Shown: piece by piece, positions 1 to 64,000 of the stretch
How the letters are laid out: the number at the start of each line of letters is the position of its first letter
Numbering within the stretch: position 1 is the first letter of the stretch
NCBI RefSeq assembly: GCF_000711225.1
Contig: NZ_JOMG01000004.1
Span: 248,001-312,000 of the forward strand
Direction of reading: 5' to 3'
Source: Pelobacter seleniigenes DSM 18267
GTDB taxonomy: Bacteria > Desulfobacterota > Desulfuromonadia > Desulfuromonadales > Geopsychrobacteraceae
DNA: 64,000 bases
Translations under genes and position numbers: made by a program
The notes under the pieces: generated by a model
Told to the model about the DNA's origin: nothing
What the model saw: only the letters and a program-made list of their open reading frames with translations
Database searches by the model: none

Positions 1-1
1 G

Positions 2-610
2 ATCGATGTGCGGGCCCTGCTGGATGATATTCGGCAGAATGAACTGAGCGTCTGTATTCGGGTCTTCAGTCAGGATAAGACAGCTCTGGTGTTTTATGAA
101 GAGGGTTTTGCGCTGGGGTTTTTTCATGAGGGTGGACAGGACCTGCAGGCGACGGCTGATCTTTCCGCCTCGGTCGCTGCATTGCCCGGGGCCATCCTCG
201 ATGTTCTGGAAATCCAGAGTACCGACCAACTCGTTCTGGCCGACCTGATGGGGTCTGCCGACCTGCATCCGATTTGGCAGCGCACCCGGAAAAACCTTCT
301 TGAGGAACAGAATAAACGTGAGCAGAGCGCCATGCGTTCTTCCCAGGAAGCGCAGCAGCGACAGCGCCAACAGGTTCAAAACCTGATGAAAACCGTTGCC
401 GGGACCTACCTTGGCAAGTTCGGGGTGACCCAGGTTGAAAAAGCTTTTGCCGTGGTCGGACCAACGGTCCAAGAAACTGAAATTGAACAGTTCTATCTTG
501 AGCTGCAACGTTTGGCCCGGTTGGTGGCCAGTCAGGCAAAAATCAACGAGATGGTTCTGGAAATGCGCGCTCGGATGAAGGCAAACGAAGTTTCCGAAGC
601 CCGTTCATAA
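2..610 (+). CDS. Hypothetical protein, 5'-truncated by window edge
   Basis: The reading frame is open from the first bases of the window, so the true start lies upstream; the GTG at position 8 is only the first possible start codon inside the window. About 200 residues are visible. The first ~90 residues look like a compact alpha/beta domain of the kind found at the end of deltaproteobacterial proteins of unknown function (an FYEEG.ALGFFHEG stretch). The following ~110 residues are rich in Gln, Glu, Arg and Lys and should form long helices, probably coiled coil. No catalytic motif was recognised. The gene is separated by about 207 bp from livJ, which has its own promoter, so it is probably not part of that operon. 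Function unknown. Confidence 0.6.
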   Translation: MDVRALLDDIRQNELSVCIRVFSQDKTALVFYEEGFALGFFHEGGQDLQATADLSASVAALPGAILDVLEIQSTDQLVLADLMGSADLHPIWQRTRKNLLEEQNKREQSAMRSSQEAQQRQRQQVQNLMKTVAGTYLGKFGVTQVEKAFAVVGPTVQETEIEQFYLELQRLARLVASQAKINEMVLEMRARMKANEVSEARS

Positions 611-708
611 GCCCTGACCCCGGGATTGGCGCTGACCGATTTCGTCTTGCGGCGGCAATGGTTTTTTAAGGCAGAGCCTGCACTGGCCAGCGCTTCCGCC
701 TTTTAGCT

Positions 709-726
709 AGAATAAAGCTTTATTCT
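709..726. promoter_or_regulatory. 18-bp perfect palindrome touching the livJ -35 box (candidate operator)
   Basis: The sequence AGAATAAAGCTTTATTCT is its own reverse complement over all 18 bases. Its last base is the first base of the predicted -35 hexamer of the liv promoter, a position suited to a dimeric regulator. The binding protein cannot be named from the sequence. Confidence 0.45.
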
Positions 727-754
727 TGACCGCTGTCCGGTGTTTAGATTATAC
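726..754 (+). promoter_or_regulatory. Sigma-70-type promoter of livJHMGF
   Basis: A -35 element TTGACC (726-731) is followed after exactly 17 bases by TTATAC (749-754). The pair lies 64 bp upstream of the livJ start, whose ribosome binding site AGGAGG is strong. Spacing and hexamers fit a housekeeping sigma promoter; the call rests on sequence match alone. Confidence 0.55.
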
Positions 755-817
755 CTAAAAAATTCTGTACATTAATTTAGCTATTCTCCTTCAACCAAAC
801 TTTCAGGAGGCACACTC

Positions 818-1933
818 ATGAAGAAAATGACTGTCTTGCTTTCAACTCTTGCTCTGCTGCTGAGCATGACTGCAACAGGCTTTGCTGCCGACACCATCAA
901 ACTGGGTGTAGCAGGGCCTCATAGTGGTGACCTGGCTCCTTATGGCATTCCGGCTATGCGCGCGGCTCAACTGGTGGTCAAGCAGGTCAATGCCAATGGC
1001 GGTATTCTCGGTAAGCAGGTTGAACTGCTGATTCAGGATGATCAATGTAAACCGGAGATTGCTACCAATACCGCAACCAAACTGGTCACCGACGGTGCCA
1101 ATGTTGTGCTTGGCCACATCTGTTCCGGCGCAACCAAGGCTGCCCTGGGCATTTACAAAGACGCCAAAATTCCGGTCATGTCTCCTTCCGCAACCAACCC
1201 GCCGCTGACCCAGAGTGGTGACTATCCGAACTTTTTCCGGACCATCGCTTCCGACGACATGCAGGCTAAAATGGCCGTCGATTTTGCGCTGAACAAGCTC
1301 GGTGTCAAGAAAATCGCCATCCTGCATGACAAAGGTGACTACGGTAAAGGTTTTGCCGAGTTCGCCAAAAAATTTGTGGAAGAATCAGGCAAGGCTGAAA
1401 TTGTCCTGTTCGAAGGAATTACTCCCGGCGCCATGGATTACAGCTCAATTATTCAGAAAGTTCGCCGCAACGATGCCGAGGCCCTGATTTTCGGTGGTTA
1501 TCATCCGGAAGCCTCCAAACTGGTTTCCCAGTTGGCCCGCAAGCGCGTCAAAGCGGCTTTTATCTCCGATGACGGCGTCAAAGACGACAGTTTCCTGAAA
1601 GTTGCCGGTAGCGCTGCAGAAGGCGCTTACATGACCGGTCCGCGCGACCTTTCCAAGATTCCGCTGAACGCTGAAGCCGTTGCCCAGTTCAAAGCTGAAT
1701 ACGGTTCCGAGCCGGGTGCATTCTTCCAGGAAGGCTATGCTGCCGCCCTGGCGTTGCTGAATGCCATCCAGAAAGCCGGTAGCACCGACTATGATGCCGT
1801 CACCAATGCGCTGCGTACCCAATATGTCGAAACTCCGGTCGGCAAGATCAAATTCGACGCCAAAGGTGATGCCGAAGGCGTTGGCTTCTCTGTTTACACT
1901 GTGAAAAACGGTAAATTCGTTGAGCTGCAATAG
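818..1933 (+). CDS. livJ: Branched-chain amino acid ABC transporter, periplasmic binding protein
   Basis: The 371-residue product is a type I periplasmic binding protein of the LivJ family, which captures leucine, isoleucine, valine or related ligands and delivers them to LivHM. It begins with a clear Sec signal peptide (MKKMTVLLST start, hydrophobic core to about residue 20, cleavage near A23/A24). Cys77 and Cys102 are 25 residues apart, as in the disulfide of the E. coli LivJ binding lobe. The start ATG follows AGGAGG at a good distance. It is the first gene of livJHMGF and is followed by a strong hairpin that may raise its expression over the membrane genes. The exact ligand is inferred from the operon; related binding proteins can take other amino acids or amides. 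Confidence 0.93.
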   Translation: MKKMTVLLSTLALLLSMTATGFAADTIKLGVAGPHSGDLAPYGIPAMRAAQLVVKQVNANGGILGKQVELLIQDDQCKPEIATNTATKLVTDGANVVLGHICSGATKAALGIYKDAKIPVMSPSATNPPLTQSGDYPNFFRTIASDDMQAKMAVDFALNKLGVKKIAILHDKGDYGKGFAEFAKKFVEESGKAEIVLFEGITPGAMDYSSIIQKVRRNDAEALIFGGYHPEASKLVSQLARKRVKAAFISDDGVKDDSFLKVAGSAAEGAYMTGPRDLSKIPLNAEAVAQFKAEYGSEPGAFFQEGYAAALALLNAIQKAGSTDYDAVTNALRTQYVETPVGKIKFDAKGDAEGVGFSVYTVKNGKFVELQ

Positions 1934-1972
1934 AGGCCGCGCGCTGTTACTGCGGTCTGTCGAGTAAACCCC

Positions 1973-2005
1973 TTCAGGGGGCTGGTCCGTAACCAGCCCC
2001 CTGAA
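1973..2005 (+). terminator. livJ-livH intergenic hairpin (attenuator or mRNA-stabilising element)
   Basis: A perfect 14-bp stem (TTCAGGGGGCTGGT with its complement) closes a 5-nt loop (CCGTA). Only a short T stretch follows, so read-through into livH is expected. Such hairpins between a binding-protein gene and its permease genes commonly give unequal expression by partial termination or by protecting the upstream mRNA from 3' decay. Which mechanism applies here is not visible. Confidence 0.6.
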
Positions 2006-2109
2006 CTTTGTTGCTGCCGCGGCTTTCGGCCCGGTTTCAGCTGGGTCTCTGTCACACAGGTCGGTCTTTTGCAGGGCGGCCGCTTGCCATATTCAATCGG
2101 TTGGAAATT

Positions 2110-3012
2110 ATGGACTATTTTTTGGAACTGTTCTTCGGGGGGCTGACACGGGGTAGCATTTATGCCCTGATCGCTTTGGGATATACCATGGTTTACGGTA
2201 TCATCCAGTTGATCAATTTCGCTCACGGCGAAATCTATATGATCGGGGCCTTTGTCGCGCTTATCGTAGCCGGTGTCTGTACTATTTATGGCCTCAGCGG
2301 GGTGTCTATTCTGATCCTGGCCGGGATTGTCGCAGTCATCTATGCCAGTGCCTACGGCTATACCCTTGAGAAAATCGCTTATCGGCCATTACGGGATGCA
2401 CCGCGGTTGTCACCGCTGATCAGTGCCATCGGCATGTCGATCTTCCTGCAGAACTATGTCCTGCTTGCCCAGACTCCTGATTTTCTGCCTTTCCCACGGT
2501 TGATTCCCGAATTCGCTTTTATGGAACCGGTCGCCTATATTCTCGGTTCGCCGGAACTGGTCATTCTGGTCACCACGCTGGTGACCATGATCCTGCTGAC
2601 CCTGCTGATCAAAAAAACCAAGATCGGCAAGGCGATGCGAGCAACTCAGCAGGATATGAATATGGCGCGCTTGGTCGGGGTGAGTGTCGACCGCATCATT
2701 TCCCTGACTTTTGTGATCGGGTCGGCTCTGGCGGCCATCGGCGGGGTGCTGGTTGCCTCCTACATTGGCCAGGTCAATTTTTATATCGGCTTTTTGGCCG
2801 GGGTCAAAGCCTTCACCGCAGCGGTGCTCGGCGGCATCGGTTCCATCTCCGGCGCCGTGCTCGGCGGCCTGATCCTGGGCTGGGCGGAAAGTTTTGCAGC
2901 AGGGTATATCTCCAGTGACTATGAGGATGTTTTTACCTTCGGGCTACTGGTTCTGATCCTGATCCTGCGTCCTTCCGGAATCCTCGGTAAATCCACCAAG
3001 CAGAAAGTTTAA
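2110..3012 (+). CDS. livH: Branched-chain amino acid ABC transporter, permease LivH
   Basis: This 300-residue inner-membrane protein is one of the two permeases of the LivHMGF importer. It is hydrophobic throughout with about eight predicted membrane segments and carries the LivH signatures YTMVYGIIQLINFAHGE near the N-terminus and a glycine-rich GGIGSISGAVLGG loop near the C-terminus. An upstream in-frame start at 2008 would add 34 residues unrelated to the family, so the ATG at 2110 (MDYFLELFF) is preferred although its ribosome binding site is only GGA-like. It follows the livJ hairpin and precedes livM by 11 bp. Confidence 0.93.
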   Translation: MDYFLELFFGGLTRGSIYALIALGYTMVYGIIQLINFAHGEIYMIGAFVALIVAGVCTIYGLSGVSILILAGIVAVIYASAYGYTLEKIAYRPLRDAPRLSPLISAIGMSIFLQNYVLLAQTPDFLPFPRLIPEFAFMEPVAYILGSPELVILVTTLVTMILLTLLIKKTKIGKAMRATQQDMNMARLVGVSVDRIISLTFVIGSALAAIGGVLVASYIGQVNFYIGFLAGVKAFTAAVLGGIGSISGAVLGGLILGWAESFAAGYISSDYEDVFTFGLLVLILILRPSGILGKSTKQKV

Positions 3013-3023
3013 GGGTGACAGCT

Positions 3024-4460
3024 ATGGTGCAGAATTTGAAACAATCAATTTTGGTTTCGGTGTGGTTTGTCTTCCTGACCTTTCCGCTAATGGTGGTCCG
3101 GGTCAACACGATGGACAATATCGTTGTCTGGCGCTGGGAAAGCCTGGTCTGGGTGGCTTATGAGGCTTTTGTCCTGTCCTACTTCTGGCGTTTTCTCATG
3201 CAGAGAAAAGCTGTCAGGGAAAAGGCGTTGGCCGCTAACGACAATTTAGTTGAATTGATTAAAAACGATTCCCTGGTCCAGAATAACTTTATTTTTGTTC
3301 TGCTGGTCCTGCTGCAGATCGTGCCGGCGTTTTTTTACTCATTTGTTCTGCCGTGGAGTTATCTGTTCGGTTTCTTTCTGCTTGCTTTCCTGCTCGCCGT
3401 TGGTATCCGCAAGTACCAGTATCGCAAGGGGCTGGGTTCTTTTGCCCGTGTCGATGAAGCCGTTTCCGACAAACCGCGCTTGAACTTGCTGGAAAACCAC
3501 AGTTTCAGGATCCGGGCGCAGCTGGTTATTTTGACGATTTCCCTGATTTTTCCTCTGGTGGTGGATACCTATCAGAGCAATATCATGATTTCGGCGCTGA
3601 TTTATGTGGTGCTCGGTCTGGGGTTGAATATCAGCGTTGGCCTGGCTGGCCTGCTGGATCTCGGCTACGTGGCTTTTTTCGGGGTCGGGGCATATTCCTA
3701 TGCCCTGCTCAATCATCATTTTGGTCTGGGGTTCTGGGTGACCCTGCCCATCGGCGGCCTCCTCGGCTGTCTGTTCGGGGTTCTGCTCGGGTTTCCGATC
3801 CTGCGCCTGCGTGGTGACTATCTGGCCATCGTGACTCTTGGCTTCGGTATGATCTTCAAAGTGGTCATGGAAAACTGGGATGCGCTCTCCTTCGGACCGA
3901 GCGGCATCGCCAACATTGACAAACCAGGTCTGTTCGGCATCGATATGGACCTGGCCGGTTCGACCGTCTACATCTACTACATCATGATCGCTTTGGTGGT
4001 GTTTACCATTATCGTCACCAACCGCCTCAAGAACAGCCGGATCGGTCGGGCCTGGATTGCCCTGCGCGAGGACGAGATCGCCTGTGTCGCCATGGGGATC
4101 GACATGGCCCGGACCAAGCTGTCAGCCTATGCGTTGGGAGCTTTTTGGGCTGGCATGGTCGGGGTCCTGTTTGCAGCCAAGACAACCTTTATCAACCCCG
4201 CCAGCTTTACCTTTATGGAATCGGCGATCATTTTGTCCATCGTTGTGCTTGGCGGGATGGGCTCCATCCTCGGGGTGATTCTGGGTGCGTTTATCCTGAT
4301 TTTGCTGCCGGAATATCTGCGCGCTTTTTCTGAATACCGGATGCTGGTGTTCGGCGCCTCCATGACCTTGATGATGATCTTCCGGCCGCAGGGGTTGATC
4401 AGTAATCTTCGCCAGACTTATCAATACAAAGGTTCGAAGGAAATGAGCGACAATGGCTGA
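3024..4460 (+). CDS. livM: Branched-chain amino acid ABC transporter, permease LivM
   Basis: The 478-residue product is the second permease of the Liv importer. The last ~310 residues match LivM, with the NISVGLAGLLDLGYVAFFGVGAY and RLRGDYLAIVTLGFG signatures and a GGMGSILG loop before the final segments. The N-terminal ~160 residues add several hydrophobic segments separated by charged loops, making the protein longer than a minimal LivM. The ATG at 3024 is chosen over an in-frame GTG at 3015 because AAGGG lies 8 bases upstream of the ATG. The gene overlaps livG by 8 bp, which suggests translational coupling. Confidence 0.92.
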   Translation: MVQNLKQSILVSVWFVFLTFPLMVVRVNTMDNIVVWRWESLVWVAYEAFVLSYFWRFLMQRKAVREKALAANDNLVELIKNDSLVQNNFIFVLLVLLQIVPAFFYSFVLPWSYLFGFFLLAFLLAVGIRKYQYRKGLGSFARVDEAVSDKPRLNLLENHSFRIRAQLVILTISLIFPLVVDTYQSNIMISALIYVVLGLGLNISVGLAGLLDLGYVAFFGVGAYSYALLNHHFGLGFWVTLPIGGLLGCLFGVLLGFPILRLRGDYLAIVTLGFGMIFKVVMENWDALSFGPSGIANIDKPGLFGIDMDLAGSTVYIYYIMIALVVFTIIVTNRLKNSRIGRAWIALREDEIACVAMGIDMARTKLSAYALGAFWAGMVGVLFAAKTTFINPASFTFMESAIILSIVVLGGMGSILGVILGAFILILLPEYLRAFSEYRMLVFGASMTLMMIFRPQGLISNLRQTYQYKGSKEMSDNG

Positions 4461-5253
4461 TAAAAAACATAAACTTCTCGAGGTCAAAAGCCTGACCATG
4501 GACTTTGGCGGGCTGCGGGCTGTGGATAGCGTCTCCCTGGAAGTTCACGAAGGGGAAATTGCCGCCCTGATCGGTCCCAACGGCGCCGGCAAAACGACTT
4601 TTTTCAACTGCGTCACCGGAATTTATACCCCGACCAAAGGGGATATCCTCCTCCACCCGAAGGGGCTGCCGACGCGCAGGCTGAACGGACTCAAACCGAA
4701 CAGGGTGACGGAGATGGGGCTGGCGAGAACCTTTCAGAATATTCGCCTGTTCCCCGATATGACCGTGCTGGAGAATGTCATGATCGGCCGTCATTGCCGG
4801 ACCTCCTCCGGAATTTTTCGTTCCATCCTGCGTGGCAGCGGGGTGCGCGAAGAAGAACAGCAGATTGTGGAATCGAGCTACCAGCTGCTGGAAAAGGTTG
4901 GCCTGGATCGGTTTGCCAACGAATTTTCCAAAAATCTTCCTTATGGTGCGCAGCGGCGGCTTGAGATCGCCCGGGCCATGGCTACCGAACCGTTCCTCTT
5001 GTTGCTGGATGAACCGGCTGCCGGGATGAACCCCCACGAGACTTCAGAGTTGGATCACCTGATCTGTAAAATCAGCGAAGAAGATAATATTGCGATTCTG
5101 TTGATTGAACACGATATGAAGTTGGTCATGAATATCTCCAATCCCATCTATGTCATGGAATACGGCAAGAAGATAGCCGAAGGAAGTCCGCAGCAGATCA
5201 AGGATAATCCAAAGGTTATCGAAGCTTATCTGGGAGAAGAGACCGATGCTTAA
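4453..5253 (+). CDS. livG: Branched-chain amino acid ABC transporter, ATPase LivG
   Basis: This 266-residue cytoplasmic ATPase energises the LivHM channel together with LivF. It shows Walker A GPNGAGKTT near residue 35, the LivG-type insert ending in GLARTFQNIRLF (Q loop), a signature-like region YGAQRRLEIARAMA, Walker B LLLLDEPAAGMNP and the switch histidine in LLIEHDM. The signature has GAQRR where most ABC ATPases have SGGQ; this is usual for LivG. The ATG overlaps the livM end and is preceded by AAGGA. Its own 3' end overlaps livF by 8 bp. Confidence 0.94.
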   Translation: MADKKHKLLEVKSLTMDFGGLRAVDSVSLEVHEGEIAALIGPNGAGKTTFFNCVTGIYTPTKGDILLHPKGLPTRRLNGLKPNRVTEMGLARTFQNIRLFPDMTVLENVMIGRHCRTSSGIFRSILRGSGVREEEQQIVESSYQLLEKVGLDRFANEFSKNLPYGAQRRLEIARAMATEPFLLLLDEPAAGMNPHETSELDHLICKISEEDNIAILLIEHDMKLVMNISNPIYVMEYGKKIAEGSPQQIKDNPKVIEAYLGEETDA

Positions 5254-5953
5254 AATCAACAATATTCAGACTTATTACGGCAATATTCAGGCTCTTAAGG
5301 ATGTTTCCATCGAAGTGCAGGAAGGAGAAATCGTTGCCCTGATCGGTGCCAACGGGGCCGGCAAAACCACCACCCTGATGTCGATCTGTGGCATTACCCC
5401 CCCACGTTCCGGGGAAATCCTGTTGGATGGCGATCCGATTCAGAACCTGAGTGCCGAAAAAATCGTCCACAAGGGGATTATTCAGGTTCCGGAAGGGCGG
5501 CGGATTTTTCCGGATCTGACCGTGCAGGAGAATCTCGAAATGGGGGCCTTTCTGCGCAACAATAAGAAACTGATCCAGCAGGACATGAACTATGTCATGA
5601 CCCTGTTTCCGATCCTCGAGAAGCGCCGTAACCAGCCCGGCGGGACCCTGTCCGGCGGCGAGCAGCAGATGTTGGCTATTTCCAGGGCTTTGATGGCGAG
5701 ACCCCGAGTTCTGCTGTTGGACGAGCCGTCTCTCGGTCTGGCGCCATTGATTATCAAGCAGATTTTTGAAATCATCCGCCACATCAACAAAGAGAACAAT
5801 ACCACGATCTTCCTGGTGGAACAGAATGCCAACCAGGCCTTGAAGCTGGCCCATCGTGGCTATGTCATGGAAAACGGACGGATCACGCTGGTCGACTCGG
5901 CTGCCAATCTGCTCGACAATGAAGATGTCAAAAAGGCTTACCTCGGCATGTGA
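5246..5953 (+). CDS. livF: Branched-chain amino acid ABC transporter, ATPase LivF
   Basis: The 235-residue product is the second ATPase of the Liv importer. Walker A GANGAGKTT, the family sequence VPEGRRIFPDLTVQENL, the signature LSGGEQQMLAISRALM, Walker B LLLDEPSLGLAP and the H-loop region LVEQNANQAL are all present, so it should be active. Length is typical for LivF. The start overlaps livG by 8 bp with GGGAGA just upstream. It is the last liv gene: a stem-loop terminator follows about 65 bp after the stop. Confidence 0.95.
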   Translation: MLKINNIQTYYGNIQALKDVSIEVQEGEIVALIGANGAGKTTTLMSICGITPPRSGEILLDGDPIQNLSAEKIVHKGIIQVPEGRRIFPDLTVQENLEMGAFLRNNKKLIQQDMNYVMTLFPILEKRRNQPGGTLSGGEQQMLAISRALMARPRVLLLDEPSLGLAPLIIKQIFEIIRHINKENNTTIFLVEQNANQALKLAHRGYVMENGRITLVDSAANLLDNEDVKKAYLGM

Positions 5954-6017
5954 TGGGAGCCTTTGGCCAAATAAGTAAAAAAATGCTTGGCGGGGGATAG
6001 CCTTGGCCATGAAACTA

Positions 6018-6053
6018 AATAAAGCGCCCTGCACGGGTGCTTTATTGTATTTT
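6018..6053 (+). terminator. Rho-independent terminator of the liv operon
   Basis: A 12-bp stem (6018-6029 with 6035-6046, one G-U pair) closes a 5-nt loop and runs into a T-rich tail (TTGTATTTTAT). The stem base is A/T-rich on both strands, so it could work in both directions. Confidence 0.75.
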
Positions 6054-6146
6054 ATCCTCATCAATCCTGTATAATTGACCGGATACATGGCCTTTCTTTC
6101 CGTGCGGCCCGGTTTTGCTGATCAGTAAATGGGAGCTGATGAACCC

Positions 6147-7472
6147 ATGCGGAATTTATTCTCAACCGTGACCAAAAAAATGATCATCGGTTACCTGGTG
6201 ATCGTTGTTTTTAGCCTTTCAGCAGTCGGTTTTGCTTTGTTCCGTTTGCATGAGCAAACCCGTGCCACTGAGCAACTGGTCAATGTCGAGTTCAGGATGT
6301 TTGAACTTGTCCGCGACCTGCAGCAGAACCTCCTCGCCCAGGAAAACATCGAAAAGCAACTACTGATTTTGCGTGACCCAACCCTGAAGGAATTACGGCT
6401 GAACCGGAGCCAGGAATTTACCCGCCTGGCCGTTGCTCTCAACCGACCGCCGTTAAGTGACGAAGTCCGCACCCTCATCGATCTGGTTGAAAAATACCGA
6501 CTGGGTGAAAACCAGCTCTCCGACGCCTTGTTCTGGGACAACTGGACTAACGCAGAGACGATCGCCAATGATACGACGGTTCCGCTGCGGGTGCAGATCC
6601 TCAATTATCTGGTGGAATTCAGACAGCGGAAACAACAGGAGATCAATACCGGCCTGGCGCGACTGTCTGAGCGTACCGGGGATGCCTTTCAAACTACGGC
6701 GCTGTTGACTCTGATTGGCATCTGTCTGTCTGCGCCGGTTTCGTTGACGGTGATGCTCAGTATCCATCGTTCGGTCAGGGCTCTGAAAAAAGCGACGCAG
6801 AAGATCTCGGCTGGCAGTTTCGAGCATCAGCCGGATTTGAAAGGCGGCGATGAATTCGCCCAGCTGGCCAACGATTTCCGGATGATGGGGCAGAAACTGC
6901 GTGAGCTTGAGCAGTTGCGCCTGGATGCCAACCCCTTGACCCAATTGCCGGGCAACCTGGCCATCGATCGTGAAATCGAGCGCCGTATTACCGGCAAAGA
7001 ACCCTTTTCTCATCTCTATATCGATCTGGATAATTTCAAGGCTTACAGTGATCGCTATGGCTATAAGGCCGGCAGTGATGTGCTGGCTATGGTGGGTAAC
7101 CTGCTCAAGGATGTGGTCAATGAGTTCGGAACCGGGGAGGATCTGGTCGGACACATCGGCGGGGATGATTATGTGATCCTGACCGATTTGATCTCCGGCG
7201 AATTGCTGGCGCAGCAAATTGTTAAAAAGTTTGAGGAAACCATCCCTGAGCACTATAATGCCAAAGATCGTGCTGCCGGTAATTTTATTGGCAAGGATCG
7301 CTATGGAATTAAGCGGACCTTTCCGCTGATGACTATTTCAATTGCTGTGATTCCTTCGACCCATTATGAGTATCCTTCGCGTCTGGCCATCAGTCAGGAT
7401 TGTGCCAGATTGAAAGAATATCTGAAAATTCAGGAAGGCAGCAATTATATGCTGGAGAAACGTAAAGAGTGA
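6147..7472 (+). CDS. Membrane GGDEF-domain nucleotide cyclase with altered base-contact residues
   Basis: The 441-residue protein has one membrane helix near residues 12-32, a periplasmic helical sensor region to about residue 180, a second membrane helix (about 183-207), a HAMP-like linker and a C-terminal GGDEF domain from about D260. The domain starts with LTQLPGN, keeps the metal-binding DLDNFK, and has GGDDY at 338-342 in place of GG[DE]EF. The two residues that contact guanine in canonical enzymes (Asn and Asp nine residues apart in PleD) are both serine here: S301 in FKAYSD and S310 in KAGSDVL. Ser at the second position is the mark described for Hypr GGDEF enzymes such as Geobacter GacA, which make cyclic AMP-GMP. 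ATG 6147 is preferred over in-frame ATG 6129 because GGGAG lies upstream. The next gene overlaps by 4 bp. Confidence 0.82.
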   Translation: MRNLFSTVTKKMIIGYLVIVVFSLSAVGFALFRLHEQTRATEQLVNVEFRMFELVRDLQQNLLAQENIEKQLLILRDPTLKELRLNRSQEFTRLAVALNRPPLSDEVRTLIDLVEKYRLGENQLSDALFWDNWTNAETIANDTTVPLRVQILNYLVEFRQRKQQEINTGLARLSERTGDAFQTTALLTLIGICLSAPVSLTVMLSIHRSVRALKKATQKISAGSFEHQPDLKGGDEFAQLANDFRMMGQKLRELEQLRLDANPLTQLPGNLAIDREIERRITGKEPFSHLYIDLDNFKAYSDRYGYKAGSDVLAMVGNLLKDVVNEFGTGEDLVGHIGGDDYVILTDLISGELLAQQIVKKFEETIPEHYNAKDRAAGNFIGKDRYGIKRTFPLMTISIAVIPSTHYEYPSRLAISQDCARLKEYLKIQEGSNYMLEKRKE

Positions 7473-7885
7473 AAAAACAGCTGATTTTATTGCCCCTTCT
7501 AGTTGTCCTGTCAGGTTGTGCCACATTGTTCCCCGAGCCGAAAATAAGGGCGGCGAAGGATCTGGTCGCTTTTGAGCAGGCCTTCTCACAGTTCGAAACA
7601 ATGCACTCCACCGCGGAGTTGGAAAGCTTTGTGGCCATTTATCCGAACAGTCCCTGGGCGGCGCGGGCCAATTCGGTTTTGAACTGCGTCGACGACCTCG
7701 AACAGCGTAATGCCAGGGTGCAAAAGCTGCAGGCTGCCAACCAGGAACTGGAGAATAAGATCAGCCAGTTGAAAAAGCAGCACAAGGAGCAGCTTACCGA
7801 ACTGCAAAATGAAAATGGCCAACTGACGGAAACAATCGAACAGCTCAAAGGTTCTCTGATTGAACTTGAGCAGAGACCGCAATAA
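7469..7885 (+). CDS. Small coiled-coil lipoprotein
   Basis: The 138-residue product starts with a lipoprotein signal (MKKQLILLPLLVVLSGC), with lipidation expected at Cys17. Residues ~35-75 resemble the tetratricopeptide-like start of envelope lipoproteins (FEQAFSQF...SPWAARANSVL), and residues ~78-135 form a Lys/Glu/Gln-rich coiled coil (ENKISQLKKQHKEQLTELQ). The start is GTG, overlapping the stop of the GGDEF gene as GTGA, so translation is probably coupled. Asp at +2 is absent, so outer-membrane sorting is likely. It may be an accessory of the upstream sensor; no specific family was recognised. Confidence 0.75.
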   Translation: MKKQLILLPLLVVLSGCATLFPEPKIRAAKDLVAFEQAFSQFETMHSTAELESFVAIYPNSPWAARANSVLNCVDDLEQRNARVQKLQAANQELENKISQLKKQHKEQLTELQNENGQLTETIEQLKGSLIELEQRPQ

Positions 7886-7889
7886 GCGG

Positions 7890-8801
7890 ATGTCCTCCCG
7901 TCCCGTCGATTCCTCCCTCAATGCAGACCTGTCGAGCGGTTTTACCTTTGTCTACAGTGCTGTGTTCTTGATGTCGCTGAACGGTTTGTTTGCCAAAGTT
8001 ATTCCTTTGGATGCAGCCTCTATTACAGCTCTGCGCAGTTTTATCGCTGTTGTCGGACTGGGCCTGTTCGGTCTGATAAGAAACAGGCGTTATCGCCTGC
8101 CCTCAATGGCTCACCTGGTGGGAGTCTATGGCCTGGGGGTTCTGCTCGGTATCCATTGGGTGACGTTTTTCCATTCCATGCAGGTTTCTACGGTGGCGGT
8201 CGGTATGCTGTCCTTGTTCAGCTTTCCCATCCTGACCATCCTGGTGGAACCGTTATTCAGCAGGGAACGCCTGGCGGGTGGCGATATTGTTGCCGGGATA
8301 CTGGTTCTGGCAGGGTTGAGTGTCATGGTCAGTCAGGATCTGGCCGATCTTCATGGCCCGATTTTGTCTGGGGTTTTCTGGGGCGTGGGCTCCGCTTTTC
8401 TGTTCGCCACCCGTAACCTGGTGCAGAAATATTTCTTTCAGGATGTGACCAGCGATACGCTTCTTTTTCATCAGGGGATTGCCATCGCGGTCATGTTGCT
8501 CCCCTTCCTCGGTGTCCGGCAGACAGCCATCCTGCCGCTCTCCGGCATCGTCAATCTGTTGCTCCTCGGTATCCTCTGTACGGCCGGTGCCCATACCTTC
8601 TATGCCGCAAGCCTGAAACGCCTGCCGGCCAAGTCCGTGGCGTTGATCGGCTGCCTGCAACCGGTTCTGGCGACCCTGTTCGCCTGGCTGGTCATTCAGG
8701 AGACTCCGCAGCTGAATGTGCTGTTCGGTGGCGCAATCATTCTCAGTGTAGCCGCTTATGAGTCCGCCGGGAAAAGAAGTCGTCCCCTCCTCAGGCGTTG
8801 A
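7890..8801 (+). CDS. EamA/DMT-family membrane transporter
   Basis: The 303-residue product is a drug/metabolite transporter superfamily protein with ten predicted membrane helices arranged as two EamA repeats (about residues 20-145 and 160-290). Features include SLNGLFAKVIPLDAASITALRS in the first repeat and PAKSVALIGCLQPVLATLFAWLV in the second. Members usually export amino acids or other metabolites, and the substrate cannot be read from sequence. The ATG at 7890 lies 5 bp after the lipoprotein stop; an in-frame TTG at 7860 would overlap it and has no better binding site. It is convergent with the next gene. Confidence 0.85.
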   Translation: MSSRPVDSSLNADLSSGFTFVYSAVFLMSLNGLFAKVIPLDAASITALRSFIAVVGLGLFGLIRNRRYRLPSMAHLVGVYGLGVLLGIHWVTFFHSMQVSTVAVGMLSLFSFPILTILVEPLFSRERLAGGDIVAGILVLAGLSVMVSQDLADLHGPILSGVFWGVGSAFLFATRNLVQKYFFQDVTSDTLLFHQGIAIAVMLLPFLGVRQTAILPLSGIVNLLLLGILCTAGAHTFYAASLKRLPAKSVALIGCLQPVLATLFAWLVIQETPQLNVLFGGAIILSVAAYESAGKRSRPLLRR

Positions 8802-8858
8802 ATGTTTTTCGGCCCGTCAGATCCGGTTGAAGACTGTGCGCAGCGAGATAGTCGTAAC

Positions 8859-11012
8859 TCAGTAGGCGAACCGGGCGAAAGGGGAGTGCGAGGAGGCGGC
8901 GAGGGCATCGCTCAGGGTGTGGATGCCATGGGCTTCGAGCAGCGGGATCAATTTCAACAGAACCTCCCCGGTGACAATGGCATCCCCAAGCGCGGTATGG
9001 CGGCCGACAATGGTCACGTTCAGCCGCGCCGCCAGTTCTTCCAGGGAGTGGGAATCCTGATTGGGATGAACGATGGAGGAGAGGAGCAGGGTATCGATGA
9101 CCGGATTGGCAAAGACCAGTCCGGTTTTTTCTTCCTGCAGTTGCAGAAAGCGCATGTCAAAAGCCGCGTTGTGCGCAACCAATACCGAATTTTCCGCAAA
9201 TTGATGAAAGTGGGGCAGGACTTTGTCAATGGTCGGCTGTCCTTTGAGCAGCTTCGGTTCGATGCCGTGGATTGCCACCGATTCCGGCGGGACAAAGCGT
9301 TTCGGATCAACCAGTTGGTCGATCACCTCATGGTAGAGCAACTGGCCATTAACAATGCGAATGGCGCCCAGTTGGATGATTTCGTCCCCTTGCGACGGGT
9401 TGAGACCAGTGGTTTCGGTATCAAAGACGACATAGGTCAATTTGTTGAGAGGGACCTGCCCCAGTTCGTCCAGGTCCCCCCGGTTGAACAGGTCGAATTC
9501 GTAGGAGACGGGACGGTGTTCCACCTCGCTCTGCAGAGCCAGACGGCGGTCCTGATCAAGGGGCGGCAGGACAATCATCACCCCGGCGCAGCGGCGGTCG
9601 TCCGCGCTTAAAAATGACATCCTGCCGGCCATCTTTTCAATGGCCTGCCTGAAGTTAAGCAGGCGGCCTTTGTCATCACTGATCAACGGGGTTGACAGCC
9701 AGCTCTCCAGAAGATTCCGGCTGACATTGATTCCGGGCCAGGACAGCACCAGTTCGATGTCGTTTTTATCATTACTGGTAATGGTCAGCAGCAGTTCAGC
9801 AACGCTGGTCTGGGTCTGCAACAAGCCGCCAAGGTGACCAAAGGCCTGTACCATGGAGTAGCTGTCAACCTGCAACCAGAGGCCTTTTGGGGCCAGCGGT
9901 GTGGTTTTGAATTCAAACCGTTCCGACAGGTTTTTGCTGATTACGTCAAGCAGGTTGTCGGCGAGGATATTTTCACTTTTGGTCAGCTCGTGCTGATGAA
10001 AGGCGTAGCTGGTCCTGGCCTCATGAACCTTCTGTTCCAGGATTTGGGAACTGAAATCGATTTTCTGCCGATAGCGCTGCAGGTCTTCGGCGCTGAGTTG
10101 GGGCTGGGCCAGGATGGTCCCGATGGATTCACGGATTTCCCCCAGGTATTTCTGCTGGTCGTCGATTAACGATTGAATCAGGGCGTCACGCCGGTTGTCG
10201 GCCTCGATTTGCTGGGTCATGTCTTCCAGGGTGAGGACGATGCCGGAGATCTGACGTTGGGAGGATTGTTCGGTGAAAAAGGGCGCCATATTGACCCGCA
10301 GGTAGTGATCATGCCGCAGGCTCATCATGGTGCTGTTGACCAGTTTGCTGCGTCCTGATTGGTGGCACTTGTGCAGCATCTCCAGGCCGTGGACAATCGG
10401 GTCGCGATCCAGAATGCTGAAGATGGAACGGCCCAGGCCGAGAATGCCACTACGCTGAGCGGCAGCACCGGTCTGATCCGTCTTAAGCATGTCCTGGGCC
10501 TGCTGGTTGTAGAGCAGGACCTGACCGTCGGTGTTGCAGACAATGACTCCGTGGGGGAGTTCCGACATCAGGGCGGCCAACCGGGTCCGCTCTTCGTTGA
10601 TGGTGGCCTGGGCAACGGCAATTTTCCCGGAGACGTCCTGCTTCAGTTCGGCAAAGGCATCGGCGGATTGGTTGATGATCTGGCTGAGATATTCGATCTC
10701 CTTGGAGGCCGTTTTCAGGTGGATACGATGTTCCGGGTTGACCGAGGAGATGATGCGGGCACTCTCCGCCAGCTTCAGGGTCGGGATGATGTAGTCATTG
10801 AACAGCAGGTTGACCAGAGCGCCGATAATGAAAAGAATGGTGATTGTTCCGAGCAGGGGGAAGGGGACCAGTTTGCTGAACATTTCCCCCAGCGCCTCCT
10901 GCTGGGCATCATTGAGACTGGCCCAGGAGCCGATCAGGCTGGCAGCGATAATGCTGGTGACCGCAAAGTATATCGCACCGAGAAAAATCCAGTATTTAAA
11001 ACTCGGTTTCAT
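8859..11012 (-). CDS. Membrane PAS / degenerate histidine-kinase protein fused to DnaQ-type 3'-5' exonuclease
   Basis: The 717-residue protein has two N-terminal membrane helices (about 8-30 and 50-72), a HAMP-like helix, a PAS domain (about 145-250), a kinase-like region (about 280-500) and a C-terminal DEDDh exonuclease (about 525-705). The exonuclease has all catalytic residues: D531 and E533 in FDTETTG, D619 in HNAAFD, and H672/D677 in RHTALGD, so it should be active on DNA or RNA ends. The kinase-like part has no H-box histidine where HxLRTP would lie and no clear N or G boxes, so it is probably a pseudokinase. DnaQ-like exonucleases tied to membrane sensors occur in Geobacter and some gammaproteobacteria but the role is not established. 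It stands alone, facing the EamA gene. Confidence 0.85.
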   Translation of the reverse strand: MKPSFKYWIFLGAIYFAVTSIIAASLIGSWASLNDAQQEALGEMFSKLVPFPLLGTITILFIIGALVNLLFNDYIIPTLKLAESARIISSVNPEHRIHLKTASKEIEYLSQIINQSADAFAELKQDVSGKIAVAQATINEERTRLAALMSELPHGVIVCNTDGQVLLYNQQAQDMLKTDQTGAAAQRSGILGLGRSIFSILDRDPIVHGLEMLHKCHQSGRSKLVNSTMMSLRHDHYLRVNMAPFFTEQSSQRQISGIVLTLEDMTQQIEADNRRDALIQSLIDDQQKYLGEIRESIGTILAQPQLSAEDLQRYRQKIDFSSQILEQKVHEARTSYAFHQHELTKSENILADNLLDVISKNLSERFEFKTTPLAPKGLWLQVDSYSMVQAFGHLGGLLQTQTSVAELLLTITSNDKNDIELVLSWPGINVSRNLLESWLSTPLISDDKGRLLNFRQAIEKMAGRMSFLSADDRRCAGVMIVLPPLDQDRRLALQSEVEHRPVSYEFDLFNRGDLDELGQVPLNKLTYVVFDTETTGLNPSQGDEIIQLGAIRIVNGQLLYHEVIDQLVDPKRFVPPESVAIHGIEPKLLKGQPTIDKVLPHFHQFAENSVLVAHNAAFDMRFLQLQEEKTGLVFANPVIDTLLLSSIVHPNQDSHSLEELAARLNVTIVGRHTALGDAIVTGEVLLKLIPLLEAHGIHTLSDALAASSHSPFARFAY

Positions 11013-11285
11013 ATATCAGGAGTCCTGCTGTCCCGACGTGTTAAAAAAGTTGAAAGTTTGTTCAATGGCTGCTTTTAAGGGACGTTGGTGGTTTGCTGGT
11101 TAACTTTATAGTGGCCCGGCATGCCTGTTGAATTTTTGCATCAGGAAGAATATAGGACAAAAAATGGTTGAAGGCAAACATTGTTGTATTTTTGATTTTC
11201 TGGGGCTGGTCGGGAGGCAGGAGGGATTTATATTGTTCCTTAGGTGGATCAACCTGTAGTTTCGGTCTAACGACAAAATCGCAAG

Positions 11286-11360
11286 ATCAAAATCAAGACC
11301 GCAAGGTCGCGGCCCCGCTCGCCGCCACCCTTTTTGTCCAGGCCAACAAAAAGGGTGCAA
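11286..11360. repeat. Structured non-coding repeat with 12-bp hairpin
   Basis: Inside the 482-bp gap between two minus-strand genes lies a compact palindromic segment. A small hairpin GACC-GCAA-GGTC (11298-11309) is followed by a larger one whose arms CACCCTTTTTGT (11326-11337) and ACAAAAAGGGTG (11346-11357) pair perfectly around an 8-nt loop. The strand shows no credible gene: the ORFs across it have no ribosome binding site and low-complexity Arg/Pro/Trp-rich translations. It resembles a repetitive extragenic palindrome; copy number elsewhere cannot be seen here. The rest of the gap (11013-11285) holds nothing recognisable except an A/T-rich stretch suited to a promoter of the exonuclease gene. 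Confidence 0.5.
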
Positions 11361-11433
11361 AAAATGGCCTTTTGGTTGTTCGGGATGTTCGTTTATTCCG
11401 GGAATGAATCAGAGATGCACTGGCTGGCGCCAA

Positions 11434-11470
11434 CAAGAAAGCCGCTGCGGGGTTCGCAACGGCTTTCTTG
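11434..11470 (-). terminator. Rho-independent terminator after purC
   Basis: An 11-bp stem (CAAGAAAGCCG with its complement) plus an inner TGCG/CGCA stem forms a hairpin 25 bp beyond the purC stop. Read on the minus strand the 3' arm ends CGGCTTTCTTGTTGG, so the T-run is partly inside the stem. Confidence 0.65.
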
Positions 11471-11494
11471 TCGATTGATCTTTTGGGAACGCGC

Positions 11495-12376
11495 TTAAGC
11501 GGTCAGCCGCTTGAGGGCTTCCAGGTATTTCTCTCCGGTCTTGCGGACGATTTCTTCCGGAAGCTGCGGAGCCGGAGCTTTTTTGCCCCAGTCGAGGGTT
11601 TCCAGATAGTCGCGCAGGAACTGTTTGTCGAAGCTCGGCTGCGGGCCGCCTGGCTGATACTGATCCTTGGGCCAGAACCGTGAAGAGTCGGGGGTCAGGG
11701 CTTCGTCGATCCAGATCAGCTGGCCGTCCATCATCCCGAACTCGAACTTGGTATCGGCAATGATGATCCCTTTGGTTGCGGCCAGATCACGGGCGCGCTC
11801 ATAGATGGCGATGCTGATGTCGCGGACCTGCTCGGCGATTTCCTTGCCACAAAGCTCAACGGCTTTGTCGAAAGAGATGTTCTCGTCGTGTTCACCCAGT
11901 TCGGCTTTGGTCGAGGGGGTGAACAGGGTCTCGGGGAGCTTGTCGCTCTGGACCAGACCGGTCGGAAGGGGGATACTGCACAGCGATCCCTGGCTCTGGT
12001 ACTCTTTCCAGCCGCTGCCGGAAAGATAGCCGCGGACGATGCACTCGATGGGTAGCGGCTGAGCTTTTTTGGTCAGCATGCTGCGGCCTTCGAGCTGATC
12101 CCGGTACTGATGGGTGATCGCCGGGAAGTCATCGACATTGGTCGAGATCAGATGATTGGGGATCAGGTCGGCCATCTGCTCAAACCAGAATTTGGAAATT
12201 TCCGTGAGGACATAGCCCTTTTGCGGAATGCCTTCGCCCATGATGACGTCGAAGGCGGAAATCCGATCGCTGGTCACGATGAGCAGGTGCTCGCCGAGGT
12301 CGTAAATATCCCTGACCTTGCCGCGATTAATCAGCTTCAGTTCAGGACAATCGGTTTGGGTGAGAACGGATATCAT
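11495..12376 (-). CDS. purC: Phosphoribosylaminoimidazole-succinocarboxamide synthase
   Basis: The 293-residue enzyme joins CAIR and aspartate using ATP to make SAICAR in de novo purine synthesis. It begins with the family N-terminus [14 protein letters not shown], followed by [21 protein letters not shown] and, in the middle, [18 protein letters not shown]. The C-terminal part has ADTKFEFGM and the [12 protein letters not shown] signature. Length matches the longer proteobacterial PurC form. The ATG overlaps the ppiD stop (ATGA), so the gene is co-transcribed and translationally coupled to a periplasmic folding factor, which is an unusual partner. A hairpin terminator follows. Confidence 0.95.
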
Positions 12377-14331
12377 GATTGCTTACTCCCATTTTTAAAT
12401 GCTTCCATGAGGTCGGGAACCATGATGTTGATCTCGGCCTGTTGGAGGAGCTGGTTCAGTTTTTCGTTGACCATATGGTCTTTTTTCTCGGACAGCAGGC
12501 GTTCTTTAAGTTGGCTGCGGTCCTGTTCAGTCAGTGCCGAGAAATCTGCCACCTTGGCATCTTTGAGGCTGGCGACCAGGTATTTGTCGCCGATGGTGTA
12601 GACCTGAGGCATGATCGGCTCTGCCTCAGTCAGTTTGAAGGCGGCCGTTGCCACTTCTTCGGAAGCGCCGATGCGCGGTACGAAGCCGCCAAAGCCGCGG
12701 TTGAAGTCACCGGTTTCCTCAAGGGAGAGTTTCAGGTCGGCAGCAGCGGCGCGCAGGCTTTTTTTGTCTTTGGCTTCAGCCAGCAATTTGTCAGCAAGTT
12801 CCTTGGCCAGGGACTGGGCTTGTTCGGTACGGTAGGCTGCTTCGACCGCAGGTTTGACTTCTGCCAGTTCGGGCAGGCGGCTTTCCTGGCGGTCCTTGAG
12901 CATGAACAGGAAGACTCCCTGGGTGGTCTGGATCGGATGGGCCAGCTCTCCTTCCTGAAGGGCGAAGGCGGCCTGGGTTATCTCGGGGACCTTGCCGATG
13001 CCGTCAATAGCTTCGTTGCGGGAAAAATAACCGGTTTCCTTGATGCCGAGGTCGTTGGCTTTGGCTGCAGCTTCAAGGTCGCCGCTTTTGCGGTTGATAT
13101 TGTAAGCGTCCATGGCTTTTTCATAGGCCATTTGCCGGGCTTTTTCCAGAGTCAGGCCCTTTTTGACCTGGTCGATGACATCAACCAGGGGCTTGACGCC
13201 GGACTCGGTGTGACTGTTCACCTTGATGATGTGGAAGCCGAAGGGGGTTCTGACCACATCGCTCAACTGGCCCGGTTGCAGGGCAAAGGCGGCATCTTCA
13301 AAGGCCGGAACCATGACTCCGCGGCCGAAGGTGCCGAGGTCGCCACCGTTGGCGGCGCTGCTTTTGTCGTCGGAGTGGGTTTTGGCCAGTTTGGCAAAAT
13401 CTGCACCTTCGTGGAGTTGTTTGAGCAGGTCCTCGGCCAGTTGGCGGCGCTTGGTGACCGTTTCCTCATCGGCATCCTTGGGCACTTTGATGAGGATGTG
13501 CGCGGCGTTGACCTGTTCCTTGATTTCAAACTGGTCCAGATTGCGGCGGTAGAAGCGATCAAGATCGTCCTGGCTGAAAGAAGCGATCTTGTCTTCGTAG
13601 CGAGCGGGGTCGAACTGCAGATAGCGCAGGGAGATTTTTTCCGGAATCTGGAACTGCTCGCGATGACCGGCAAAGTAGTCCTGCAGCCCCTGATCGGTGA
13701 CTTTGACTTTACTTTCCACCAGGGCCGGGGTCAGCCAGACAAAATTGAGATTGATCTTATCGTTCTCTTTGTGAAAGGCGGCCTCGAGGTCGGCATCGCT
13801 GACTTCCGCGCCCTGTTGCAGTTTTTCGCGGACTTTCTGGGTCAGCAGCTGACGGCGCTGGGCGGCTTCGAACTGCTCGGGGGTCATCCGCTGATATTTG
13901 AGGACCTGTAGGTAACGATCCCGGTTGAACTGCCCGTTCAGCTGAAAAGCGTCATATTTGGAGATGCTGTCGATCAGCTCCTGTTTGCTGACTTCAAGAC
14001 CGAGCTTGTCGGCCTGTTGCACGAGCAGTTGTTCTTCTACCAGCTGTTGCATCGCCTGTTTGGGCAGGTTGAGCTGTTTTTCCAGGGTGGAGTTGAAACT
14101 CCCTTGATAGATGCTCTGGTAAAGATTATAGAGCTGGCTGTAAGCGGTTTGGAAATCGGCATAGCTGATTTCGTCACCATTGACCGTCGCCGCTATGTCG
14201 CCACGTTGGGTATTCCCTTTGCGAGATGGCGCGGTCAACATCGTGTAACCGATGACGAAACTCAGGATGATCAAACCGAAAGCTATTTTGATCAGGATCG
14301 ATTTTTGCTTGGTTCTGACAAAGTCAAGCAT
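12373..14331 (-). CDS. ppiD: Inner-membrane-anchored periplasmic PpiD/SurA-type chaperone-isomerase
   Basis: The 652-residue protein has a short cytoplasmic N-terminus, a single membrane helix (about residues 13-32) and a large periplasmic part. Residues ~35-160 are a SurA-N-like chaperone region ([32 protein letters not shown]). A parvulin-type PpiC domain occupies about 270-370 ([57 protein letters not shown]). A second, degenerate rotamase-like region follows before the helical C-terminus. It should assist folding of newly exported proteins near the Sec translocon. It is divergent from mreB and coupled to purC by a 4-bp overlap. Confidence 0.9.
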
Positions 14332-14426
14332 CGCGGCGAAACTCCTCTTGTAATTATTGATGTTTCAGAGAAAAAACAGGATGGCATGTTAGACCAGCAA
14401 TTCGTTGCAATGCAATCCTTTTTTGA

Positions 14427-15584
<1,158 letters not shown>

Positions 15585-15619
15585 TCGCTTGGCTTTTGAG
15601 CGGTATGCTTTTGGTTACG

Positions 15620-15654
15620 AACAGGGAGGATCTGCCGATCCTCCCTGTTTTGTT
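15620..15654 (+). terminator. Hairpin terminator/attenuator between mreB and mreC
   Basis: A perfect 13-bp stem (AACAGGGAGGATC with its complement, 15620-15632 and 15637-15649) closes a TGCC loop and is followed by TTTTGTTG. It can end mreB transcripts; mreC must then rely on read-through or on a promoter within the 57 bp that remain. Confidence 0.75.
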
Positions 15655-15707
15655 GCGACTTTCACCCTCCCCGAGTCCTGCTTTCCCGATTCCGGCTGGA
15701 GCGGAAT

Positions 15708-16526
15708 ATGCGTGAACTGTTCAGACGTTACAAGTTATTGCTGCTGGCAGTCGTGCTGCTCATGGCTACAGTATTGCTCTATTCCTATAACCTCCGTCAC
15801 AAGTCAACCACGACCTTTTTTGAACGTGCGGTACTGACCTTTGCCGAACCCTTCCAATCCGGCATTGACCAAGCTGTTGATGCGGTCCGCAATGTCTGGA
15901 AAAACTATCTTTGGCTGATCGATGCCCGGCAGCGCAATATCGCGTTGCTGCAGGAAAACCGTGAGCTGAAAGCCAAGCTGCTGCAGGTCGAAGAAATTTC
16001 CCAGCAGAATCAGCGGCTGCGTGCACTGCTGGCGTTCGTAGATGACCTTGATCGCCCGGCGTTGCCGGCCCAGGTGATCGGCGAGGATGCCAGCAACTGG
16101 GCGCGCACCATCGTTATCGACAAAGGGACCAAGGCCGGCCTGAGCAATGGCCTGCCGGTGGTGGCTGCCGAAGGGGTGGTCGGGCGGATCATCAAGATTT
16201 CCCAGAACAGCGCCCGGGTGTTGCTGATCACCGATGCGTCTTCGGCGGTTGCCGCATTGATTCAACGGACCCGCACCCGCGGGGTGGCACGTGGTCAGGG
16301 GCAGGATCTGTCCGTCGAGTATGCTTTGCGGACCGCCGATATTGAGGTCGGGGACCTGCTGGTGACCTCCGGCATGGGCGGGATCTTTCCCAAAGGACTG
16401 CCGCTGGGGAAAGTCGCGGATATCGAAAAGGGGCAGTTCGGGCTGTTTCAGCAAGTCAAGGTCGAGACCATGGTCGATTTTTCCCACCTGGAAGAGGTTC
16501 TGGTCATCGTGGGGAAAGACCAATGA
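15708..16526 (+). CDS. mreC: Rod shape-determining protein MreC
   Basis: The 272-residue protein is the periplasmic scaffold of the elongasome, linking MreB/MreD to PBP2-RodA. It has a short cytoplasmic N-terminus, a membrane helix (about residues 10-28), a coiled coil (about 65-110; LQENRELKAKLLQVEEISQQNQRL) and the two beta-barrel MreC domain (about 115-270) with VIGEDASNWARTIVIDKGTKAGL and GDLLVTSGMGGIFPKGLPLG. TGGAG lies six bases before the ATG. Its stop overlaps mreD by 4 bp (ATGA). Confidence 0.95.
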   Translation: MRELFRRYKLLLLAVVLLMATVLLYSYNLRHKSTTTFFERAVLTFAEPFQSGIDQAVDAVRNVWKNYLWLIDARQRNIALLQENRELKAKLLQVEEISQQNQRLRALLAFVDDLDRPALPAQVIGEDASNWARTIVIDKGTKAGLSNGLPVVAAEGVVGRIIKISQNSARVLLITDASSAVAALIQRTRTRGVARGQGQDLSVEYALRTADIEVGDLLVTSGMGGIFPKGLPLGKVADIEKGQFGLFQQVKVETMVDFSHLEEVLVIVGKDQ

Positions 16527-17059
16527 GACGGTTTCTGCTCTATCTGTTGATCGGGATCTTTTTTGCCCTGTTGCAGAGCAGTGTCCTGCCGCTGTTTTTT
16601 GCGCCGAACTGGCGTCCGAACCTGATTCTAATTCTGGTGTTGTTCCTCAGCTTTCACGAAAGCCTGCCTCTGGCTGTCTTTGGCGGGATGTTTTTGGGGG
16701 CCATCCAGGACAGCTTCTGCGGTCCCAGTCTCGGCCTCTATGTTTCCGCGGACCTGGCCATCGTCATGCTGACCAAGCTGGTGGCGGAACAGTTGAATGT
16801 TGAAAGCCCGCCGCTGTTGCTATTGCTGGTTGCTGCCGGAACCCTGGTGCAGAATGCTTTGCTCGGCTTCTTCCTGACCGCTTTTGCCGACACCGAGCCG
16901 GTCATCTCGATTCTGTTGCCAGCGATACCGCAGCAGTTGCTTGCTAACCTGGTGTTTTCTGCGCTGCTGTTGGTTGTTTATCTGCGTCTGTTGAAGTGGT
17001 TCGGATACCGGGGCGGTCTGGGCAGTTTGCTGTATCAGGGGAAGCACTATGGGCATTGA
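16523..17059 (+). CDS. mreD: Rod shape-determining membrane protein MreD
   Basis: The 178-residue inner-membrane protein has five or six predicted helices and the MreD features APNWRPNLILILVLFLSF, GGMFLGAIQDSF and a conserved Asp/Gly pair after the third helix. It acts with MreC in the elongation complex. The start overlaps the mreC stop as ATGA, and its end overlaps mrdA by 11 bp, so the four genes mreC-mreD-mrdA-rodA are tightly coupled. Confidence 0.92.
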   Translation: MRRFLLYLLIGIFFALLQSSVLPLFFAPNWRPNLILILVLFLSFHESLPLAVFGGMFLGAIQDSFCGPSLGLYVSADLAIVMLTKLVAEQLNVESPPLLLLLVAAGTLVQNALLGFFLTAFADTEPVISILLPAIPQQLLANLVFSALLLVVYLRLLKWFGYRGGLGSLLYQGKHYGH

Positions 17060-18908
17060 TCAGAAATGGATCGAGTTGCCCACGGTGCAGCGCCGGTTCC
17101 TGTTTTATTCCGTGGCCGCGACCCTGGTTTTTCTGCTCTTGGCGCTAAGGCTCTGGTATCTGCAGGTGATCAGCTATGAGGAACTGCAGGAGCGTTCGGT
17201 TCGTAACCGGACCCGGGTGGTGACTCTCAATGCGCCGCGCGGCCCGATTTACGACCGTAATTCCGTATTGCTGGTCGACAATCGCCCCTCCTTCGAAATC
17301 TCCGTGATGCGCCAGGATGTTGAAAACCGTGATCTGCTCCTGGAGCGATTGTCAACGCTGCTCGATATCAAGGTCGAGGAATTGCAGGAGCGCTGGGAGC
17401 AGGGCCGGAGCTTTCCCATCTATCGACCGGTTACCCTGGCCACCGATGTCAGCCGGGAGGCCATGGAGCGGGTCCAGGAACACAGTGTTGACCTGCCCGG
17501 GGTGCTCACCGAAGTTCAACCGATCCGGGATTATCTGGACGGCGGCACCTCCGCTCACCTGATTGGCTACTTAGGGGAAATCACCGAGGATGAGCTCAGG
17601 GAAGAGGGGGATACTTATAATTACCGCGGTGGCGATCTGATCGGCAAGACCGCTCTGGAGAAAACCTTTGAACCCTATTTGCGTGGCACCAAGGGACGGC
17701 GACTGGTTGAAGTTGATGTGCAGGGCAAGCTGCTGCGTCAGCTGCAGGTTGAACCGCCCAAACCGGGCAACAAGGTTTTCCTGACCATTGATGAAGAATT
17801 GCAAAAGGCGGCGGATGAGGCCTTTGGCGATCAGTCCGGGGCTGCTGTTGCGCTGGATGTCAAGACCGGTGATATCCTGGCCATGGTCAGCCGCCCGACC
17901 TTTAATCCGGCGCTGTTCGCACGTGGTATCGCTGGCGACGAATGGCGCGCCTTGGCCCAGGACAAACGCCATCCGCTGCAGAACAAGGTCATTGCCGGGC
18001 AATACCCGCCTGGTTCGACCTTTAAGATTGTCGTTGCCCTGGCAGCCTTGCATGAGGGGGTGGTCGGGACCAAGCGGACCATTGACTGCAAAGGGGATTT
18101 CGAGGTCGGCGGATCCCGGTTCCGCTGCTGGAAAAAACGCGGCCACGGTCCGACGGATCTGAACAAGGCTCTGCGCGAGAGCTGCGATGTGTGGTTTTAT
18201 CAGGTCGGCCTGGAGTTGGGTATCGATAAATTGTCCAAGGCAGCCAAGGAATTCGGGTTGGGTTCGCCGGTGGGATATCCGCTGCCGGGCGAGCGTCCCG
18301 GGGTCATGCCGTCACAAGAATGGAAACAGAAGAACTTTCATAAATCCTGGTACGCCGGGGAAACGGTCATCGCCTCCATCGGGCAGGGCTTTGTCCTGGC
18401 CACTCCGCTGCAACTGGCGGTGATGACCGCAGCGGTCGCCAACGGGGGCAAGGTGCTGCAACCCCAAGTGATCCGCAAAGTTGAAGACTGGGACGGAAAC
18501 ATCCTGCTGCAGCCGCAACCCAACGTGGTGCGCCAGCTCGATTATTCCGTGGCCGATATGAAGGCCGTCAGGGATGGCTTGGTCGCGGTGGTCAACAGCC
18601 CCCGCGGGACCGGCAAGGCCGCATACCTGGATGACGTTACCGTGGCTGGAAAAACCGGAACCTCTCAGGTTGTCAGGCGCAAGTCGGACGAAGAAGAAGA
18701 GGAAGAAATTAATGACGAAGTCCCTTACCGATTTCGCCCCCATGCTCTGTTTGTCGCTTATGCTCCGGCTGAAAACCCGGAGATCGCAGTGGCTGTCGTC
18801 GTCGAGCATGGCCAGTCTGGGGGGAAGGCCGCCGGGCCGATCGCCCGCAGTATTATTCAGCGTTACCATGAACTGAAACAGCAAGCCGTTGCAAAGCAGG
18901 GAGAGTGA
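17049..18908 (+). CDS. mrdA: Peptidoglycan DD-transpeptidase PBP2
   Basis: The 619-residue class B penicillin-binding protein cross-links peptidoglycan during elongation. It has an N-terminal membrane helix (about 20-40), a PBP dimerisation/pedestal domain (about 55-240; VVTLNAPRGPIYDRNSVLLV, GYLGEITEDEL) and a transpeptidase domain. Catalytic motifs are all present: S323-TFK (PPGSTFK), S378-C-D (ESCDVWFYQ) and K535-TG (VAGKTGTSQ). An acidic insert (DEEEEEEINDE) follows the KTG motif, in the loop before the last strands. It overlaps mreD by 11 bp and lies directly before its glycosyltransferase partner rodA. Confidence 0.96.
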   Translation: MGIDQKWIELPTVQRRFLFYSVAATLVFLLLALRLWYLQVISYEELQERSVRNRTRVVTLNAPRGPIYDRNSVLLVDNRPSFEISVMRQDVENRDLLLERLSTLLDIKVEELQERWEQGRSFPIYRPVTLATDVSREAMERVQEHSVDLPGVLTEVQPIRDYLDGGTSAHLIGYLGEITEDELREEGDTYNYRGGDLIGKTALEKTFEPYLRGTKGRRLVEVDVQGKLLRQLQVEPPKPGNKVFLTIDEELQKAADEAFGDQSGAAVALDVKTGDILAMVSRPTFNPALFARGIAGDEWRALAQDKRHPLQNKVIAGQYPPGSTFKIVVALAALHEGVVGTKRTIDCKGDFEVGGSRFRCWKKRGHGPTDLNKALRESCDVWFYQVGLELGIDKLSKAAKEFGLGSPVGYPLPGERPGVMPSQEWKQKNFHKSWYAGETVIASIGQGFVLATPLQLAVMTAAVANGGKVLQPQVIRKVEDWDGNILLQPQPNVVRQLDYSVADMKAVRDGLVAVVNSPRGTGKAAYLDDVTVAGKTGTSQVVRRKSDEEEEEEINDEVPYRFRPHALFVAYAPAENPEIAVAVVVEHGQSGGKAAGPIARSIIQRYHELKQQAVAKQGE

Positions 18909-18911
18909 TAC

Positions 18912-20009
18912 GTGTTTGATCGTCGCCTGGTCACGAGTTTCGACTGGATCCTGTTGCTGACGGTACTGGCCCTGGCCGGTATCGGCATTGTGAACCTTTA
19001 CAGCGCGACCGCCAGCTGGCCGGAGGTGTCCACTCCGCTCTATCTGAAACAGGCGATCTGGCTATGCGGGGGGCTGCTGATTTCGCTGTCCCTGTGTCTG
19101 TTTGACTACCGCCATCTGCAATATTTTTCGGTCCATTTCTATGTCCTCAGTGTCTGCCTGCTGATTTTCGTTGAAGCCATGGGGCGAACCTCCATGGGCG
19201 CGACCCGCTGGATTCATCTGGGTTTTTTCAATCTGCAGCCGAGCGAGGTTATTAAGATTGCGATTATCCTGCTGCTGGCCAAGATTCTGGCGCAGACGGC
19301 GACCCCCCTGGGATTCGGGCTGTTTGAACTGTGGAAGCCGGCGCTGTGGATTCTGGTTCCGGTGGTGCTGATTCTGAAACAGCCGGACCTGGGGACGGCC
19401 ACCATTGTGGTGTTTATTGCCGGAACCATGTTGCTGTTCGCCGGGCTCCGCAAAGGGGCGGTGATTTCCCTGGGGATACTGGGTGTCCTGGCGTCGGTCG
19501 GAGGATGGTTCGGCCTGCATGATTACCAGCGGGCGCGGATCCGAACCTTTCTTAACCCCGAAGCTGACCCGCTGGGAACCGGCTATCACATCATTCAGTC
19601 CAAGATCGCAGTTGGCAGTGGCGGCTTTTTTGGCAAGGGGTTTATTCAGGGCAGTCAGTCGCAGCTGTCGTTTCTGCCTGAGCGGCATACCGATTTCGCG
19701 TTTTCAGTGTTTGCTGAAGAGTGGGGTTTTATCGGTAGCGTTTCGCTGCTGGTGCTCTACCTGTTCCTGGTGGTTTGGGGGCTCTATATCGCCCGTCGGG
19801 CGAATGATCGGTTTGGCCTGTTTTTAGCGGTCGGGGTAACCGCCATGAACTTTTGGCATATCGTGGTCAACCTGGGGATGGTTATCGGTCTGCTGCCGGT
19901 GGTGGGGGTGCCGCTGCCGCTGTTCTCCTATGGTGGCACCAGTATGGTGACGACCATGATCGGCATCGGCCTGTTGATGAATGTGAGTATGCGCAGATTC
20001 ATGTTCTGA
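18912..20009 (+). CDS. rodA: Peptidoglycan glycosyltransferase RodA (SEDS family)
   Basis: The 365-residue protein has about ten membrane helices and polymerises lipid II during rod elongation with PBP2. SEDS signatures include GRTSMGATRWI, NLQPSEVIKIAIIL, VLILKQPDLGTATIV, FLPERHTDFAFSVFAEEWGF and PLPLFSYGGTSM. The catalytic-type Asp lies in the ERHTDF loop. The start codon is GTG at 18912 with GGGAGAG just upstream, two bases beyond the mrdA stop region. It ends the mre/mrd cluster and faces rarA. Confidence 0.95.
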   Translation: MFDRRLVTSFDWILLLTVLALAGIGIVNLYSATASWPEVSTPLYLKQAIWLCGGLLISLSLCLFDYRHLQYFSVHFYVLSVCLLIFVEAMGRTSMGATRWIHLGFFNLQPSEVIKIAIILLLAKILAQTATPLGFGLFELWKPALWILVPVVLILKQPDLGTATIVVFIAGTMLLFAGLRKGAVISLGILGVLASVGGWFGLHDYQRARIRTFLNPEADPLGTGYHIIQSKIAVGSGGFFGKGFIQGSQSQLSFLPERHTDFAFSVFAEEWGFIGSVSLLVLYLFLVVWGLYIARRANDRFGLFLAVGVTAMNFWHIVVNLGMVIGLLPVVGVPLPLFSYGGTSMVTTMIGIGLLMNVSMRRFMF

Positions 20010-20040
20010 GGGCGGCCGCCGTTCGCACCGAACCGCCCTC
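20008..20040. terminator. Hairpin between convergent rodA and rarA
   Basis: GAGGGCGG (20008-20015) pairs with CCGCCCTC (20033-20040), with a further inner TTCG/CGAA stem. It sits at the rodA stop and just beyond the rarA stop, so it may end both transcripts. No long T-run is present on either side. Confidence 0.5.
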
Positions 20041-20043
20041 CCG

Positions 20044-21357
20044 TTATTGTCTAGTGCGGTTTTTTCCTGCCTTCAACAGGTGCATGCGTTCACCGATTAT
20101 CTTTTCATAGCCCCGCTCCGTCGGCTGATAGTAGACGGTTCCGGCCAGTTGGTCGGGGAGGTGGGTCTGGTCGGCGTAACCGTCTTTGAAATCGTGGGCG
20201 TATTTGTAACCCTTGCCGTAATCGAGCTCTTTCATGAGCTTGGTCGGGGCGTTGCGGATATGCTTTGGCACAGCCAGCGCTCCGGATTTGCGGACCTCGG
20301 CAAGCGCCTGGTTGATTCCCTGATAACTGGCGTTGCTTTTCGGTGCGGTGGCCAGATAAGTCACCGCCTGGGCCAGGGTAATGCGAGCTTCGGGCAGGCC
20401 GACAAAGTGTACCGCCTGCTGCACGGCCACGGCCAGCTGCAATGCCCGTGGGTCGGCATTGCCGATATCTTCCGAGGCCAGAATGATCATTCGGCGGACG
20501 ATGAAGAGGGGATCTTCACCGGCTTCCAACATTCGGGCCAGCCAGTAGAGGGCCGCATCCGGATCTGAACCGCGGATACTTTTTATAAACGCCGAAATGA
20601 CATTGTAATGTTCCTCTGCCCCTTTATCGTAAAGCAGGGCTTTCTTCTGCATCGCCTCCTGGACGACCGGCAAGGTAATCTTCCGCTTCCCGGCGGTCGC
20701 CGCCGCAACCTCCAGGGTTCCCAGGGCGATCCTGGCATCGCCATCAGCCTGTTCGGCCAGGAAATCGAGGGCGGCATCCTCAATCTCCATGTTTCTCGGC
20801 CCCAGCCCGCGGCTGTCGGTCAGCGCCCGTTGCAGGAGCTGCTTCAGATCCTCGGCGGCCAGCGGCTCAAGGACAAAAACCCGCGAGCGTGACAGCAGTG
20901 CCGAGTTGATCTCGAAACTCGGGTTTTCCGTGGTCGCCCCGATCAGGGTGACATCACCCTTTTCCACTGCAGGCAGAAAGGCATCCTGCTGGGCTTTATT
21001 GAAGCGGTGAATCTCATCGACGAACAGCAGGGTTTTGCGGCGGTGGTAATTGCGTTGTTGTTTGGCTTCGGCGATGATCTCCCTGACTTCCTTGATACTG
21101 CCGAGTACCGCGGAAAAGAACACAAAGCGGCTGCTGGTGCGGTTGGCGATGACCTGGCCGAGGGTGGTTTTCCCGGTGCCCGGGGGGCCCCAGAAGATCA
21201 CTGATGACAATTGATCCTGTTCGATCAATTGGCGCAGCAGCTTGCCTTCGCCCAACAGGTGCTGCTGGCCGACGATCTCTTCCAGGCTGCGTGGGCGCAT
21301 CCGTTCGGCCAGAGGGGTGTTGACGGCAGTACCGGCCGACTGTTCAAAAAGGTCCAT
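20044..21357 (-). CDS. rarA: Replication-associated recombination ATPase RarA (MgsA)
   Basis: The 437-residue AAA+ protein acts at stalled replication forks and interacts with SSB. Visible motifs are [20 protein letters not shown] at the N-terminus, Walker [10 protein letters not shown] (about residue 57), Walker [17 protein letters not shown], sensor 1 [11 protein letters not shown] and the arginine finger region [11 protein letters not shown]. The C-terminal tetramerisation domain contains [21 protein letters not shown] and [24 protein letters not shown]. Length is typical. It is divergent from nadK, with 182 bp between the start codons. Confidence 0.95.
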
Positions 21358-21433
21358 AACGGCTCCCGAATAATAAATTAAGCGGTTACTCTAGCATGCG
21401 TGGGGACGCTTCTCAACCAGGGAACGAACGCAA

Positions 21434-21463
21434 TTGCGATGGACTTTGCTATGGTCTTATGAT
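21434..21463 (+). promoter_or_regulatory. Candidate promoter upstream of nadK
   Basis: TTGCGA (21434-21439) and TATGAT (21458-21463) are separated by 18 bases, 76 bp before the nadK ATG. Match is moderate and no other support exists. Confidence 0.35.
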
Positions 21464-21539
21464 AGATGTCAAAACTTTCGTAACGCTCTTTTTTCGTGAA
21501 GTATGCCGTATCGGCACCAGTTTCTACGCGGGCGGATCA

Positions 21540-22397
21540 ATGTTGAAAAAAGTCGGCATTTATGCCAAGAAAAACCACCCCGATGTCGAAAAAATAGTCT
21601 TTGATATTCGTGATCGTCTCAATCGCGATGATATTACCGTTCTGCTGGAAGACAGCGTTGCCGAATTGATCGGCCAGGTGAACGGTTTTTCCGGTGATGA
21701 AATTCCTGACCTGGTGGACCTGGTTATTGTGCTGGGTGGCGATGGAACCCTGATCTCCGTCGCCAGGCAGATCGGCGAACGGCGGGTGCCGATCGTCGGA
21801 GTCAATCTCGGGCGGCTCGGTTTTTTAACTGAAATCACCCGGGACGAATTACCCGGCATGCTTGATCGGCTGGTGACCGGAGAATATAAAATCTCCGAGC
21901 GGATGATGCTCGACTCTTTCATCTATCGTAACGGTCAGCAGATCGGTAAATATACGGTTCTCAACGATATCGTTATCAATAAGGGTGCCCTGGCCCGGAT
22001 CATCGATATGGACGCCTCCATTGACGGGCGGCACCTCTGTACCTATAAAGCCGACGGGCTGATTATCGCCACTCCGACCGGTTCAACCGGGTACAGTCTG
22101 GCGGCAGGCGGGCCGATCATTTTTCCGGAGATCAATAGCCTGCTGATTTCGCCGATCTGTCCACATATGCTGACCAACCGCCCGGTGGTGGTCTGGAGTC
22201 GGTCGGTCATCAATATCGAAGTGAAATTTCAGGATGATGTGGTGTTCTTTACCGCCGATGGCCAGGTTGGCCGTAAGCTATTGCCGGGGGACCGGGTTGA
22301 GGTGCGCCGATCGGAGTCGCGGACCTTGCTGGTCAGAAGCCCGAGCAAGGATTATTTCGAAATTTTGCGCACCAAGCTGAGTTGGGGGGAACGCTAG
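21540..22397 (+). CDS. nadK: NAD kinase
   Basis: The 285-residue cytoplasmic enzyme phosphorylates NAD to NADP using ATP or polyphosphate. The GGDGT motif lies at residues 66-70 (VLGGDGTLI), followed by GVNLGRLGFLTE, the NDIVINKG segment and the TPTGSTGYSLAAGGPI motif that closes over NAD. An open frame continues 48 codons upstream but only the ATG at 21540 (MLKKVGIYAKK) gives the family N-terminus; its binding site is weak (GGCGGA). It precedes recN, from which it is parted by a long hairpin. Confidence 0.95.
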   Translation: MLKKVGIYAKKNHPDVEKIVFDIRDRLNRDDITVLLEDSVAELIGQVNGFSGDEIPDLVDLVIVLGGDGTLISVARQIGERRVPIVGVNLGRLGFLTEITRDELPGMLDRLVTGEYKISERMMLDSFIYRNGQQIGKYTVLNDIVINKGALARIIDMDASIDGRHLCTYKADGLIIATPTGSTGYSLAAGGPIIFPEINSLLISPICPHMLTNRPVVVWSRSVINIEVKFQDDVVFFTADGQVGRKLLPGDRVEVRRSESRTLLVRSPSKDYFEILRTKLSWGER

Positions 22398-22400
22398 GGA

Positions 22401-22465
22401 CTGTTTGCTGAGGTTGTTGAAATGCCCCAGAATGAACTTATTTCAGCAACCTGATCGGCAAACAG
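22401..22465. repeat. Long imperfect stem-loop between nadK and recN
   Basis: Outer arms CTGTTTGC (22401-22408) and GCAAACAG (22458-22465) enclose inner arms AGGTTGTTGAAAT (22411-22423) and ATTTCAGCAACCT (22440-22452, one G-U pair). The whole intergenic region can fold into one hairpin. There is no T-run, so it may act on mRNA processing or be a small repeat element rather than a terminator. Confidence 0.5.
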
Positions 22466-22495
22466 AGCCATTTCGCAGGGGTGATAGCTGCAGTT

Positions 22496-24172
22496 ATGCT
22501 GACAGATCTGATTATCAAAAATTTTGCAATTATTGAAAATCTTCATGTGAGTTTCAGCACTGGCTTTAATGTTCTGACCGGAGAAACCGGGGCCGGAAAG
22601 TCAATCATCCTGGATGCCGTCGGACTGCTCCTGGGAGGTCGGGCTCGAGGGGATGTCATCCGTTCCGGAGCTGAAGAAGCGTCGGTCGAAGCGGTTTTTG
22701 CCCTGGCCCCGAATCATCCGGTTGCGGCCCGGCTGGCCGCCGCCGGGCTGGACGAAGGCGATGAACTGCTGGTTCGGCGAATTGTCTCCAAGTCCGGGAA
22801 AAACCGGGTTTTCGTCAACGGGTCAGCGGTGCCGCTGGGGCAACTGCGCGAGTTGACCGGTGGGCTGGTCAATATTTACGGACAGCATGAACATCAGAAT
22901 TTGCAACGGGTTGAAAGCCATCTGGAACTGCTCGATCAGTTTGCCGGTCTTGCTGATGTACTGAATACGTATCGGGACAATTACCTGGCCTATCTGGCTA
23001 TTGAGAAGGAACTGTCCCGCCTTGACCTGGCGGAACGGGAGCGCCGGCAGCGGCTGGATATGCTCGCCTTTCAGAAGCAGGAGCTGGATAGTGCCGCGTT
23101 GCAGGTGGATGAAGATCGGGAGTTGGAGCAGGAACGCGGCATTCTGCTCAACGCTGAAAAATTGCTCAGTGCGACCCGGGGCGGTTATGAAATTCTTTAC
23201 GAAGGACCACAGGCGGTCTGTGACCGAGTCGCCGGGATTATCGCCAAGCTTGAGCCGTTGCGGGATATTGATCCGGCTTTCGTCCCTGTCCTGGAGTCCT
23301 TGAACGGGAGTCTCTATGCCTTGGAGGACGTTGCCGGTGTCCTCAGGGATTATGCCGATAAACTAGATTTTGAGCCCTCCCGCCAGGAACAGGTCGAGGA
23401 GCGTCTGGCACTGCTGAAGGGGTTGAAACGGAAATATGCGCCGACGGTTGAGGCGTTGATCGAGTTTCGTGATCGTATCGGCCAGGAGTATGACCGTCTC
23501 AACCGCTCGGAAGAAGAGCGCCGGGAACTAACCGAGCAATTGCAACAACAGGAAATCAAAGTTCGTCAGGCGGGCGAGGCCCTGTCCCTGCGCCGCAAGA
23601 CAGCCGCGGACAGGTTGGCGCGGGAGGTTGAGCGTGAGTTGGCCGAACTGGCGATGCCCAACGCAAAGTTCAGCATGCGTTTTGACGCGCTTGCCGAGCC
23701 CGGGTCGGATGGGCTGGAAAAGGGAGAATTCTTTCTTGCCGCCAATCCAGGTGAAGCAGCCCAGCCGTTGGCCAAAGTTGCCTCGGGCGGGGAATTGTCG
23801 CGGATCATGCTGGCGCTCAGACGAAGTGCTCCGGAAGGAGATAGTGTCGGCACTCTGATTTTCGATGAGGTCGATGCCGGCATCGGCGGAGAAGCGGCGA
23901 CTGCCGTCGGCGAGAAGATCAGCCGGCTTGGGCACGATCTGCAGGTGCTCTGTGTGACCCACCTGCCACAGGTCGCTGCTTTTGCCGATCAGCATTACCA
24001 GGTGCTGAAAAAATCGGATGCAAAGCGCACGACAACCGAACTGCAGTTGCTCGGTGCAGATGCCCGAGTGGCGGAAATGGCCCGGATGCTGGCTGGCGCC
24101 CAGGTCGGTGAACAGACCCTCAACCATGCCCGCGAACTGATCAGCCGATCACGTGCGCTGGTCGAACAATGA
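22496..24172 (+). CDS. recN: DNA repair protein RecN
   Basis: The 558-residue SMC-like ATPase takes part in double-strand break repair. The N-terminus LTDLIIKNFAIIENLHV and Walker A GETGAGKSIILDAVGLLLGG are followed by the NIYGQHEHQNL motif, a central coiled coil (about residues 150-360, with a less helical hinge near the middle), the ABC-type signature VASGGELSRIMLALR and Walker B TLIFDEVDAGIGG, then VTHLPQVAAFAD. The ATG at 22496 gives the conserved start; an in-frame GTG at 22481 is possible. No LexA-type box was recognised upstream. Confidence 0.95.
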   Translation: MLTDLIIKNFAIIENLHVSFSTGFNVLTGETGAGKSIILDAVGLLLGGRARGDVIRSGAEEASVEAVFALAPNHPVAARLAAAGLDEGDELLVRRIVSKSGKNRVFVNGSAVPLGQLRELTGGLVNIYGQHEHQNLQRVESHLELLDQFAGLADVLNTYRDNYLAYLAIEKELSRLDLAERERRQRLDMLAFQKQELDSAALQVDEDRELEQERGILLNAEKLLSATRGGYEILYEGPQAVCDRVAGIIAKLEPLRDIDPAFVPVLESLNGSLYALEDVAGVLRDYADKLDFEPSRQEQVEERLALLKGLKRKYAPTVEALIEFRDRIGQEYDRLNRSEEERRELTEQLQQQEIKVRQAGEALSLRRKTAADRLAREVERELAELAMPNAKFSMRFDALAEPGSDGLEKGEFFLAANPGEAAQPLAKVASGGELSRIMLALRRSAPEGDSVGTLIFDEVDAGIGGEAATAVGEKISRLGHDLQVLCVTHLPQVAAFADQHYQVLKKSDAKRTTTELQLLGADARVAEMARMLAGAQVGEQTLNHARELISRSRALVEQ

Positions 24173-24198
24173 CCAAGTTGAATGTGGAGATAGAATAG

Positions 24199-24654
24199 AT
24201 GATCCGCCATGCTCGGATACCGGATGCCCGTGCCATCCATCAGTTGCTGTTGGCTTTTGCCAAAGATGGTCAGTTGCTGGGCCGGTCTTTGGCCGATATT
24301 TACGATGCGATCCGGGATTTTTACGTTTTTGAACAGGATGGCCAGCTTCTTGGTACCGGGGCTCTGGCCATCTGTTGGGAAGACCTGGCTGAAATTCGTT
24401 CCCTGGCCGTGGTGCAGGGACGACAAGGCCAGGGGATCGGCCGGAAGATTGTCGAAGCCTGTCTGGCTGAAGCCGCCGACCTTGGTTTGAAAAGAGTTTT
24501 CGCCCTGACCTATCAGCCTGAGTTTTTCAAGCGGATGGGGTTTGCTGACATCGAAAAATCCGAATTGCCGCAGAAGGTTTGGGGGGATTGTATCAAGTGC
24601 GTAAAATTCCCGGATTGCGATGAATATGCGCTGGCGATAAATCTATTGGATTAG
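24199..24654 (+). CDS. argA: GNAT acetyltransferase, probably short-form N-acetylglutamate synthase
   Basis: The 151-residue protein is a single GNAT domain. It starts MIRHARIPDARAIHQLL, has the acetyl-CoA loop VVQGRQGQGIGRKIVEACL (Q/RxxGxG/A) and ends with YQPEFFKRMGFADIEKSELPQKVWGDCIKC, a C-terminal pattern shared with stand-alone ArgA-like synthases. These make N-acetylglutamate from glutamate and acetyl-CoA, the first step of arginine synthesis. A bifunctional argJ lies 6 kb downstream on the same strand, which fits. It could be another GNAT enzyme; the substrate is inferred. GGAGATAG precedes the ATG. Confidence 0.7.
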   Translation: MIRHARIPDARAIHQLLLAFAKDGQLLGRSLADIYDAIRDFYVFEQDGQLLGTGALAICWEDLAEIRSLAVVQGRQGQGIGRKIVEACLAEAADLGLKRVFALTYQPEFFKRMGFADIEKSELPQKVWGDCIKCVKFPDCDEYALAINLLD

Positions 24655-24708
24655 CAGCGCTTTTATGTTATTAGTTGTTTGTAATTTTTAAGCAGGAGCC
24701 ATTATTCG

Positions 24709-25092
24709 GTGTTTGAAGAGCCTTTTAAAAAGTGCGGCAGCTGTGGTGTCAGTTGGCCGACAAGGGTCGCTTTTGTCAGTGATCCCCAGGTTCTTCTGGT
24801 GGGTTACCAGCCGAATTTTGTTTTTTTGGAAAAGGGTCTGTTCCTGTTTAACCATACCTGCGAAAGCACCCTCTCCATCAATGTGGCGGCTTTTTCCGAC
24901 CTCTATGACGGCCCCATGTTTGTGGAGAAAAGAACCGGTCAGCCGGGCTGTCCCGGCTACTGTCTGCACCGCACTGAACTGCGACCCTGTCCGGAACAAT
25001 GTGAATGTGCCTATGTCAGGCATGTTCTCGACTACCTGCAGCATGTCCCGAAGCTAGCCGCTCCGGGAGTGGTCGAGGGAGAAATGGAATAG
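24709..25092 (+). CDS. Cys-rich protein of unknown function
   Basis: The 127-residue product starts at a GTG with AGGAG ten bases upstream. It contains a CGSC pair at residues 9-12, single cysteines near 51 and 81-85, and a final CPEQCEC cluster (about 94-100), a pattern suited to binding zinc or an iron-sulfur cluster, though no family was recognised. A central segment (YQPNFVFLEKGLFLFNHTCESTLSINVAAFSDLY) looks like a beta sandwich domain. No signal peptide or membrane helix. It lies between the acetyltransferase and an M23 peptidase, with only 3 bp to the latter. Codon use is like its neighbours, so it is likely a real gene. Confidence 0.65.
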   Translation: MFEEPFKKCGSCGVSWPTRVAFVSDPQVLLVGYQPNFVFLEKGLFLFNHTCESTLSINVAAFSDLYDGPMFVEKRTGQPGCPGYCLHRTELRPCPEQCECAYVRHVLDYLQHVPKLAAPGVVEGEME

Positions 25093-25095
25093 GTT

Positions 25096-25962
25096 TTGGC
25101 GAAGCGCTTTTCTGTCATACTGCTGTCCGAGGACGGTACTCAACTGAAGCACCTGCACGTGCGCAAGGGCCTGTTCTCCTGCGGTGTCGGTTTTGCTGTG
25201 GTTGCGCTCGGGCTGCTGGGTTTTTTCGCCTATAACTACTTCACCGCCACCATCGACCGGGCGGAGCTGTTTCGCCTGCGGGCGGAAAACAGTGAACAGC
25301 GCCAGAACCTGCAGCGTCTTGTCGTTGATCTTAACGAACTGCATGCCGATCTGGACAACCTCGCCACAACCGAGGCGCGGGTGCGTCAGCTGGCCAGCCT
25401 TGACGCCGAACCGGAGGGGCTTCCCGTTGCTGTCGGTGGTTTGCCGGATGCTGACCAGGTCGAAAGCGTGAGCGATATTCAACGGCAGATCAACAAGCTG
25501 CAGATAGAAATTGAACTGCGGCGGCAGAGTCAGGAAGATGCCCGCAATCTGCTCAACGATGAGGTCTCCCTCAGCCGGGCAACCCCCGAAGGCTGGCCGG
25601 CCAAAGGCTGGCTGACCTCCTATTTCGGTAAACGCAAATCACCTTTCACCGGGCGGATGGCCATGCACGAAGGACTCGATATCGCGGCTAACGTCGGTAC
25701 ACCGGTCTTTGCAACCGCCGACGGTGTGGTGGCCCGGGTGGCTTATACGCCGGGCTACGGCAAAATTCTGGTGATTGATCACGGCTACGGGTATCAAACC
25801 ATTTTTGGCCATAATTCCAAAATCCTGGTCAAAGCCGGGCAACGAATCAAGCGTGGAGAGAAGGTCTCTCTGGTCGGCAATACCGGGCGGTCCACCGGAC
25901 CCCACCTGCACTACGAATTGCGTTTGAACGGAATCCCCATTGATCCGCGTCAGACCCTCTGA
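25096..25962 (+). CDS. M23 (LytM-type) metallopeptidase with membrane anchor and coiled coil
   Basis: The 288-residue protein begins with a TTG codon preceded by GGAATAGG. It has a cytoplasmic stub with FSVILLSEDG, a membrane helix (about residues 28-50), a coiled coil (about 52-95 and 120-145) and a C-terminal peptidase M23 domain (about 165-285). Zinc-binding and catalytic motifs are complete: MHEGLDIAA (HxxxD) and PHLHYE (HxH), with the GYGKILVIDHGYGYQT strand pair. It should cut peptidoglycan cross-links or activate amidases. The gene immediately upstream of secA in Geobacter-like genomes is often of this type. Confidence 0.88.
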   Translation: MAKRFSVILLSEDGTQLKHLHVRKGLFSCGVGFAVVALGLLGFFAYNYFTATIDRAELFRLRAENSEQRQNLQRLVVDLNELHADLDNLATTEARVRQLASLDAEPEGLPVAVGGLPDADQVESVSDIQRQINKLQIEIELRRQSQEDARNLLNDEVSLSRATPEGWPAKGWLTSYFGKRKSPFTGRMAMHEGLDIAANVGTPVFATADGVVARVAYTPGYGKILVIDHGYGYQTIFGHNSKILVKAGQRIKRGEKVSLVGNTGRSTGPHLHYELRLNGIPIDPRQTL

Positions 25963-26084
25963 CTTCGGTCTGCGGCTCGGCAGTGACCGGTCCGCTCTTC
26001 CTTCGCGCAGTTCTTTTCTCATATCGGCTCAGCAGGCTGCCTGCAACGCCTGATAATCTAAGCGTTTTAGCATTTCATTAATAC

Positions 26085-26114
26085 TTGTGAGCCCTTCTTC
26101 CACTGTGATACTAT
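26085..26114 (+). promoter_or_regulatory. Candidate promoter of secA
   Basis: TTGTGA (26085-26090) and TACTAT (26109-26114) are 18 bases apart, about 130 bp upstream of the secA ATG. The 284-bp gap from the M23 gene to secA holds no other gene-like sequence. Confidence 0.4.
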
Positions 26115-26246
26115 GCCGTCCGGTGTGCTGTTATCGGCCGCATTGTGTTTGTCCGGATACCCCGAATGAATACCGCTCGTCTTGTTAACCAAAGCTGATT
26201 CATGGAGAGCTGGCTGTCTCCAGGAATTTCGGAGTTTTATAAAGCA

Positions 26247-28937
<2,691 letters not shown>

Positions 28938-28956
28938 TTTTTTGGTTTGAATCGAG

Positions 28957-30681
28957 ATGGAGGCAATGACGGAAATTCATGAGCAAAAAAAACCGGCCAT
29001 TCTGCTGATTGATGATGTTCCGTTGATCCTGGATCTGCTGGAAGATATTCTGGAGAGTCTGGAATATCCGATTTTGCGCCTTGAAACAGGCCTTCCGGCA
29101 ATGCAGGTCCTGGACCGGGAAGATATTGCCCTGGTTTTTTGCGATGTTTCCCTGCCTGATATCAGCGGGGTGGATGTCTTGCGGATGATCAAGCAGCACA
29201 CGCCGGAAATCCAGGTCGTGATGATTTCCGGGCAGCAGGATTTTAATGTCGCCCGGCAGGTGTTGCGTGAACGCGCTCTGGATTATCTGGTCAAGCCGTT
29301 TGATCATACCGAAGTTCTGACTGTGGCGCGGCAGGGGCTGGCTTCTTATTATCAGGCTGTTCATCAGGAGCAGGTCCGGATTGAGGCCCAGCGGCGCATG
29401 GCCGATCTGGTGCTCCTGAAAAAGGTCGGTGAAACAGCGAGTTCCGGTAACGATTTGCAGGAACTGTTTGACCAGATCCTCGACTCGATTGTCCATTCCG
29501 CTGAAGTCGAAGTTGCTTCTTTGATGTTGCTTCAGAATGACGGTTGTCTGCATATTGCTTCGTCCTGCGGTATCCCCGATCAGATTGTCAATACCACCCG
29601 GGTCGCCTCCGGGGAAGGCGTCTCCGGGCACGTGCTGGCCACCGGGGAGCCGGTGTTGCTGACCAATATTGATCAGGACAGCCGCTTTGTCAGCATGTCC
29701 GGCGGGAAAAAGTACAAAAACCAATCGCTGCTTTCGGTGCCGATCTATGTCCGGGAAGAACTGGTCGGGGTCATCAATGTCAATAACAAGAAATCCGGAC
29801 AGCCGTTTGATCTCGAAGACCAGAACCTGCTGGTGGCGATTGCCAACCAGGTTGCCCTGGCCATGGAAAACTTTGAGCTGATCAACAGTCTGCGCCAACA
29901 GGCGCTGGTGCTTGAGCGTACCAATGCCGATCTGGTCAGGATGAACCGGGCCAGAACTCGTCTGGTCTGTAACCTGTCTCACGAGCTGAAAACTCCCCTC
30001 ACTTCAATCATGGGTTATATCGACCTGACCCTGTCATTTTTCAATAAACTTGGTGAAGCGGAGATCAGGGACAATCTGAGTCAGGTTCAAGATGAGGGGA
30101 AACGCCTGGAACGGTTGATTACCGGGATGCTGCGACTGTTTTCCATTGAGTCTGAACGGGAAATCTGGCGCTGGAAATCCTTTGGAGTTCCCTGGCCCAT
30201 TGCCGATGCCTTCCAGTTGTACCGGGCCAAAATGAATGAACGTGGTCTGCTGACGGAAATCGATATCGAAGACGATCTGCCGGAGATCTACGGGGACCAG
30301 GAAAAGTTCAGTATGGCGTTCAACTGCTTGATTGATAACGCTGTCAAGTTCAACCGTGACGGTGGGAAAGTCAGTGTAAAAGCGGCGGCGCGAACTTTTG
30401 AGGATCTTGAATATGTCTGTCTGCAGGTTTTCAACGAGGGGCAGGCCGTGCCGTTGGATGCCCATGAGACGATTTTCAGTTCCTACACCCAGCTTGGCGA
30501 TATCGATACGGAAAAGCCCCACGGGGTAGGGATCGGCCTGGCGCTGGTCAAAGTTGTCGTCGACCGCATGCTGGGGGATATCTATCTGGAAGAAGTGGCC
30601 GGGGAGGGGACCTGTTTTGGGCTCCTGCTGCCGACTGAGCAAACTTATAATATACGGAAAGAAAAGGTTGACAATGAGTGA
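28957..30681 (+). CDS. Receiver-GAF-histidine kinase (hybrid sensor kinase)
   Basis: The 574-residue cytoplasmic protein has an N-terminal receiver domain (about 14-130; phosphoacceptor D63 in VFCDVSLPD, Lys in LVKPFD), a GAF domain (about 165-320), a HisKA domain with H342 in NLSHELKTPLTS, and a HATPase domain (NCLIDNAVKFN, GVGIGLALVKVVV). Placing the receiver before the kinase suggests phosphorelay input rather than output. The ATG at 28957 is used; an ATG at 28966 is in frame but too close to GGAGG. The 3' end overlaps argJ by 8 bp. Confidence 0.88.
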   Translation: MEAMTEIHEQKKPAILLIDDVPLILDLLEDILESLEYPILRLETGLPAMQVLDREDIALVFCDVSLPDISGVDVLRMIKQHTPEIQVVMISGQQDFNVARQVLRERALDYLVKPFDHTEVLTVARQGLASYYQAVHQEQVRIEAQRRMADLVLLKKVGETASSGNDLQELFDQILDSIVHSAEVEVASLMLLQNDGCLHIASSCGIPDQIVNTTRVASGEGVSGHVLATGEPVLLTNIDQDSRFVSMSGGKKYKNQSLLSVPIYVREELVGVINVNNKKSGQPFDLEDQNLLVAIANQVALAMENFELINSLRQQALVLERTNADLVRMNRARTRLVCNLSHELKTPLTSIMGYIDLTLSFFNKLGEAEIRDNLSQVQDEGKRLERLITGMLRLFSIESEREIWRWKSFGVPWPIADAFQLYRAKMNERGLLTEIDIEDDLPEIYGDQEKFSMAFNCLIDNAVKFNRDGGKVSVKAAARTFEDLEYVCLQVFNEGQAVPLDAHETIFSSYTQLGDIDTEKPHGVGIGLALVKVVVDRMLGDIYLEEVAGEGTCFGLLLPTEQTYNIRKEKVDNE

Positions 30682-31861
30682 TATCGATATCCCGACCGGA
30701 TTCAGGTTTGCGGGAATTGCTAGTGGCATCAAAAAAGCGGGCAAACTGGATCTTGCGCTGATCGTATCTGATCAACCGGCCACCTGTGCCGGCGTTTTTA
30801 CCCGCAATAAAGTCGTGGCCGCGCCGGTGTTGTTGACCCGGCCGAAAGTTGCCGCAGGGCAATGTCAGGCGATACTGGTCAATAGCGGTAATGCCAACGC
30901 CTGCACCGGGGCTCCGGGCGAAGAGGTGGCCAGGACCACGGCCGGCCTGGTGGCCGCGGCAATGAATATTTCCGAAGATTTGGTTGCGCTGGCTTCAACC
31001 GGGGTCATCGGTGTGCCGTTGCCGATCGAGCCTTTTCAGCAGGGGCTTCCTGCGTTGGTTGGTGCACTGAAAAATGATCAGCCCGAAGTGGTCGCCAAAG
31101 CGATTATGACCACCGATGCGTTCAGTAAAATGGCTTCTGCAAAACAGGACGCCCCGGAATACCGGCTTCTCGGCATGGCCAAAGGGGCCGGGATGATCCA
31201 CCCGAACATGGCGACCATGCTCGGCTTTGTGCTGACCGATGCCCGGGTTGAGCCAGAGTTTCTGCGCACGGCTTTGCGCACGGCCGTGGATCGGAGTTTT
31301 AACTGCATCACCGTCGATGGGGACACCTCGACCAACGATACGGTTTTGCTGCTTGCTAACGGGGAGGCCGGTGGGCCCGAAATCAAGGCAGGAAGTGCCG
31401 AGGGAGAGGTCTTTTTAGCTCATCTGGAACGGGTTCTCCTTGATCTGGCCAAAATGATCGTTCGCGATGGTGAAGGGGGGACCAAGCTGGTGCGGGTAAG
31501 GGTTGTCGGCGCTGTCGATGAGGACTCCGCCCGGACGGCGGCGCGTTCGGTTGCCACATCGTCCTTGGTGAAGACCGCTTTTTTCGGCGAAGATGCCAAC
31601 TGGGGGCGCATCATTGCCGCGGTCGGGTACTCCGGGATCGATGTCGACCCGAATCGGATCGATATCGATTTCAATGCCGTTGCCGTGACCAGGAACGGTC
31701 TGTCGACCGGCCCAGCGCTGGAGGCGGAAGCGAGTGAGGTTCTCAAGCTTGATGAGTTCACCGTTACCATTGATCTGCATCAAGGGGCTGCCGAATTCAG
31801 TTACTATACGTCCGATCTGACCTATGATTATGTCAAGATCAATGCCGATTATCGGAGCTGA
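30674..31861 (+). CDS. argJ: Glutamate N-acetyltransferase / ornithine acetyltransferase
   Basis: The 395-residue enzyme transfers acetyl from N-acetylornithine to glutamate in the cyclic arginine pathway. It starts MSDIDIPTGFRFAGIASGIK and has the self-cleavage site in GMIHPNMATMLGF, where Thr181 becomes the N-terminal nucleophile of the beta chain. Other signatures are VNSGNANACTG and TVDGDTSTNDT. The frame extends 40 codons upstream inside the kinase gene, but only the ATG at 30674 fits the family. It overlaps the kinase by 8 bp and shares one base with the deoC start (TGATG). Confidence 0.95.
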   Translation: MSDIDIPTGFRFAGIASGIKKAGKLDLALIVSDQPATCAGVFTRNKVVAAPVLLTRPKVAAGQCQAILVNSGNANACTGAPGEEVARTTAGLVAAAMNISEDLVALASTGVIGVPLPIEPFQQGLPALVGALKNDQPEVVAKAIMTTDAFSKMASAKQDAPEYRLLGMAKGAGMIHPNMATMLGFVLTDARVEPEFLRTALRTAVDRSFNCITVDGDTSTNDTVLLLANGEAGGPEIKAGSAEGEVFLAHLERVLLDLAKMIVRDGEGGTKLVRVRVVGAVDEDSARTAARSVATSSLVKTAFFGEDANWGRIIAAVGYSGIDVDPNRIDIDFNAVAVTRNGLSTGPALEAEASEVLKLDEFTVTIDLHQGAAEFSYYTSDLTYDYVKINADYRS

Positions 31862-32532
31862 TGGACCTGCTGTCAAATCCTGCCGCATTGATTGATCAGA
31901 CCCTGTTGCTGCCGACCGCGACCGCCGGGCAGATCGAAGCTCTTTGTGAAGAGGCTGTCGAATACGGGTTTGCGACAGTCTGCATCCCCCCGGTATTTGT
32001 CCCTCTTGCCGCCGATCGTCTGTATGGTTCAACCGTCGGGGTCTGTTCCGTGGTTGGTTTTCCGTGTGGCTATAACAGTTCGCGGCAAAAGGTTCAGGAA
32101 GCCGCCGATCTGGTTGCGGCCGGAGCTGTCGAAGTCGACATGGTGATTGCCCTCGGACCGTTGCTGGAGGGCAGCCTGGCACAGGTCGAAGAAGAGATAG
32201 CCCAAGTAGTGCTGGCGGCCCGAGAGGGACGGGTCAAGGTGATTCTGGAATGCTGTTACCTGACCGATCCGTTGATTATGCGGGCGACGGAGGCGGCCGT
32301 TCGCGGCGGAGCTGCTTTTGTCAAGACGTCGACCGGTTTCGGTCCGGCCGGGGCTGTTGTTGCTGACGTGCAGGCTATGGTGACCGCCGCCGCCGGCCGG
32401 ATCAAAGTCAAAGCCGCCGGAGGAATCCGCACATTTGATCAGTATCTGCAGTTCGTTGCTGCCGGTGCTGAGCGGATCGGGACCAGTGCCGGGACATCCA
32501 TTGTCAAGGAATGGCTGGCGCGCTGTGTTTAA
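31861..32532 (+). CDS. deoC: Deoxyribose-phosphate aldolase
   Basis: The 223-residue class I aldolase splits 2-deoxyribose-5-phosphate into acetaldehyde and glyceraldehyde-3-phosphate. The Schiff-base lysine is K155 in FVKTSTGFG, and the proton-relay lysine is K184 in IKVKAAGGIR. The N-terminal LIDQTLLLPTATAGQIEALC has Gln-Thr-Leu-Leu where many DeoC have DHT-L. The ATG overlaps the argJ stop codon, with GGAG upstream. deoB follows, overlapping by 8 bp, so the pair handles deoxyribose salvage. Confidence 0.94.
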   Translation: MDLLSNPAALIDQTLLLPTATAGQIEALCEEAVEYGFATVCIPPVFVPLAADRLYGSTVGVCSVVGFPCGYNSSRQKVQEAADLVAAGAVEVDMVIALGPLLEGSLAQVEEEIAQVVLAAREGRVKVILECCYLTDPLIMRATEAAVRGGAAFVKTSTGFGPAGAVVADVQAMVTAAAGRIKVKAAGGIRTFDQYLQFVAAGAERIGTSAGTSIVKEWLARCV

Positions 32533-33694
32533 AAGGATTCTGCTCATTGTACTTGACGGAGTCGGAGTCGGCGCTTTGCCTGATGCTGCGACTTATGGTG
32601 ATCAGGGGGCTGCGACCCTGCAGCATGTGGCTGAGGCGAGCGGGGGAGTGTGTTTGCCCAATCTGGAGCGTTTGGGGCTGGCCAATATTGTCCCGGTCAA
32701 AGGTTTGCAGCCGGTCGACGCCCCTGCAGGCTGCTGGGGGAAAATGGCTCAGAAAAGTGCCGGCAAGGATTCCGTGACCGGGCATTGGGAGCTCGGAGGT
32801 GTTGTTCTTGAACAACCTTTTTCCGTGTTTCCAGAAGGTTTCCCGCCAGAGATTATCAGTGCTTTCAGCCGTATTGCCGGCCGTCCTCCGTTAGGCAACG
32901 TAGCTGCCAGTGGTACCGAGATCCTGCGTGACCTTGGTGAAGAGCACTTGGCTACTGGGCGGCCGATTGTTTATACCAGCAGCGATTCGGTATTTCAGAT
33001 CGCTGCTCATGAAGATATTATTTCCCCCGCGACCCTTTATGATCTGTGTCGGCAGATGACATCGGTCTTGAAACCGTATAATGTCTGTCGCGTAATTGCC
33101 CGCCCCTTTACCGGATCATGTTCAGACAACTTCCAACGGACTTGTGGTCGCCATGATTTCCCTCGCAAACCAGACCGGCCGACTCTGCTGCAATTATTGC
33201 AGAGCCATGGCGTTTATACCTGCGGTATCGGTAAAATTCGCGATTTGTTTGCCGGGGAAGGACTGACCGAAGCGCTGACAACCCGGCACAACGCAGATGG
33301 TATGGAACAAACCATTGCAGCGTTGGCTAAAATAAATCAGGGCCTGGTCATGACCAATCTGGTAGATTTTGATATGCTGTATGGGCATCGGCTGGATGCT
33401 GACGGATTTGCCGATGCTCTTGAAGAATTCGACGGTTGGCTCCCGAAGTTGTATCGCTCCATGCAGGAGGATGATCTGGTTATTATTACTGCCGATCACG
33501 GCTGTGATCCGACCTTTCCTGGAACCGACCACACCCGGGAGTATGTTCCTCTTTTGGCTTGGAGTCCGTCCCAGGTTCGGCCTGGCCCGCTAGGTGTCCG
33601 CACGACCTTCGCTGATGTCGGTGCGACCATAGCGCAAAATTTCACCATAGAATTCGAGCAGGGCACCAGCTTCTGCTCTGAACTGTTGAGGTAA
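32525..33694 (+). CDS. deoB: Phosphopentomutase
   Basis: The 389-residue metalloenzyme interconverts (deoxy)ribose-1- and 5-phosphates. It belongs to the alkaline phosphatase superfamily: LIVLDGVGVGALPDA at the N-terminus (metal ligand Asp), the phosphoacceptor threonine region KDSVTGHWELGG, NLVDFDMLYGHR and ITADHGCDPTFPGTDHTREYVPLL near the end. The start is GTG at 32525 inside the last codons of deoC; the longer open frame upstream has no family similarity. It acts together with DeoC on nucleoside breakdown products. No nucleoside phosphorylase lies nearby. Confidence 0.94.
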   Translation: MFKRILLIVLDGVGVGALPDAATYGDQGAATLQHVAEASGGVCLPNLERLGLANIVPVKGLQPVDAPAGCWGKMAQKSAGKDSVTGHWELGGVVLEQPFSVFPEGFPPEIISAFSRIAGRPPLGNVAASGTEILRDLGEEHLATGRPIVYTSSDSVFQIAAHEDIISPATLYDLCRQMTSVLKPYNVCRVIARPFTGSCSDNFQRTCGRHDFPRKPDRPTLLQLLQSHGVYTCGIGKIRDLFAGEGLTEALTTRHNADGMEQTIAALAKINQGLVMTNLVDFDMLYGHRLDADGFADALEEFDGWLPKLYRSMQEDDLVIITADHGCDPTFPGTDHTREYVPLLAWSPSQVRPGPLGVRTTFADVGATIAQNFTIEFEQGTSFCSELLR

Positions 33695-33735
33695 ACAGAC
33701 CTTTGCTGCTTGAGACCGGAATAAGGAGGTCAAAA

Positions 33736-34122
33736 ATGTTAAAGCACGTCTTCTTGCTGTCAATCTTTCTCTGCTGCCTGAGTACTCCGGTTTTAGCGGC
33801 CGGTTTGCAGGTCGCCGATGCCGCCATTACCACGGCTATTGAAAATCAGATGCCGGTGGACAGGATTGAAACATTTCCCGCTGATTATGGAAAACTTTTT
33901 TGTTTTACGCGGATAACCGGTGCCGAAAAGGATACCCAGATTACCCATGTATGGTATTTTCAAAATGATGAACTGGCGCGGGTGATTCTGCCGGTACGTT
34001 CAGCCGACTGGCGGACTTATTCCTCCAAACGGTTCCTGCCGCAGTGGGCCGGAGACTGGCGGGTTGTTGTGCTTGATGAGCAGCAGAATGAAATCGCCTC
34101 AATTCCTTTCCGGCTGGAATAG
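33736..34122 (+). CDS. Secreted DUF2914-domain protein
   Basis: The 128-residue product has a signal peptide (MLKHVFLLSIFLCCLSTPVLA, cleavage about residue 21) and a single DUF2914 domain with FCFTRITGAEKDTQITHVWYF and SSKRFLPQWAGDWRVVVLD. The domain is found in periplasmic or membrane proteins of proteobacteria; its biochemical role is unknown. The ATG at 33736 is chosen because a perfect AAGGAGGT lies just before it. A strong bidirectional terminator follows, so this is the last gene of the nadK-to-deoB run or its own unit. Confidence 0.85.
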   Translation: MLKHVFLLSIFLCCLSTPVLAAGLQVADAAITTAIENQMPVDRIETFPADYGKLFCFTRITGAEKDTQITHVWYFQNDELARVILPVRSADWRTYSSKRFLPQWAGDWRVVVLDEQQNEIASIPFRLE

Positions 34123-34132
34123 CCACAGCCAT

Positions 34133-34170
34133 AAACAAAAAGGCGACCGTTTCTGGTCGCCTTTTTGTTT
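34133..34170. terminator. Bidirectional rho-independent terminator
   Basis: A perfect 16-bp stem (34133-34148 with 34155-34170) has a G/C-rich top (GGCGACC/GGTCGCC), an A-run on the 5' arm, a T-run on the 3' arm and a 6-nt loop. It sits between the convergent DUF2914 and Ros/MucR genes and should stop transcripts from both sides. Confidence 0.92.
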
Positions 34171-34234
34171 AATGATCAAGTTCGGCTATGGGCTTGGTTC
34201 AGTCTCCTGCAAGCAGTCCGAACGACGCAGGGGG

Positions 34235-34657
34235 TTACTTTTTCTTACGAGCTGCACGAGCCTTGGCCAGGTTGTCGGCCAGACCGCGATCAACAGCCAT
34301 CTGCCGGCGGCTTTCAGAGTAATTTTTGGCGGCCAGGGACTGGGTGCGAGGAATATCAAACTGCTTGCGGTACTCGCTTGCACTCATCTCATGGGCTGTT
34401 TTGAGGTGGCGTGAAAGGGTTTTGAAGCCTTTGCCACAGATCATGCAAAAGATTTTGTCTTTACCGAAGGCTTTTTTTCTGCTGACTGCCGGGGACTCTT
34501 CCGCAACTTCAGCTGTTTCGATGGTCTCACCTTTTTCGAGAGCAGCAAGGGCTGAATGGACTTCGGTTAACTCGGTGATTAATTCGTCTTTTGACATTGG
34601 AGTCGTTGACGCGTGGGCCGCAATAATTTCAGCCGCCATTTCCATGATTGTTGCCAT
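34235..34657 (-). CDS. Ros/MucR-family transcriptional regulator
   Basis: The 140-residue protein has an N-terminal helical region (about 1-60), probably for oligomerisation, and a C-terminal Ros/MucR domain with a prokaryotic zinc finger: CMICGKGFKTLSRHLKTAH supplies Cys2-His2 ligands. It continues HEMSASEYRKQFDIP and ends in a basic tail RAARKKK. MucR proteins bind A/T-rich DNA and silence horizontally acquired or virulence-type genes in alphaproteobacteria; targets in this group are unknown. AGGAGG lies eight bases before the ATG. The 214-bp region to the next gene is strongly A/T-rich, so self-regulation is plausible. Confidence 0.88.
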   Translation of the reverse strand: MATIMEMAAEIIAAHASTTPMSKDELITELTEVHSALAALEKGETIETAEVAEESPAVSRKKAFGKDKIFCMICGKGFKTLSRHLKTAHEMSASEYRKQFDIPRTQSLAAKNYSESRRQMAVDRGLADNLAKARAARKKK

Positions 34658-34689
34658 AAAAATATCCTCCTATCAGGTTAACTGGCAAA

Positions 34690-34830
34690 ATTAATGTTCT
34701 TACAAACCGCTTTCTTTTAACAAGAAAGAGTATTTAAATAAAACAGATATAAATGCAAAAGCAAGAATAAAATAGGATTGTTGTTTGCTTTCTATTACTT
34801 CCTGTGTTGTTTCTGGTGAAACATGAGGGT
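34690..34830. promoter_or_regulatory. A/T-rich divergent control region with small hairpin
   Basis: The region between the Ros/MucR gene and the dGTPase gene is much more A/T-rich than the rest of the window. It contains a 7-bp inverted repeat, CTTTCTT (34710-34716) and AAGAAAG (34722-34728). Both genes should start here. No single promoter stands out clearly. Confidence 0.4.
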
Positions 34831-34871
34831 AGCTTTTGGAAACATTTATTTGCAACGAAAAGGAAGTCGCA

Positions 34872-35912
34872 ATGGATATAAGGCAGTCTTTGGAACAGTT
34901 TGAACTTCAGACTCTTTCGCCTGGAGCCTGCTTCAGTGTTCATAGCCGGGGAAGGAAATATCCTTCTAAAATCTGTTCAATAAGAACGGTTTTTCAGCAT
35001 GATCGTGACCGTATTCTGCATTGTAAAGCGTTCAGGAGGCTGAAATATAAAACGCAGGTTTTTCTTTCTCCGGAAGGAGATCATTATCGAACCCGTCTGA
35101 GTCATACCCTCGAGGTTTCTCAGGTTGCAAGAACAGTCGCACGCGCCTTGCGTTTGAATGAGGATTTGACTGAAGCTATTTCCCTTGCCCATGATCTGGG
35201 TCATACTCCATTCGGTCATGCTGGGGAGCGTGCACTCAATGAACTTGTGCCGGGCGGATTTCATCATGCCAGGCAGAGCCTGCGGGTGGTGGAAACCTTG
35301 GAGCGGGACGGAAGAGGGTTGAATCTTACTTTTGAAGTCAGGGATGGTATCCGCAAACATTCCAAAGGGAAGGGCGGCCTACTTTCCCCGGGGCCTGATT
35401 ATTGTGCAGCCACCCTGGAAGGACAGGTTGTTCGCCTGGCGGATATTATCGCCTATGTCAGTCATGATCTCGATGATGCCATTCGGGGGCAGGTGATTGC
35501 CCATGATGAAGTCCCTGGCACCATCGTCAAGGTGGTCGGCGCCCGTCATTCGACCCGGATCGATCGCATGGTTCGGGATCTGATTGGTGAATCCTTGCGT
35601 CAGGAGTGTTCCCGTATCAGTCTGTCTGCGGAGATGGAAGAGGCGATTCAGGAGTTAAGGACCTGGCTGTTCGGGCATGTTTATCAGGTGGATTGTGTTC
35701 AGGCAGAATTTTCCAAGGCGGCCCGGTTGTTGCGGGAATTGTATTGCTATTTCACGCAGAATGAAGACCGCTTTCTGTTCTATGGCGGACGGCGCCATCC
35801 GGGCGACCGGCTTGAGATATCGGTCGCCGATTTTATCGCTGGTATGACTGATCGCTTTGCTTTGTCTCTTTATCGTGAGCTGTTTTTACCACAGCCGTGG
35901 AAGAATATCTGA
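34872..35912 (+). CDS. dgt: dGTP triphosphohydrolase-like HD-domain protein
   Basis: The 346-residue cytoplasmic HD-superfamily enzyme should remove triphosphate from dGTP or other dNTPs. The N-terminus has RTVFQHDRDRILHCKAFRRLKYKTQVF, then HYRTRLSHTLEVSQVARTVAR and HDLGHTPFGHAGE, which supply the H...HD metal ligands; DIIAYVSHDLDDAI supplies the final Asp. The ATG at 34872 follows AAGGAA; an in-frame ATG 36 bp upstream is less likely. Length fits the short type 2 deoxyguanosinetriphosphatase-like group rather than the E. coli 505-residue form. The physiological substrate is inferred. Confidence 0.88.
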   Translation: MDIRQSLEQFELQTLSPGACFSVHSRGRKYPSKICSIRTVFQHDRDRILHCKAFRRLKYKTQVFLSPEGDHYRTRLSHTLEVSQVARTVARALRLNEDLTEAISLAHDLGHTPFGHAGERALNELVPGGFHHARQSLRVVETLERDGRGLNLTFEVRDGIRKHSKGKGGLLSPGPDYCAATLEGQVVRLADIIAYVSHDLDDAIRGQVIAHDEVPGTIVKVVGARHSTRIDRMVRDLIGESLRQECSRISLSAEMEEAIQELRTWLFGHVYQVDCVQAEFSKAARLLRELYCYFTQNEDRFLFYGGRRHPGDRLEISVADFIAGMTDRFALSLYRELFLPQPWKNI

Positions 35913-36009
35913 TTTTGGGGGTCTTCAAAAGCTGCTATCGGGCGCTTGATAGCGTCGCTCGATTCATTTAATAATGTGTAGTAACTTATTGGAAATAATT
36001 GATAAATGC

Positions 36010-36038
36010 TTGACAGTTTTTAATCTTTATGCTAGTTT
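36010..36038 (+). promoter_or_regulatory. Promoter of the CheW-CheW-receiver operon
   Basis: A consensus TTGACA (36010-36015) lies 17 bases before TAGTTT (36033-36038), 54 bp upstream of the first cheW-like ATG. The -35 match is perfect, the -10 match is weaker. Confidence 0.5.
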
Positions 36039-36091
36039 TTCTTCGGTTTCCTTGAAAAATCAAGGGGTTCCAGGGTTGGTTCGAGGATTTT

Positions 36092-36544
36092 ATGGCGCAT
36101 GTTGGTGACAGGGTTCTGGTTTTTCGACTCGGCGGGATCGGATTTATTCTTGATCTCAGAAGTGTCGTTGAAGTCCAGGGACCCCTATCCGCACAGCTTG
36201 ATGTGAGTCGGAGTGATATCAACCAGGGAATTGTCGCGGCGATGGTGTTTCGTGGGGCCTGGCTACCCGTTGTCGACCCGGCCGCCAAACTGGGAATCCC
36301 CGCTGCGGTCAGAATGAAGGATCAAGTCGCTGTGGTGTTGAACAGTCTGGAAGGGAGTTGGGCTATTCTGGTCGATGCCGTTGATGAGTTGTCGGCAGCG
36401 GACAGCTTTGCCTCGTGTGACATCCCTTTTTTGCTGAAGGCTTCGGCCTGCAGCGGGTATTCGCAACTCAAATTGCGCAATGCAGAACCTTTTGTTGTCT
36501 TTGACCCGGAATTGTTTTACGGCAGTCCGGCCATGCAAGCATGA
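36092..36544 (+). CDS. CheW-like adaptor protein 1
   Basis: The 150-residue protein is a single CheW domain: VLVFRLGGIGFILDLRSVVEVQ, FRGAWLPVVDPAAKLGIP and a final VVFDPELFY. CheW proteins bridge receptors and CheA kinases. It is followed at a 4-bp overlap (ATGA) by a second CheW-like gene and then a receiver protein, but no CheA, CheR, CheB or receptor is present in the window. GAGGA precedes the ATG. It may serve a distant chemosensory system. Confidence 0.82.
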   Translation: MAHVGDRVLVFRLGGIGFILDLRSVVEVQGPLSAQLDVSRSDINQGIVAAMVFRGAWLPVVDPAAKLGIPAAVRMKDQVAVVLNSLEGSWAILVDAVDELSAADSFASCDIPFLLKASACSGYSQLKLRNAEPFVVFDPELFYGSPAMQA

Positions 36545-37002
36545 GCCGGTTTGGTCTTTTCAGCGCAGGGGCGTTGTCTTTTGCCATTCCGCTGTTGCAG
36601 ATTAAAAAGATTCTCCAGGATAGTCGTTCGTTTGCCTTGCCTTGCCTGCCTGCGGCGGTGACCGGCGTTCTGGTTGACGAGGATCGGCCGGTTCCGGTTC
36701 TGGATGTCGAACTGCTGCATGATAACAGCACTTGTGGTGAGAAGTCATATCATTATCACGTTCTTGTCGAGTCGGAATATGGTACTCTTGCCTTGCCGGC
36801 AGATTTGTCCGTGAGAATAGTTTCTGAGCAAAAAGGAACGATCACGACAGCCTTAAAAGACTATCCCCCCTGGGTTGTTGGGATATTTTATTGTCAGGAA
36901 ATGAAACATCTTATTTTGAACATCGATTTTTTGGCTATAGAGATGACCCAGGGATTCTGGCGTTCAACGTCTGAAGCCGATGCTGCGAGGAGACATCAAT
37001 GA
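36541..37002 (+). CDS. CheW-like adaptor protein 2
   Basis: The 153-residue product is another divergent CheW domain, starting directly with the first strand (MSRFGLFSAGALSFAIPLLQIKKIL) and containing AAVTGVLVDEDRPVPVLDVELL. It is only weakly similar to the first CheW protein, so the two are not recent duplicates. It overlaps both neighbours by 4 bp (ATGA each time), so stoichiometric synthesis with them is likely. Confidence 0.75.
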   Translation: MSRFGLFSAGALSFAIPLLQIKKILQDSRSFALPCLPAAVTGVLVDEDRPVPVLDVELLHDNSTCGEKSYHYHVLVESEYGTLALPADLSVRIVSEQKGTITTALKDYPPWVVGIFYCQEMKHLILNIDFLAIEMTQGFWRSTSEADAARRHQ

Positions 37003-38822
37003 CAAAAAAAATACTGTTGGCTGATGATAGTATTACCATCCGCAAGGTTGTCGGTATTATCTTTGCCACAGAAGATTATCAACTTTTGATGACTGATAAC
37101 GGCGATGACGCGCTGAAAATGGTTCAGGATGAAGCGCCCGATCTGGTCATTGCAGATATTTCGATGCCGGGCAAAGACGGCTTTGAACTCTGTCGGGAGA
37201 TTAAGTCAACTGCCGCTTCGGCGACAATCTCGGTGATGTTGCTGCCCGGGGCTTTCGACCATTTTGATGAAGCCAAGGCTGAAGAGGTCTATGCGGACGG
37301 CTGGCTGACCAAGCCTTTTGAGTCGCAGGCCCTGCTCGATAAGGTTGCCCAACTGCTGGCAGCAGAGCCAAGGTTGATGCCCGGCGTTGCCGGGGCACCG
37401 GTTGTTGAGGACCAAAGCAGCGACGAGGTGGTGGTCGATGATTTTGCCCTTGGTCTTGACGCTGTTGAGGATTTGGCTGAGGACGAGGCTGTGGAAGCCG
37501 CGGATTCGGCCGATGACCTCTGGGATTCTGTCTCTTTTGCCGACGACGAGCTTGAGGACGCAGGTGTTTCGGACTCCGACGAGGAACCTCTTGCCGATAG
37601 CGCCCCGGATCTGGACCTGTCCGCGGAAATTGCTACCGAAGAAGATCCTTTTGTCGAATCTGGTGCCGACGTTGATCCTTTTGTGGCCGATGTCGCACCT
37701 GCTCAAGCTGCGCCACCGGTCGATGCTGTTGCCCCTGTCGCTGAGGAAACCCCGGCTGCGGATACGGCAGAAGACGCTTTTTCCGCTTTTGACGAAGATG
37801 ATTTGCCCCTGGATGATGCCGGGAATATCGATTTCGGTGCTCCGGAGAGCGATCTGCTCGATCTGTCCGCCGACGAGAATGATGCTGTGGATAGCGCGGA
37901 CGAAGTCGATTTTTCACAATACTCGGATCCTGACAGCTTCGTGCCCGCAGCTGAATCCGAAGATGATTTTGTGCCGGAGACGGTGGACGAAGAGGTCTTC
38001 GAAAGTGATGCTCTGGAATTGCTGGAAGAAGATGTTGAGCCTCTGGAAGAAGAGGATGGCGATTTCTTTACCAGCGCAGTTGAACCTTCTGCTGAAGTGG
38101 AGACTGTCGAACTTGAGTCGAAATCGGAGCCGGAAGCTGCCCCCGTCGCTTTTGCCGTTGATGAAATGGTGAGCGCCCCGCCGGCCGAGTCGGCTCCGGA
38201 AGTGGCGGTCGCGGTTGAGGAAGAGCTTGAACCTGAACCTGCGGAGGAGATTCTTGATCTGTCTGAGGAAGAGATCCTGGACCTGTCCGAAGATGAGATT
38301 CTGGAGGACGAGGCCGGCAGCGTTTTTGCTTCCGTCGACACTGAGGCCTTTGCGCCGGAAGAGGAGACGACTGTCGAGGACGAGGAAACCTTCACCTTTG
38401 ACAGCGAACCCGCCCTGGATTCTGCTATGGCGGAGGAGCCCTTCTCTGCGCCAGAAGAAATCTACGATCTTGACAGCGAAGTCGAAGAGGACGAGGTCGA
38501 GGCAGCAGAGACGGACAGTTTCTATCTTGACGAAACCGAGCCGGAACCGGCAGTTGCGTCGCCATTGTCATCTGAAGAGGTCGAAGCGGAACGCCCCGTG
38601 GTGGAAACCCCGCCGGCGGCACCGGTTGCCCAGCTTGAGCAGCAGTTGCGGGATCTTCCTGAAGAGGAGTTGAAAGAAATCGTCAGCAGGGTTGCTGCTC
38701 CCATTATCGAAAAGCTTGCCGGGGAACTGCTCGAGCAGATTGCCTGGGAGGTGGTCCCCGATCTTGCCGAAGTGATGATCCGTGAGGAGATCCGCAAGAT
38801 CAAACAGGACACTGCCGAATAG
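36999..38822 (+). CDS. Receiver protein with very long acidic disordered region
   Basis: The 607-residue protein has a receiver domain (1-120) with acidic pocket DD near residue 9, phosphoacceptor D53 (IADISMPGKDG) and Lys105 (LTKPFES). The Thr/Ser switch normally after strand 4 is not visible: the sequence reads MLLPGAF. Residues ~125-545 are strongly acidic and low in complexity (Glu, Asp, Ala, Ser, Val), with short repeats such as EEILDLS in tandem. The last ~60 residues form a conserved-looking helical end (PEEELKEIVSRVAAPIIEKL, VVPDLAEVMIREEIRKIK). The architecture recalls FrzZ/RomR-like output proteins. It closes the CheW-CheW-receiver operon. Confidence 0.8.
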   Translation: MTKKILLADDSITIRKVVGIIFATEDYQLLMTDNGDDALKMVQDEAPDLVIADISMPGKDGFELCREIKSTAASATISVMLLPGAFDHFDEAKAEEVYADGWLTKPFESQALLDKVAQLLAAEPRLMPGVAGAPVVEDQSSDEVVVDDFALGLDAVEDLAEDEAVEAADSADDLWDSVSFADDELEDAGVSDSDEEPLADSAPDLDLSAEIATEEDPFVESGADVDPFVADVAPAQAAPPVDAVAPVAEETPAADTAEDAFSAFDEDDLPLDDAGNIDFGAPESDLLDLSADENDAVDSADEVDFSQYSDPDSFVPAAESEDDFVPETVDEEVFESDALELLEEDVEPLEEEDGDFFTSAVEPSAEVETVELESKSEPEAAPVAFAVDEMVSAPPAESAPEVAVAVEEELEPEPAEEILDLSEEEILDLSEDEILEDEAGSVFASVDTEAFAPEEETTVEDEETFTFDSEPALDSAMAEEPFSAPEEIYDLDSEVEEDEVEAAETDSFYLDETEPEPAVASPLSSEEVEAERPVVETPPAAPVAQLEQQLRDLPEEELKEIVSRVAAPIIEKLAGELLEQIAWEVVPDLAEVMIREEIRKIKQDTAE

Positions 38823-38848
38823 GCTCCTGTTGCACAACGCTTCCTACC

Positions 38849-38884
38849 GGGGGAGCAGGGAAGGCTTGACTTCCTTGTTCCCCC
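38849..38884 (+). terminator. Terminator after the receiver gene
   Basis: GGGGGAGCAGGGAAG (38849-38863) pairs with CTTCCTTGTTCCCCC (38870-38884) over 15 positions including two G-U pairs, with a 6-nt loop and AATTTATT downstream. It separates the chemosensory module from valS. Confidence 0.7.
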
Positions 38885-38963
38885 AATTTATTGTCCCCGC
38901 AGTAATAGAAAGTGAAAAATCTTAAATAAATCCAACTTTGTATATCGAAGGGTTTCAGCAGCA

Positions 38964-41621
38964 ATGAATACGCAACTGCCAAAAGGGTATGATCCGCTGC
39001 AGGTTGAACAAAAATGGTTCGCTACCTGGGAAAAAAGCGGAGTTTTTCACGCCGACGAGACATCGCTCAAGCCTCCTTATTCTATCGTTATCCCCCCTCC
39101 GAATGTCACCGGTGTCCTGCACATGGGGCATGCCCTGAACAATACCCTGCAGGATATCCTTTGCCGCTGGAAAAGAATGTGCGGCTATGAAGTCCTGTGG
39201 ATGCCGGGAACCGATCACGCCGGGATTGCCACCCAGAACGTGGTTGAGAAACAGCTGGCTGCAGAAGGGAAAGATCGGCACGACCTCGGGCGGGACGCTT
39301 TTATCGAACGGGTCTGGAAGTGGCGTGAAGAATCCGGCGGGCAGATCATCAACCAGCTCAAAAGGTTGGGTGCTTCGTGCGACTGGGAACGGGAACGCTT
39401 CACCATGGATGAAGGCCTGTCCAAGGCCGTGCGTGAAGTCTTTGTCAAGCTCTACGAAGAAGGTCTGATCTACCGGGACAATCGGTTGATCAACTGGTGC
39501 CCGCGTTGTCACACCGCCCTGTCCGATCTTGAAGTTGAGCATGAGGATCGCAAAGGCCATCTCTGGCATCTGCGCTACCCCGTCATCGGGACCGACCGGC
39601 AGCTGATCGTCGCGACGACACGTCCCGAAACCATGCTTGGTGATACCGCTGTGGCTGTTCATCCCGAAGACGAGCGTTATCGGGATCTGATCGGCCAAAA
39701 GGTCCTGCTGCCGCTGGTCAATCGGGAGATCCCGATTATCGCCGATGAGTACGTTGATAAAGAGTTCGGCAGCGGCGCGGTTAAAATTACCCCGGCTCAC
39801 GATTTTAACGACTTTGAAATCGGTAAACGGCACCAGCTTGAATTCATCAATGTCCTGGATGAATCGGGCCTGATCAACGAAAACGGCGGGGCCTATCAGG
39901 GGCTGGAGCGCTATGCCGCCCGTGACAAGGTGGTCGCCGATCTGCAGGAGCTGGGGCTGCTTGAGCAGGTTGAGGATTATGCCAACGCGGTGGGGGAATG
40001 TTATCGTTGCCGAACCACCATTGAACCCTATATGAGCAAACAATGGTATGTCGCGGTCAAGCCCCTCGCCGCCGAAGCGATCAAGGCCGTTGAAGAAGGG
40101 CAGACCAAAATCTTGCCCCTGCAGTGGGAAAAGACCTATTACGAGTGGATGTATAATATTCAGGATTGGTGTGTCAGTCGGCAGATCTGGTGGGGACATC
40201 GGATTCCGGCCTGGTTCTGTGACGAGTGCGGGGAGATCACTGTATCTCGTGAAGATGTCACCACCTGCAGCCACTGCGGCAGCTCTCAGCTGACCCAGGA
40301 AACCGATGTCCTTGATACCTGGTTCTCTTCGGCTCTCTGGCCGTTTACCACCATGGGCTGGCCGGAGCAGACCCGCACCCTGGAAAAATTTTACCCCACG
40401 GCCTGTCTGGTGACCGGCTTCGATATCCTCTTTTTCTGGGTTGCCCGGATGATGATGATGGGGCTTAAGTTCAGGGATCAGGTTCCGTTCAAGGAAGTTT
40501 ACATCCATGCCCTGGTCCGCGATGGACAGGGACAGAAAATGAGTAAAAGCAAAGGGAACGTGATCGACCCCCTGACCGTGGTCGATGAGTACGGCGCCGA
40601 TGCTTTCCGCTTTACCCTGTGCGCTTTTGCAGCCATGGGGCGCGATATCAAATTGTCTACGGAACGGATCGGCGGCTACCGGAATTTTGTCAATAAACTG
40701 TGGAACGCCAGCCGGTTTGCGCTGATGAATCTGGAAGATTTCGCGGCTGAGGGCTGTGCTCTCGATGGTGAGCAGCTGACCCAGGCTGACCAATGGATTC
40801 TGCAGCGTTTTGCCGCCGCCGCCGAAGGTGTCAATCAGGCCCTGGCGGACTATCGGTTTAACGAAGCGGCGTCCGTCCTCTACGCTTTTACCTGGCACGA
40901 GTTCTGCGACTGGTATGTCGAATTGAGCAAGGAGAGTCTCTACGGCGAAAATATCCAGGCTCGCCAGACCACCCAAAAAGTGCTGTTCTCAGTGCTGGAA
41001 GGGCTGCTCAGAATGCTTCATCCGATCCTGCCTTTTGTGACCGAGGAGATCTGGCATGCGTTGCCCGGAGAGCGTCCTTCGGCAACCATCATGACCGCCG
41101 CCTACCCGCAGGGAGCAATTATCGAAACCGATGCGGCCGCGGTTGCCGAGATGGAACTGGTCATGGATGTGATCAAGGCGATCCGTAATGTGCGTGGTGA
41201 GCTGGAGGTCCCGCCCGGCCGTAAAATCAAAGTTGTGCTCGATTGTAAGACTGCCGCGGCTCTGGCGGCCATACGGGCTGGTGAAAGTTACATCACTTCG
41301 CTGGCCAGGGTTGATGAGCTGGTTGCCGGAGTTGCTATTGAACATCCCCGTCAGGCGTCGACTCAGGTTGCCGGCGATGTCGAGGTGTTGCTGCCGCTCG
41401 CCGGGCTGATCGATATTGCCGAAGAAGAAGCCCGTCTTGGTAAAGAGATTGTCAAGACGCAAAAGGATGTCGATTTCTTTACCAAAAAATTGTCGAATCA
41501 GAAGTTTGTCGCCAACGCCCCCGCAGAGGTATTGGAGAAGGATCGCGCCAAATTAGCTGCAGCCCAGGAAAAGATTGCCATTTTGCAGCATAGTCTGGAC
41601 AAGATTATCGCCTTGAAATAA
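38964..41621 (+). CDS. valS: Valyl-tRNA synthetase
   Basis: The 885-residue class I synthetase charges tRNA-Val. The HIGH-type motif is HMGH at residues 53-56 (PPNVTGVLHMGHAL) and the KMSKS loop is at 525-529. The editing domain is visible around VATTRPETMLGDTAVAVHP. The CWFSSALWP-like region is DTWFSSALWPFTTMGWP. The C-terminal coiled coil (about 815-885; EEEARLGKEIVKTQKDVDFFTKKL) contacts tRNA. The ATG has AAGGG some 14 bases upstream. No T-box or leader peptide was recognised before it. Confidence 0.97.
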   Translation: MNTQLPKGYDPLQVEQKWFATWEKSGVFHADETSLKPPYSIVIPPPNVTGVLHMGHALNNTLQDILCRWKRMCGYEVLWMPGTDHAGIATQNVVEKQLAAEGKDRHDLGRDAFIERVWKWREESGGQIINQLKRLGASCDWERERFTMDEGLSKAVREVFVKLYEEGLIYRDNRLINWCPRCHTALSDLEVEHEDRKGHLWHLRYPVIGTDRQLIVATTRPETMLGDTAVAVHPEDERYRDLIGQKVLLPLVNREIPIIADEYVDKEFGSGAVKITPAHDFNDFEIGKRHQLEFINVLDESGLINENGGAYQGLERYAARDKVVADLQELGLLEQVEDYANAVGECYRCRTTIEPYMSKQWYVAVKPLAAEAIKAVEEGQTKILPLQWEKTYYEWMYNIQDWCVSRQIWWGHRIPAWFCDECGEITVSREDVTTCSHCGSSQLTQETDVLDTWFSSALWPFTTMGWPEQTRTLEKFYPTACLVTGFDILFFWVARMMMMGLKFRDQVPFKEVYIHALVRDGQGQKMSKSKGNVIDPLTVVDEYGADAFRFTLCAFAAMGRDIKLSTERIGGYRNFVNKLWNASRFALMNLEDFAAEGCALDGEQLTQADQWILQRFAAAAEGVNQALADYRFNEAASVLYAFTWHEFCDWYVELSKESLYGENIQARQTTQKVLFSVLEGLLRMLHPILPFVTEEIWHALPGERPSATIMTAAYPQGAIIETDAAAVAEMELVMDVIKAIRNVRGELEVPPGRKIKVVLDCKTAAALAAIRAGESYITSLARVDELVAGVAIEHPRQASTQVAGDVEVLLPLAGLIDIAEEEARLGKEIVKTQKDVDFFTKKLSNQKFVANAPAEVLEKDRAKLAAAQEKIAILQHSLDKIIALK

Positions 41622-41710
41622 TTGCTAAAATGCCGTTTTGAACAACTTTTCCCGAGCTCTGGTATAGCAGAGGCGGGGGGTGAAGGGGGTGGTAGGCGAG
41701 ACATTAGAAA

Positions 41711-41739
41711 TTGTCTATGTATGGTTTTTTTTATTTAAT
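41711..41739 (+). promoter_or_regulatory. Candidate promoter of sdhCAB
   Basis: TTGTCT (41711-41716) and TTTAAT (41734-41739) are 17 bases apart in an A/T-rich stretch. A palindromic operator follows 16 bp downstream. The start of transcription would lie about 270 bp before sdhC. Confidence 0.35.
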
Positions 41740-41755
41740 TTTATAACGATGTTTA

Positions 41756-41768
41756 GTATACAGTATAC
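41756..41768. promoter_or_regulatory. Palindromic operator GTATACAGTATAC upstream of sdhCAB
   Basis: Two copies of GTATAC flank a single A, giving an almost perfect inverted repeat. GTATAC-centred palindromes are typical of GntR/FadR-type regulators. Its place just downstream of the predicted -10 element suggests repression of the TCA/fumarate enzyme. The regulator is not in this window. Confidence 0.5.
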
Positions 41769-42015
41769 GATTTAAAATTGTTACTGCAGGCTCTGCCGGC
41801 CTTCCATGGCGGGTTGTATCTGGCACCGAAAGGATGTCAATTATGAACTGGAGGATTAGATCCTGGAGAGGGCCGCCTGGCTCGTGCTGCAAAGTACGGT
41901 ACCAGGAAGAAAGGAGGGCTGGGCCGTGAAGTTAGATCAATACCTGTTCTGCTGATTGAATCCGGAAGAGACGTCCTGATTAACAATCACATCATTTTCT
42001 CGAGGGATAAGAATT
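41769..42015 (+). other. Long untranslated leader of sdhCAB
   Basis: About 250 bases separate the operator from the sdhC start codon, without a credible gene. Several short complementary segments occur, for example AGGAT-TAG-ATCCT (41852-41864) and GGCGG (41809-41813) with CCGCC (41873-41877), so the leader may fold. No known riboswitch class was recognised. Confidence 0.35.
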
Positions 42016-42690
42016 ATGAATCTGTTTACTAGCACTGTAGGAAGAAAGGTTCTGATGGCGGTGACCGGCCTGTTGCTGGTTCTGTTTGTCACTGTCCATC
42101 TCCTTGGTAACCTGTCGGTTTTTGCCGGACCTGACGGTATCAATGCCTATGCCAAGCATCTGCACGATCTCGGTCCGTTGGTCTGGATCTTCCGTTTGGT
42201 GATGCTGGGGCTGTTTGCCATTCATATTACTTTTGGCATTCAACTTTACCTGGAAAACCGTAACGCCAACCCTGAGCAATATGCTGTTCAGAAGACCCTG
42301 GTGACGACCTTTTCCGCCAAAACCATGGTCTTCACCGGGCTGATCATCCTGGTTTTCCTGATTTATCACCTGCTGCACTTCACTGTCCAGGTGACCAATC
42401 CTGCAATTTCTGCCAGTCATCTGCCGCTGGATGCTGCCATGCGTCCCGACGTGTTCTCGATGGTGGTGTTGAGCTTCCAGAAGGTTTTCATCTCCGTGGT
42501 TTATATCATTGCCATGATTGCCCTGCTGCTCCACCTGAGCCATGGAATTTCCAGTTGGGTGCAAACCCTCGGTTGGAGCACCGGACCGAGTCAGGACAAG
42601 GTGAGACCCTTCGGTAAATTTCTGGCTATCGTGTATGGTCTGGCCTATATCGCCATTCCTTTGTTTATTCTCGCTCGCATTGTGAAATAG
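42016..42690 (+). CDS. sdhC: Succinate dehydrogenase / fumarate reductase cytochrome b subunit
   Basis: The 224-residue membrane protein anchors the complex and carries the b-type hemes that pass electrons to or from menaquinone. Five membrane helices are predicted. Candidate heme histidines lie in [32 protein letters not shown] and LLHLSHGIS. It belongs to the single-anchor, dihaem FrdC/SdhC (b558) type found in Geobacter, Bacteroidetes and Bacillus, where the same complex may work in both directions. GAGGGATAAG precedes the ATG. There is no sdhD, in keeping with this type. Confidence 0.92.
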
Positions 42691-42700
42691 GGGGCTTATT

Positions 42701-44617
42701 GTGATTCTCGACGGAAAAGCACCTACCGGACCAATTGAAACGTCATGGGACAGACATCGTTTCGACATGAAGCTGGTCAATCCGGCTAACAAACGTAAAT
42801 TCAAAATTCTCGTTGTAGGAACCGGCCTCGCCGGCGGCGCAGCTGCTGCGACCCTGGGCGAACTCGGCTACAACGTGGAAGCCTTCTGTTATCAGGACAG
42901 CCCGCGTCGCGCCCACAGTATCGCTGCTCAGGGCGGGATCAATGCGGCGAAGAACTACCCGAGTGACGGCGACAGCATCTATCGCCTGTTTTACGATACC
43001 GTCAAAGGCGGGGACTTCCGCGCCCGTGAAGCTGACGTCTGGCGTCTGGCCCAGGTCTCCAATAATATTATTGACCAGTGTGTCGCTCAGGGCGTGCCTT
43101 TTGCCCGCGACTATGCCGGTTACCTGGACAACCGCTCCTTTGGTGGCGCCCAGGTCTCCCGGACCTTTTATGCCCGCGGTCAGACCGGTCAGCAGTTGCT
43201 GCTCGGTGCCTATTCGGCCCTGTCCCGGCAGATCAAGAACAAGACCGTCAAGATGTTTGCCCGCCGCGAAATGCTCGACTTGGTGGTGGTCGACGGGGTG
43301 GCCAAAGGGATTACCTGCCGTAATCTGATTACCGGTGAAATCGAATCTTACTGGGGCGATGCCGTCATCCTCGCCACCGGCGGTTTTGTCAACGTCTTCT
43401 ACCTGTCCACCAATGCCATGGGCTGCAGTGCCACGGCGATCTGGAAAGCAACCAAAAAGGGCGCCTACATGGCCAACCCCTGCTACACCCAGATCCACCC
43501 GACCTGTATCCCTCAGCATGGTGACAAGCAGTCCAAACTGACCCTGATGTCCGAGTCCCTCCGGAACGACGGCCGGGTCTGGGTTCCCAAACGGGCTGAG
43601 GATTGCGGTAAGCACCCGAACCAGATTGCCGAGGAAGATCGCGATTACTATCTGGAGCGGAAATACCCCTCCTTCGGCAACCTGGCCCCGCGCGATATCG
43701 CTTCGCGTGCCGCCAAGGAACAATGCGACGATGGGCGCGGTGTCGGCGACACCAAGCGCGGCGTTTATCTCGACTTCCAAGCGGCCATTGATCGGGTCGG
43801 CCAACCACTGATCCAACAACGGTATGGCAACCTGTTCGACATGTATGAAAAGATCACGGATGAAAACGGCTATGAGCGGCCGATGCGGATCTATCCGGCC
43901 CCCCACTATTCCATGGGTGGACTCTGGGTTGATTACCACTGCATGAGCAATATCCCCGGTCTGTTTGTCCTGGGTGAAGCTAACTTCTCCGTTCACGGTG
44001 CTAACCGGCTCGGCGCTTCGGCCCTGATGCAGGGACTTGCTGACGGCTATTTCGTCATTCCCTACACCATCGCCCAGTACATGGCGTCTATCACTCCGGG
44101 GCAAATCAAGGAAGATCATCCCGAGTTCAAGAAGTCGGCTGAAGAGGTCAAAGGGCAGATCGACAAAATGCTGTCGATCAAAGGCAAGAAAACCGTCGGC
44201 GAACTTCACCGTGAGCTGGGTAGCGTCATGTGGGAAGATGTCGGCATGGCAAGAAGCGACGCCAGCCTCAAGCATGCTCTCCAGCGGATTCCGGAAATCC
44301 GCGATGAATTCTGGAACAATGTCAACGTCACCGGCACAGCGGGCGAGTTGAACCAACAGCTCGAAAATGCCGGCCGCTTGGCTGATTTCCTTGAATTCGC
44401 CGAGATGATGACCAAAGATGCCCTCCATCGTGAGGAATCCTGCGGTGGTCACTTCCGTACTGAGCATCAAACCGAGGATGGCGAGGCAATGCGTGACGAT
44501 GAGAATTTCTGTTACGCTGCTGCCTGGGAGTTCAAGGGGGTTGACAACGAACCTGAGTTGCACAAGGAACCCTTGAAATTTGAAAACGTCAAACTTGCCG
44601 TGAGGAGTTACAAATAA
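42701..44617 (+). CDS. sdhA: Succinate dehydrogenase / fumarate reductase flavoprotein subunit
   Basis: The 638-residue catalytic subunit oxidises succinate or reduces fumarate. It has the FAD-binding loop [21 protein letters not shown], the His for covalent FAD in [18 protein letters not shown], substrate-site residues around IHPTCI and [12 protein letters not shown], and [13 protein letters not shown] plus [17 protein letters not shown] near the C-terminus. The start is GTG at 42701 with a GGGGG stretch upstream; an ATG at 42767 is an alternative. The stop overlaps sdhB as TAATG. Confidence 0.95.
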
Positions 44618-45369
44618 TGAACCTTACATTGCATGTATGGCGCCAGAAGGGGCCACAAGATAAAGGAAAACTGGAAACCTATCAAGCCAAGGACGTCAGC
44701 CCGGATGAGTCGTTCCTGGAAATGCTTGACGAGGTCAACGATCATCTGATCAAGTCCGGGAAAGACCCGATCGCCTTCGATCACGATTGCCGTGAAGGGA
44801 TCTGCGGGATGTGTTCGCAGGTCATCAATGGCCGTCCCCACGGTCAACAGGAACTGACGACCGTCTGCCAGCTGCATATGCGCCAGTTCAAAGACGGTGA
44901 TGAAATTTTCATCGAGCCCTGGCGGGCACGCGCTTTCCCGATCATTAAGGACCTGATCGTGGACCGGAGCGCCCTCGATGCCGTGATGCAGGCTGGCGGC
45001 TATGCCTCCTGTCATACCGGCGGGGTCGCCGATGCCAATGATCTGCTGATCGGCAAACCGGTGGCCGACTACGCCATGGACGCGGCAGAGTGTATTGGCT
45101 GCGGCGCCTGCGTCGCCGCCTGCCCCAACAGCTCGGCCATGCTGTTCACCAGTGCCAAGGTCGCTCAGCTGGCGGTCTTGCCCCAAGGGAAGCCGGAAGC
45201 CAGACGTCGGGTGCAGGCCATGACCAAGGCGATTCTGGACGAAGGCTTCGGTAACTGTACCAACCATTATGAATGTGAAGCTGCCTGCCCGAAAGGGATC
45301 AGCGTCAAGTTCATCGCCAAACTCAACCGGGAATACATCAAGTCTATGGTCCCGAGTTCGGCGGAATAA
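44617..45369 (+). CDS. sdhB: Succinate dehydrogenase / fumarate reductase iron-sulfur subunit
   Basis: The 250-residue protein passes electrons between FAD and the membrane hemes through three clusters. Cysteines for the [2Fe-2S] cluster are in [13 protein letters not shown] and the later TTVCQLH; those of the [4Fe-4S] cluster are in [13 protein letters not shown]; those of the remaining cluster are in [14 protein letters not shown]. The ATG overlaps the sdhA stop by one base. A strong terminator lies 32 bp downstream, so sdhCAB is a closed operon. Confidence 0.95.
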
Positions 45370-45400
45370 AATCAATATCGATTTGACATATCTTGTCAGT

Positions 45401-45436
45401 GAGGCGGATCATTTTTTTGATCCGCCTCTTTTTTTT
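45401..45436 (+). terminator. Rho-independent terminator of sdhCAB
   Basis: GAGGCGGATCA (45401-45411) pairs with TGATCCGCCTC (45418-45428) around a T6 loop and is followed by eight T residues. A textbook terminator. Confidence 0.93.
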
Positions 45437-45482
45437 GCTCCGCGACCAGCCTGACCTGCATTTCGGATATTTTCAGCAGTCG

Positions 45483-46079
45483 CTAGCCTTTTTGCAGCAG
45501 TAGGGTCGTATAGTCTTCCAACCAGAGATTTTTCAGGGTCTTGCAGCCCAGCTGCTGATATCTGCTGCGGATATCAAAATTATCCTCCCAGGGAATACCG
45601 GACAGCAGCAAGTAGGCGTCTGGAGCGCAACGGTTAGTCAGGTCTGTCGCCGAGGCCAGCAGGATATCGCTATAGATGTTGGCGAGAACCAGGTTGAAGG
45701 CGGTTTCCTGCAGCTCTTCAAGGCGGCCGCAAAAGTGGTTGACCTGTCTCGACAAGCCGTTGATGAGACAATTACGGCGGCCGCTCTCAATGGCGGCCTG
45801 GTCAATGTCGACACAATAGGCCTCTGCGGCTCCGAAGAGGAGTGCGGTAATGCTCAGCAAGCCGGTACCGCTGCCAAAATCAAGCACTTTATCACCCGGG
45901 GCCACCAGCCCGGATTCGAGCAATTCCAGGCAGCTGCGGGTGGTTTCATGTTCTCCTGAGCCGAAGGCGCCGCGCTCCAGAATGATCGAGATCCCGGAAA
46001 CCGGCTCGGGCGCCGAGTCTTCGGGTGACCGAATGGTGATCCTGCGGCCGATGGTCAATGGTTGATAATTATCCCGCAT
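45483..46079 (-). CDS. PrmA-like class I methyltransferase lacking the N-terminal domain
   Basis: The 198-residue product is an S-adenosylmethionine methyltransferase most like the catalytic part of PrmA, which trimethylates ribosomal protein L11. It has IILERGAFGSGEHETTRSCLELLE (PrmA AFGTGTHxTT region), motif I VLDFGSGTGLLSITALLFGA, acidic VDIDQAAIES and LVLANIYSDILL. The ~90-residue N-terminal L11-recognition domain of PrmA is absent and cannot be recovered upstream, because the neighbouring gene ends 11 bp away. The target may therefore be another protein. It follows the AEC gene on the minus strand. Confidence 0.72.
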   Translation of the reverse strand: MRDNYQPLTIGRRITIRSPEDSAPEPVSGISIILERGAFGSGEHETTRSCLELLESGLVAPGDKVLDFGSGTGLLSITALLFGAAEAYCVDIDQAAIESGRRNCLINGLSRQVNHFCGRLEELQETAFNLVLANIYSDILLASATDLTNRCAPDAYLLLSGIPWEDNFDIRSRYQQLGCKTLKNLWLEDYTTLLLQKG

Positions 46080-46090
46080 CAGAGTTGCCT

Positions 46091-47032
46091 TTAGAGAAGT
46101 CCGGTTCCCTTAAAGATCAGCAGCATCAGCGTATAACTGAAGGCTGAACCGAGGGTTGACATCATCACAATAGACCCGGCCAGTTCCGCATCCCCTTTGA
46201 GCTGATGGGCCATAATGTAGGTTGCAGTGGCGGCTGGCGTCCCGGCCAGAATTATACCGATCCCCAGGTCGGTGCCGGTTACGCCGAAGATAACCAGAAT
46301 TCCGGCCGCGAGCAGGGGCAGACCGATCAGTTTGATGATGCTGGCCAGTCCTGCCAACTGCAGGTCTCCTTTTAACCGTTGCAGGGAGAAGGAACCGCCA
46401 ATAGCGATCAGGGCCAGGGGGAGGGTGAGCCCGGCCGTGATGCCCAGGGCACGATCCAGGATCAGAGGCATGGGGATTTTTAAAAAACTCCAGCCGATGC
46501 CGAGAAAGGACGCCAGGATCAAAGGATCAAGGAGGATTTTACGCAACCAGGTTAAGCGATTCCTGCCCTGGGTTCCCGGTTGTGGCAGGAGCAGGGAGAG
46601 AATTGCAAACAGATTCAGGACCGGCACCAGAAAGCCCATCAGAATACCGGCGTTGGTCAGGCCGGTTTCGCCGTAGGCGTTCAGGCTGATGGCCAAGCCG
46701 ATATAGGCCAGGTTGCCGCGGAAGGTTCCCTGACAGAAACTTCCTTTGGTCGGAGCGGAATAGCGGCGCAGGGTACTGAAGGAAAAAGACAGGGCAAAGG
46801 CCAACAAAATAGCCAACATCGAACCGGCGATCAGGGCCGGGTTGAAAAAGGCTGCAAATTCCGCCTTGGAGATTTTATAAAACAGCAGCAAGGGCAGAAA
46901 GATAACATAGACCAGCCGATTGGTCCGATGGAGAAACTGGTCGTCGAGCAGGCCGGTTTTTTTAAGCAGGGCTCCCAGGCTGATGACTAGAAACACCGGG
47001 ATGACAATCGTGACAGTTTCGATCAGCAGCAT
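46091..47032 (-). CDS. AEC-family membrane transporter
   Basis: The 313-residue product belongs to the auxin efflux carrier/malonate-type family, with about ten membrane helices in two halves: VIPVFLVISLGALLKKTGLLDD at the N-terminus and GIILAGTPAATATYIMAHQLKGD in the second half. Bacterial members carry small organic acids; the substrate here is unknown. An in-frame start at 47053 exists, but the ATG at 47032 has AGGGAGGAAAC just before it and is preferred. The methyltransferase gene follows 11 bp downstream. Confidence 0.85.
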   Translation of the reverse strand: MLLIETVTIVIPVFLVISLGALLKKTGLLDDQFLHRTNRLVYVIFLPLLLFYKISKAEFAAFFNPALIAGSMLAILLAFALSFSFSTLRRYSAPTKGSFCQGTFRGNLAYIGLAISLNAYGETGLTNAGILMGFLVPVLNLFAILSLLLPQPGTQGRNRLTWLRKILLDPLILASFLGIGWSFLKIPMPLILDRALGITAGLTLPLALIAIGGSFSLQRLKGDLQLAGLASIIKLIGLPLLAAGILVIFGVTGTDLGIGIILAGTPAATATYIMAHQLKGDAELAGSIVMMSTLGSAFSYTLMLLIFKGTGLL

Positions 47033-47119
47033 GTTTCCTCCCTGAATTCGCAAGGATAGCCTAGATTGTTAGAGCTGTCTATATGGATCATTTGCCGTTG
47101 ACTGTGTGGTCCGGAGTGG

Positions 47120-47277
47120 TGCTAGTGTCCCGTACGGTTAGTTCTCTATCCCAATTCCGGTCATTTTTGCCGCTGTCTACGTTCTGCCTTCCCAGCTAGG
47201 CCTGCGGCGGCACGCCTTGACAGCAACAAAAATGACTCAAAATTAATTCAAATAACTAACCAAACGGGACACTAGCA
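47120..47277. mobile_element. 158-bp MITE-like inverted-repeat element
   Basis: Terminal inverted repeats of 24 bp (47120-47143 and 47254-47277) match at 22 positions; the outer ends read TGCTAGTGTCCCG and CGGGACACTAGCA. A second, inner pair (47160-47177 and 47219-47236) matches at 16 of 18. The whole element can fold into one hairpin and has no coding capacity. It lies between divergent genes. This is the layout of a non-autonomous miniature transposable element; no clear target duplication was seen at the ends. No transposase is present in the window. Confidence 0.65.
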
Positions 47278-47358
47278 GCGTGGTTACGTCTGCTTAGCAC
47301 TTCCGGTAGACAGTCGTAGCTATGAAGTGTAGAATATTCGACAAATAACTTTGGAAAA

Positions 47359-48504
47359 GTGATTGTTATTGTCATGAATTGGAGTCGGGCTGCCATGGCC
47401 ATTGCTATTAGAAAACAGGATCGATTCAGACTGGGGTTGCTGATTCTGCTGGTTGGCTCAGTGACTGCCCTGCATTATCTGACCGCAACCCATTACATGC
47501 AGTTTCATGACATCTATCGCCGACTCTATTACCTGCCCATCATCCTGGGCGGACTCTGGTACGGCATTCCCGGCGGGGCCGGGGTGGCGATTCTGGTTTC
47601 GGTCATCTACGCCCCGCATGTGCTTTATCAATGGGGGCATATGCCCGCCGACAATCTCGAAAAATACCTCGAGATTCTGCTTTATAACCTGATCGGCTTC
47701 GTGACCGGATTTCTGTCGTCGAGAATCTTTGCCGAGCGCCGCCAGGTCGAGGAAAACATGCAGCGTCTGCAGGAGAGTTATGCCAAATTGCGCGAACAGG
47801 CGGATCTGATCATGGAGATCGAGGATCAGTTGCGGCAGGCGGACCGGTTGACCGCACTTGGCGAATTATCCGCAGGAATGGCCCATGAAATTCGTAATCC
47901 CCTTGGGTCGATTCGCGGGACCGCAGAAATTCTCAAGGATGCGCTGCCCGCTGACAGCCGTTACGGTGAGTTTGGAGAGATCCTGATCAGTGAAGTGGAA
48001 CGGTTGAACAAAGTGGTCGAGGACTTTTTAAGTTTCGCCCGTTCCGAACAAACCGAAACCGAAGATTTCGACCCTAACAGCGTGCTCAGGGAAGTCCTCC
48101 AGTTCAGTCGTCAACAGCTTAAACGGCAACGCACTGAGATTGAATGGCAGGAGGTCGCCTTGCCACGGGTGGTTGGCAACGCCGGTCAGTTCAAACAGGT
48201 TTTTCTTAATTTAATTTTGAATGCCTTGCAGGCCATGGGGGATAAAGGGCGGATTCGGATCAACGGGGCGCTTGACGACAAAGGACGGGTTGTGCTGAGT
48301 TTTCAGGACAGCGGCCCGGGGATTGCAGCTGAGAATCTGGACAAAGTGTTCAACCCGTTTTTTACCACCAAATCCGACGGTACCGGGCTAGGTCTGGCTA
48401 TCACCTATCGCATCGTGCAAAATCATGGCGGCCGTATCAGTGTCGCCAACGTACCTGCCGGGGGCGCGGAATTCAGGCTGGAACTGCAACCGGCCATGCG
48501 TTAA
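47359..48504 (+). CDS. Membrane sensor histidine kinase
   Basis: The 381-residue kinase has an N-terminal membrane part with about four helices (residues ~25-125; little periplasmic exposure), a coiled-coil linker (about 128-162), a HisKA domain with H176 in GMAHEIRNPLGSIRG and a HATPase domain (NLILNALQAM, DSGPGI, TKSDGTGLGLAITYRIV). The type is NtrB/ZraS-like and pairs with the next gene, a sigma-54 activator. The GTG at 47359 is taken as the start; ATG at 47374 or at 47395 (with GGAG upstream) would shorten it by 5 or 12 residues. Confidence 0.9.
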   Translation: MIVIVMNWSRAAMAIAIRKQDRFRLGLLILLVGSVTALHYLTATHYMQFHDIYRRLYYLPIILGGLWYGIPGGAGVAILVSVIYAPHVLYQWGHMPADNLEKYLEILLYNLIGFVTGFLSSRIFAERRQVEENMQRLQESYAKLREQADLIMEIEDQLRQADRLTALGELSAGMAHEIRNPLGSIRGTAEILKDALPADSRYGEFGEILISEVERLNKVVEDFLSFARSEQTETEDFDPNSVLREVLQFSRQQLKRQRTEIEWQEVALPRVVGNAGQFKQVFLNLILNALQAMGDKGRIRINGALDDKGRVVLSFQDSGPGIAAENLDKVFNPFFTTKSDGTGLGLAITYRIVQNHGGRISVANVPAGGAEFRLELQPAMR

Positions 48505-48515
48505 CGCAAGTTTTT

Positions 48516-49874
48516 GTGGAGAAACTCACCTTGAAACAAATACTGTTGATTGATGATGACAATTCTTTACGCCGGGTCATGGAATTTCAGCTGCAGGAGG
48601 CCGGTTACCAGGTGCTCACGGCCCGGGACGGACAGCAGGGGCTGGTCGCCTTCCGCCAGCATCGGCCACCGCTGGTGATTACGGATGTGCAGATGCCGGG
48701 GATCAGTGGCTACGATGTTCTTCAGGAAGTGCTCAGCCTCGAACCACAGACCCTGGTGATCATCGTGACTGCATTCAGTACGGTGGAGCAAGCGGTCGAC
48801 GCAATGAAGGTTGGGGCCTATGATTACCTGGCAAAACCGTTCAGCCGTGACCAACTCTGTCTGACCGTGGCCAAGGCCTTCGAATTTCGGAACCTCAAAC
48901 AGGAGAACAGCGCCCTGCGCGACGTTCTGGCGGCGCGGGATGATTCATTACGGATTATCGGTGAATCCAGCGCGATGACGCAGTTGCTGCAACGGGTTGA
49001 GAAGGTGGCCGTCAGCCAGGCTTCGATCCTGATCAGCGGGGAAAGCGGCACCGGTAAGGAGGTCATTGCCCAGACTATTCACCAACGCTCTGAGCGCCAT
49101 GCCGGTCCCTTTATTGCGGTCAATTGCGCCGCCATCCCCAAAGATCTTATCGAGAGTGAGCTGTTCGGGCATATCAAGGGCTCTTTTACCGGCGCGGTGA
49201 AGGATCGAAAGGGCAAATTCAGTCTTGCCGATAAGGGGACCCTGTTCCTGGATGAGATCGGAGAGCTGCCCGTCGATCTGCAGCCGAAACTCCTGCGAGC
49301 ACTCCAGGAGCAGCAGATCGAGCCGGTGGGAGGGACCACTGAACAGGTTGATGTGCGGGTGGTCGCCGCCACCAACCGCAATCTTGAAGAGGCCATGGCC
49401 GCCGGGACTTTCCGCGATGACCTCTATTACCGACTGGCGGTTGTGCCGCTGGAATTACCGCCCCTGCGGCAACGGAAGGAGGACATACCGCTGTTTGTTC
49501 AGTATTTTTTGAACAAGCAGCAGGCCGGAGCCCAGGTCAGGATGACCGACCAGGTCCTGCAGAGCCTGCAGAAGTACGATTGGCCGGGTAATGTCCGCGA
49601 GTTGGAAAATGTTGTTGAACAGATGTTGATCCTGCGCAATTCCGATGTTATCGATCTGGCCGATCTGCCGGAGCGGATCGGCCGACCGGCGGGCCGGGGC
49701 AAGGGGGTGTTGAACCTGCCGGAAGAGGGGTACTCCCTGGAGGAACTGGAAAAGGAAGCGGTTGTCGAGGCGCTGCGGCGCTGCCAGGGGAATAAAAGCA
49801 AGGCCGCCAATTTTTTACGGATTCCTCGGCACACCCTATTGTATCGTTTGGAAAAATACCATATTGAAGCCTAA
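48516..49874 (+). CDS. NtrC-family sigma-54-dependent response regulator
   Basis: The 452-residue regulator has a receiver domain (D57 in ITDVQMPG, Lys in YLAKPFS), an AAA+ domain with Walker A GESGTGKEV, the sigma-54 contact loop ELFGHIKGSFTGAVKD (GSFTGA where most have GAFTGA) and Walker B GTLFLDEIGELP, and a Fis-type helix-turn-helix at the end (EALRRCQGNKSKAANFLRIPRHTLLYRLEKY). The GTG at 48516 has no binding site; a TTG at 48531 preceded by GGAG may be the true start. It pairs with the upstream kinase and precedes an HtrA protease gene, a likely target. Confidence 0.92.
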   Translation: MEKLTLKQILLIDDDNSLRRVMEFQLQEAGYQVLTARDGQQGLVAFRQHRPPLVITDVQMPGISGYDVLQEVLSLEPQTLVIIVTAFSTVEQAVDAMKVGAYDYLAKPFSRDQLCLTVAKAFEFRNLKQENSALRDVLAARDDSLRIIGESSAMTQLLQRVEKVAVSQASILISGESGTGKEVIAQTIHQRSERHAGPFIAVNCAAIPKDLIESELFGHIKGSFTGAVKDRKGKFSLADKGTLFLDEIGELPVDLQPKLLRALQEQQIEPVGGTTEQVDVRVVAATNRNLEEAMAAGTFRDDLYYRLAVVPLELPPLRQRKEDIPLFVQYFLNKQQAGAQVRMTDQVLQSLQKYDWPGNVRELENVVEQMLILRNSDVIDLADLPERIGRPAGRGKGVLNLPEEGYSLEELEKEAVVEALRRCQGNKSKAANFLRIPRHTLLYRLEKYHIEA

Positions 49875-49892
49875 CCAGTCAGGTGTCGGACT

Positions 49893-51200
49893 ATGATTTT
49901 ACGTCGATTTATGCTGCCGTTTCTTGTTATCCTGCTCTGTCAACCAGCTCTTGCCGCCAACCGGCGGACCGCAGTGGTTGATGCCGTGGCCAAGGCCCGT
50001 GTCGCGGTCGTGAACATTCGGACCGAAAAGATTGTGCAGCATGGCAACAACCCGTTTTTCGGCTTTGGGGATTCGATTTTTGACCAGTTTTTCCGGGAGC
50101 TGATGCCGTCGCAAAGCTACCGCACCCAGGCCCTCGGTTCCGGGGTGATTATCGATGCACAGGGGCACATCCTGACCAATGCCCACGTGGTCGATAAAGC
50201 CTCCAAAATCTATGTGGCCCTGTCGGAAAACAGTCGGGAACTGGAAGCAAAACTGATCGGCAAGGATACGCGGATTGACCTGGCCGTATTGAAGATTGTC
50301 GAACCGGGGCCCTATCCCTTTTTGGCGCCGGGGCGTTCCGACGACCTGATGCTCGGAGAGACGGTCATCGCCATCGGTAACCCCCTGGGGCTGGGGCATT
50401 CCATCACCACCGGTATTGTCAGCTCTCTCAAGCGGAGAATTCAGCTCAGCGAGCAGCTCTCTTCAGTCTTTATCCAGACCGATGCGCTGATCAACCCTGG
50501 CAACTCCGGTGGTCCCTTGATCAATGTCAACGGGGAACTGATCGGTATCAATACGGCGATTGCCAGGCAGGCTCAGGGGATCGGCTTCTCCATCCCCATC
50601 GATATCGCCAAGCGGGTGCTGGCCGATTTGATCGAATACGGTCGGGTCCGGCGCGGTTTTCTCGGCCTGATTGTCGGCGAAGTCAGTCCCGCGTTCGTGC
50701 GGTCCTATGGCAACGGCGGGGTGCTGGTGGATGATGTGCTCCCCCAGTCTCCGGCGGAGCAGGCCGGACTGCAGGCCGCTGACGTCATCCTGTCCATCGA
50801 CGGTATTCCGCTGGCTTCACCAGCGCAATATCATTCTCTGGTGCAGACCTATACCCCGGGTGACGGTTTTGAGATCTCCCTGTTGCGCGGCCTGAAAGAG
50901 CATTCTGTCAAAGTTGTGCTATCGCCCTTGCCCGAAGGATATGAATTATCATATACTCGCAGAGTTTTCGGATTCGGTCTGGAACAAAGCAGCAGGGGGA
51001 TGCTGATCGACCGGGTTGATAACGGCACACCCGCTGACCGGGTCGGCCTCAAGCGGGGCGATCTGGTCGTCAAAATAGATGATGTCACAATCAAGACCCT
51101 GGAGGATTTCAACCAGGCGATGGAAGATCGTCTGGGGCAAAAACCGCTGACCTTTACCGTGGTCAGGGACCAGGTTGCTTATCTGGTGGAACTGCCGTGA
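49893..51200 (+). CDS. Periplasmic HtrA/DegP-type serine protease
   Basis: The 435-residue protein has a signal peptide (to about residue 22), a trypsin-like protease domain with triad H98 (TNAHVV), D129 (RIDLAVLK) and S205 (NPGNSGGPL), and two PDZ domains (about 255-340 and 355-430). It should degrade or refold damaged envelope proteins. The first mature residues contain the NPFFGFGDSIFDQFFRE loop typical of the LA loop of HtrA. It follows a two-component system, as in CpxAR- or ZraSR-like stress loci, and is followed by thiol-redox genes. The 3' end overlaps a possible GTG of the next gene. Confidence 0.92.
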   Translation: MILRRFMLPFLVILLCQPALAANRRTAVVDAVAKARVAVVNIRTEKIVQHGNNPFFGFGDSIFDQFFRELMPSQSYRTQALGSGVIIDAQGHILTNAHVVDKASKIYVALSENSRELEAKLIGKDTRIDLAVLKIVEPGPYPFLAPGRSDDLMLGETVIAIGNPLGLGHSITTGIVSSLKRRIQLSEQLSSVFIQTDALINPGNSGGPLINVNGELIGINTAIARQAQGIGFSIPIDIAKRVLADLIEYGRVRRGFLGLIVGEVSPAFVRSYGNGGVLVDDVLPQSPAEQAGLQAADVILSIDGIPLASPAQYHSLVQTYTPGDGFEISLLRGLKEHSVKVVLSPLPEGYELSYTRRVFGFGLEQSSRGMLIDRVDNGTPADRVGLKRGDLVVKIDDVTIKTLEDFNQAMEDRLGQKPLTFTVVRDQVAYLVELP

Positions 51201-51229
51201 AGATTCTCACACAAATAATGGGAGAGAAC

Positions 51230-51796
51230 ATGCTGAAAATCGGATCCAAAGGACTTGGCTTGGTCCTGGCCTGCGTATTTGCCGGGGTGTTGCTCGCCGG
51301 TTGCAACAACGAATCATCCTCCGAGAAGGAAGGCGAGGCTCAGGCTGCCCCGGCGGCTCCAGCGGGGATGATCGGTCTGCCGGCTCCGGATTTCACCCTG
51401 ACCGATATGCAGGGGCAGCAGGTCAGTCTGTCGCAGTTCCGGGGGAAGATCGTTATCCTTAATTTCTGGGCAACCTGGTGTCCTCCCTGCGTCGAAGAGA
51501 TGCCTTCCATGGAGCAGCTTTACCGGGAATTCAAAGATAAGGACCTGGTCGTGCTCGCAGTCAATGTCGAGAGCAGCGGCCAGGAAGCGGTCGGCGAGTT
51601 TCTGGCCAAGAAGCCATACAGCTTCAAGATTCTGCTCGATCCCGATGCCGAAATCCAAAACACTTATGGCGTGTTTCGCCTGCCGGAAAGTTTCCTGATC
51701 GATCGTAACGGAATTGTTGTGGAAAAGGTCATCGGCGGGCGCAATTGGCGACTGGGCGATCTGTACGAAAAAATTTCCTTCCTGGTAAAGGGGTGA
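51230..51796 (+). CDS. TlpA/ResA-like thioredoxin lipoprotein
   Basis: The 188-residue product has a lipoprotein signal (LACVFAGVLLAGC, lipidated Cys about residue 25), a Ser/Glu/Ala linker and a thioredoxin-like domain with FWATWCPPCVEEMPSM carrying the redox pair. VFRLPESFLIDRNGIV supplies the cis-proline region. It should reduce periplasmic disulfides, for instance in cytochrome c maturation, taking electrons from CcdA next door. The ATG at 51230 has GGGAGAG upstream; an earlier GTG at 51197 overlapping the protease stop is less likely. Confidence 0.9.
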   Translation: MLKIGSKGLGLVLACVFAGVLLAGCNNESSSEKEGEAQAAPAAPAGMIGLPAPDFTLTDMQGQQVSLSQFRGKIVILNFWATWCPPCVEEMPSMEQLYREFKDKDLVVLAVNVESSGQEAVGEFLAKKPYSFKILLDPDAEIQNTYGVFRLPESFLIDRNGIVVEKVIGGRNWRLGDLYEKISFLVKG

Positions 51797-51802
51797 TCGG
51801 CT

Positions 51803-52555
51803 ATGGGAGGCGGCGCCGATATCACCATCTGGATCGCTTTTTCTGCGGGGGTGTTGTCCTACTTTTCCCCCTGTGTACTGCCCCTGATTCCTTCATACCT
51901 GACCTATATCTCCGGGTTGTCCTTCGGCCAGCTGAAGGAAGAACACCCCGGAGCACAGGTGCGGCTGACCATTCTTGCCCACTCGCTGATGTTCATCACC
52001 GGGTTCTCGCTGGTGTTCATCGCCCTCGGTGCCCTGGCCGGACTGGCTTCCGCGTCCTTTGAGCTGCATCTGCGCGACAGTCTGGGGATTATTCAGAAAA
52101 TCGGCGGGGTGCTGATTTTCCTGTTCGGCATCCATCTCAGCGGGCTGTTTCATTTCGGTATCCTGCTCGGTGAGAAACGGGTCCAACTCCGCAATAAACC
52201 GGCCGGCTTCATCGGGACCCTGTTGGTCGGTATCGCCTTTGCCGCCGGCTGGACCCCCTGTATCGGACCGATTCTCGGAGCCATTCTGACCATCGCCGCC
52301 GGCAGCTCGGGCGGGGCCGGCAAAGGGGTGCTGCTGCTTAGTGTCTATTCCGCAGGGCTGGGGGTTCCATTCCTGATCTCAGGTCTGCTGTTCCACGCTT
52401 TTCTCAACTTTTTCGACCGTTTCAAAAAGCATATCCGCATTGTCGAAATCCTCACCGGCGGCTTACTCATGGTCGCTGGCATTTTGTTGTTTTTTGACCT
52501 TTTGACCCCCATCACCAGCTTTCTGTACCGGACCTTTCCCATGTCCCTGGGATAG
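51803..52555 (+). CDS. ccdA: Cytochrome c biogenesis / thiol-disulfide transporter CcdA
   Basis: The 250-residue membrane protein has six predicted helices and passes reducing power from cytoplasmic thioredoxin to the periplasm. The two conserved Cys-Pro or Pro-Cys motifs are visible: AGVLSYFSPCVLPLIPSYLTYISG in the first helix and AAGWTPCIGPILGAIL in the fourth. It lies 6 bp after the TlpA-like gene, its probable partner, with AAGGGGTGA as binding site. Multiheme cytochromes are abundant in this bacterial group, which fits. Confidence 0.92.
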   Translation: MGGGADITIWIAFSAGVLSYFSPCVLPLIPSYLTYISGLSFGQLKEEHPGAQVRLTILAHSLMFITGFSLVFIALGALAGLASASFELHLRDSLGIIQKIGGVLIFLFGIHLSGLFHFGILLGEKRVQLRNKPAGFIGTLLVGIAFAAGWTPCIGPILGAILTIAAGSSGGAGKGVLLLSVYSAGLGVPFLISGLLFHAFLNFFDRFKKHIRIVEILTGGLLMVAGILLFFDLLTPITSFLYRTFPMSLG

Positions 52556-52606
52556 GTTCCGGCAGGAATAAAAGCTTGATATTTGCGCGTCTTTCCTTTA
52601 GTTTTC

Positions 52607-52621
52607 TGAAAGTCATTTTCA
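52607..52621. promoter_or_regulatory. Fur box upstream of fur-feoB
   Basis: TGAAAGTCATTTTCA fits the 7-1-7 inverted-repeat form of Fur sites (TGAAAAT-like halves) with one mismatch between halves. It lies 24 bp before the fur ATG, between a possible -35/-10 pair and the ribosome binding site. Autoregulation of the fur-feoB operon is inferred. Confidence 0.6.
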
Positions 52622-52645
52622 ATATTTAAAAAAGGAGGTGCGACG

Positions 52646-53083
52646 ATGGACAGGGTAGCCGTTTTCAACGAATACGTGCGGCAGAAAGGCCTTAAAAATA
52701 CCAGCCAGCGGATGACAATCCTGGAGACATTCCTCAATTCCAAGTCCCATTATTCCACCGAAGAACTTTATCTGAAACTGCGCAAGAAAAATCCCAAGAT
52801 CGGTTACGCAACCGTGCATCGGACCCTGAAATTGTTTGCCGAATGTGGGATTGCCACGGAGCTGAACTTCGGTGATGGTCAGGCTCGTTTTGAACCGGTG
52901 CATGACGAACAGCACCACGACCATCTGGTCTGTACCCGCTGCGGCAACATCATCGAATTTGAAGAGCCGAGGATTGAAGTGTTGCAGGAAGAGATCGGCC
53001 GAAAATATGATTTCAGGATTGAAAATCATCGCCACGAACTTTATGGCGTTTGCGCTGAATGTTCAGCCAAGAAGAAAAACTGA
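52646..53083 (+). CDS. fur: Ferric uptake regulator Fur
   Basis: The 145-residue regulator has an N-terminal winged helix (about 1-85; GLKNTSQRMTILETFLNS, PKIGYATVHRTLKLFAECGI) and a C-terminal metal-binding dimer domain with HHDHLVCTRCGNIIEFEEP, DFRIENHRHELYGVCAEC. Two CxxC pairs give a structural zinc site and the His/Glu residues give the regulatory site. Placement directly before feoB and behind a Fur box supports iron rather than zinc or peroxide sensing. AAGGAGGTG precedes the ATG. Confidence 0.92.
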   Translation: MDRVAVFNEYVRQKGLKNTSQRMTILETFLNSKSHYSTEELYLKLRKKNPKIGYATVHRTLKLFAECGIATELNFGDGQARFEPVHDEQHHDHLVCTRCGNIIEFEEPRIEVLQEEIGRKYDFRIENHRHELYGVCAECSAKKKN

Positions 53084-53126
53084 AACTCGATGAAAAATTC
53101 CCGCGTATCGGAAAGTCCTTGTTGTT

Positions 53127-55088
53127 ATGTCAGACATGCCATCATCCGCCCCTAAGGTTGTCCTGGTCGGCAACCCGAATGTGGGCAAAAGTGTTCTTTT
53201 TAATGTTCTTACCGGCGCCTATACGACCGTATCAAATTATCCCGGAACCTCGGTTGAGGTATCCACTGGCCATTGCCTGATAGACGGCACCCGTTACGAA
53301 ATCCTCGATACCCCCGGCATGTATTCAATGATGCCGATTACCGAAGAGGAACGGGTTGCGCGCAAGATCCTGCTGACCGATGATCCCCATGCGGTCATTC
53401 ATGTGCTCGATGCCCGTAATCTGGAGCGGATGCTGCCGATGACCCTGCAGCTGATCGAAGCCGGCCTCCCGGTGATTCTGGTGGTCAACATCCTGGATGA
53501 GGCCAAGCGTCTGGGCATGCAGATCGATCTGGAACTGCTCCAGGAAAACCTCGGCGTGCCGGTTATCGGCGCGGTGATGAAACGTAGAGTCGGCCTCGAC
53601 GAGCTGCGTCAGGCCATCGCCCAGTACGCCATGGTGCCACATAAACCTTTTATCTATGCGCAGGATCTGGAGAAGGATATTCATGACCTGGTCGGGCTGA
53701 TCAATAATGGCGATTATCGCTTGAGTCGCCGGGCCACCAGCCTGCTCTTGCTGCAGCGGGATGAGGAGATTGAACAGTTGGTCGCCAGCAAAGAGAGCGC
53801 TGCCGATTTTGAGCTGCTGCGGGAACGAATTCGCGAAATCTCTTTCCGCCGGCGGGCCGACCTGCATCTGCAGATCAGTCTCGAACGCCGGAAAGTCTGT
53901 CGGCAGATGCTCGACGGGGTGGTGGTCGAAAAAGAAAAGAACGGCGAAACCTTCAGCGAAAAATTATCCCGCTGGATGGTCAACCCGATCAGCGGAACTC
54001 CGATCCTGCTCCTGGTGGTTTATTTCGGTCTGTTTCGCTTTGTCGGTGGTTTCGGGGCCGGTACCCTGGTCGATTTTCTGGAAGGGACCCTGTTTGAGGG
54101 GTATATCAACCCGCCGGTGATCGCTTTCGTCCAAAATCATGTCTCCGCCCATTGGTTGTTCGAGCTGCTGGCCGGTGAGTACGGTCTCTGGACCCTCGGT
54201 ATCCGTTATGCCGTGGCCCTGGTTCTGCCGATTGTTGGTTCCTTCTTCCTGGTCTTTTCCCTGCTTGAAGATACCGGCTACTTCCCTCGTCTGGCGCTGC
54301 TGGTTGATCGCCTGTTCAAGCGGATTGGCTTGTCCGGCCGGGCGGTGATTCCAATTATTCTCGGTTTCGGCTGCGATACCATGGCGACCCTGGTCACCCG
54401 GACTCTGGAGACCAAGCGCGAACGGGTTATTGCCACTCTGCTGCTGGCGCTGGCCATCCCCTGCAGCGCCCAGCTCGGGGTTATCCTCGGCCTGCTTTCG
54501 GTGGCACCCGGAGCACTCTTGGTCTGGGCCTGTTTTCTGTTGCTGGTTTTTCTGCTGATCGGATTTCTGGCGGCGCACTTGCTTCCCGGTGACAGTCCGG
54601 TATTTTATATGGAAATACCTCCGCTTCGGTTGCCTCAGCTGCGTAACGTGGTTATCAAAACCCTGACCCGGATGCAGAGTTACTTTATCGAGATCCTGCC
54701 GTTGTTTCTGATCGCGTCGGTGATCCTCTGGGCCGGGAAAATGACCGGCCTGCTCGAGGCCTTGATTAATGCCCTGGCTCCGTTTGTGCGCGCCATCGGT
54801 CTGCCGGTCGAGGCAACCACGGCCTTTGTGTTCGGGTTTTTCCGGCGCGATTTCGGAGCGGCCGGTCTTTACGACCTGCAGACTTCGGGGTTGTTGTCCG
54901 TTGAACAGCTGACTGTTGCAGCGGTCACCCTGACCCTGTTTGTCCCTTGCGTCGCCCAGTTCCTGGTCATGGGGAAGGAGCGGGGCGTCAAAGTCGCCCT
55001 TGGCATCTTGGTTTTTGTGACCCTGTTGGCTTTTTCATCCGGTTGGGTGCTCAATAAAATCCTTCTCGGAACAGGCTTTCTGACATGA
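53127..55088 (+). CDS. feoB: Ferrous iron transporter FeoB
   Basis: The 653-residue protein has an N-terminal GTPase domain (G1 GNPNVGKS, G3 DTPGMYSM, G4 NILD, with TVSNYPGT as switch I), a helical spacer (about 170-270) and a membrane part of about eight to ten helices with two Cys-containing gate motifs (GFGCDTMATLVTRTLETK, FVPCVAQF). It imports Fe2+ across the inner membrane. It is somewhat shorter than E. coli FeoB. The separate upstream feoA is missing; a FeoA domain instead occurs at the end of the regulator two genes downstream. It overlaps the following small gene by 4 bp. Confidence 0.93.
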   Translation: MSDMPSSAPKVVLVGNPNVGKSVLFNVLTGAYTTVSNYPGTSVEVSTGHCLIDGTRYEILDTPGMYSMMPITEEERVARKILLTDDPHAVIHVLDARNLERMLPMTLQLIEAGLPVILVVNILDEAKRLGMQIDLELLQENLGVPVIGAVMKRRVGLDELRQAIAQYAMVPHKPFIYAQDLEKDIHDLVGLINNGDYRLSRRATSLLLLQRDEEIEQLVASKESAADFELLRERIREISFRRRADLHLQISLERRKVCRQMLDGVVVEKEKNGETFSEKLSRWMVNPISGTPILLLVVYFGLFRFVGGFGAGTLVDFLEGTLFEGYINPPVIAFVQNHVSAHWLFELLAGEYGLWTLGIRYAVALVLPIVGSFFLVFSLLEDTGYFPRLALLVDRLFKRIGLSGRAVIPIILGFGCDTMATLVTRTLETKRERVIATLLLALAIPCSAQLGVILGLLSVAPGALLVWACFLLLVFLLIGFLAAHLLPGDSPVFYMEIPPLRLPQLRNVVIKTLTRMQSYFIEILPLFLIASVILWAGKMTGLLEALINALAPFVRAIGLPVEATTAFVFGFFRRDFGAAGLYDLQTSGLLSVEQLTVAAVTLTLFVPCVAQFLVMGKERGVKVALGILVFVTLLAFSSGWVLNKILLGTGFLT

Positions 55089-55267
55089 TTTGCGGCTTTT
55101 GCCATAAAGAAATTCCGGAACAGGTCGGCGCTCCTGAAGGCGCTAAGTCCTGTGGTCATTGCTTCGGCGGCTGTCATAAGATCCACTGCCCATATTGCGG
55201 TTACGCCAATCCGGCCCCGGGAAAATTTTTCAATCGGCTGTTACGAAAACAGGAAAGGGATAAGTGA
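55085..55267 (+). CDS. 60-residue Cys-rich protein in the feoB operon
   Basis: The small protein starts with ATGA overlapping the feoB stop and ends one base before the next gene's start. Seven cysteines occur: MICGFC, SCGHCFGGC and HCPYCG. Their spacing fits one or two metal sites (zinc-ribbon or rubredoxin-like), and the rest is short and basic at the end. Tight coupling on both sides argues that it is real. It differs from the known FeoB-associated Cys-rich membrane protein in lacking a membrane helix. It may act as an iron chaperone or FeoC-like partner, but this is inference. Confidence 0.72.
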   Translation: MICGFCHKEIPEQVGAPEGAKSCGHCFGGCHKIHCPYCGYANPAPGKFFNRLLRKQERDK

Positions 55268-55268
55268 G

Positions 55269-55922
55269 ATGGATAGACTTTCCGAAAAAGCGGAAGAAAT
55301 TCTCGAGTCTCTCTGGGTTTTAACCGTCGAAGGGGATAGTGTCGGCTGCCTGCAATCCGCCCTTGATGTCGGCACGGATTCCGAGGAACTGAAGGAACTT
55401 TTGCAGCGAGCCTATGTGGAAGTCCGCGATGATCGGGTGTATCTGCGTAAAGAGGGTTATGCCGAGGCCCGGATGACGGTGCGCAGGCATCGTCTGGCCG
55501 AGCGTCTGACCATGGATATCCTCGGTATCGAAGGGGATGAGGCCAATGAGCAGGCCTGCGCCTTTGAGCACCTGCTGCGGCAGGGGGTCGACACCAAGCT
55601 CTGTACCCTGTTGAATCACCCCACCAAGTGCCCTCATGGCAACCCGATTCCACCCGGCGATTGCTGTGTCGAGGCCCGCCAGGCGGGTGAGCCCGGGATT
55701 GTTGCCATGACCGAACTGAAATCCGGCGAACTCGGAGAGATTGCCTATCTGTCGGCCAGTGATGACAAAAAAATGCAGAAGCTCATGAGTATGGGGGTGC
55801 TGCCCGGGAGTCAGCTGCTGCTGATGCAGAAGTTTCCCAGTTATATTTTCAAGGTCGGGCACTCGCAATTTGCCATTGATGATATTCTGGCCCGGGAGAT
55901 TCATATCCGTCGGCCGCAATAA
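55269..55922 (+). CDS. DtxR/MntR-family metal regulator with C-terminal FeoA domain
   Basis: The 217-residue protein has a winged-helix start (about 1-65), a metal-binding dimerisation domain (about 66-135) and an SH3-like FeoA domain (about 145-215; MTELKSGELGEIAYLSAS, LMSMGVLPGSQLLLMQKFP). Metal ligands of the DtxR/MntR type are visible in RRHRLAERL and ACAFEHLL, and the LNHPTKCPHGNPIP segment is a family signature. It may serve both as iron-responsive repressor and as the FeoA partner of FeoB. AGGGATAAG lies before the ATG at 55269; the longer upstream frame is discounted. Confidence 0.88.
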   Translation: MDRLSEKAEEILESLWVLTVEGDSVGCLQSALDVGTDSEELKELLQRAYVEVRDDRVYLRKEGYAEARMTVRRHRLAERLTMDILGIEGDEANEQACAFEHLLRQGVDTKLCTLLNHPTKCPHGNPIPPGDCCVEARQAGEPGIVAMTELKSGELGEIAYLSASDDKKMQKLMSMGVLPGSQLLLMQKFPSYIFKVGHSQFAIDDILAREIHIRRPQ

Positions 55923-55988
55923 TAGCACTTTGACCGTTTCGGTTTGGCGTCCGGCCAATATTCAATTGCTCAGGAAGGTGATTTCGCC

Positions 55989-56555
55989 ATGAAACAGCGT
56001 TGTGCCTGGTGTTCGGAAGATCCCCTGTATCTTGATTACCATGATCAGGAGTGGGGGGTGCCCCAGTTTGACGAAGTGAAACTCTTTGAAAAACTCTGCC
56101 TGGAAGGGGCTCAGGCCGGACTGAGTTGGCTGACCATTCTGAAAAAACGGGAAAGCTACCGGGCCGCTTTTGATGGCTTCCTGTGGGAGAAGATCGCCCG
56201 CTACGATGAAAACGATGTCACCAGGCTGCTGGCTGACGTGGGGATTGTGCGCAATCGCCTCAAAGTTCGGGCGGCGATCAAAAATGCCCGTGCGGTGATG
56301 ACCCTGAAAGAGCAGGGCGATTCCTTCGCCGATTTTCTGTGGCGCTATGTTGATGGCCGACCCCGGCAGAACGCCTGGAAAACCATGGCCGAGGTCCCGG
56401 CTCAGACCAAAGAGTCACAGCAGATGAGCAAGGATCTGAAAGCTCTCGGCTTTACCTTTGTCGGCCCGACCATCTGCTATGCCTTCATGCAGTCTGTCGG
56501 CATGGTCAACGATCATACTGTTGACTGCTTCCGCTACCCGGAACTGAGGCGCTGA
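55989..56555 (+). CDS. tag: DNA-3-methyladenine glycosylase I
   Basis: The 188-residue enzyme removes 3-methyladenine from alkylated DNA. It starts MKQRCAWCSEDPLYLDYHDQEWGVP and shows the zinc ligands of Tag: C5, H18, H176 and C180. Helix-hairpin-helix-like and family segments LCLEGAQAGLSWLTILKKRE and FVGPTICYAFMQSVGMVNDH are conserved. The ATG at 55989 is preceded by AGGAAGGTGA. The gene lies 66 bp after the DtxR-FeoA regulator and may share its transcript. Confidence 0.94.
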   Translation: MKQRCAWCSEDPLYLDYHDQEWGVPQFDEVKLFEKLCLEGAQAGLSWLTILKKRESYRAAFDGFLWEKIARYDENDVTRLLADVGIVRNRLKVRAAIKNARAVMTLKEQGDSFADFLWRYVDGRPRQNAWKTMAEVPAQTKESQQMSKDLKALGFTFVGPTICYAFMQSVGMVNDHTVDCFRYPELRR

Positions 56556-56579
56556 TCTGTTGCTCTGCTCCCAATTGTC

Positions 56580-57197
56580 ATGCAACTGTTTGTAATCAGC
56601 GATATCTTTGGTGCAACTCCGGCCCTGGCTGAGCTTGTTGCGGGTTTAGCAGATTGTTATCGGCAGGTGCTGATTATCGATCCTTATGGCGGCGTTGACA
56701 TGGCCTTTCCCAACGAAGCTGAGGCCTACGGTTATTTCCAACAGCATGGCGGTCCAGGTCAGCTGTTGGAACAGGTCAAAACGCAGCTCAGGGCAACGGC
56801 TTCCCCCTTTGACCTTCTCGGTTTCAGCGTCGGCGCAACCTGCGCCTGGCAGGTCTCTGCTTGTCATGAGTTCAAGCAGCTTCGGCACTGTTCCTGCTTC
56901 TATGGATCAAGAATCCGTGACCATCTGGACAGCCAACCGCAATGCCCGACCAGCCTTGTCTTCCCTTGCCGGGAAAAGTCCTTTGCGATTGACCCGTTTA
57001 TCGACGCTTTGCAAAACAAACCAAATACCACGGCGATCAAAACCGAATATCTGCACGGCTTTATGAATTCCCTTTCGCAGAATTATTCAGCGCATGGCTA
57101 TCGCTTTTATTTAAACTGGCTGCGCGAAAAAGCCGCTCAATTGCCCATTGCGGGGCCTGCGCGGGAAGCGGTCGGTCCTCACCGTGTTTCCTGTTAA
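56580..57197 (+). CDS. Dienelactone hydrolase-like alpha/beta hydrolase
   Basis: The 205-residue protein has an alpha/beta hydrolase fold with nucleophile elbow GFSVGATCAW (Ser about residue 84), CFYGSRIRDHL after the next strand, and a late histidine in EYLHGFMN. It resembles small dienelactone-hydrolase-like enzymes, but the substrate is unknown. It follows tag by 24 bp and has no strong ribosome binding site; translation may depend on the upstream gene. Confidence 0.7.
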   Translation: MQLFVISDIFGATPALAELVAGLADCYRQVLIIDPYGGVDMAFPNEAEAYGYFQQHGGPGQLLEQVKTQLRATASPFDLLGFSVGATCAWQVSACHEFKQLRHCSCFYGSRIRDHLDSQPQCPTSLVFPCREKSFAIDPFIDALQNKPNTTAIKTEYLHGFMNSLSQNYSAHGYRFYLNWLREKAAQLPIAGPAREAVGPHRVSC

Positions 57198-57382
57198 TCG
57201 AGCGGTTGCCGATTTTCGACCATTTTCCTTTCCGTTTTGGTCTGCTTCTCCTGAAAGTTGTTGAAAAAGTCCCTTCTGGGTACAGCCCTTTTCAGCGGGC
57301 CGCTCCGGTCGTTATAATAGTTTCAAATCGATTGCTGTCCAACGCTGGGATGGCCATGTTTTCCTTGCTCAGGAGAAGAACT

Positions 57383-57922
57383 ATGAGTTCTCCATATCGT
57401 TGGTGTCTGCTGTTATTGGTAGTTGCCCTTGCGGCGGGTTGTTCATCAAACAATGACTGGCGTACGGCCAGTCGTCAGTCAGCCGGACTGGCGCCCGAGC
57501 CAGCCACAACCAAAGAAGCTGTGCTGCAGGTTTATGGTGCTGACGCCTGGGGTTGGCGTGGATTGTTCGCTATTCACACCTGGATCGCGGCCAAGAAGAC
57601 CGGTGAAGATACTTACACCGTCTATGATGTGGTCGGTTGGCGGGGGCGGCATGGCCAGCCGGTCATGCGCATCAGCCGAGGTGTTCCCGATCGCTATTGG
57701 TATGGGGCGCAGCCTCAGTTGCTGAAAGATTTGCGTGGTGCTCAGGTCGATCCGCTGATCGACGCCGTTGACCGGGCGGCCCGGGATTATCCCTGGAAAA
57801 ACACCTATCAGGTTTTTCCGGGACCGAACAGCAACACCTTTACCGCCTGGATTGCCAAGGAGGTTCCACAGCTTAAGCTGGAATTGCCCTTCAAGGCCAT
57901 CGGCAGCGGTTATGTCGACTGA
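57383..57922 (+). CDS. DUF3750-family lipoprotein
   Basis: The 179-residue product has a lipoprotein signal ending LLLVVALAAGC and a DUF3750 domain (about 45-175; FAIHTWIAAKK, YTVYDVVGWRGR, VFPGPNSNTFTAWIAKEVP). The His and Cys-free GPNSNTF segment recalls NlpC/P60-like or permuted peptidase folds, though the activity is not established. The ATG at 57383 has AGGAG seven bases upstream; the longer open frame from 57206 is untranslated in this view. Confidence 0.8.
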   Translation: MSSPYRWCLLLLVVALAAGCSSNNDWRTASRQSAGLAPEPATTKEAVLQVYGADAWGWRGLFAIHTWIAAKKTGEDTYTVYDVVGWRGRHGQPVMRISRGVPDRYWYGAQPQLLKDLRGAQVDPLIDAVDRAARDYPWKNTYQVFPGPNSNTFTAWIAKEVPQLKLELPFKAIGSGYVD

Positions 57923-58119
57923 GTATCGGGCTGTAGATGCAACGTCGTCGTTAAATTGACAATTTCCCATTTTGTGAAATACTTTGTGACGCAGGAAGGG
58001 AGTCCGGTCGAATCAGATTCTGGAGAGAGATGACGAACGAACTTGCCGACTCTTGATACGTCAGGCGAGAGAATGCCCAGCGGCTTCCTTCCTGCTGAAT
58101 CCTGTCCGCCATATTCCCC

Positions 58120-59397
58120 TCAGCCGAACCAGACCCAGTTCAATCCCCCGGCAACCAGCCACATCGCAACCAGATATTTCCAATGCAGTTTGATGATTTC
58201 GGTGCTGCCGGCCTGGTAGCGACTGACCATGGCCAGACCGATTCCGGACAGCGGACTGCAACCGTTGGCCAGTCCCCAGACAAACAGGTACATGAAGGCC
58301 AGTTGGGTTGGTTCGACGTGCAGTGGGGCCAGGAACGGGCTGACCGAGGCGATACTGACCACAGGGTGGATTCCGATCAGGCAGAGTAGTGACATGACGC
58401 CACTGAGCAGCATGAACAGCTCTGGAGTAAATGCCGTGATATCGAAAGACAGGGTCTGGGGAAAGGTTTTAATTAAAGCTTCGATGCCGGTGGAGAAAAC
58501 CCCGGCGACCAGGAACAGGGCATATTGGCTAGACGTGTTGGCCAGACGTTGGTTGACGAACTGAACGGCTTGCTTGCCGCGCGGTCGGACTTTCATGAAT
58601 GCCAGCGCGCCGATGGGCGCGAGCAGGCTGATGATATAGAGGATGCCGATCCCGGGTGCCAGCCAATGGCCGATGAGCACAAAAATTGCCAGGAACATCG
58701 GCATGATCAGGCTTTCGAAGGTCAGAGGATAGCCTTCAAAATCATCCCCTGCCAGTTTGTAGGCGTCACGGTAGGTGAGCAGAAACATCGGCAGGGTCAG
58801 CAGCAGCCCCGGGAGCATGGTTTTTTGCCATTCCGCGCCCGGGGCGTAGGTCATGGCGACCCCGGTGGCGACAAAGAACGGTGACCAGAAGGCCGCGGTG
58901 CTGAAGCTGCGCATGGCCAGCTGGACCTGGGCTTTAGTCAGCTTGCCGGAACGCATCAGGCGGTCGCCGACCACGAAAACAATGGAGAGATTGATCACCG
59001 CCCCGAGCAGGTGGCAGGTCAACATGGTTGAGAGGATCCCTTTGCGGCCACGCGGTAGTGTAGACTTTTGTTCGATGGGATTAGCCAGGGACAGAAAGGA
59101 GACCGCCCCAAGCATGGTTACCAGGGGGATGTTGCGGGACAGCAATGTGACGATATTGATCGAGGTGCCTTTCAGCAGGGCTGTGCCGAGCATGGCCAGG
59201 CCACAGAATAGCAGACAGAGCGTTTGTTGTTTGGCGGTCCGGCCCAGTTGCGGCCAGCATGCCAGAACCGCGGACCAGCCGCAGGCGGCAGGGACCAGGG
59301 TTGGCAGCGGAGTGACCACGGTGAGCAGGGATAAGAAGCAACTGAGAGCAATGAGCCAGCCGATCAGTGCGGTACGTTGTTGCGGTGTGATGGACAT
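58120..59397 (-). CDS. Multi-span membrane transporter of unknown substrate
   Basis: The 425-residue protein has about eleven or twelve membrane helices. The late segment GIHPVVSIASVSPFLAPLHVEPTQLAFMYLFVWGLANGCSPLSGIGLAM resembles the ion-transporter superfamily (ArsB/NhaD/DASS-type re-entrant loop with a small-residue motif). No family could be named with confidence. An in-frame start at 59523 exists, but the ATG at 59397 (MSITPQQRT) is preceded by AAGGA and followed by the first helix. It stands alone, divergent from prfB. Confidence 0.65.
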   Translation of the reverse strand: MSITPQQRTALIGWLIALSCFLSLLTVVTPLPTLVPAACGWSAVLACWPQLGRTAKQQTLCLLFCGLAMLGTALLKGTSINIVTLLSRNIPLVTMLGAVSFLSLANPIEQKSTLPRGRKGILSTMLTCHLLGAVINLSIVFVVGDRLMRSGKLTKAQVQLAMRSFSTAAFWSPFFVATGVAMTYAPGAEWQKTMLPGLLLTLPMFLLTYRDAYKLAGDDFEGYPLTFESLIMPMFLAIFVLIGHWLAPGIGILYIISLLAPIGALAFMKVRPRGKQAVQFVNQRLANTSSQYALFLVAGVFSTGIEALIKTFPQTLSFDITAFTPELFMLLSGVMSLLCLIGIHPVVSIASVSPFLAPLHVEPTQLAFMYLFVWGLANGCSPLSGIGLAMVSRYQAGSTEIIKLHWKYLVAMWLVAGGLNWVWFG

Positions 59398-59887
59398 AGT
59401 GGCGGTCCTTGGATATTTCTGGATTGAGCCGGGATACGGATCAGCCGATTTGTTATGAACAGTGTTGCGGCGATACGGCGGGACTAGCAGGTCATTGAAA
59501 AGGTCCGTGGCGGAACTTCTCACACACGGTGGTGGAGAACGCGATTTTTCTCACCGTGTAAAATCAATTAGTTAACAAGCCGTCATTGATTTTGATCGCT
59601 TATCCATTGCTTGGCAGGCTGTTTTATAAGGGCCTGCCAGGCCTGCGGGTGTCGTCAGGATACTGTCCGAATAGGCAGTCTTTGCGACCGAAATAGCAAC
59701 ATACTATGCCTGATTCTGTGGTGATCGTCCAGTCTTCAATCGAATTGAGAGGAGTTTGACCGAAAAGAAATAGAAAATATTGCAAACGAGGCTGTTTTTT
59801 GCCGATGGCTTGAGCTATACTGCTCGGCTATTCACATGAACCCAAACTTATTATCAATAGATCCAGATCTAAATACAGGAGTAGAGC
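59398..59887. other. 490-bp divergent intergenic region before prfB
   Basis: No credible gene is present. ACACGGTG (59524-59531) and CACCGTGT (59552-59559) form a stem extended by GGAGAA/TTTCTC, and AAAATCAAT (59560-59568) is repeated inverted at 59585-59593. A good -10 element TATACT lies at 59816-59821, 67 bp before prfB, but without a clear -35; TTGACC occurs at 59756-59761. These are probably prfB promoter elements and an uncharacterised hairpin. Confidence 0.4.
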
Positions 59888-60983
59888 ATGTTTCGTGAGC
59901 CGAAAGAAAGCGTCAAGGAATTGCAGGGGAAACTTCAGGAACTATGGAGGTATCTTTGACGTCCCTGGCAAAATAGAGCGGGTTGCCGAATTAGAGGCGG
60001 AGATTGCCCGTCCGGAGTTCTGGAACCGGGGCGATGCCGCCCAGGAGCTGCTGAAAGAGCGGACCCGGCTGCAGAAGGTTGTTCAGGACTGTAGCTCTGC
60101 CAAGCGGCAGCTTGAAGATATCCAGGTGCTGATTGAGCTGGGCGAAGAAGGGGAGGATGAAGAGACGCTGGCGGAAGTGCAGGAACTGCTTCCCGAAGTG
60201 ACCCAACTCATCGATCGGATGGAGTTTGCGCGGATGCTGTCCGGCGAACATGATGCCAACAACGCCACCCTGAGTATCAATGCTGGGGCGGGTGGCACCG
60301 AAGCCCAGGATTGGGCGGATATGCTGCTGCGCATGTACGTCCGCTATTGTGAGCGGAAAGGGTTCAAAGTCGAGTTTACCGAATATCAGGCCGGCGACGA
60401 TGCCGGTTTGAAAAGCGCCACTTTTACTGTTGAAGGCGACTATGCCTACGGCTACCTGAAAGCGGAAAGCGGAATCCATCGTTTGGTGCGGATTTCCCCC
60501 TTCGACGCCAATTCACGTCGTCATACCTCCTTCTGTTCCGTGTTTGTCTTTCCTGAACTGGATGATTCCGTCGAGGTCGAGATCGAAGACAAGGATATCA
60601 AGGTCGATACGTTCCGGGCCAGCGGCGCAGGTGGCCAGCACATCAATAAGACCGATTCGGCCATCCGGATCACCCATATTCCGACCGGAATTGTGGTCGC
60701 CTGCCAGAATCAGCGTTCCCAGCACAGCAACCGGGCGACTGCGTTGAAACAGCTCAAGGCACGCTTGTATGAACTGGAAATTCGCAAAAAAGAAGAGGAA
60801 GCCGCGGCTTTCTCCGAGGAGAAGAAAGAGATCGGTTGGGGTAGTCAGATTCGTTCTTATGTTCTTCATCCTTACCGCATGGTCAAGGATCATCGAACCG
60901 GTCACGAAACCGGGAACACGGATGCCGTTCTTGACGGCGATCTGGACGGCTTCATAGAAGCCTACCTGTTGCAGGGAAAATAG
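59888..60983 (+). CDS. prfB: Peptide chain release factor 2, expressed by programmed +1 frameshift
   Basis: RF2 ends translation at UGA and UAA. Translation starts at ATG 59888 (AGGAG six bases upstream) and runs 23 codons (MFREPKESVKELQ...WRYL) to an in-frame TGA at 59957-59959; a +1 shift resumes at GAC 59958 with DVPGKIERVAELEAEI and continues to 60983. The joined product is about 364 residues. The stop-recognition motif SPF (RISPFDAN) and the GGQ motif (SGAGGQHINKTDSAIR) are intact. The frameshift lets RF2 control its own level. The gene is followed by a long hairpin and guaB. Confidence 0.96.
59946..59960 (+). promoter_or_regulatory. prfB recoding site
   Basis: GGAGG TAT CTT TGA C combines an internal Shine-Dalgarno sequence (59946-59950), the slippery CTT codon and the UGA stop followed by C, in the same spacing as in E. 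coli prfB. It is a +1 frameshift signal that responds to low RF2. Confidence 0.95.
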
Positions 60984-60997
60984 ACATCGGAAGAATT

Positions 60998-61036
60998 CAA
61001 TTACGGCGCTTGCCCTCTGGGTAAGCGCCGTAATTG
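60998..61036 (+). terminator. Hairpin after prfB
   Basis: CAATTACGGCGCTT (60998-61011) pairs perfectly with its complement at 61023-61036, and the stem continues with GCCC/GGGT around a 3-nt loop. It lacks a T-run, so it may be a weak terminator or an mRNA end-protecting structure. Confidence 0.55.
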
Positions 61037-61063
61037 ATTGACTTGCGATCATCTTTTGAATAA

Positions 61064-62578
<1,515 letters not shown>

Positions 62579-62582
62579 GTCC

Positions 62583-64000
62583 ATGGCTGATATTCATCGT
62601 GAAAAGATCCTGATTCTGGACTTTGGTTCCCAGTATACCCAGCTGATTGCCCGCCGGGTTCGTGAATGTCACGTTTACTGTGAACTGCATCCTTTTGATA
62701 TGAGCCTGGACGAGATCAAGGCCTTCGGCGCCCAGGGGATTATCCTCTCCGGGGGGCCGAAATCGGTCTATGAAGAGGGCGCCCCGGCGATAACCGAGGA
62801 GCTGTTCGAACTCGGGATTCCGATCCTTGGCATCTGCTACGGGATGCAGCTGATCTGCCGGCACTTCGGTGGTGAGGTGGTCCCGGCCGGCAAGCGCGAG
62901 TACGGTCACGCGGAACTGGCTGTCAAGGGAGTGCCCGGGCCGTTGTTCGAAGGTTTTTTTGTCGACGGGAAAAGTTCGGTGTGGATGAGTCACGGCGATC
63001 ATGTCGCCACTATTCCGGATAACTTCGAGGTTGTTGCCGAGACGGGCAACGCCCCGGTCTGCGCCATTCAGAACGTGGCCCGCAAGCTCTATGGGGTGCA
63101 ATTCCACCCGGAAGTCAATCACACCCCGCAGGGAGCGCAGCTGGTCAACACCTTTGTACGCAAGATCTGCGGCTGTGCCGGACAGTGGACCCCCGGGAAA
63201 ATCATCGAGGACGCCGTGGCCCGCATCCGCGAACAGGTCGGGTCCGATCAGGTTATTCTCGGCCTGTCGGGGGGCGTCGATTCTTCGGTTGCTGCAGCTT
63301 TGATTCATCGTGCCATCGGTGATCAGCTGCACTGTGTCTTTGTCGATAACGGTCTGTTGCGGCTGGACGAAGGGGACCAGGTCATGGCGACCTTTGCCGG
63401 CAACCTGGGGGTCAAGGTGACCCGGGTTAATGCGCAGCAACGTTTTTATTCAGCTTTGACAGGGGTTGCCGATCCGGAGCAGAAGCGGAAGATCATCGGC
63501 AACCTGTTCGTTGATATCTTCGAGGAAGAGTCGAACAATATCACCGACGCTACCTGGCTGGCCCAGGGGACCATCTATCCGGATGTTATCGAATCCGCCG
63601 GCGCCAAAACGGGTAAGGCCCACAACATCAAAAGCCACCACAATGTCGGCGGCCTGCCCGATTACATGAAGTTGAAACTGCTGGAACCGTTGCGGGAACT
63701 GTTCAAGGACGAAGTCAGAACCGTCGGTGAAGAGCTCGGTCTGCCAAAACAGATGGTCTGGCGCCATCCCTTCCCGGGTCCCGGCCTCGGGGTGCGGGTG
63801 TTGGGGGAAGTCAAGGAAGAGTACTGCGACATCCTGCGGCAGGCCGATGCCATCTATATCGACGAGCTGTACCGCAGCGGTCATTACCACAAGATCAGCC
63901 AGGCCTTTGCGGTGTTCCTGCCGGTCAAATCAGTGGGGGTCATGGGCGACGGCCGGACTTACGAATATGTCATTGCCCTGCGCGCGGTCGAGACCAAAGA
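62583..64000 (+). CDS. guaA: GMP synthase (glutamine-hydrolysing), 3'-truncated by window edge
   Basis: The frame is open from ATG 62583 to the window end, giving 472 of an expected ~520 residues. It converts XMP to GMP with glutamine nitrogen and ATP. The N-terminal class I amidotransferase has C85 (LGICYGMQ) and the His/Glu of [11 protein letters not shown]; the ATP pyrophosphatase domain has the loop [15 protein letters not shown]. The dimerisation domain begins near [10 protein letters not shown] and [18 protein letters not shown]. It follows guaB by four bases. Confidence 0.96.

Follow-up and report, generated by a model that had tools for sequence, protein, structure and literature searches.

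A membrane-bound LPGN-type GGDEF protein of Pelobacter seleniigenes with serine at both base-contact positions: a probable lipoprotein-coupled Hypr cyclase of the GSU1937 kind

The window, by which is meant the whole stretch of 64,000 nucleotides of DNA that was analysed, carries at positions 6147..7472 (+ strand) the gene of a TM-HAMP-GGDDY cyclase of 441 aa, counted from the ATG at 6147. The reading frame is open throughout 6129-7472 (+) and would also allow a form of 447 aa starting from the ATG at 6129; considering that the alignments of most near orthologues begin at residue 6-7 of this longer form, ATG 6147 is the better-fitting start. In the current work residue numbers (S307, S316, K313 and others) are given with respect to the 447-residue form, so that S307 and S316 are identical to S301 and S310 of the original prediction, which was numbered on the 441-aa form. 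A terminator-like hairpin (6018..6046, +; a consensus match only) is located between the upstream liv transporter operon and the cyclase gene, and suggests that the latter is a transcription unit apart from this operon; such terminator-like sites number five in the 64-kb stretch, as compared to 2.6 expected from shuffles.

The encoded protein possesses two membrane segments, placed by eye, which flank a periplasmic sensor domain predicted to be helical (approximately residues 41-188, 6249..6692, +; helices in the model). This is followed by a HAMP domain (residues 209-259, 6753..6905, +; Pfam PF00672, 44.4 bits) and an LPGN-type GGDEF domain (approximately residues 266-444, 6924..7460, +; Pfam PF00990, 53.1 bits), the signature of which reads GGDDY in the sequence (7158..7172, +), as had been claimed, with Asp replacing the catalytic Glu. 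The HAMP match, the membrane segments and the modelled periplasmic helices agree with the earlier description of a membrane-bound protein with a sensor. The fold model, computed for the monomer and without ligand, has a mean pLDDT of 90.6 and a pTM of 0.54, and its C-terminal domain was superposed by VIA-align over 159 residues each on PleD 2wb4 (Z 19.9, rmsd 2.2) and on 6d9m (Z 19.2, rmsd 2.9).

The GTG start codon (7469) of a lipoprotein gene (7469..7885, +) overlaps the stop codon of the cyclase gene. Its product (P0002), a coiled-coil-like protein of 138 aa with the lipobox LSGC, has a conserved C-terminus of the form EQLK.LLI..E.R. Across the family of relatives described below, 126 rows extend 500 bases or more past the cyclase, and 110 of these have an ORF matching a profile of this lipoprotein immediately after it, 76 of the 110 showing a lipobox by pattern; this count is partly circular, given that the profile was itself generated from 76 ORFs chosen by position and lipobox (77/130, from which L089 was dropped as spurious). 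When applied at E<=1e-3 to the loci outside the 129 family rows then in the set, the profile matched only L017, a copy of a locus already included. The coupling to a lipoprotein gene put forward in the original prediction is therefore seen both in the overlap at this locus and in its relatives.

The periplasmic sensor bears a weak likeness to that of Escherichia coli GlrK/QseE over 45 columns (hhalign probability 33.5%), the score being 25.4 against 7.9-14.0 for eight shuffles and 11.6 for the reversed sequence. The lipoprotein compared with QseG reaches 16.0, against 10.1-15.1 for five shuffles. Escherichia coli QseG hits PF13942 (Lipoprotein_20) at 1.5e-80; this family is absent for P0002 among the best 25 of 49 Pfam rows (down to E 0.045), and likewise among the three Pfam rows of the lipoprotein accompanying the relative L185. 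Membership of the lipoprotein in the QseG family is thus unsupported, with no PF13942 among the rows listed and a score barely above the shuffles. Elsewhere in the window, 8859-11012 on the - strand encodes a protein of 717 residues in which an apparent N-terminal membrane segment and a long region resembling a sensor (both by eye) precede a C-terminal exonuclease domain (Pfam RNase_T, 528-684), an unusual combination.

In order to place the two base-contact positions, the cyclase was aligned by phmmer to 6d9m, a fusion of T4 lysozyme to a Geobacter GGDEF domain which we take to be the GacA construct of the GacA structure paper. The alignment contains no gap across the motif and positions S307 (7047..7049, +) on the Asn of 'VND' (the PleD N335 / GacA N339 position) and S316 (7074..7076, +) on the Ser of 'VGSQ' (the PleD D344 / GacA S348 position). 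In the GacA structure (PMC6456294), the base receives its two specific hydrogen bonds from Asn339 and Ser348. The claim of Ser at both guanine-recognition positions is confirmed by this alignment, and so is the register against GacA on which it depended, with Ser rather than Asn and Asp at both positions. The Hypr-type Ser at the second position is equally well founded, since S316 coincides with the Ser of 6d9m and Ser is found in 126 of 129 fetched relatives (the remainder being two Asp and one Asn). Chance or misalignment as an explanation for the two Ser residues is ruled out by the ungapped motif alignment together with the nearly fixed S316.

With regard to the published Hypr features, Ser/Thr at the PleD D344 position is present as S316, and the central Asp of the signature as D346, which is invariant (129/129); the 'Goldilocks' model (PMC6456294) needs this Asp together with the Ser. 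A GGDE[F/Y] signature with the catalytic Glu fourth is not what is found, the fourth residue being Asp here and in 128 of the 129 members; this rule is not strict, because the GGDDF protein GSU1937 has been reported active in one fusion. Where GacA has N339 as its sugar-edge contact, S307 stands instead; this Asn is a structural observation outside the published Hypr definition. The cross-dimer stacking position (IsPadC R537 / GmGacA Y304) is occupied by Leu277, in a register that is unsure as LPGN has one extra residue; under the same proviso, this column holds Leu in 82, Ile in 34, Arg in 8, Met in 3 and Phe in 2 of the 129 rows.

The cyclase's own genome yields 41 GGDEF matches, 40 of which could be aligned (the weakest, sub-threshold L079, did not align); the alignment comprises 41 rows for 40 proteins, because L008 and L051 contain the same gene. 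This cyclase and P0003 (L074) are the only ones with Ser at the D344 position, and none of the others has Ser at the N335 position. P0003 is a receiver-GGDEF protein with 6d9m as its best structure match (E 3.6e-45) and is, on sequence grounds, the GacA orthologue. A further protein of this genome, L007 (G000:C2:1390603-1391073), carries Asn at the D344 position (VGNSA) and the signature GGEEF.

Of the 136 genomes from the order, 113 contain a relative of the cyclase (E<=1e-20); at class level the figure is 219 of 277 (E<=1e-40). Members were fetched for part of the search matches, including 30 hand-chosen genomes from outside the order, and each of the 129 rows is a single ORF from a fetched locus scoring more than 185 bits, an arbitrary cut-off. 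They exclude L017 (the copy, of L009), the other GGDEF loci of the own genome, and L157-L166, which fall below the cut (L157-L159 being Asn/Ser and L160-L166 Asn/Asp); L038 and L039 are partial rows. Replacement of the Asn had been called unusual, a view that does not hold for this family: 68 of the 129 members have Asn at position 307, and the other 61 have Ser (30), Gly (30) or Ala (1), Ser swapping with Gly and Ala. In all 129 rows, including the 61 without Asn, D299, K304, D308, both Gly residues, D346, K429 and K433 are invariant, for which reason activity is favoured and wholesale decay of the domain is disfavoured. The I-site Arg is present in 2 of 129 members and missing in 127, which makes product inhibition of the GacA kind unlikely. 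No report of the Asn-less form was found in our searches of the open-access literature.

The history of position 307 was followed on a tree obtained by a quick maximum-likelihood search without the two base-contact columns, branch support being by SH-aLRT alone (of the 126 inner branches 70 are starred and 32 open, and there was a long-branch warning for L149, L152, L142 and others). On this tree, Asn versus not-Asn requires seven changes, or four when only starred branches are counted, and all states together require 15. The cyclase belongs to a clade of 50 rows (families f1, f3 and f7 together with record L009) in which no member has Asn at 307, with Ser in 27, Gly in 22 and Ala in 1, these residues interchanging; S307 as a second specific Ser mark is rejected on account of this interchange. 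We read the change as a probable loss of the sugar-edge guanine contact, in which small residues are tolerated, over a nearly fixed Ser. Within this clade conservation is higher in the GGDEF columns (0.74) than in the sensor (0.60). Lys313 (7065..7067, +), three residues before S316, is found in 43 of the 61 Asn-less members and in none of the 68 with Asn, two of which have Arg at this position. This Lys may be a replacement contact for the lost Asn; its presence and the loss of Asn are clustered on the tree, so that the counts, with too few independent cases, do not constitute an independent test. A link of Asn loss to the signature Tyr or to Lys313 was for the same reason set aside, there being too few independent contrasts (four on starred branches). 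Two members from genus g4 of f1, L145 (G068) and L148 (G069), carry Asn and Asp at the base positions and are LPGN nonetheless, possibly representing a return to a guanine-type site; G069 also carries a Gly/Ser member, L094.

GSU1937 has been described as the second cGAMP synthase of Geobacter sulfurreducens (PMC8835794). According to that report, it is the only GGDEF protein besides GacA with the Ser in this organism and combines HAMP with GGDDF; when it is deleted, a cGAMP reporter drops by about 25% or 70%, the extent varying with growth. One of four GSU1937 fusions was active in E. coli and generated cGAMP and c-di-GMP, while the wild-type protein and the other three fusions were inactive there (PMC8835794). 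Genus g77 of our genome set is taken to be Geobacter, because pilA-like matches 80-85% identical to the G. sulfurreducens pilin are present in five of its six genomes (best, 85%). The six fetched g77 members share the arrangement TM-HAMP, LPGN, FKSYND...KASEI and GGDDF, with the Asn kept, and the member from G253 matches the cyclase at E 2.9e-73 over residues 8-443. G253 has 33 GGDEF matches, which were read at 31 loci (L295-L324 and L185, except for a second domain in L322); two of these, L185 (TM-HAMP, GGDDF) and the GacA-like L310, have Ser at the D344 position. Another protein of this genus, L317 (G253:C1:3115939-3116409), has Thr at the D344 position and GGDEY, and is a possible further Hypr enzyme.

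On this comparison the cyclase very probably belongs to the GSU1937 kind, the match to GSU1937 itself being by description only. The assignment to the LPGN group made in the original prediction consequently stands, and the statement that the product of this group is not well established can be narrowed, given that GSU1937, which fits by description, was reported in PMC8835794 to make cGAMP and c-di-GMP. Since the Asn is retained in the g77 members, the activity reported for GSU1937 probably belongs to an Asn/Ser and not to a Ser/Ser enzyme.

GEMM-I riboswitches with A at position 20 are of the cGAMP type. The own genome contains 11 GEMM-I matches, one of which is under the Rfam cut-off, and position 20, read by eye from its position in the motif alone, is A in six and G in five. 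The use of A20 as a mark of cGAMP follows the G20A work cited in PMC6274999. The search for cGAMP-type riboswitches that had been proposed as a check was thus positive, with six of 11 being A20. Four of these six (at three sites) precede genes with CxxCH haem motifs and one precedes a gene resembling a chemoreceptor, in each case by eye; at L202 (G000:C2:717484-717700, -), a tandem A20-type GEMM is located before a CxxCH gene and a TolC-like protein (by eye). The own genome therefore very probably uses cGAMP, judging from these sequences, and GacA alone could supply it to the riboswitches.

A GacA match at E<=1e-60 is present in 118 of the 136 genomes of the order and in none of the 14 genomes of family f7 (G027-G040). 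The same 14 genomes gave no match to either of two exact A20 DNA patterns, which as exact patterns provide lower bounds, and the second of which covers an A20 form of the own genome missed by the first. GacA and the cGAMP-type riboswitches appear to have been lost jointly in f7. Five of its 14 genomes carry the Gly/Ser form at E<=1e-134 and two further ones have weak matches near 1e-25; the five Gly/Ser genomes contain four Rfam GEMM-I matches, all of them G20 (c-di-GMP type). Position 20 in these other genomes was read by script and by eye, 5 of 30 loci being unreadable by script. The Asn-less enzyme of f7 may act via protein receptors or make another dinucleotide. G063, G107 and G135, which have the Gly/Ser form together with GacA, contain both A20-type and G20-type riboswitches.

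The reading we favour, with somewhat better than even confidence, is that of an active, lipoprotein-coupled Hypr-type cyclase of the GSU1937 kind which would generate cGAMP and c-di-GMP under envelope control; that it is active, what it makes, how its dimer works and what the lipoprotein does are matters that we infer from the comparisons above. The lipoprotein specified by the adjoining gene would probably contact the periplasmic helical sensor, which would act via the HAMP linker so as to set the geometry of the LPGN-GGDDY dimer. In each half-site S316 would face the Watson-Crick side of guanine or adenine, so that both GTP and ATP are proposed to be accepted, and the most likely outcome would be a mixed product, 3',3'-cGAMP together with c-di-GMP. 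Loss of the Asn would remove the sugar-edge guanine contact, and ATP use may for that reason exceed that of GSU1937.

The protein might instead be a diguanylate cyclase in practice, in which other residues (for example Lys313, on the same helix) select guanine and only c-di-GMP is made, an outcome that we regard as unlikely. The distribution of Lys313 over members without and with Asn (43/61 and 0/68) would suit it, as would the five f7 genomes in which the Gly/Ser form persists, a GacA match is absent and the GEMM-I riboswitches found are all G20, and the active GSU1937 fusion made c-di-GMP as well (PMC8835794). However, S316 is nearly fixed and it is the Ser-to-Asp change in GacA that yields c-di-GMP only (PMC6456294), while Lys313 and Asn loss, clustered on the tree, are not independently paired. 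A shift in the other direction, in which the loss of both guanine contacts would turn the enzyme towards ATP, with cGAMP and much c-di-AMP or mainly c-di-AMP as product, seems less probable still. It draws on Ser348 and Asn339 being the two specific base hydrogen bonds of GacA (PMC6456294), on the Asn having been lost several times without ever returning in the clade of 50, where S, G or A stands in its place, and on the Hypr enzyme Bd0367, which makes some c-di-AMP according to PMC9140294; yet S316 fits guanine as well, nothing in the present results points to c-di-AMP, and no Asn mutant turned up in the literature consulted. If the active site were indeed rebuilt for adenine, this would be a GGDEF-type diadenylate cyclase under the control of an envelope lipoprotein, and an adenine-type site could explain its retention in part of family f7 without a GacA match or cGAMP-type riboswitches.

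Slightly behind this we place a dead domain, which would bind nucleotide and signal by contact, or would need the lipoprotein as no more than a scaffold. The replacement of the catalytic Glu by Asp, the change of both base contacts and the I-site Arg missing in 127/129 would suit such a domain; PMC8835794 moreover cites the GGDDF protein PA3258 as leaving c-di-GMP unaffected, and found wild-type GSU1937 to be inactive in E. coli. Against this, every other catalytic position checked is invariant in the 129 rows, one fusion with a GGDDF domain that fits the family did show activity (PMC8835794), and the GGDEF columns of the Asn-less clade are better conserved than its sensor.

The published view of how GGDEF enzymes choose their product turns on a single position, 344, with its Asp or Ser. 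The present family offers a set of natural variants (Asn/Ser, Ser/Ser, Gly/Ser, Ala/Ser) that bears on the role of the Asn and on its share in the output of cGAMP, c-di-GMP and c-di-AMP. Its conserved lipoprotein is a candidate input to cGAMP signalling. A GSU1937-type Hypr cyclase was already known; what would be new is a variant that appears to have lost the Asn contact.

Among known systems, GacA (GSU1658 / Gmet_1914; PMC6456294) resembles the cyclase in the Ser at the Watson-Crick contact and the central Asp of the signature, but is a Rec-GAF-GGDEF response regulator with Asn339, a catalytic Glu and an I-site; the cyclase represents a separate LPGN lineage, and its genome has both. With PleD and canonical diguanylate cyclases it has in common the GGDEF fold (Z 19.9), the Mg-binding Asp, the Lys and the GG, whereas it retains none of Asn335, Asp344, the catalytic Glu and the I-site Arg. 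GSU1937 is alike, by description, in TM-HAMP, Ser at the D344 position, a GGDD signature and the lack of EAL or HD-GYP. The g77 relatives of the GSU1937 kind further share the LPGN motif and the downstream lipoprotein gene; they are 33-34% identical, keep Asn at the N335 position and have a signature ending in Phe, as opposed to Ser and Tyr here. YfiN-YfiB of Pseudomonas aeruginosa likewise pairs a membrane HAMP-GGDEF enzyme with an outer-membrane lipoprotein from its own locus, although here no YfiR was seen and the best 25 of 49 Pfam rows of the lipoprotein include no OmpA domain. In QseE/GlrK-QseG (PMC6075780) a weakly similar sensor is found and the lipoprotein gene adjoins that of the membrane sensor, the output being a histidine kinase where the present protein has GGDEF. 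By analogy, the gene order suggests that the lipoprotein may steer the sensor in a YfiBN-like or QseEG-like manner.
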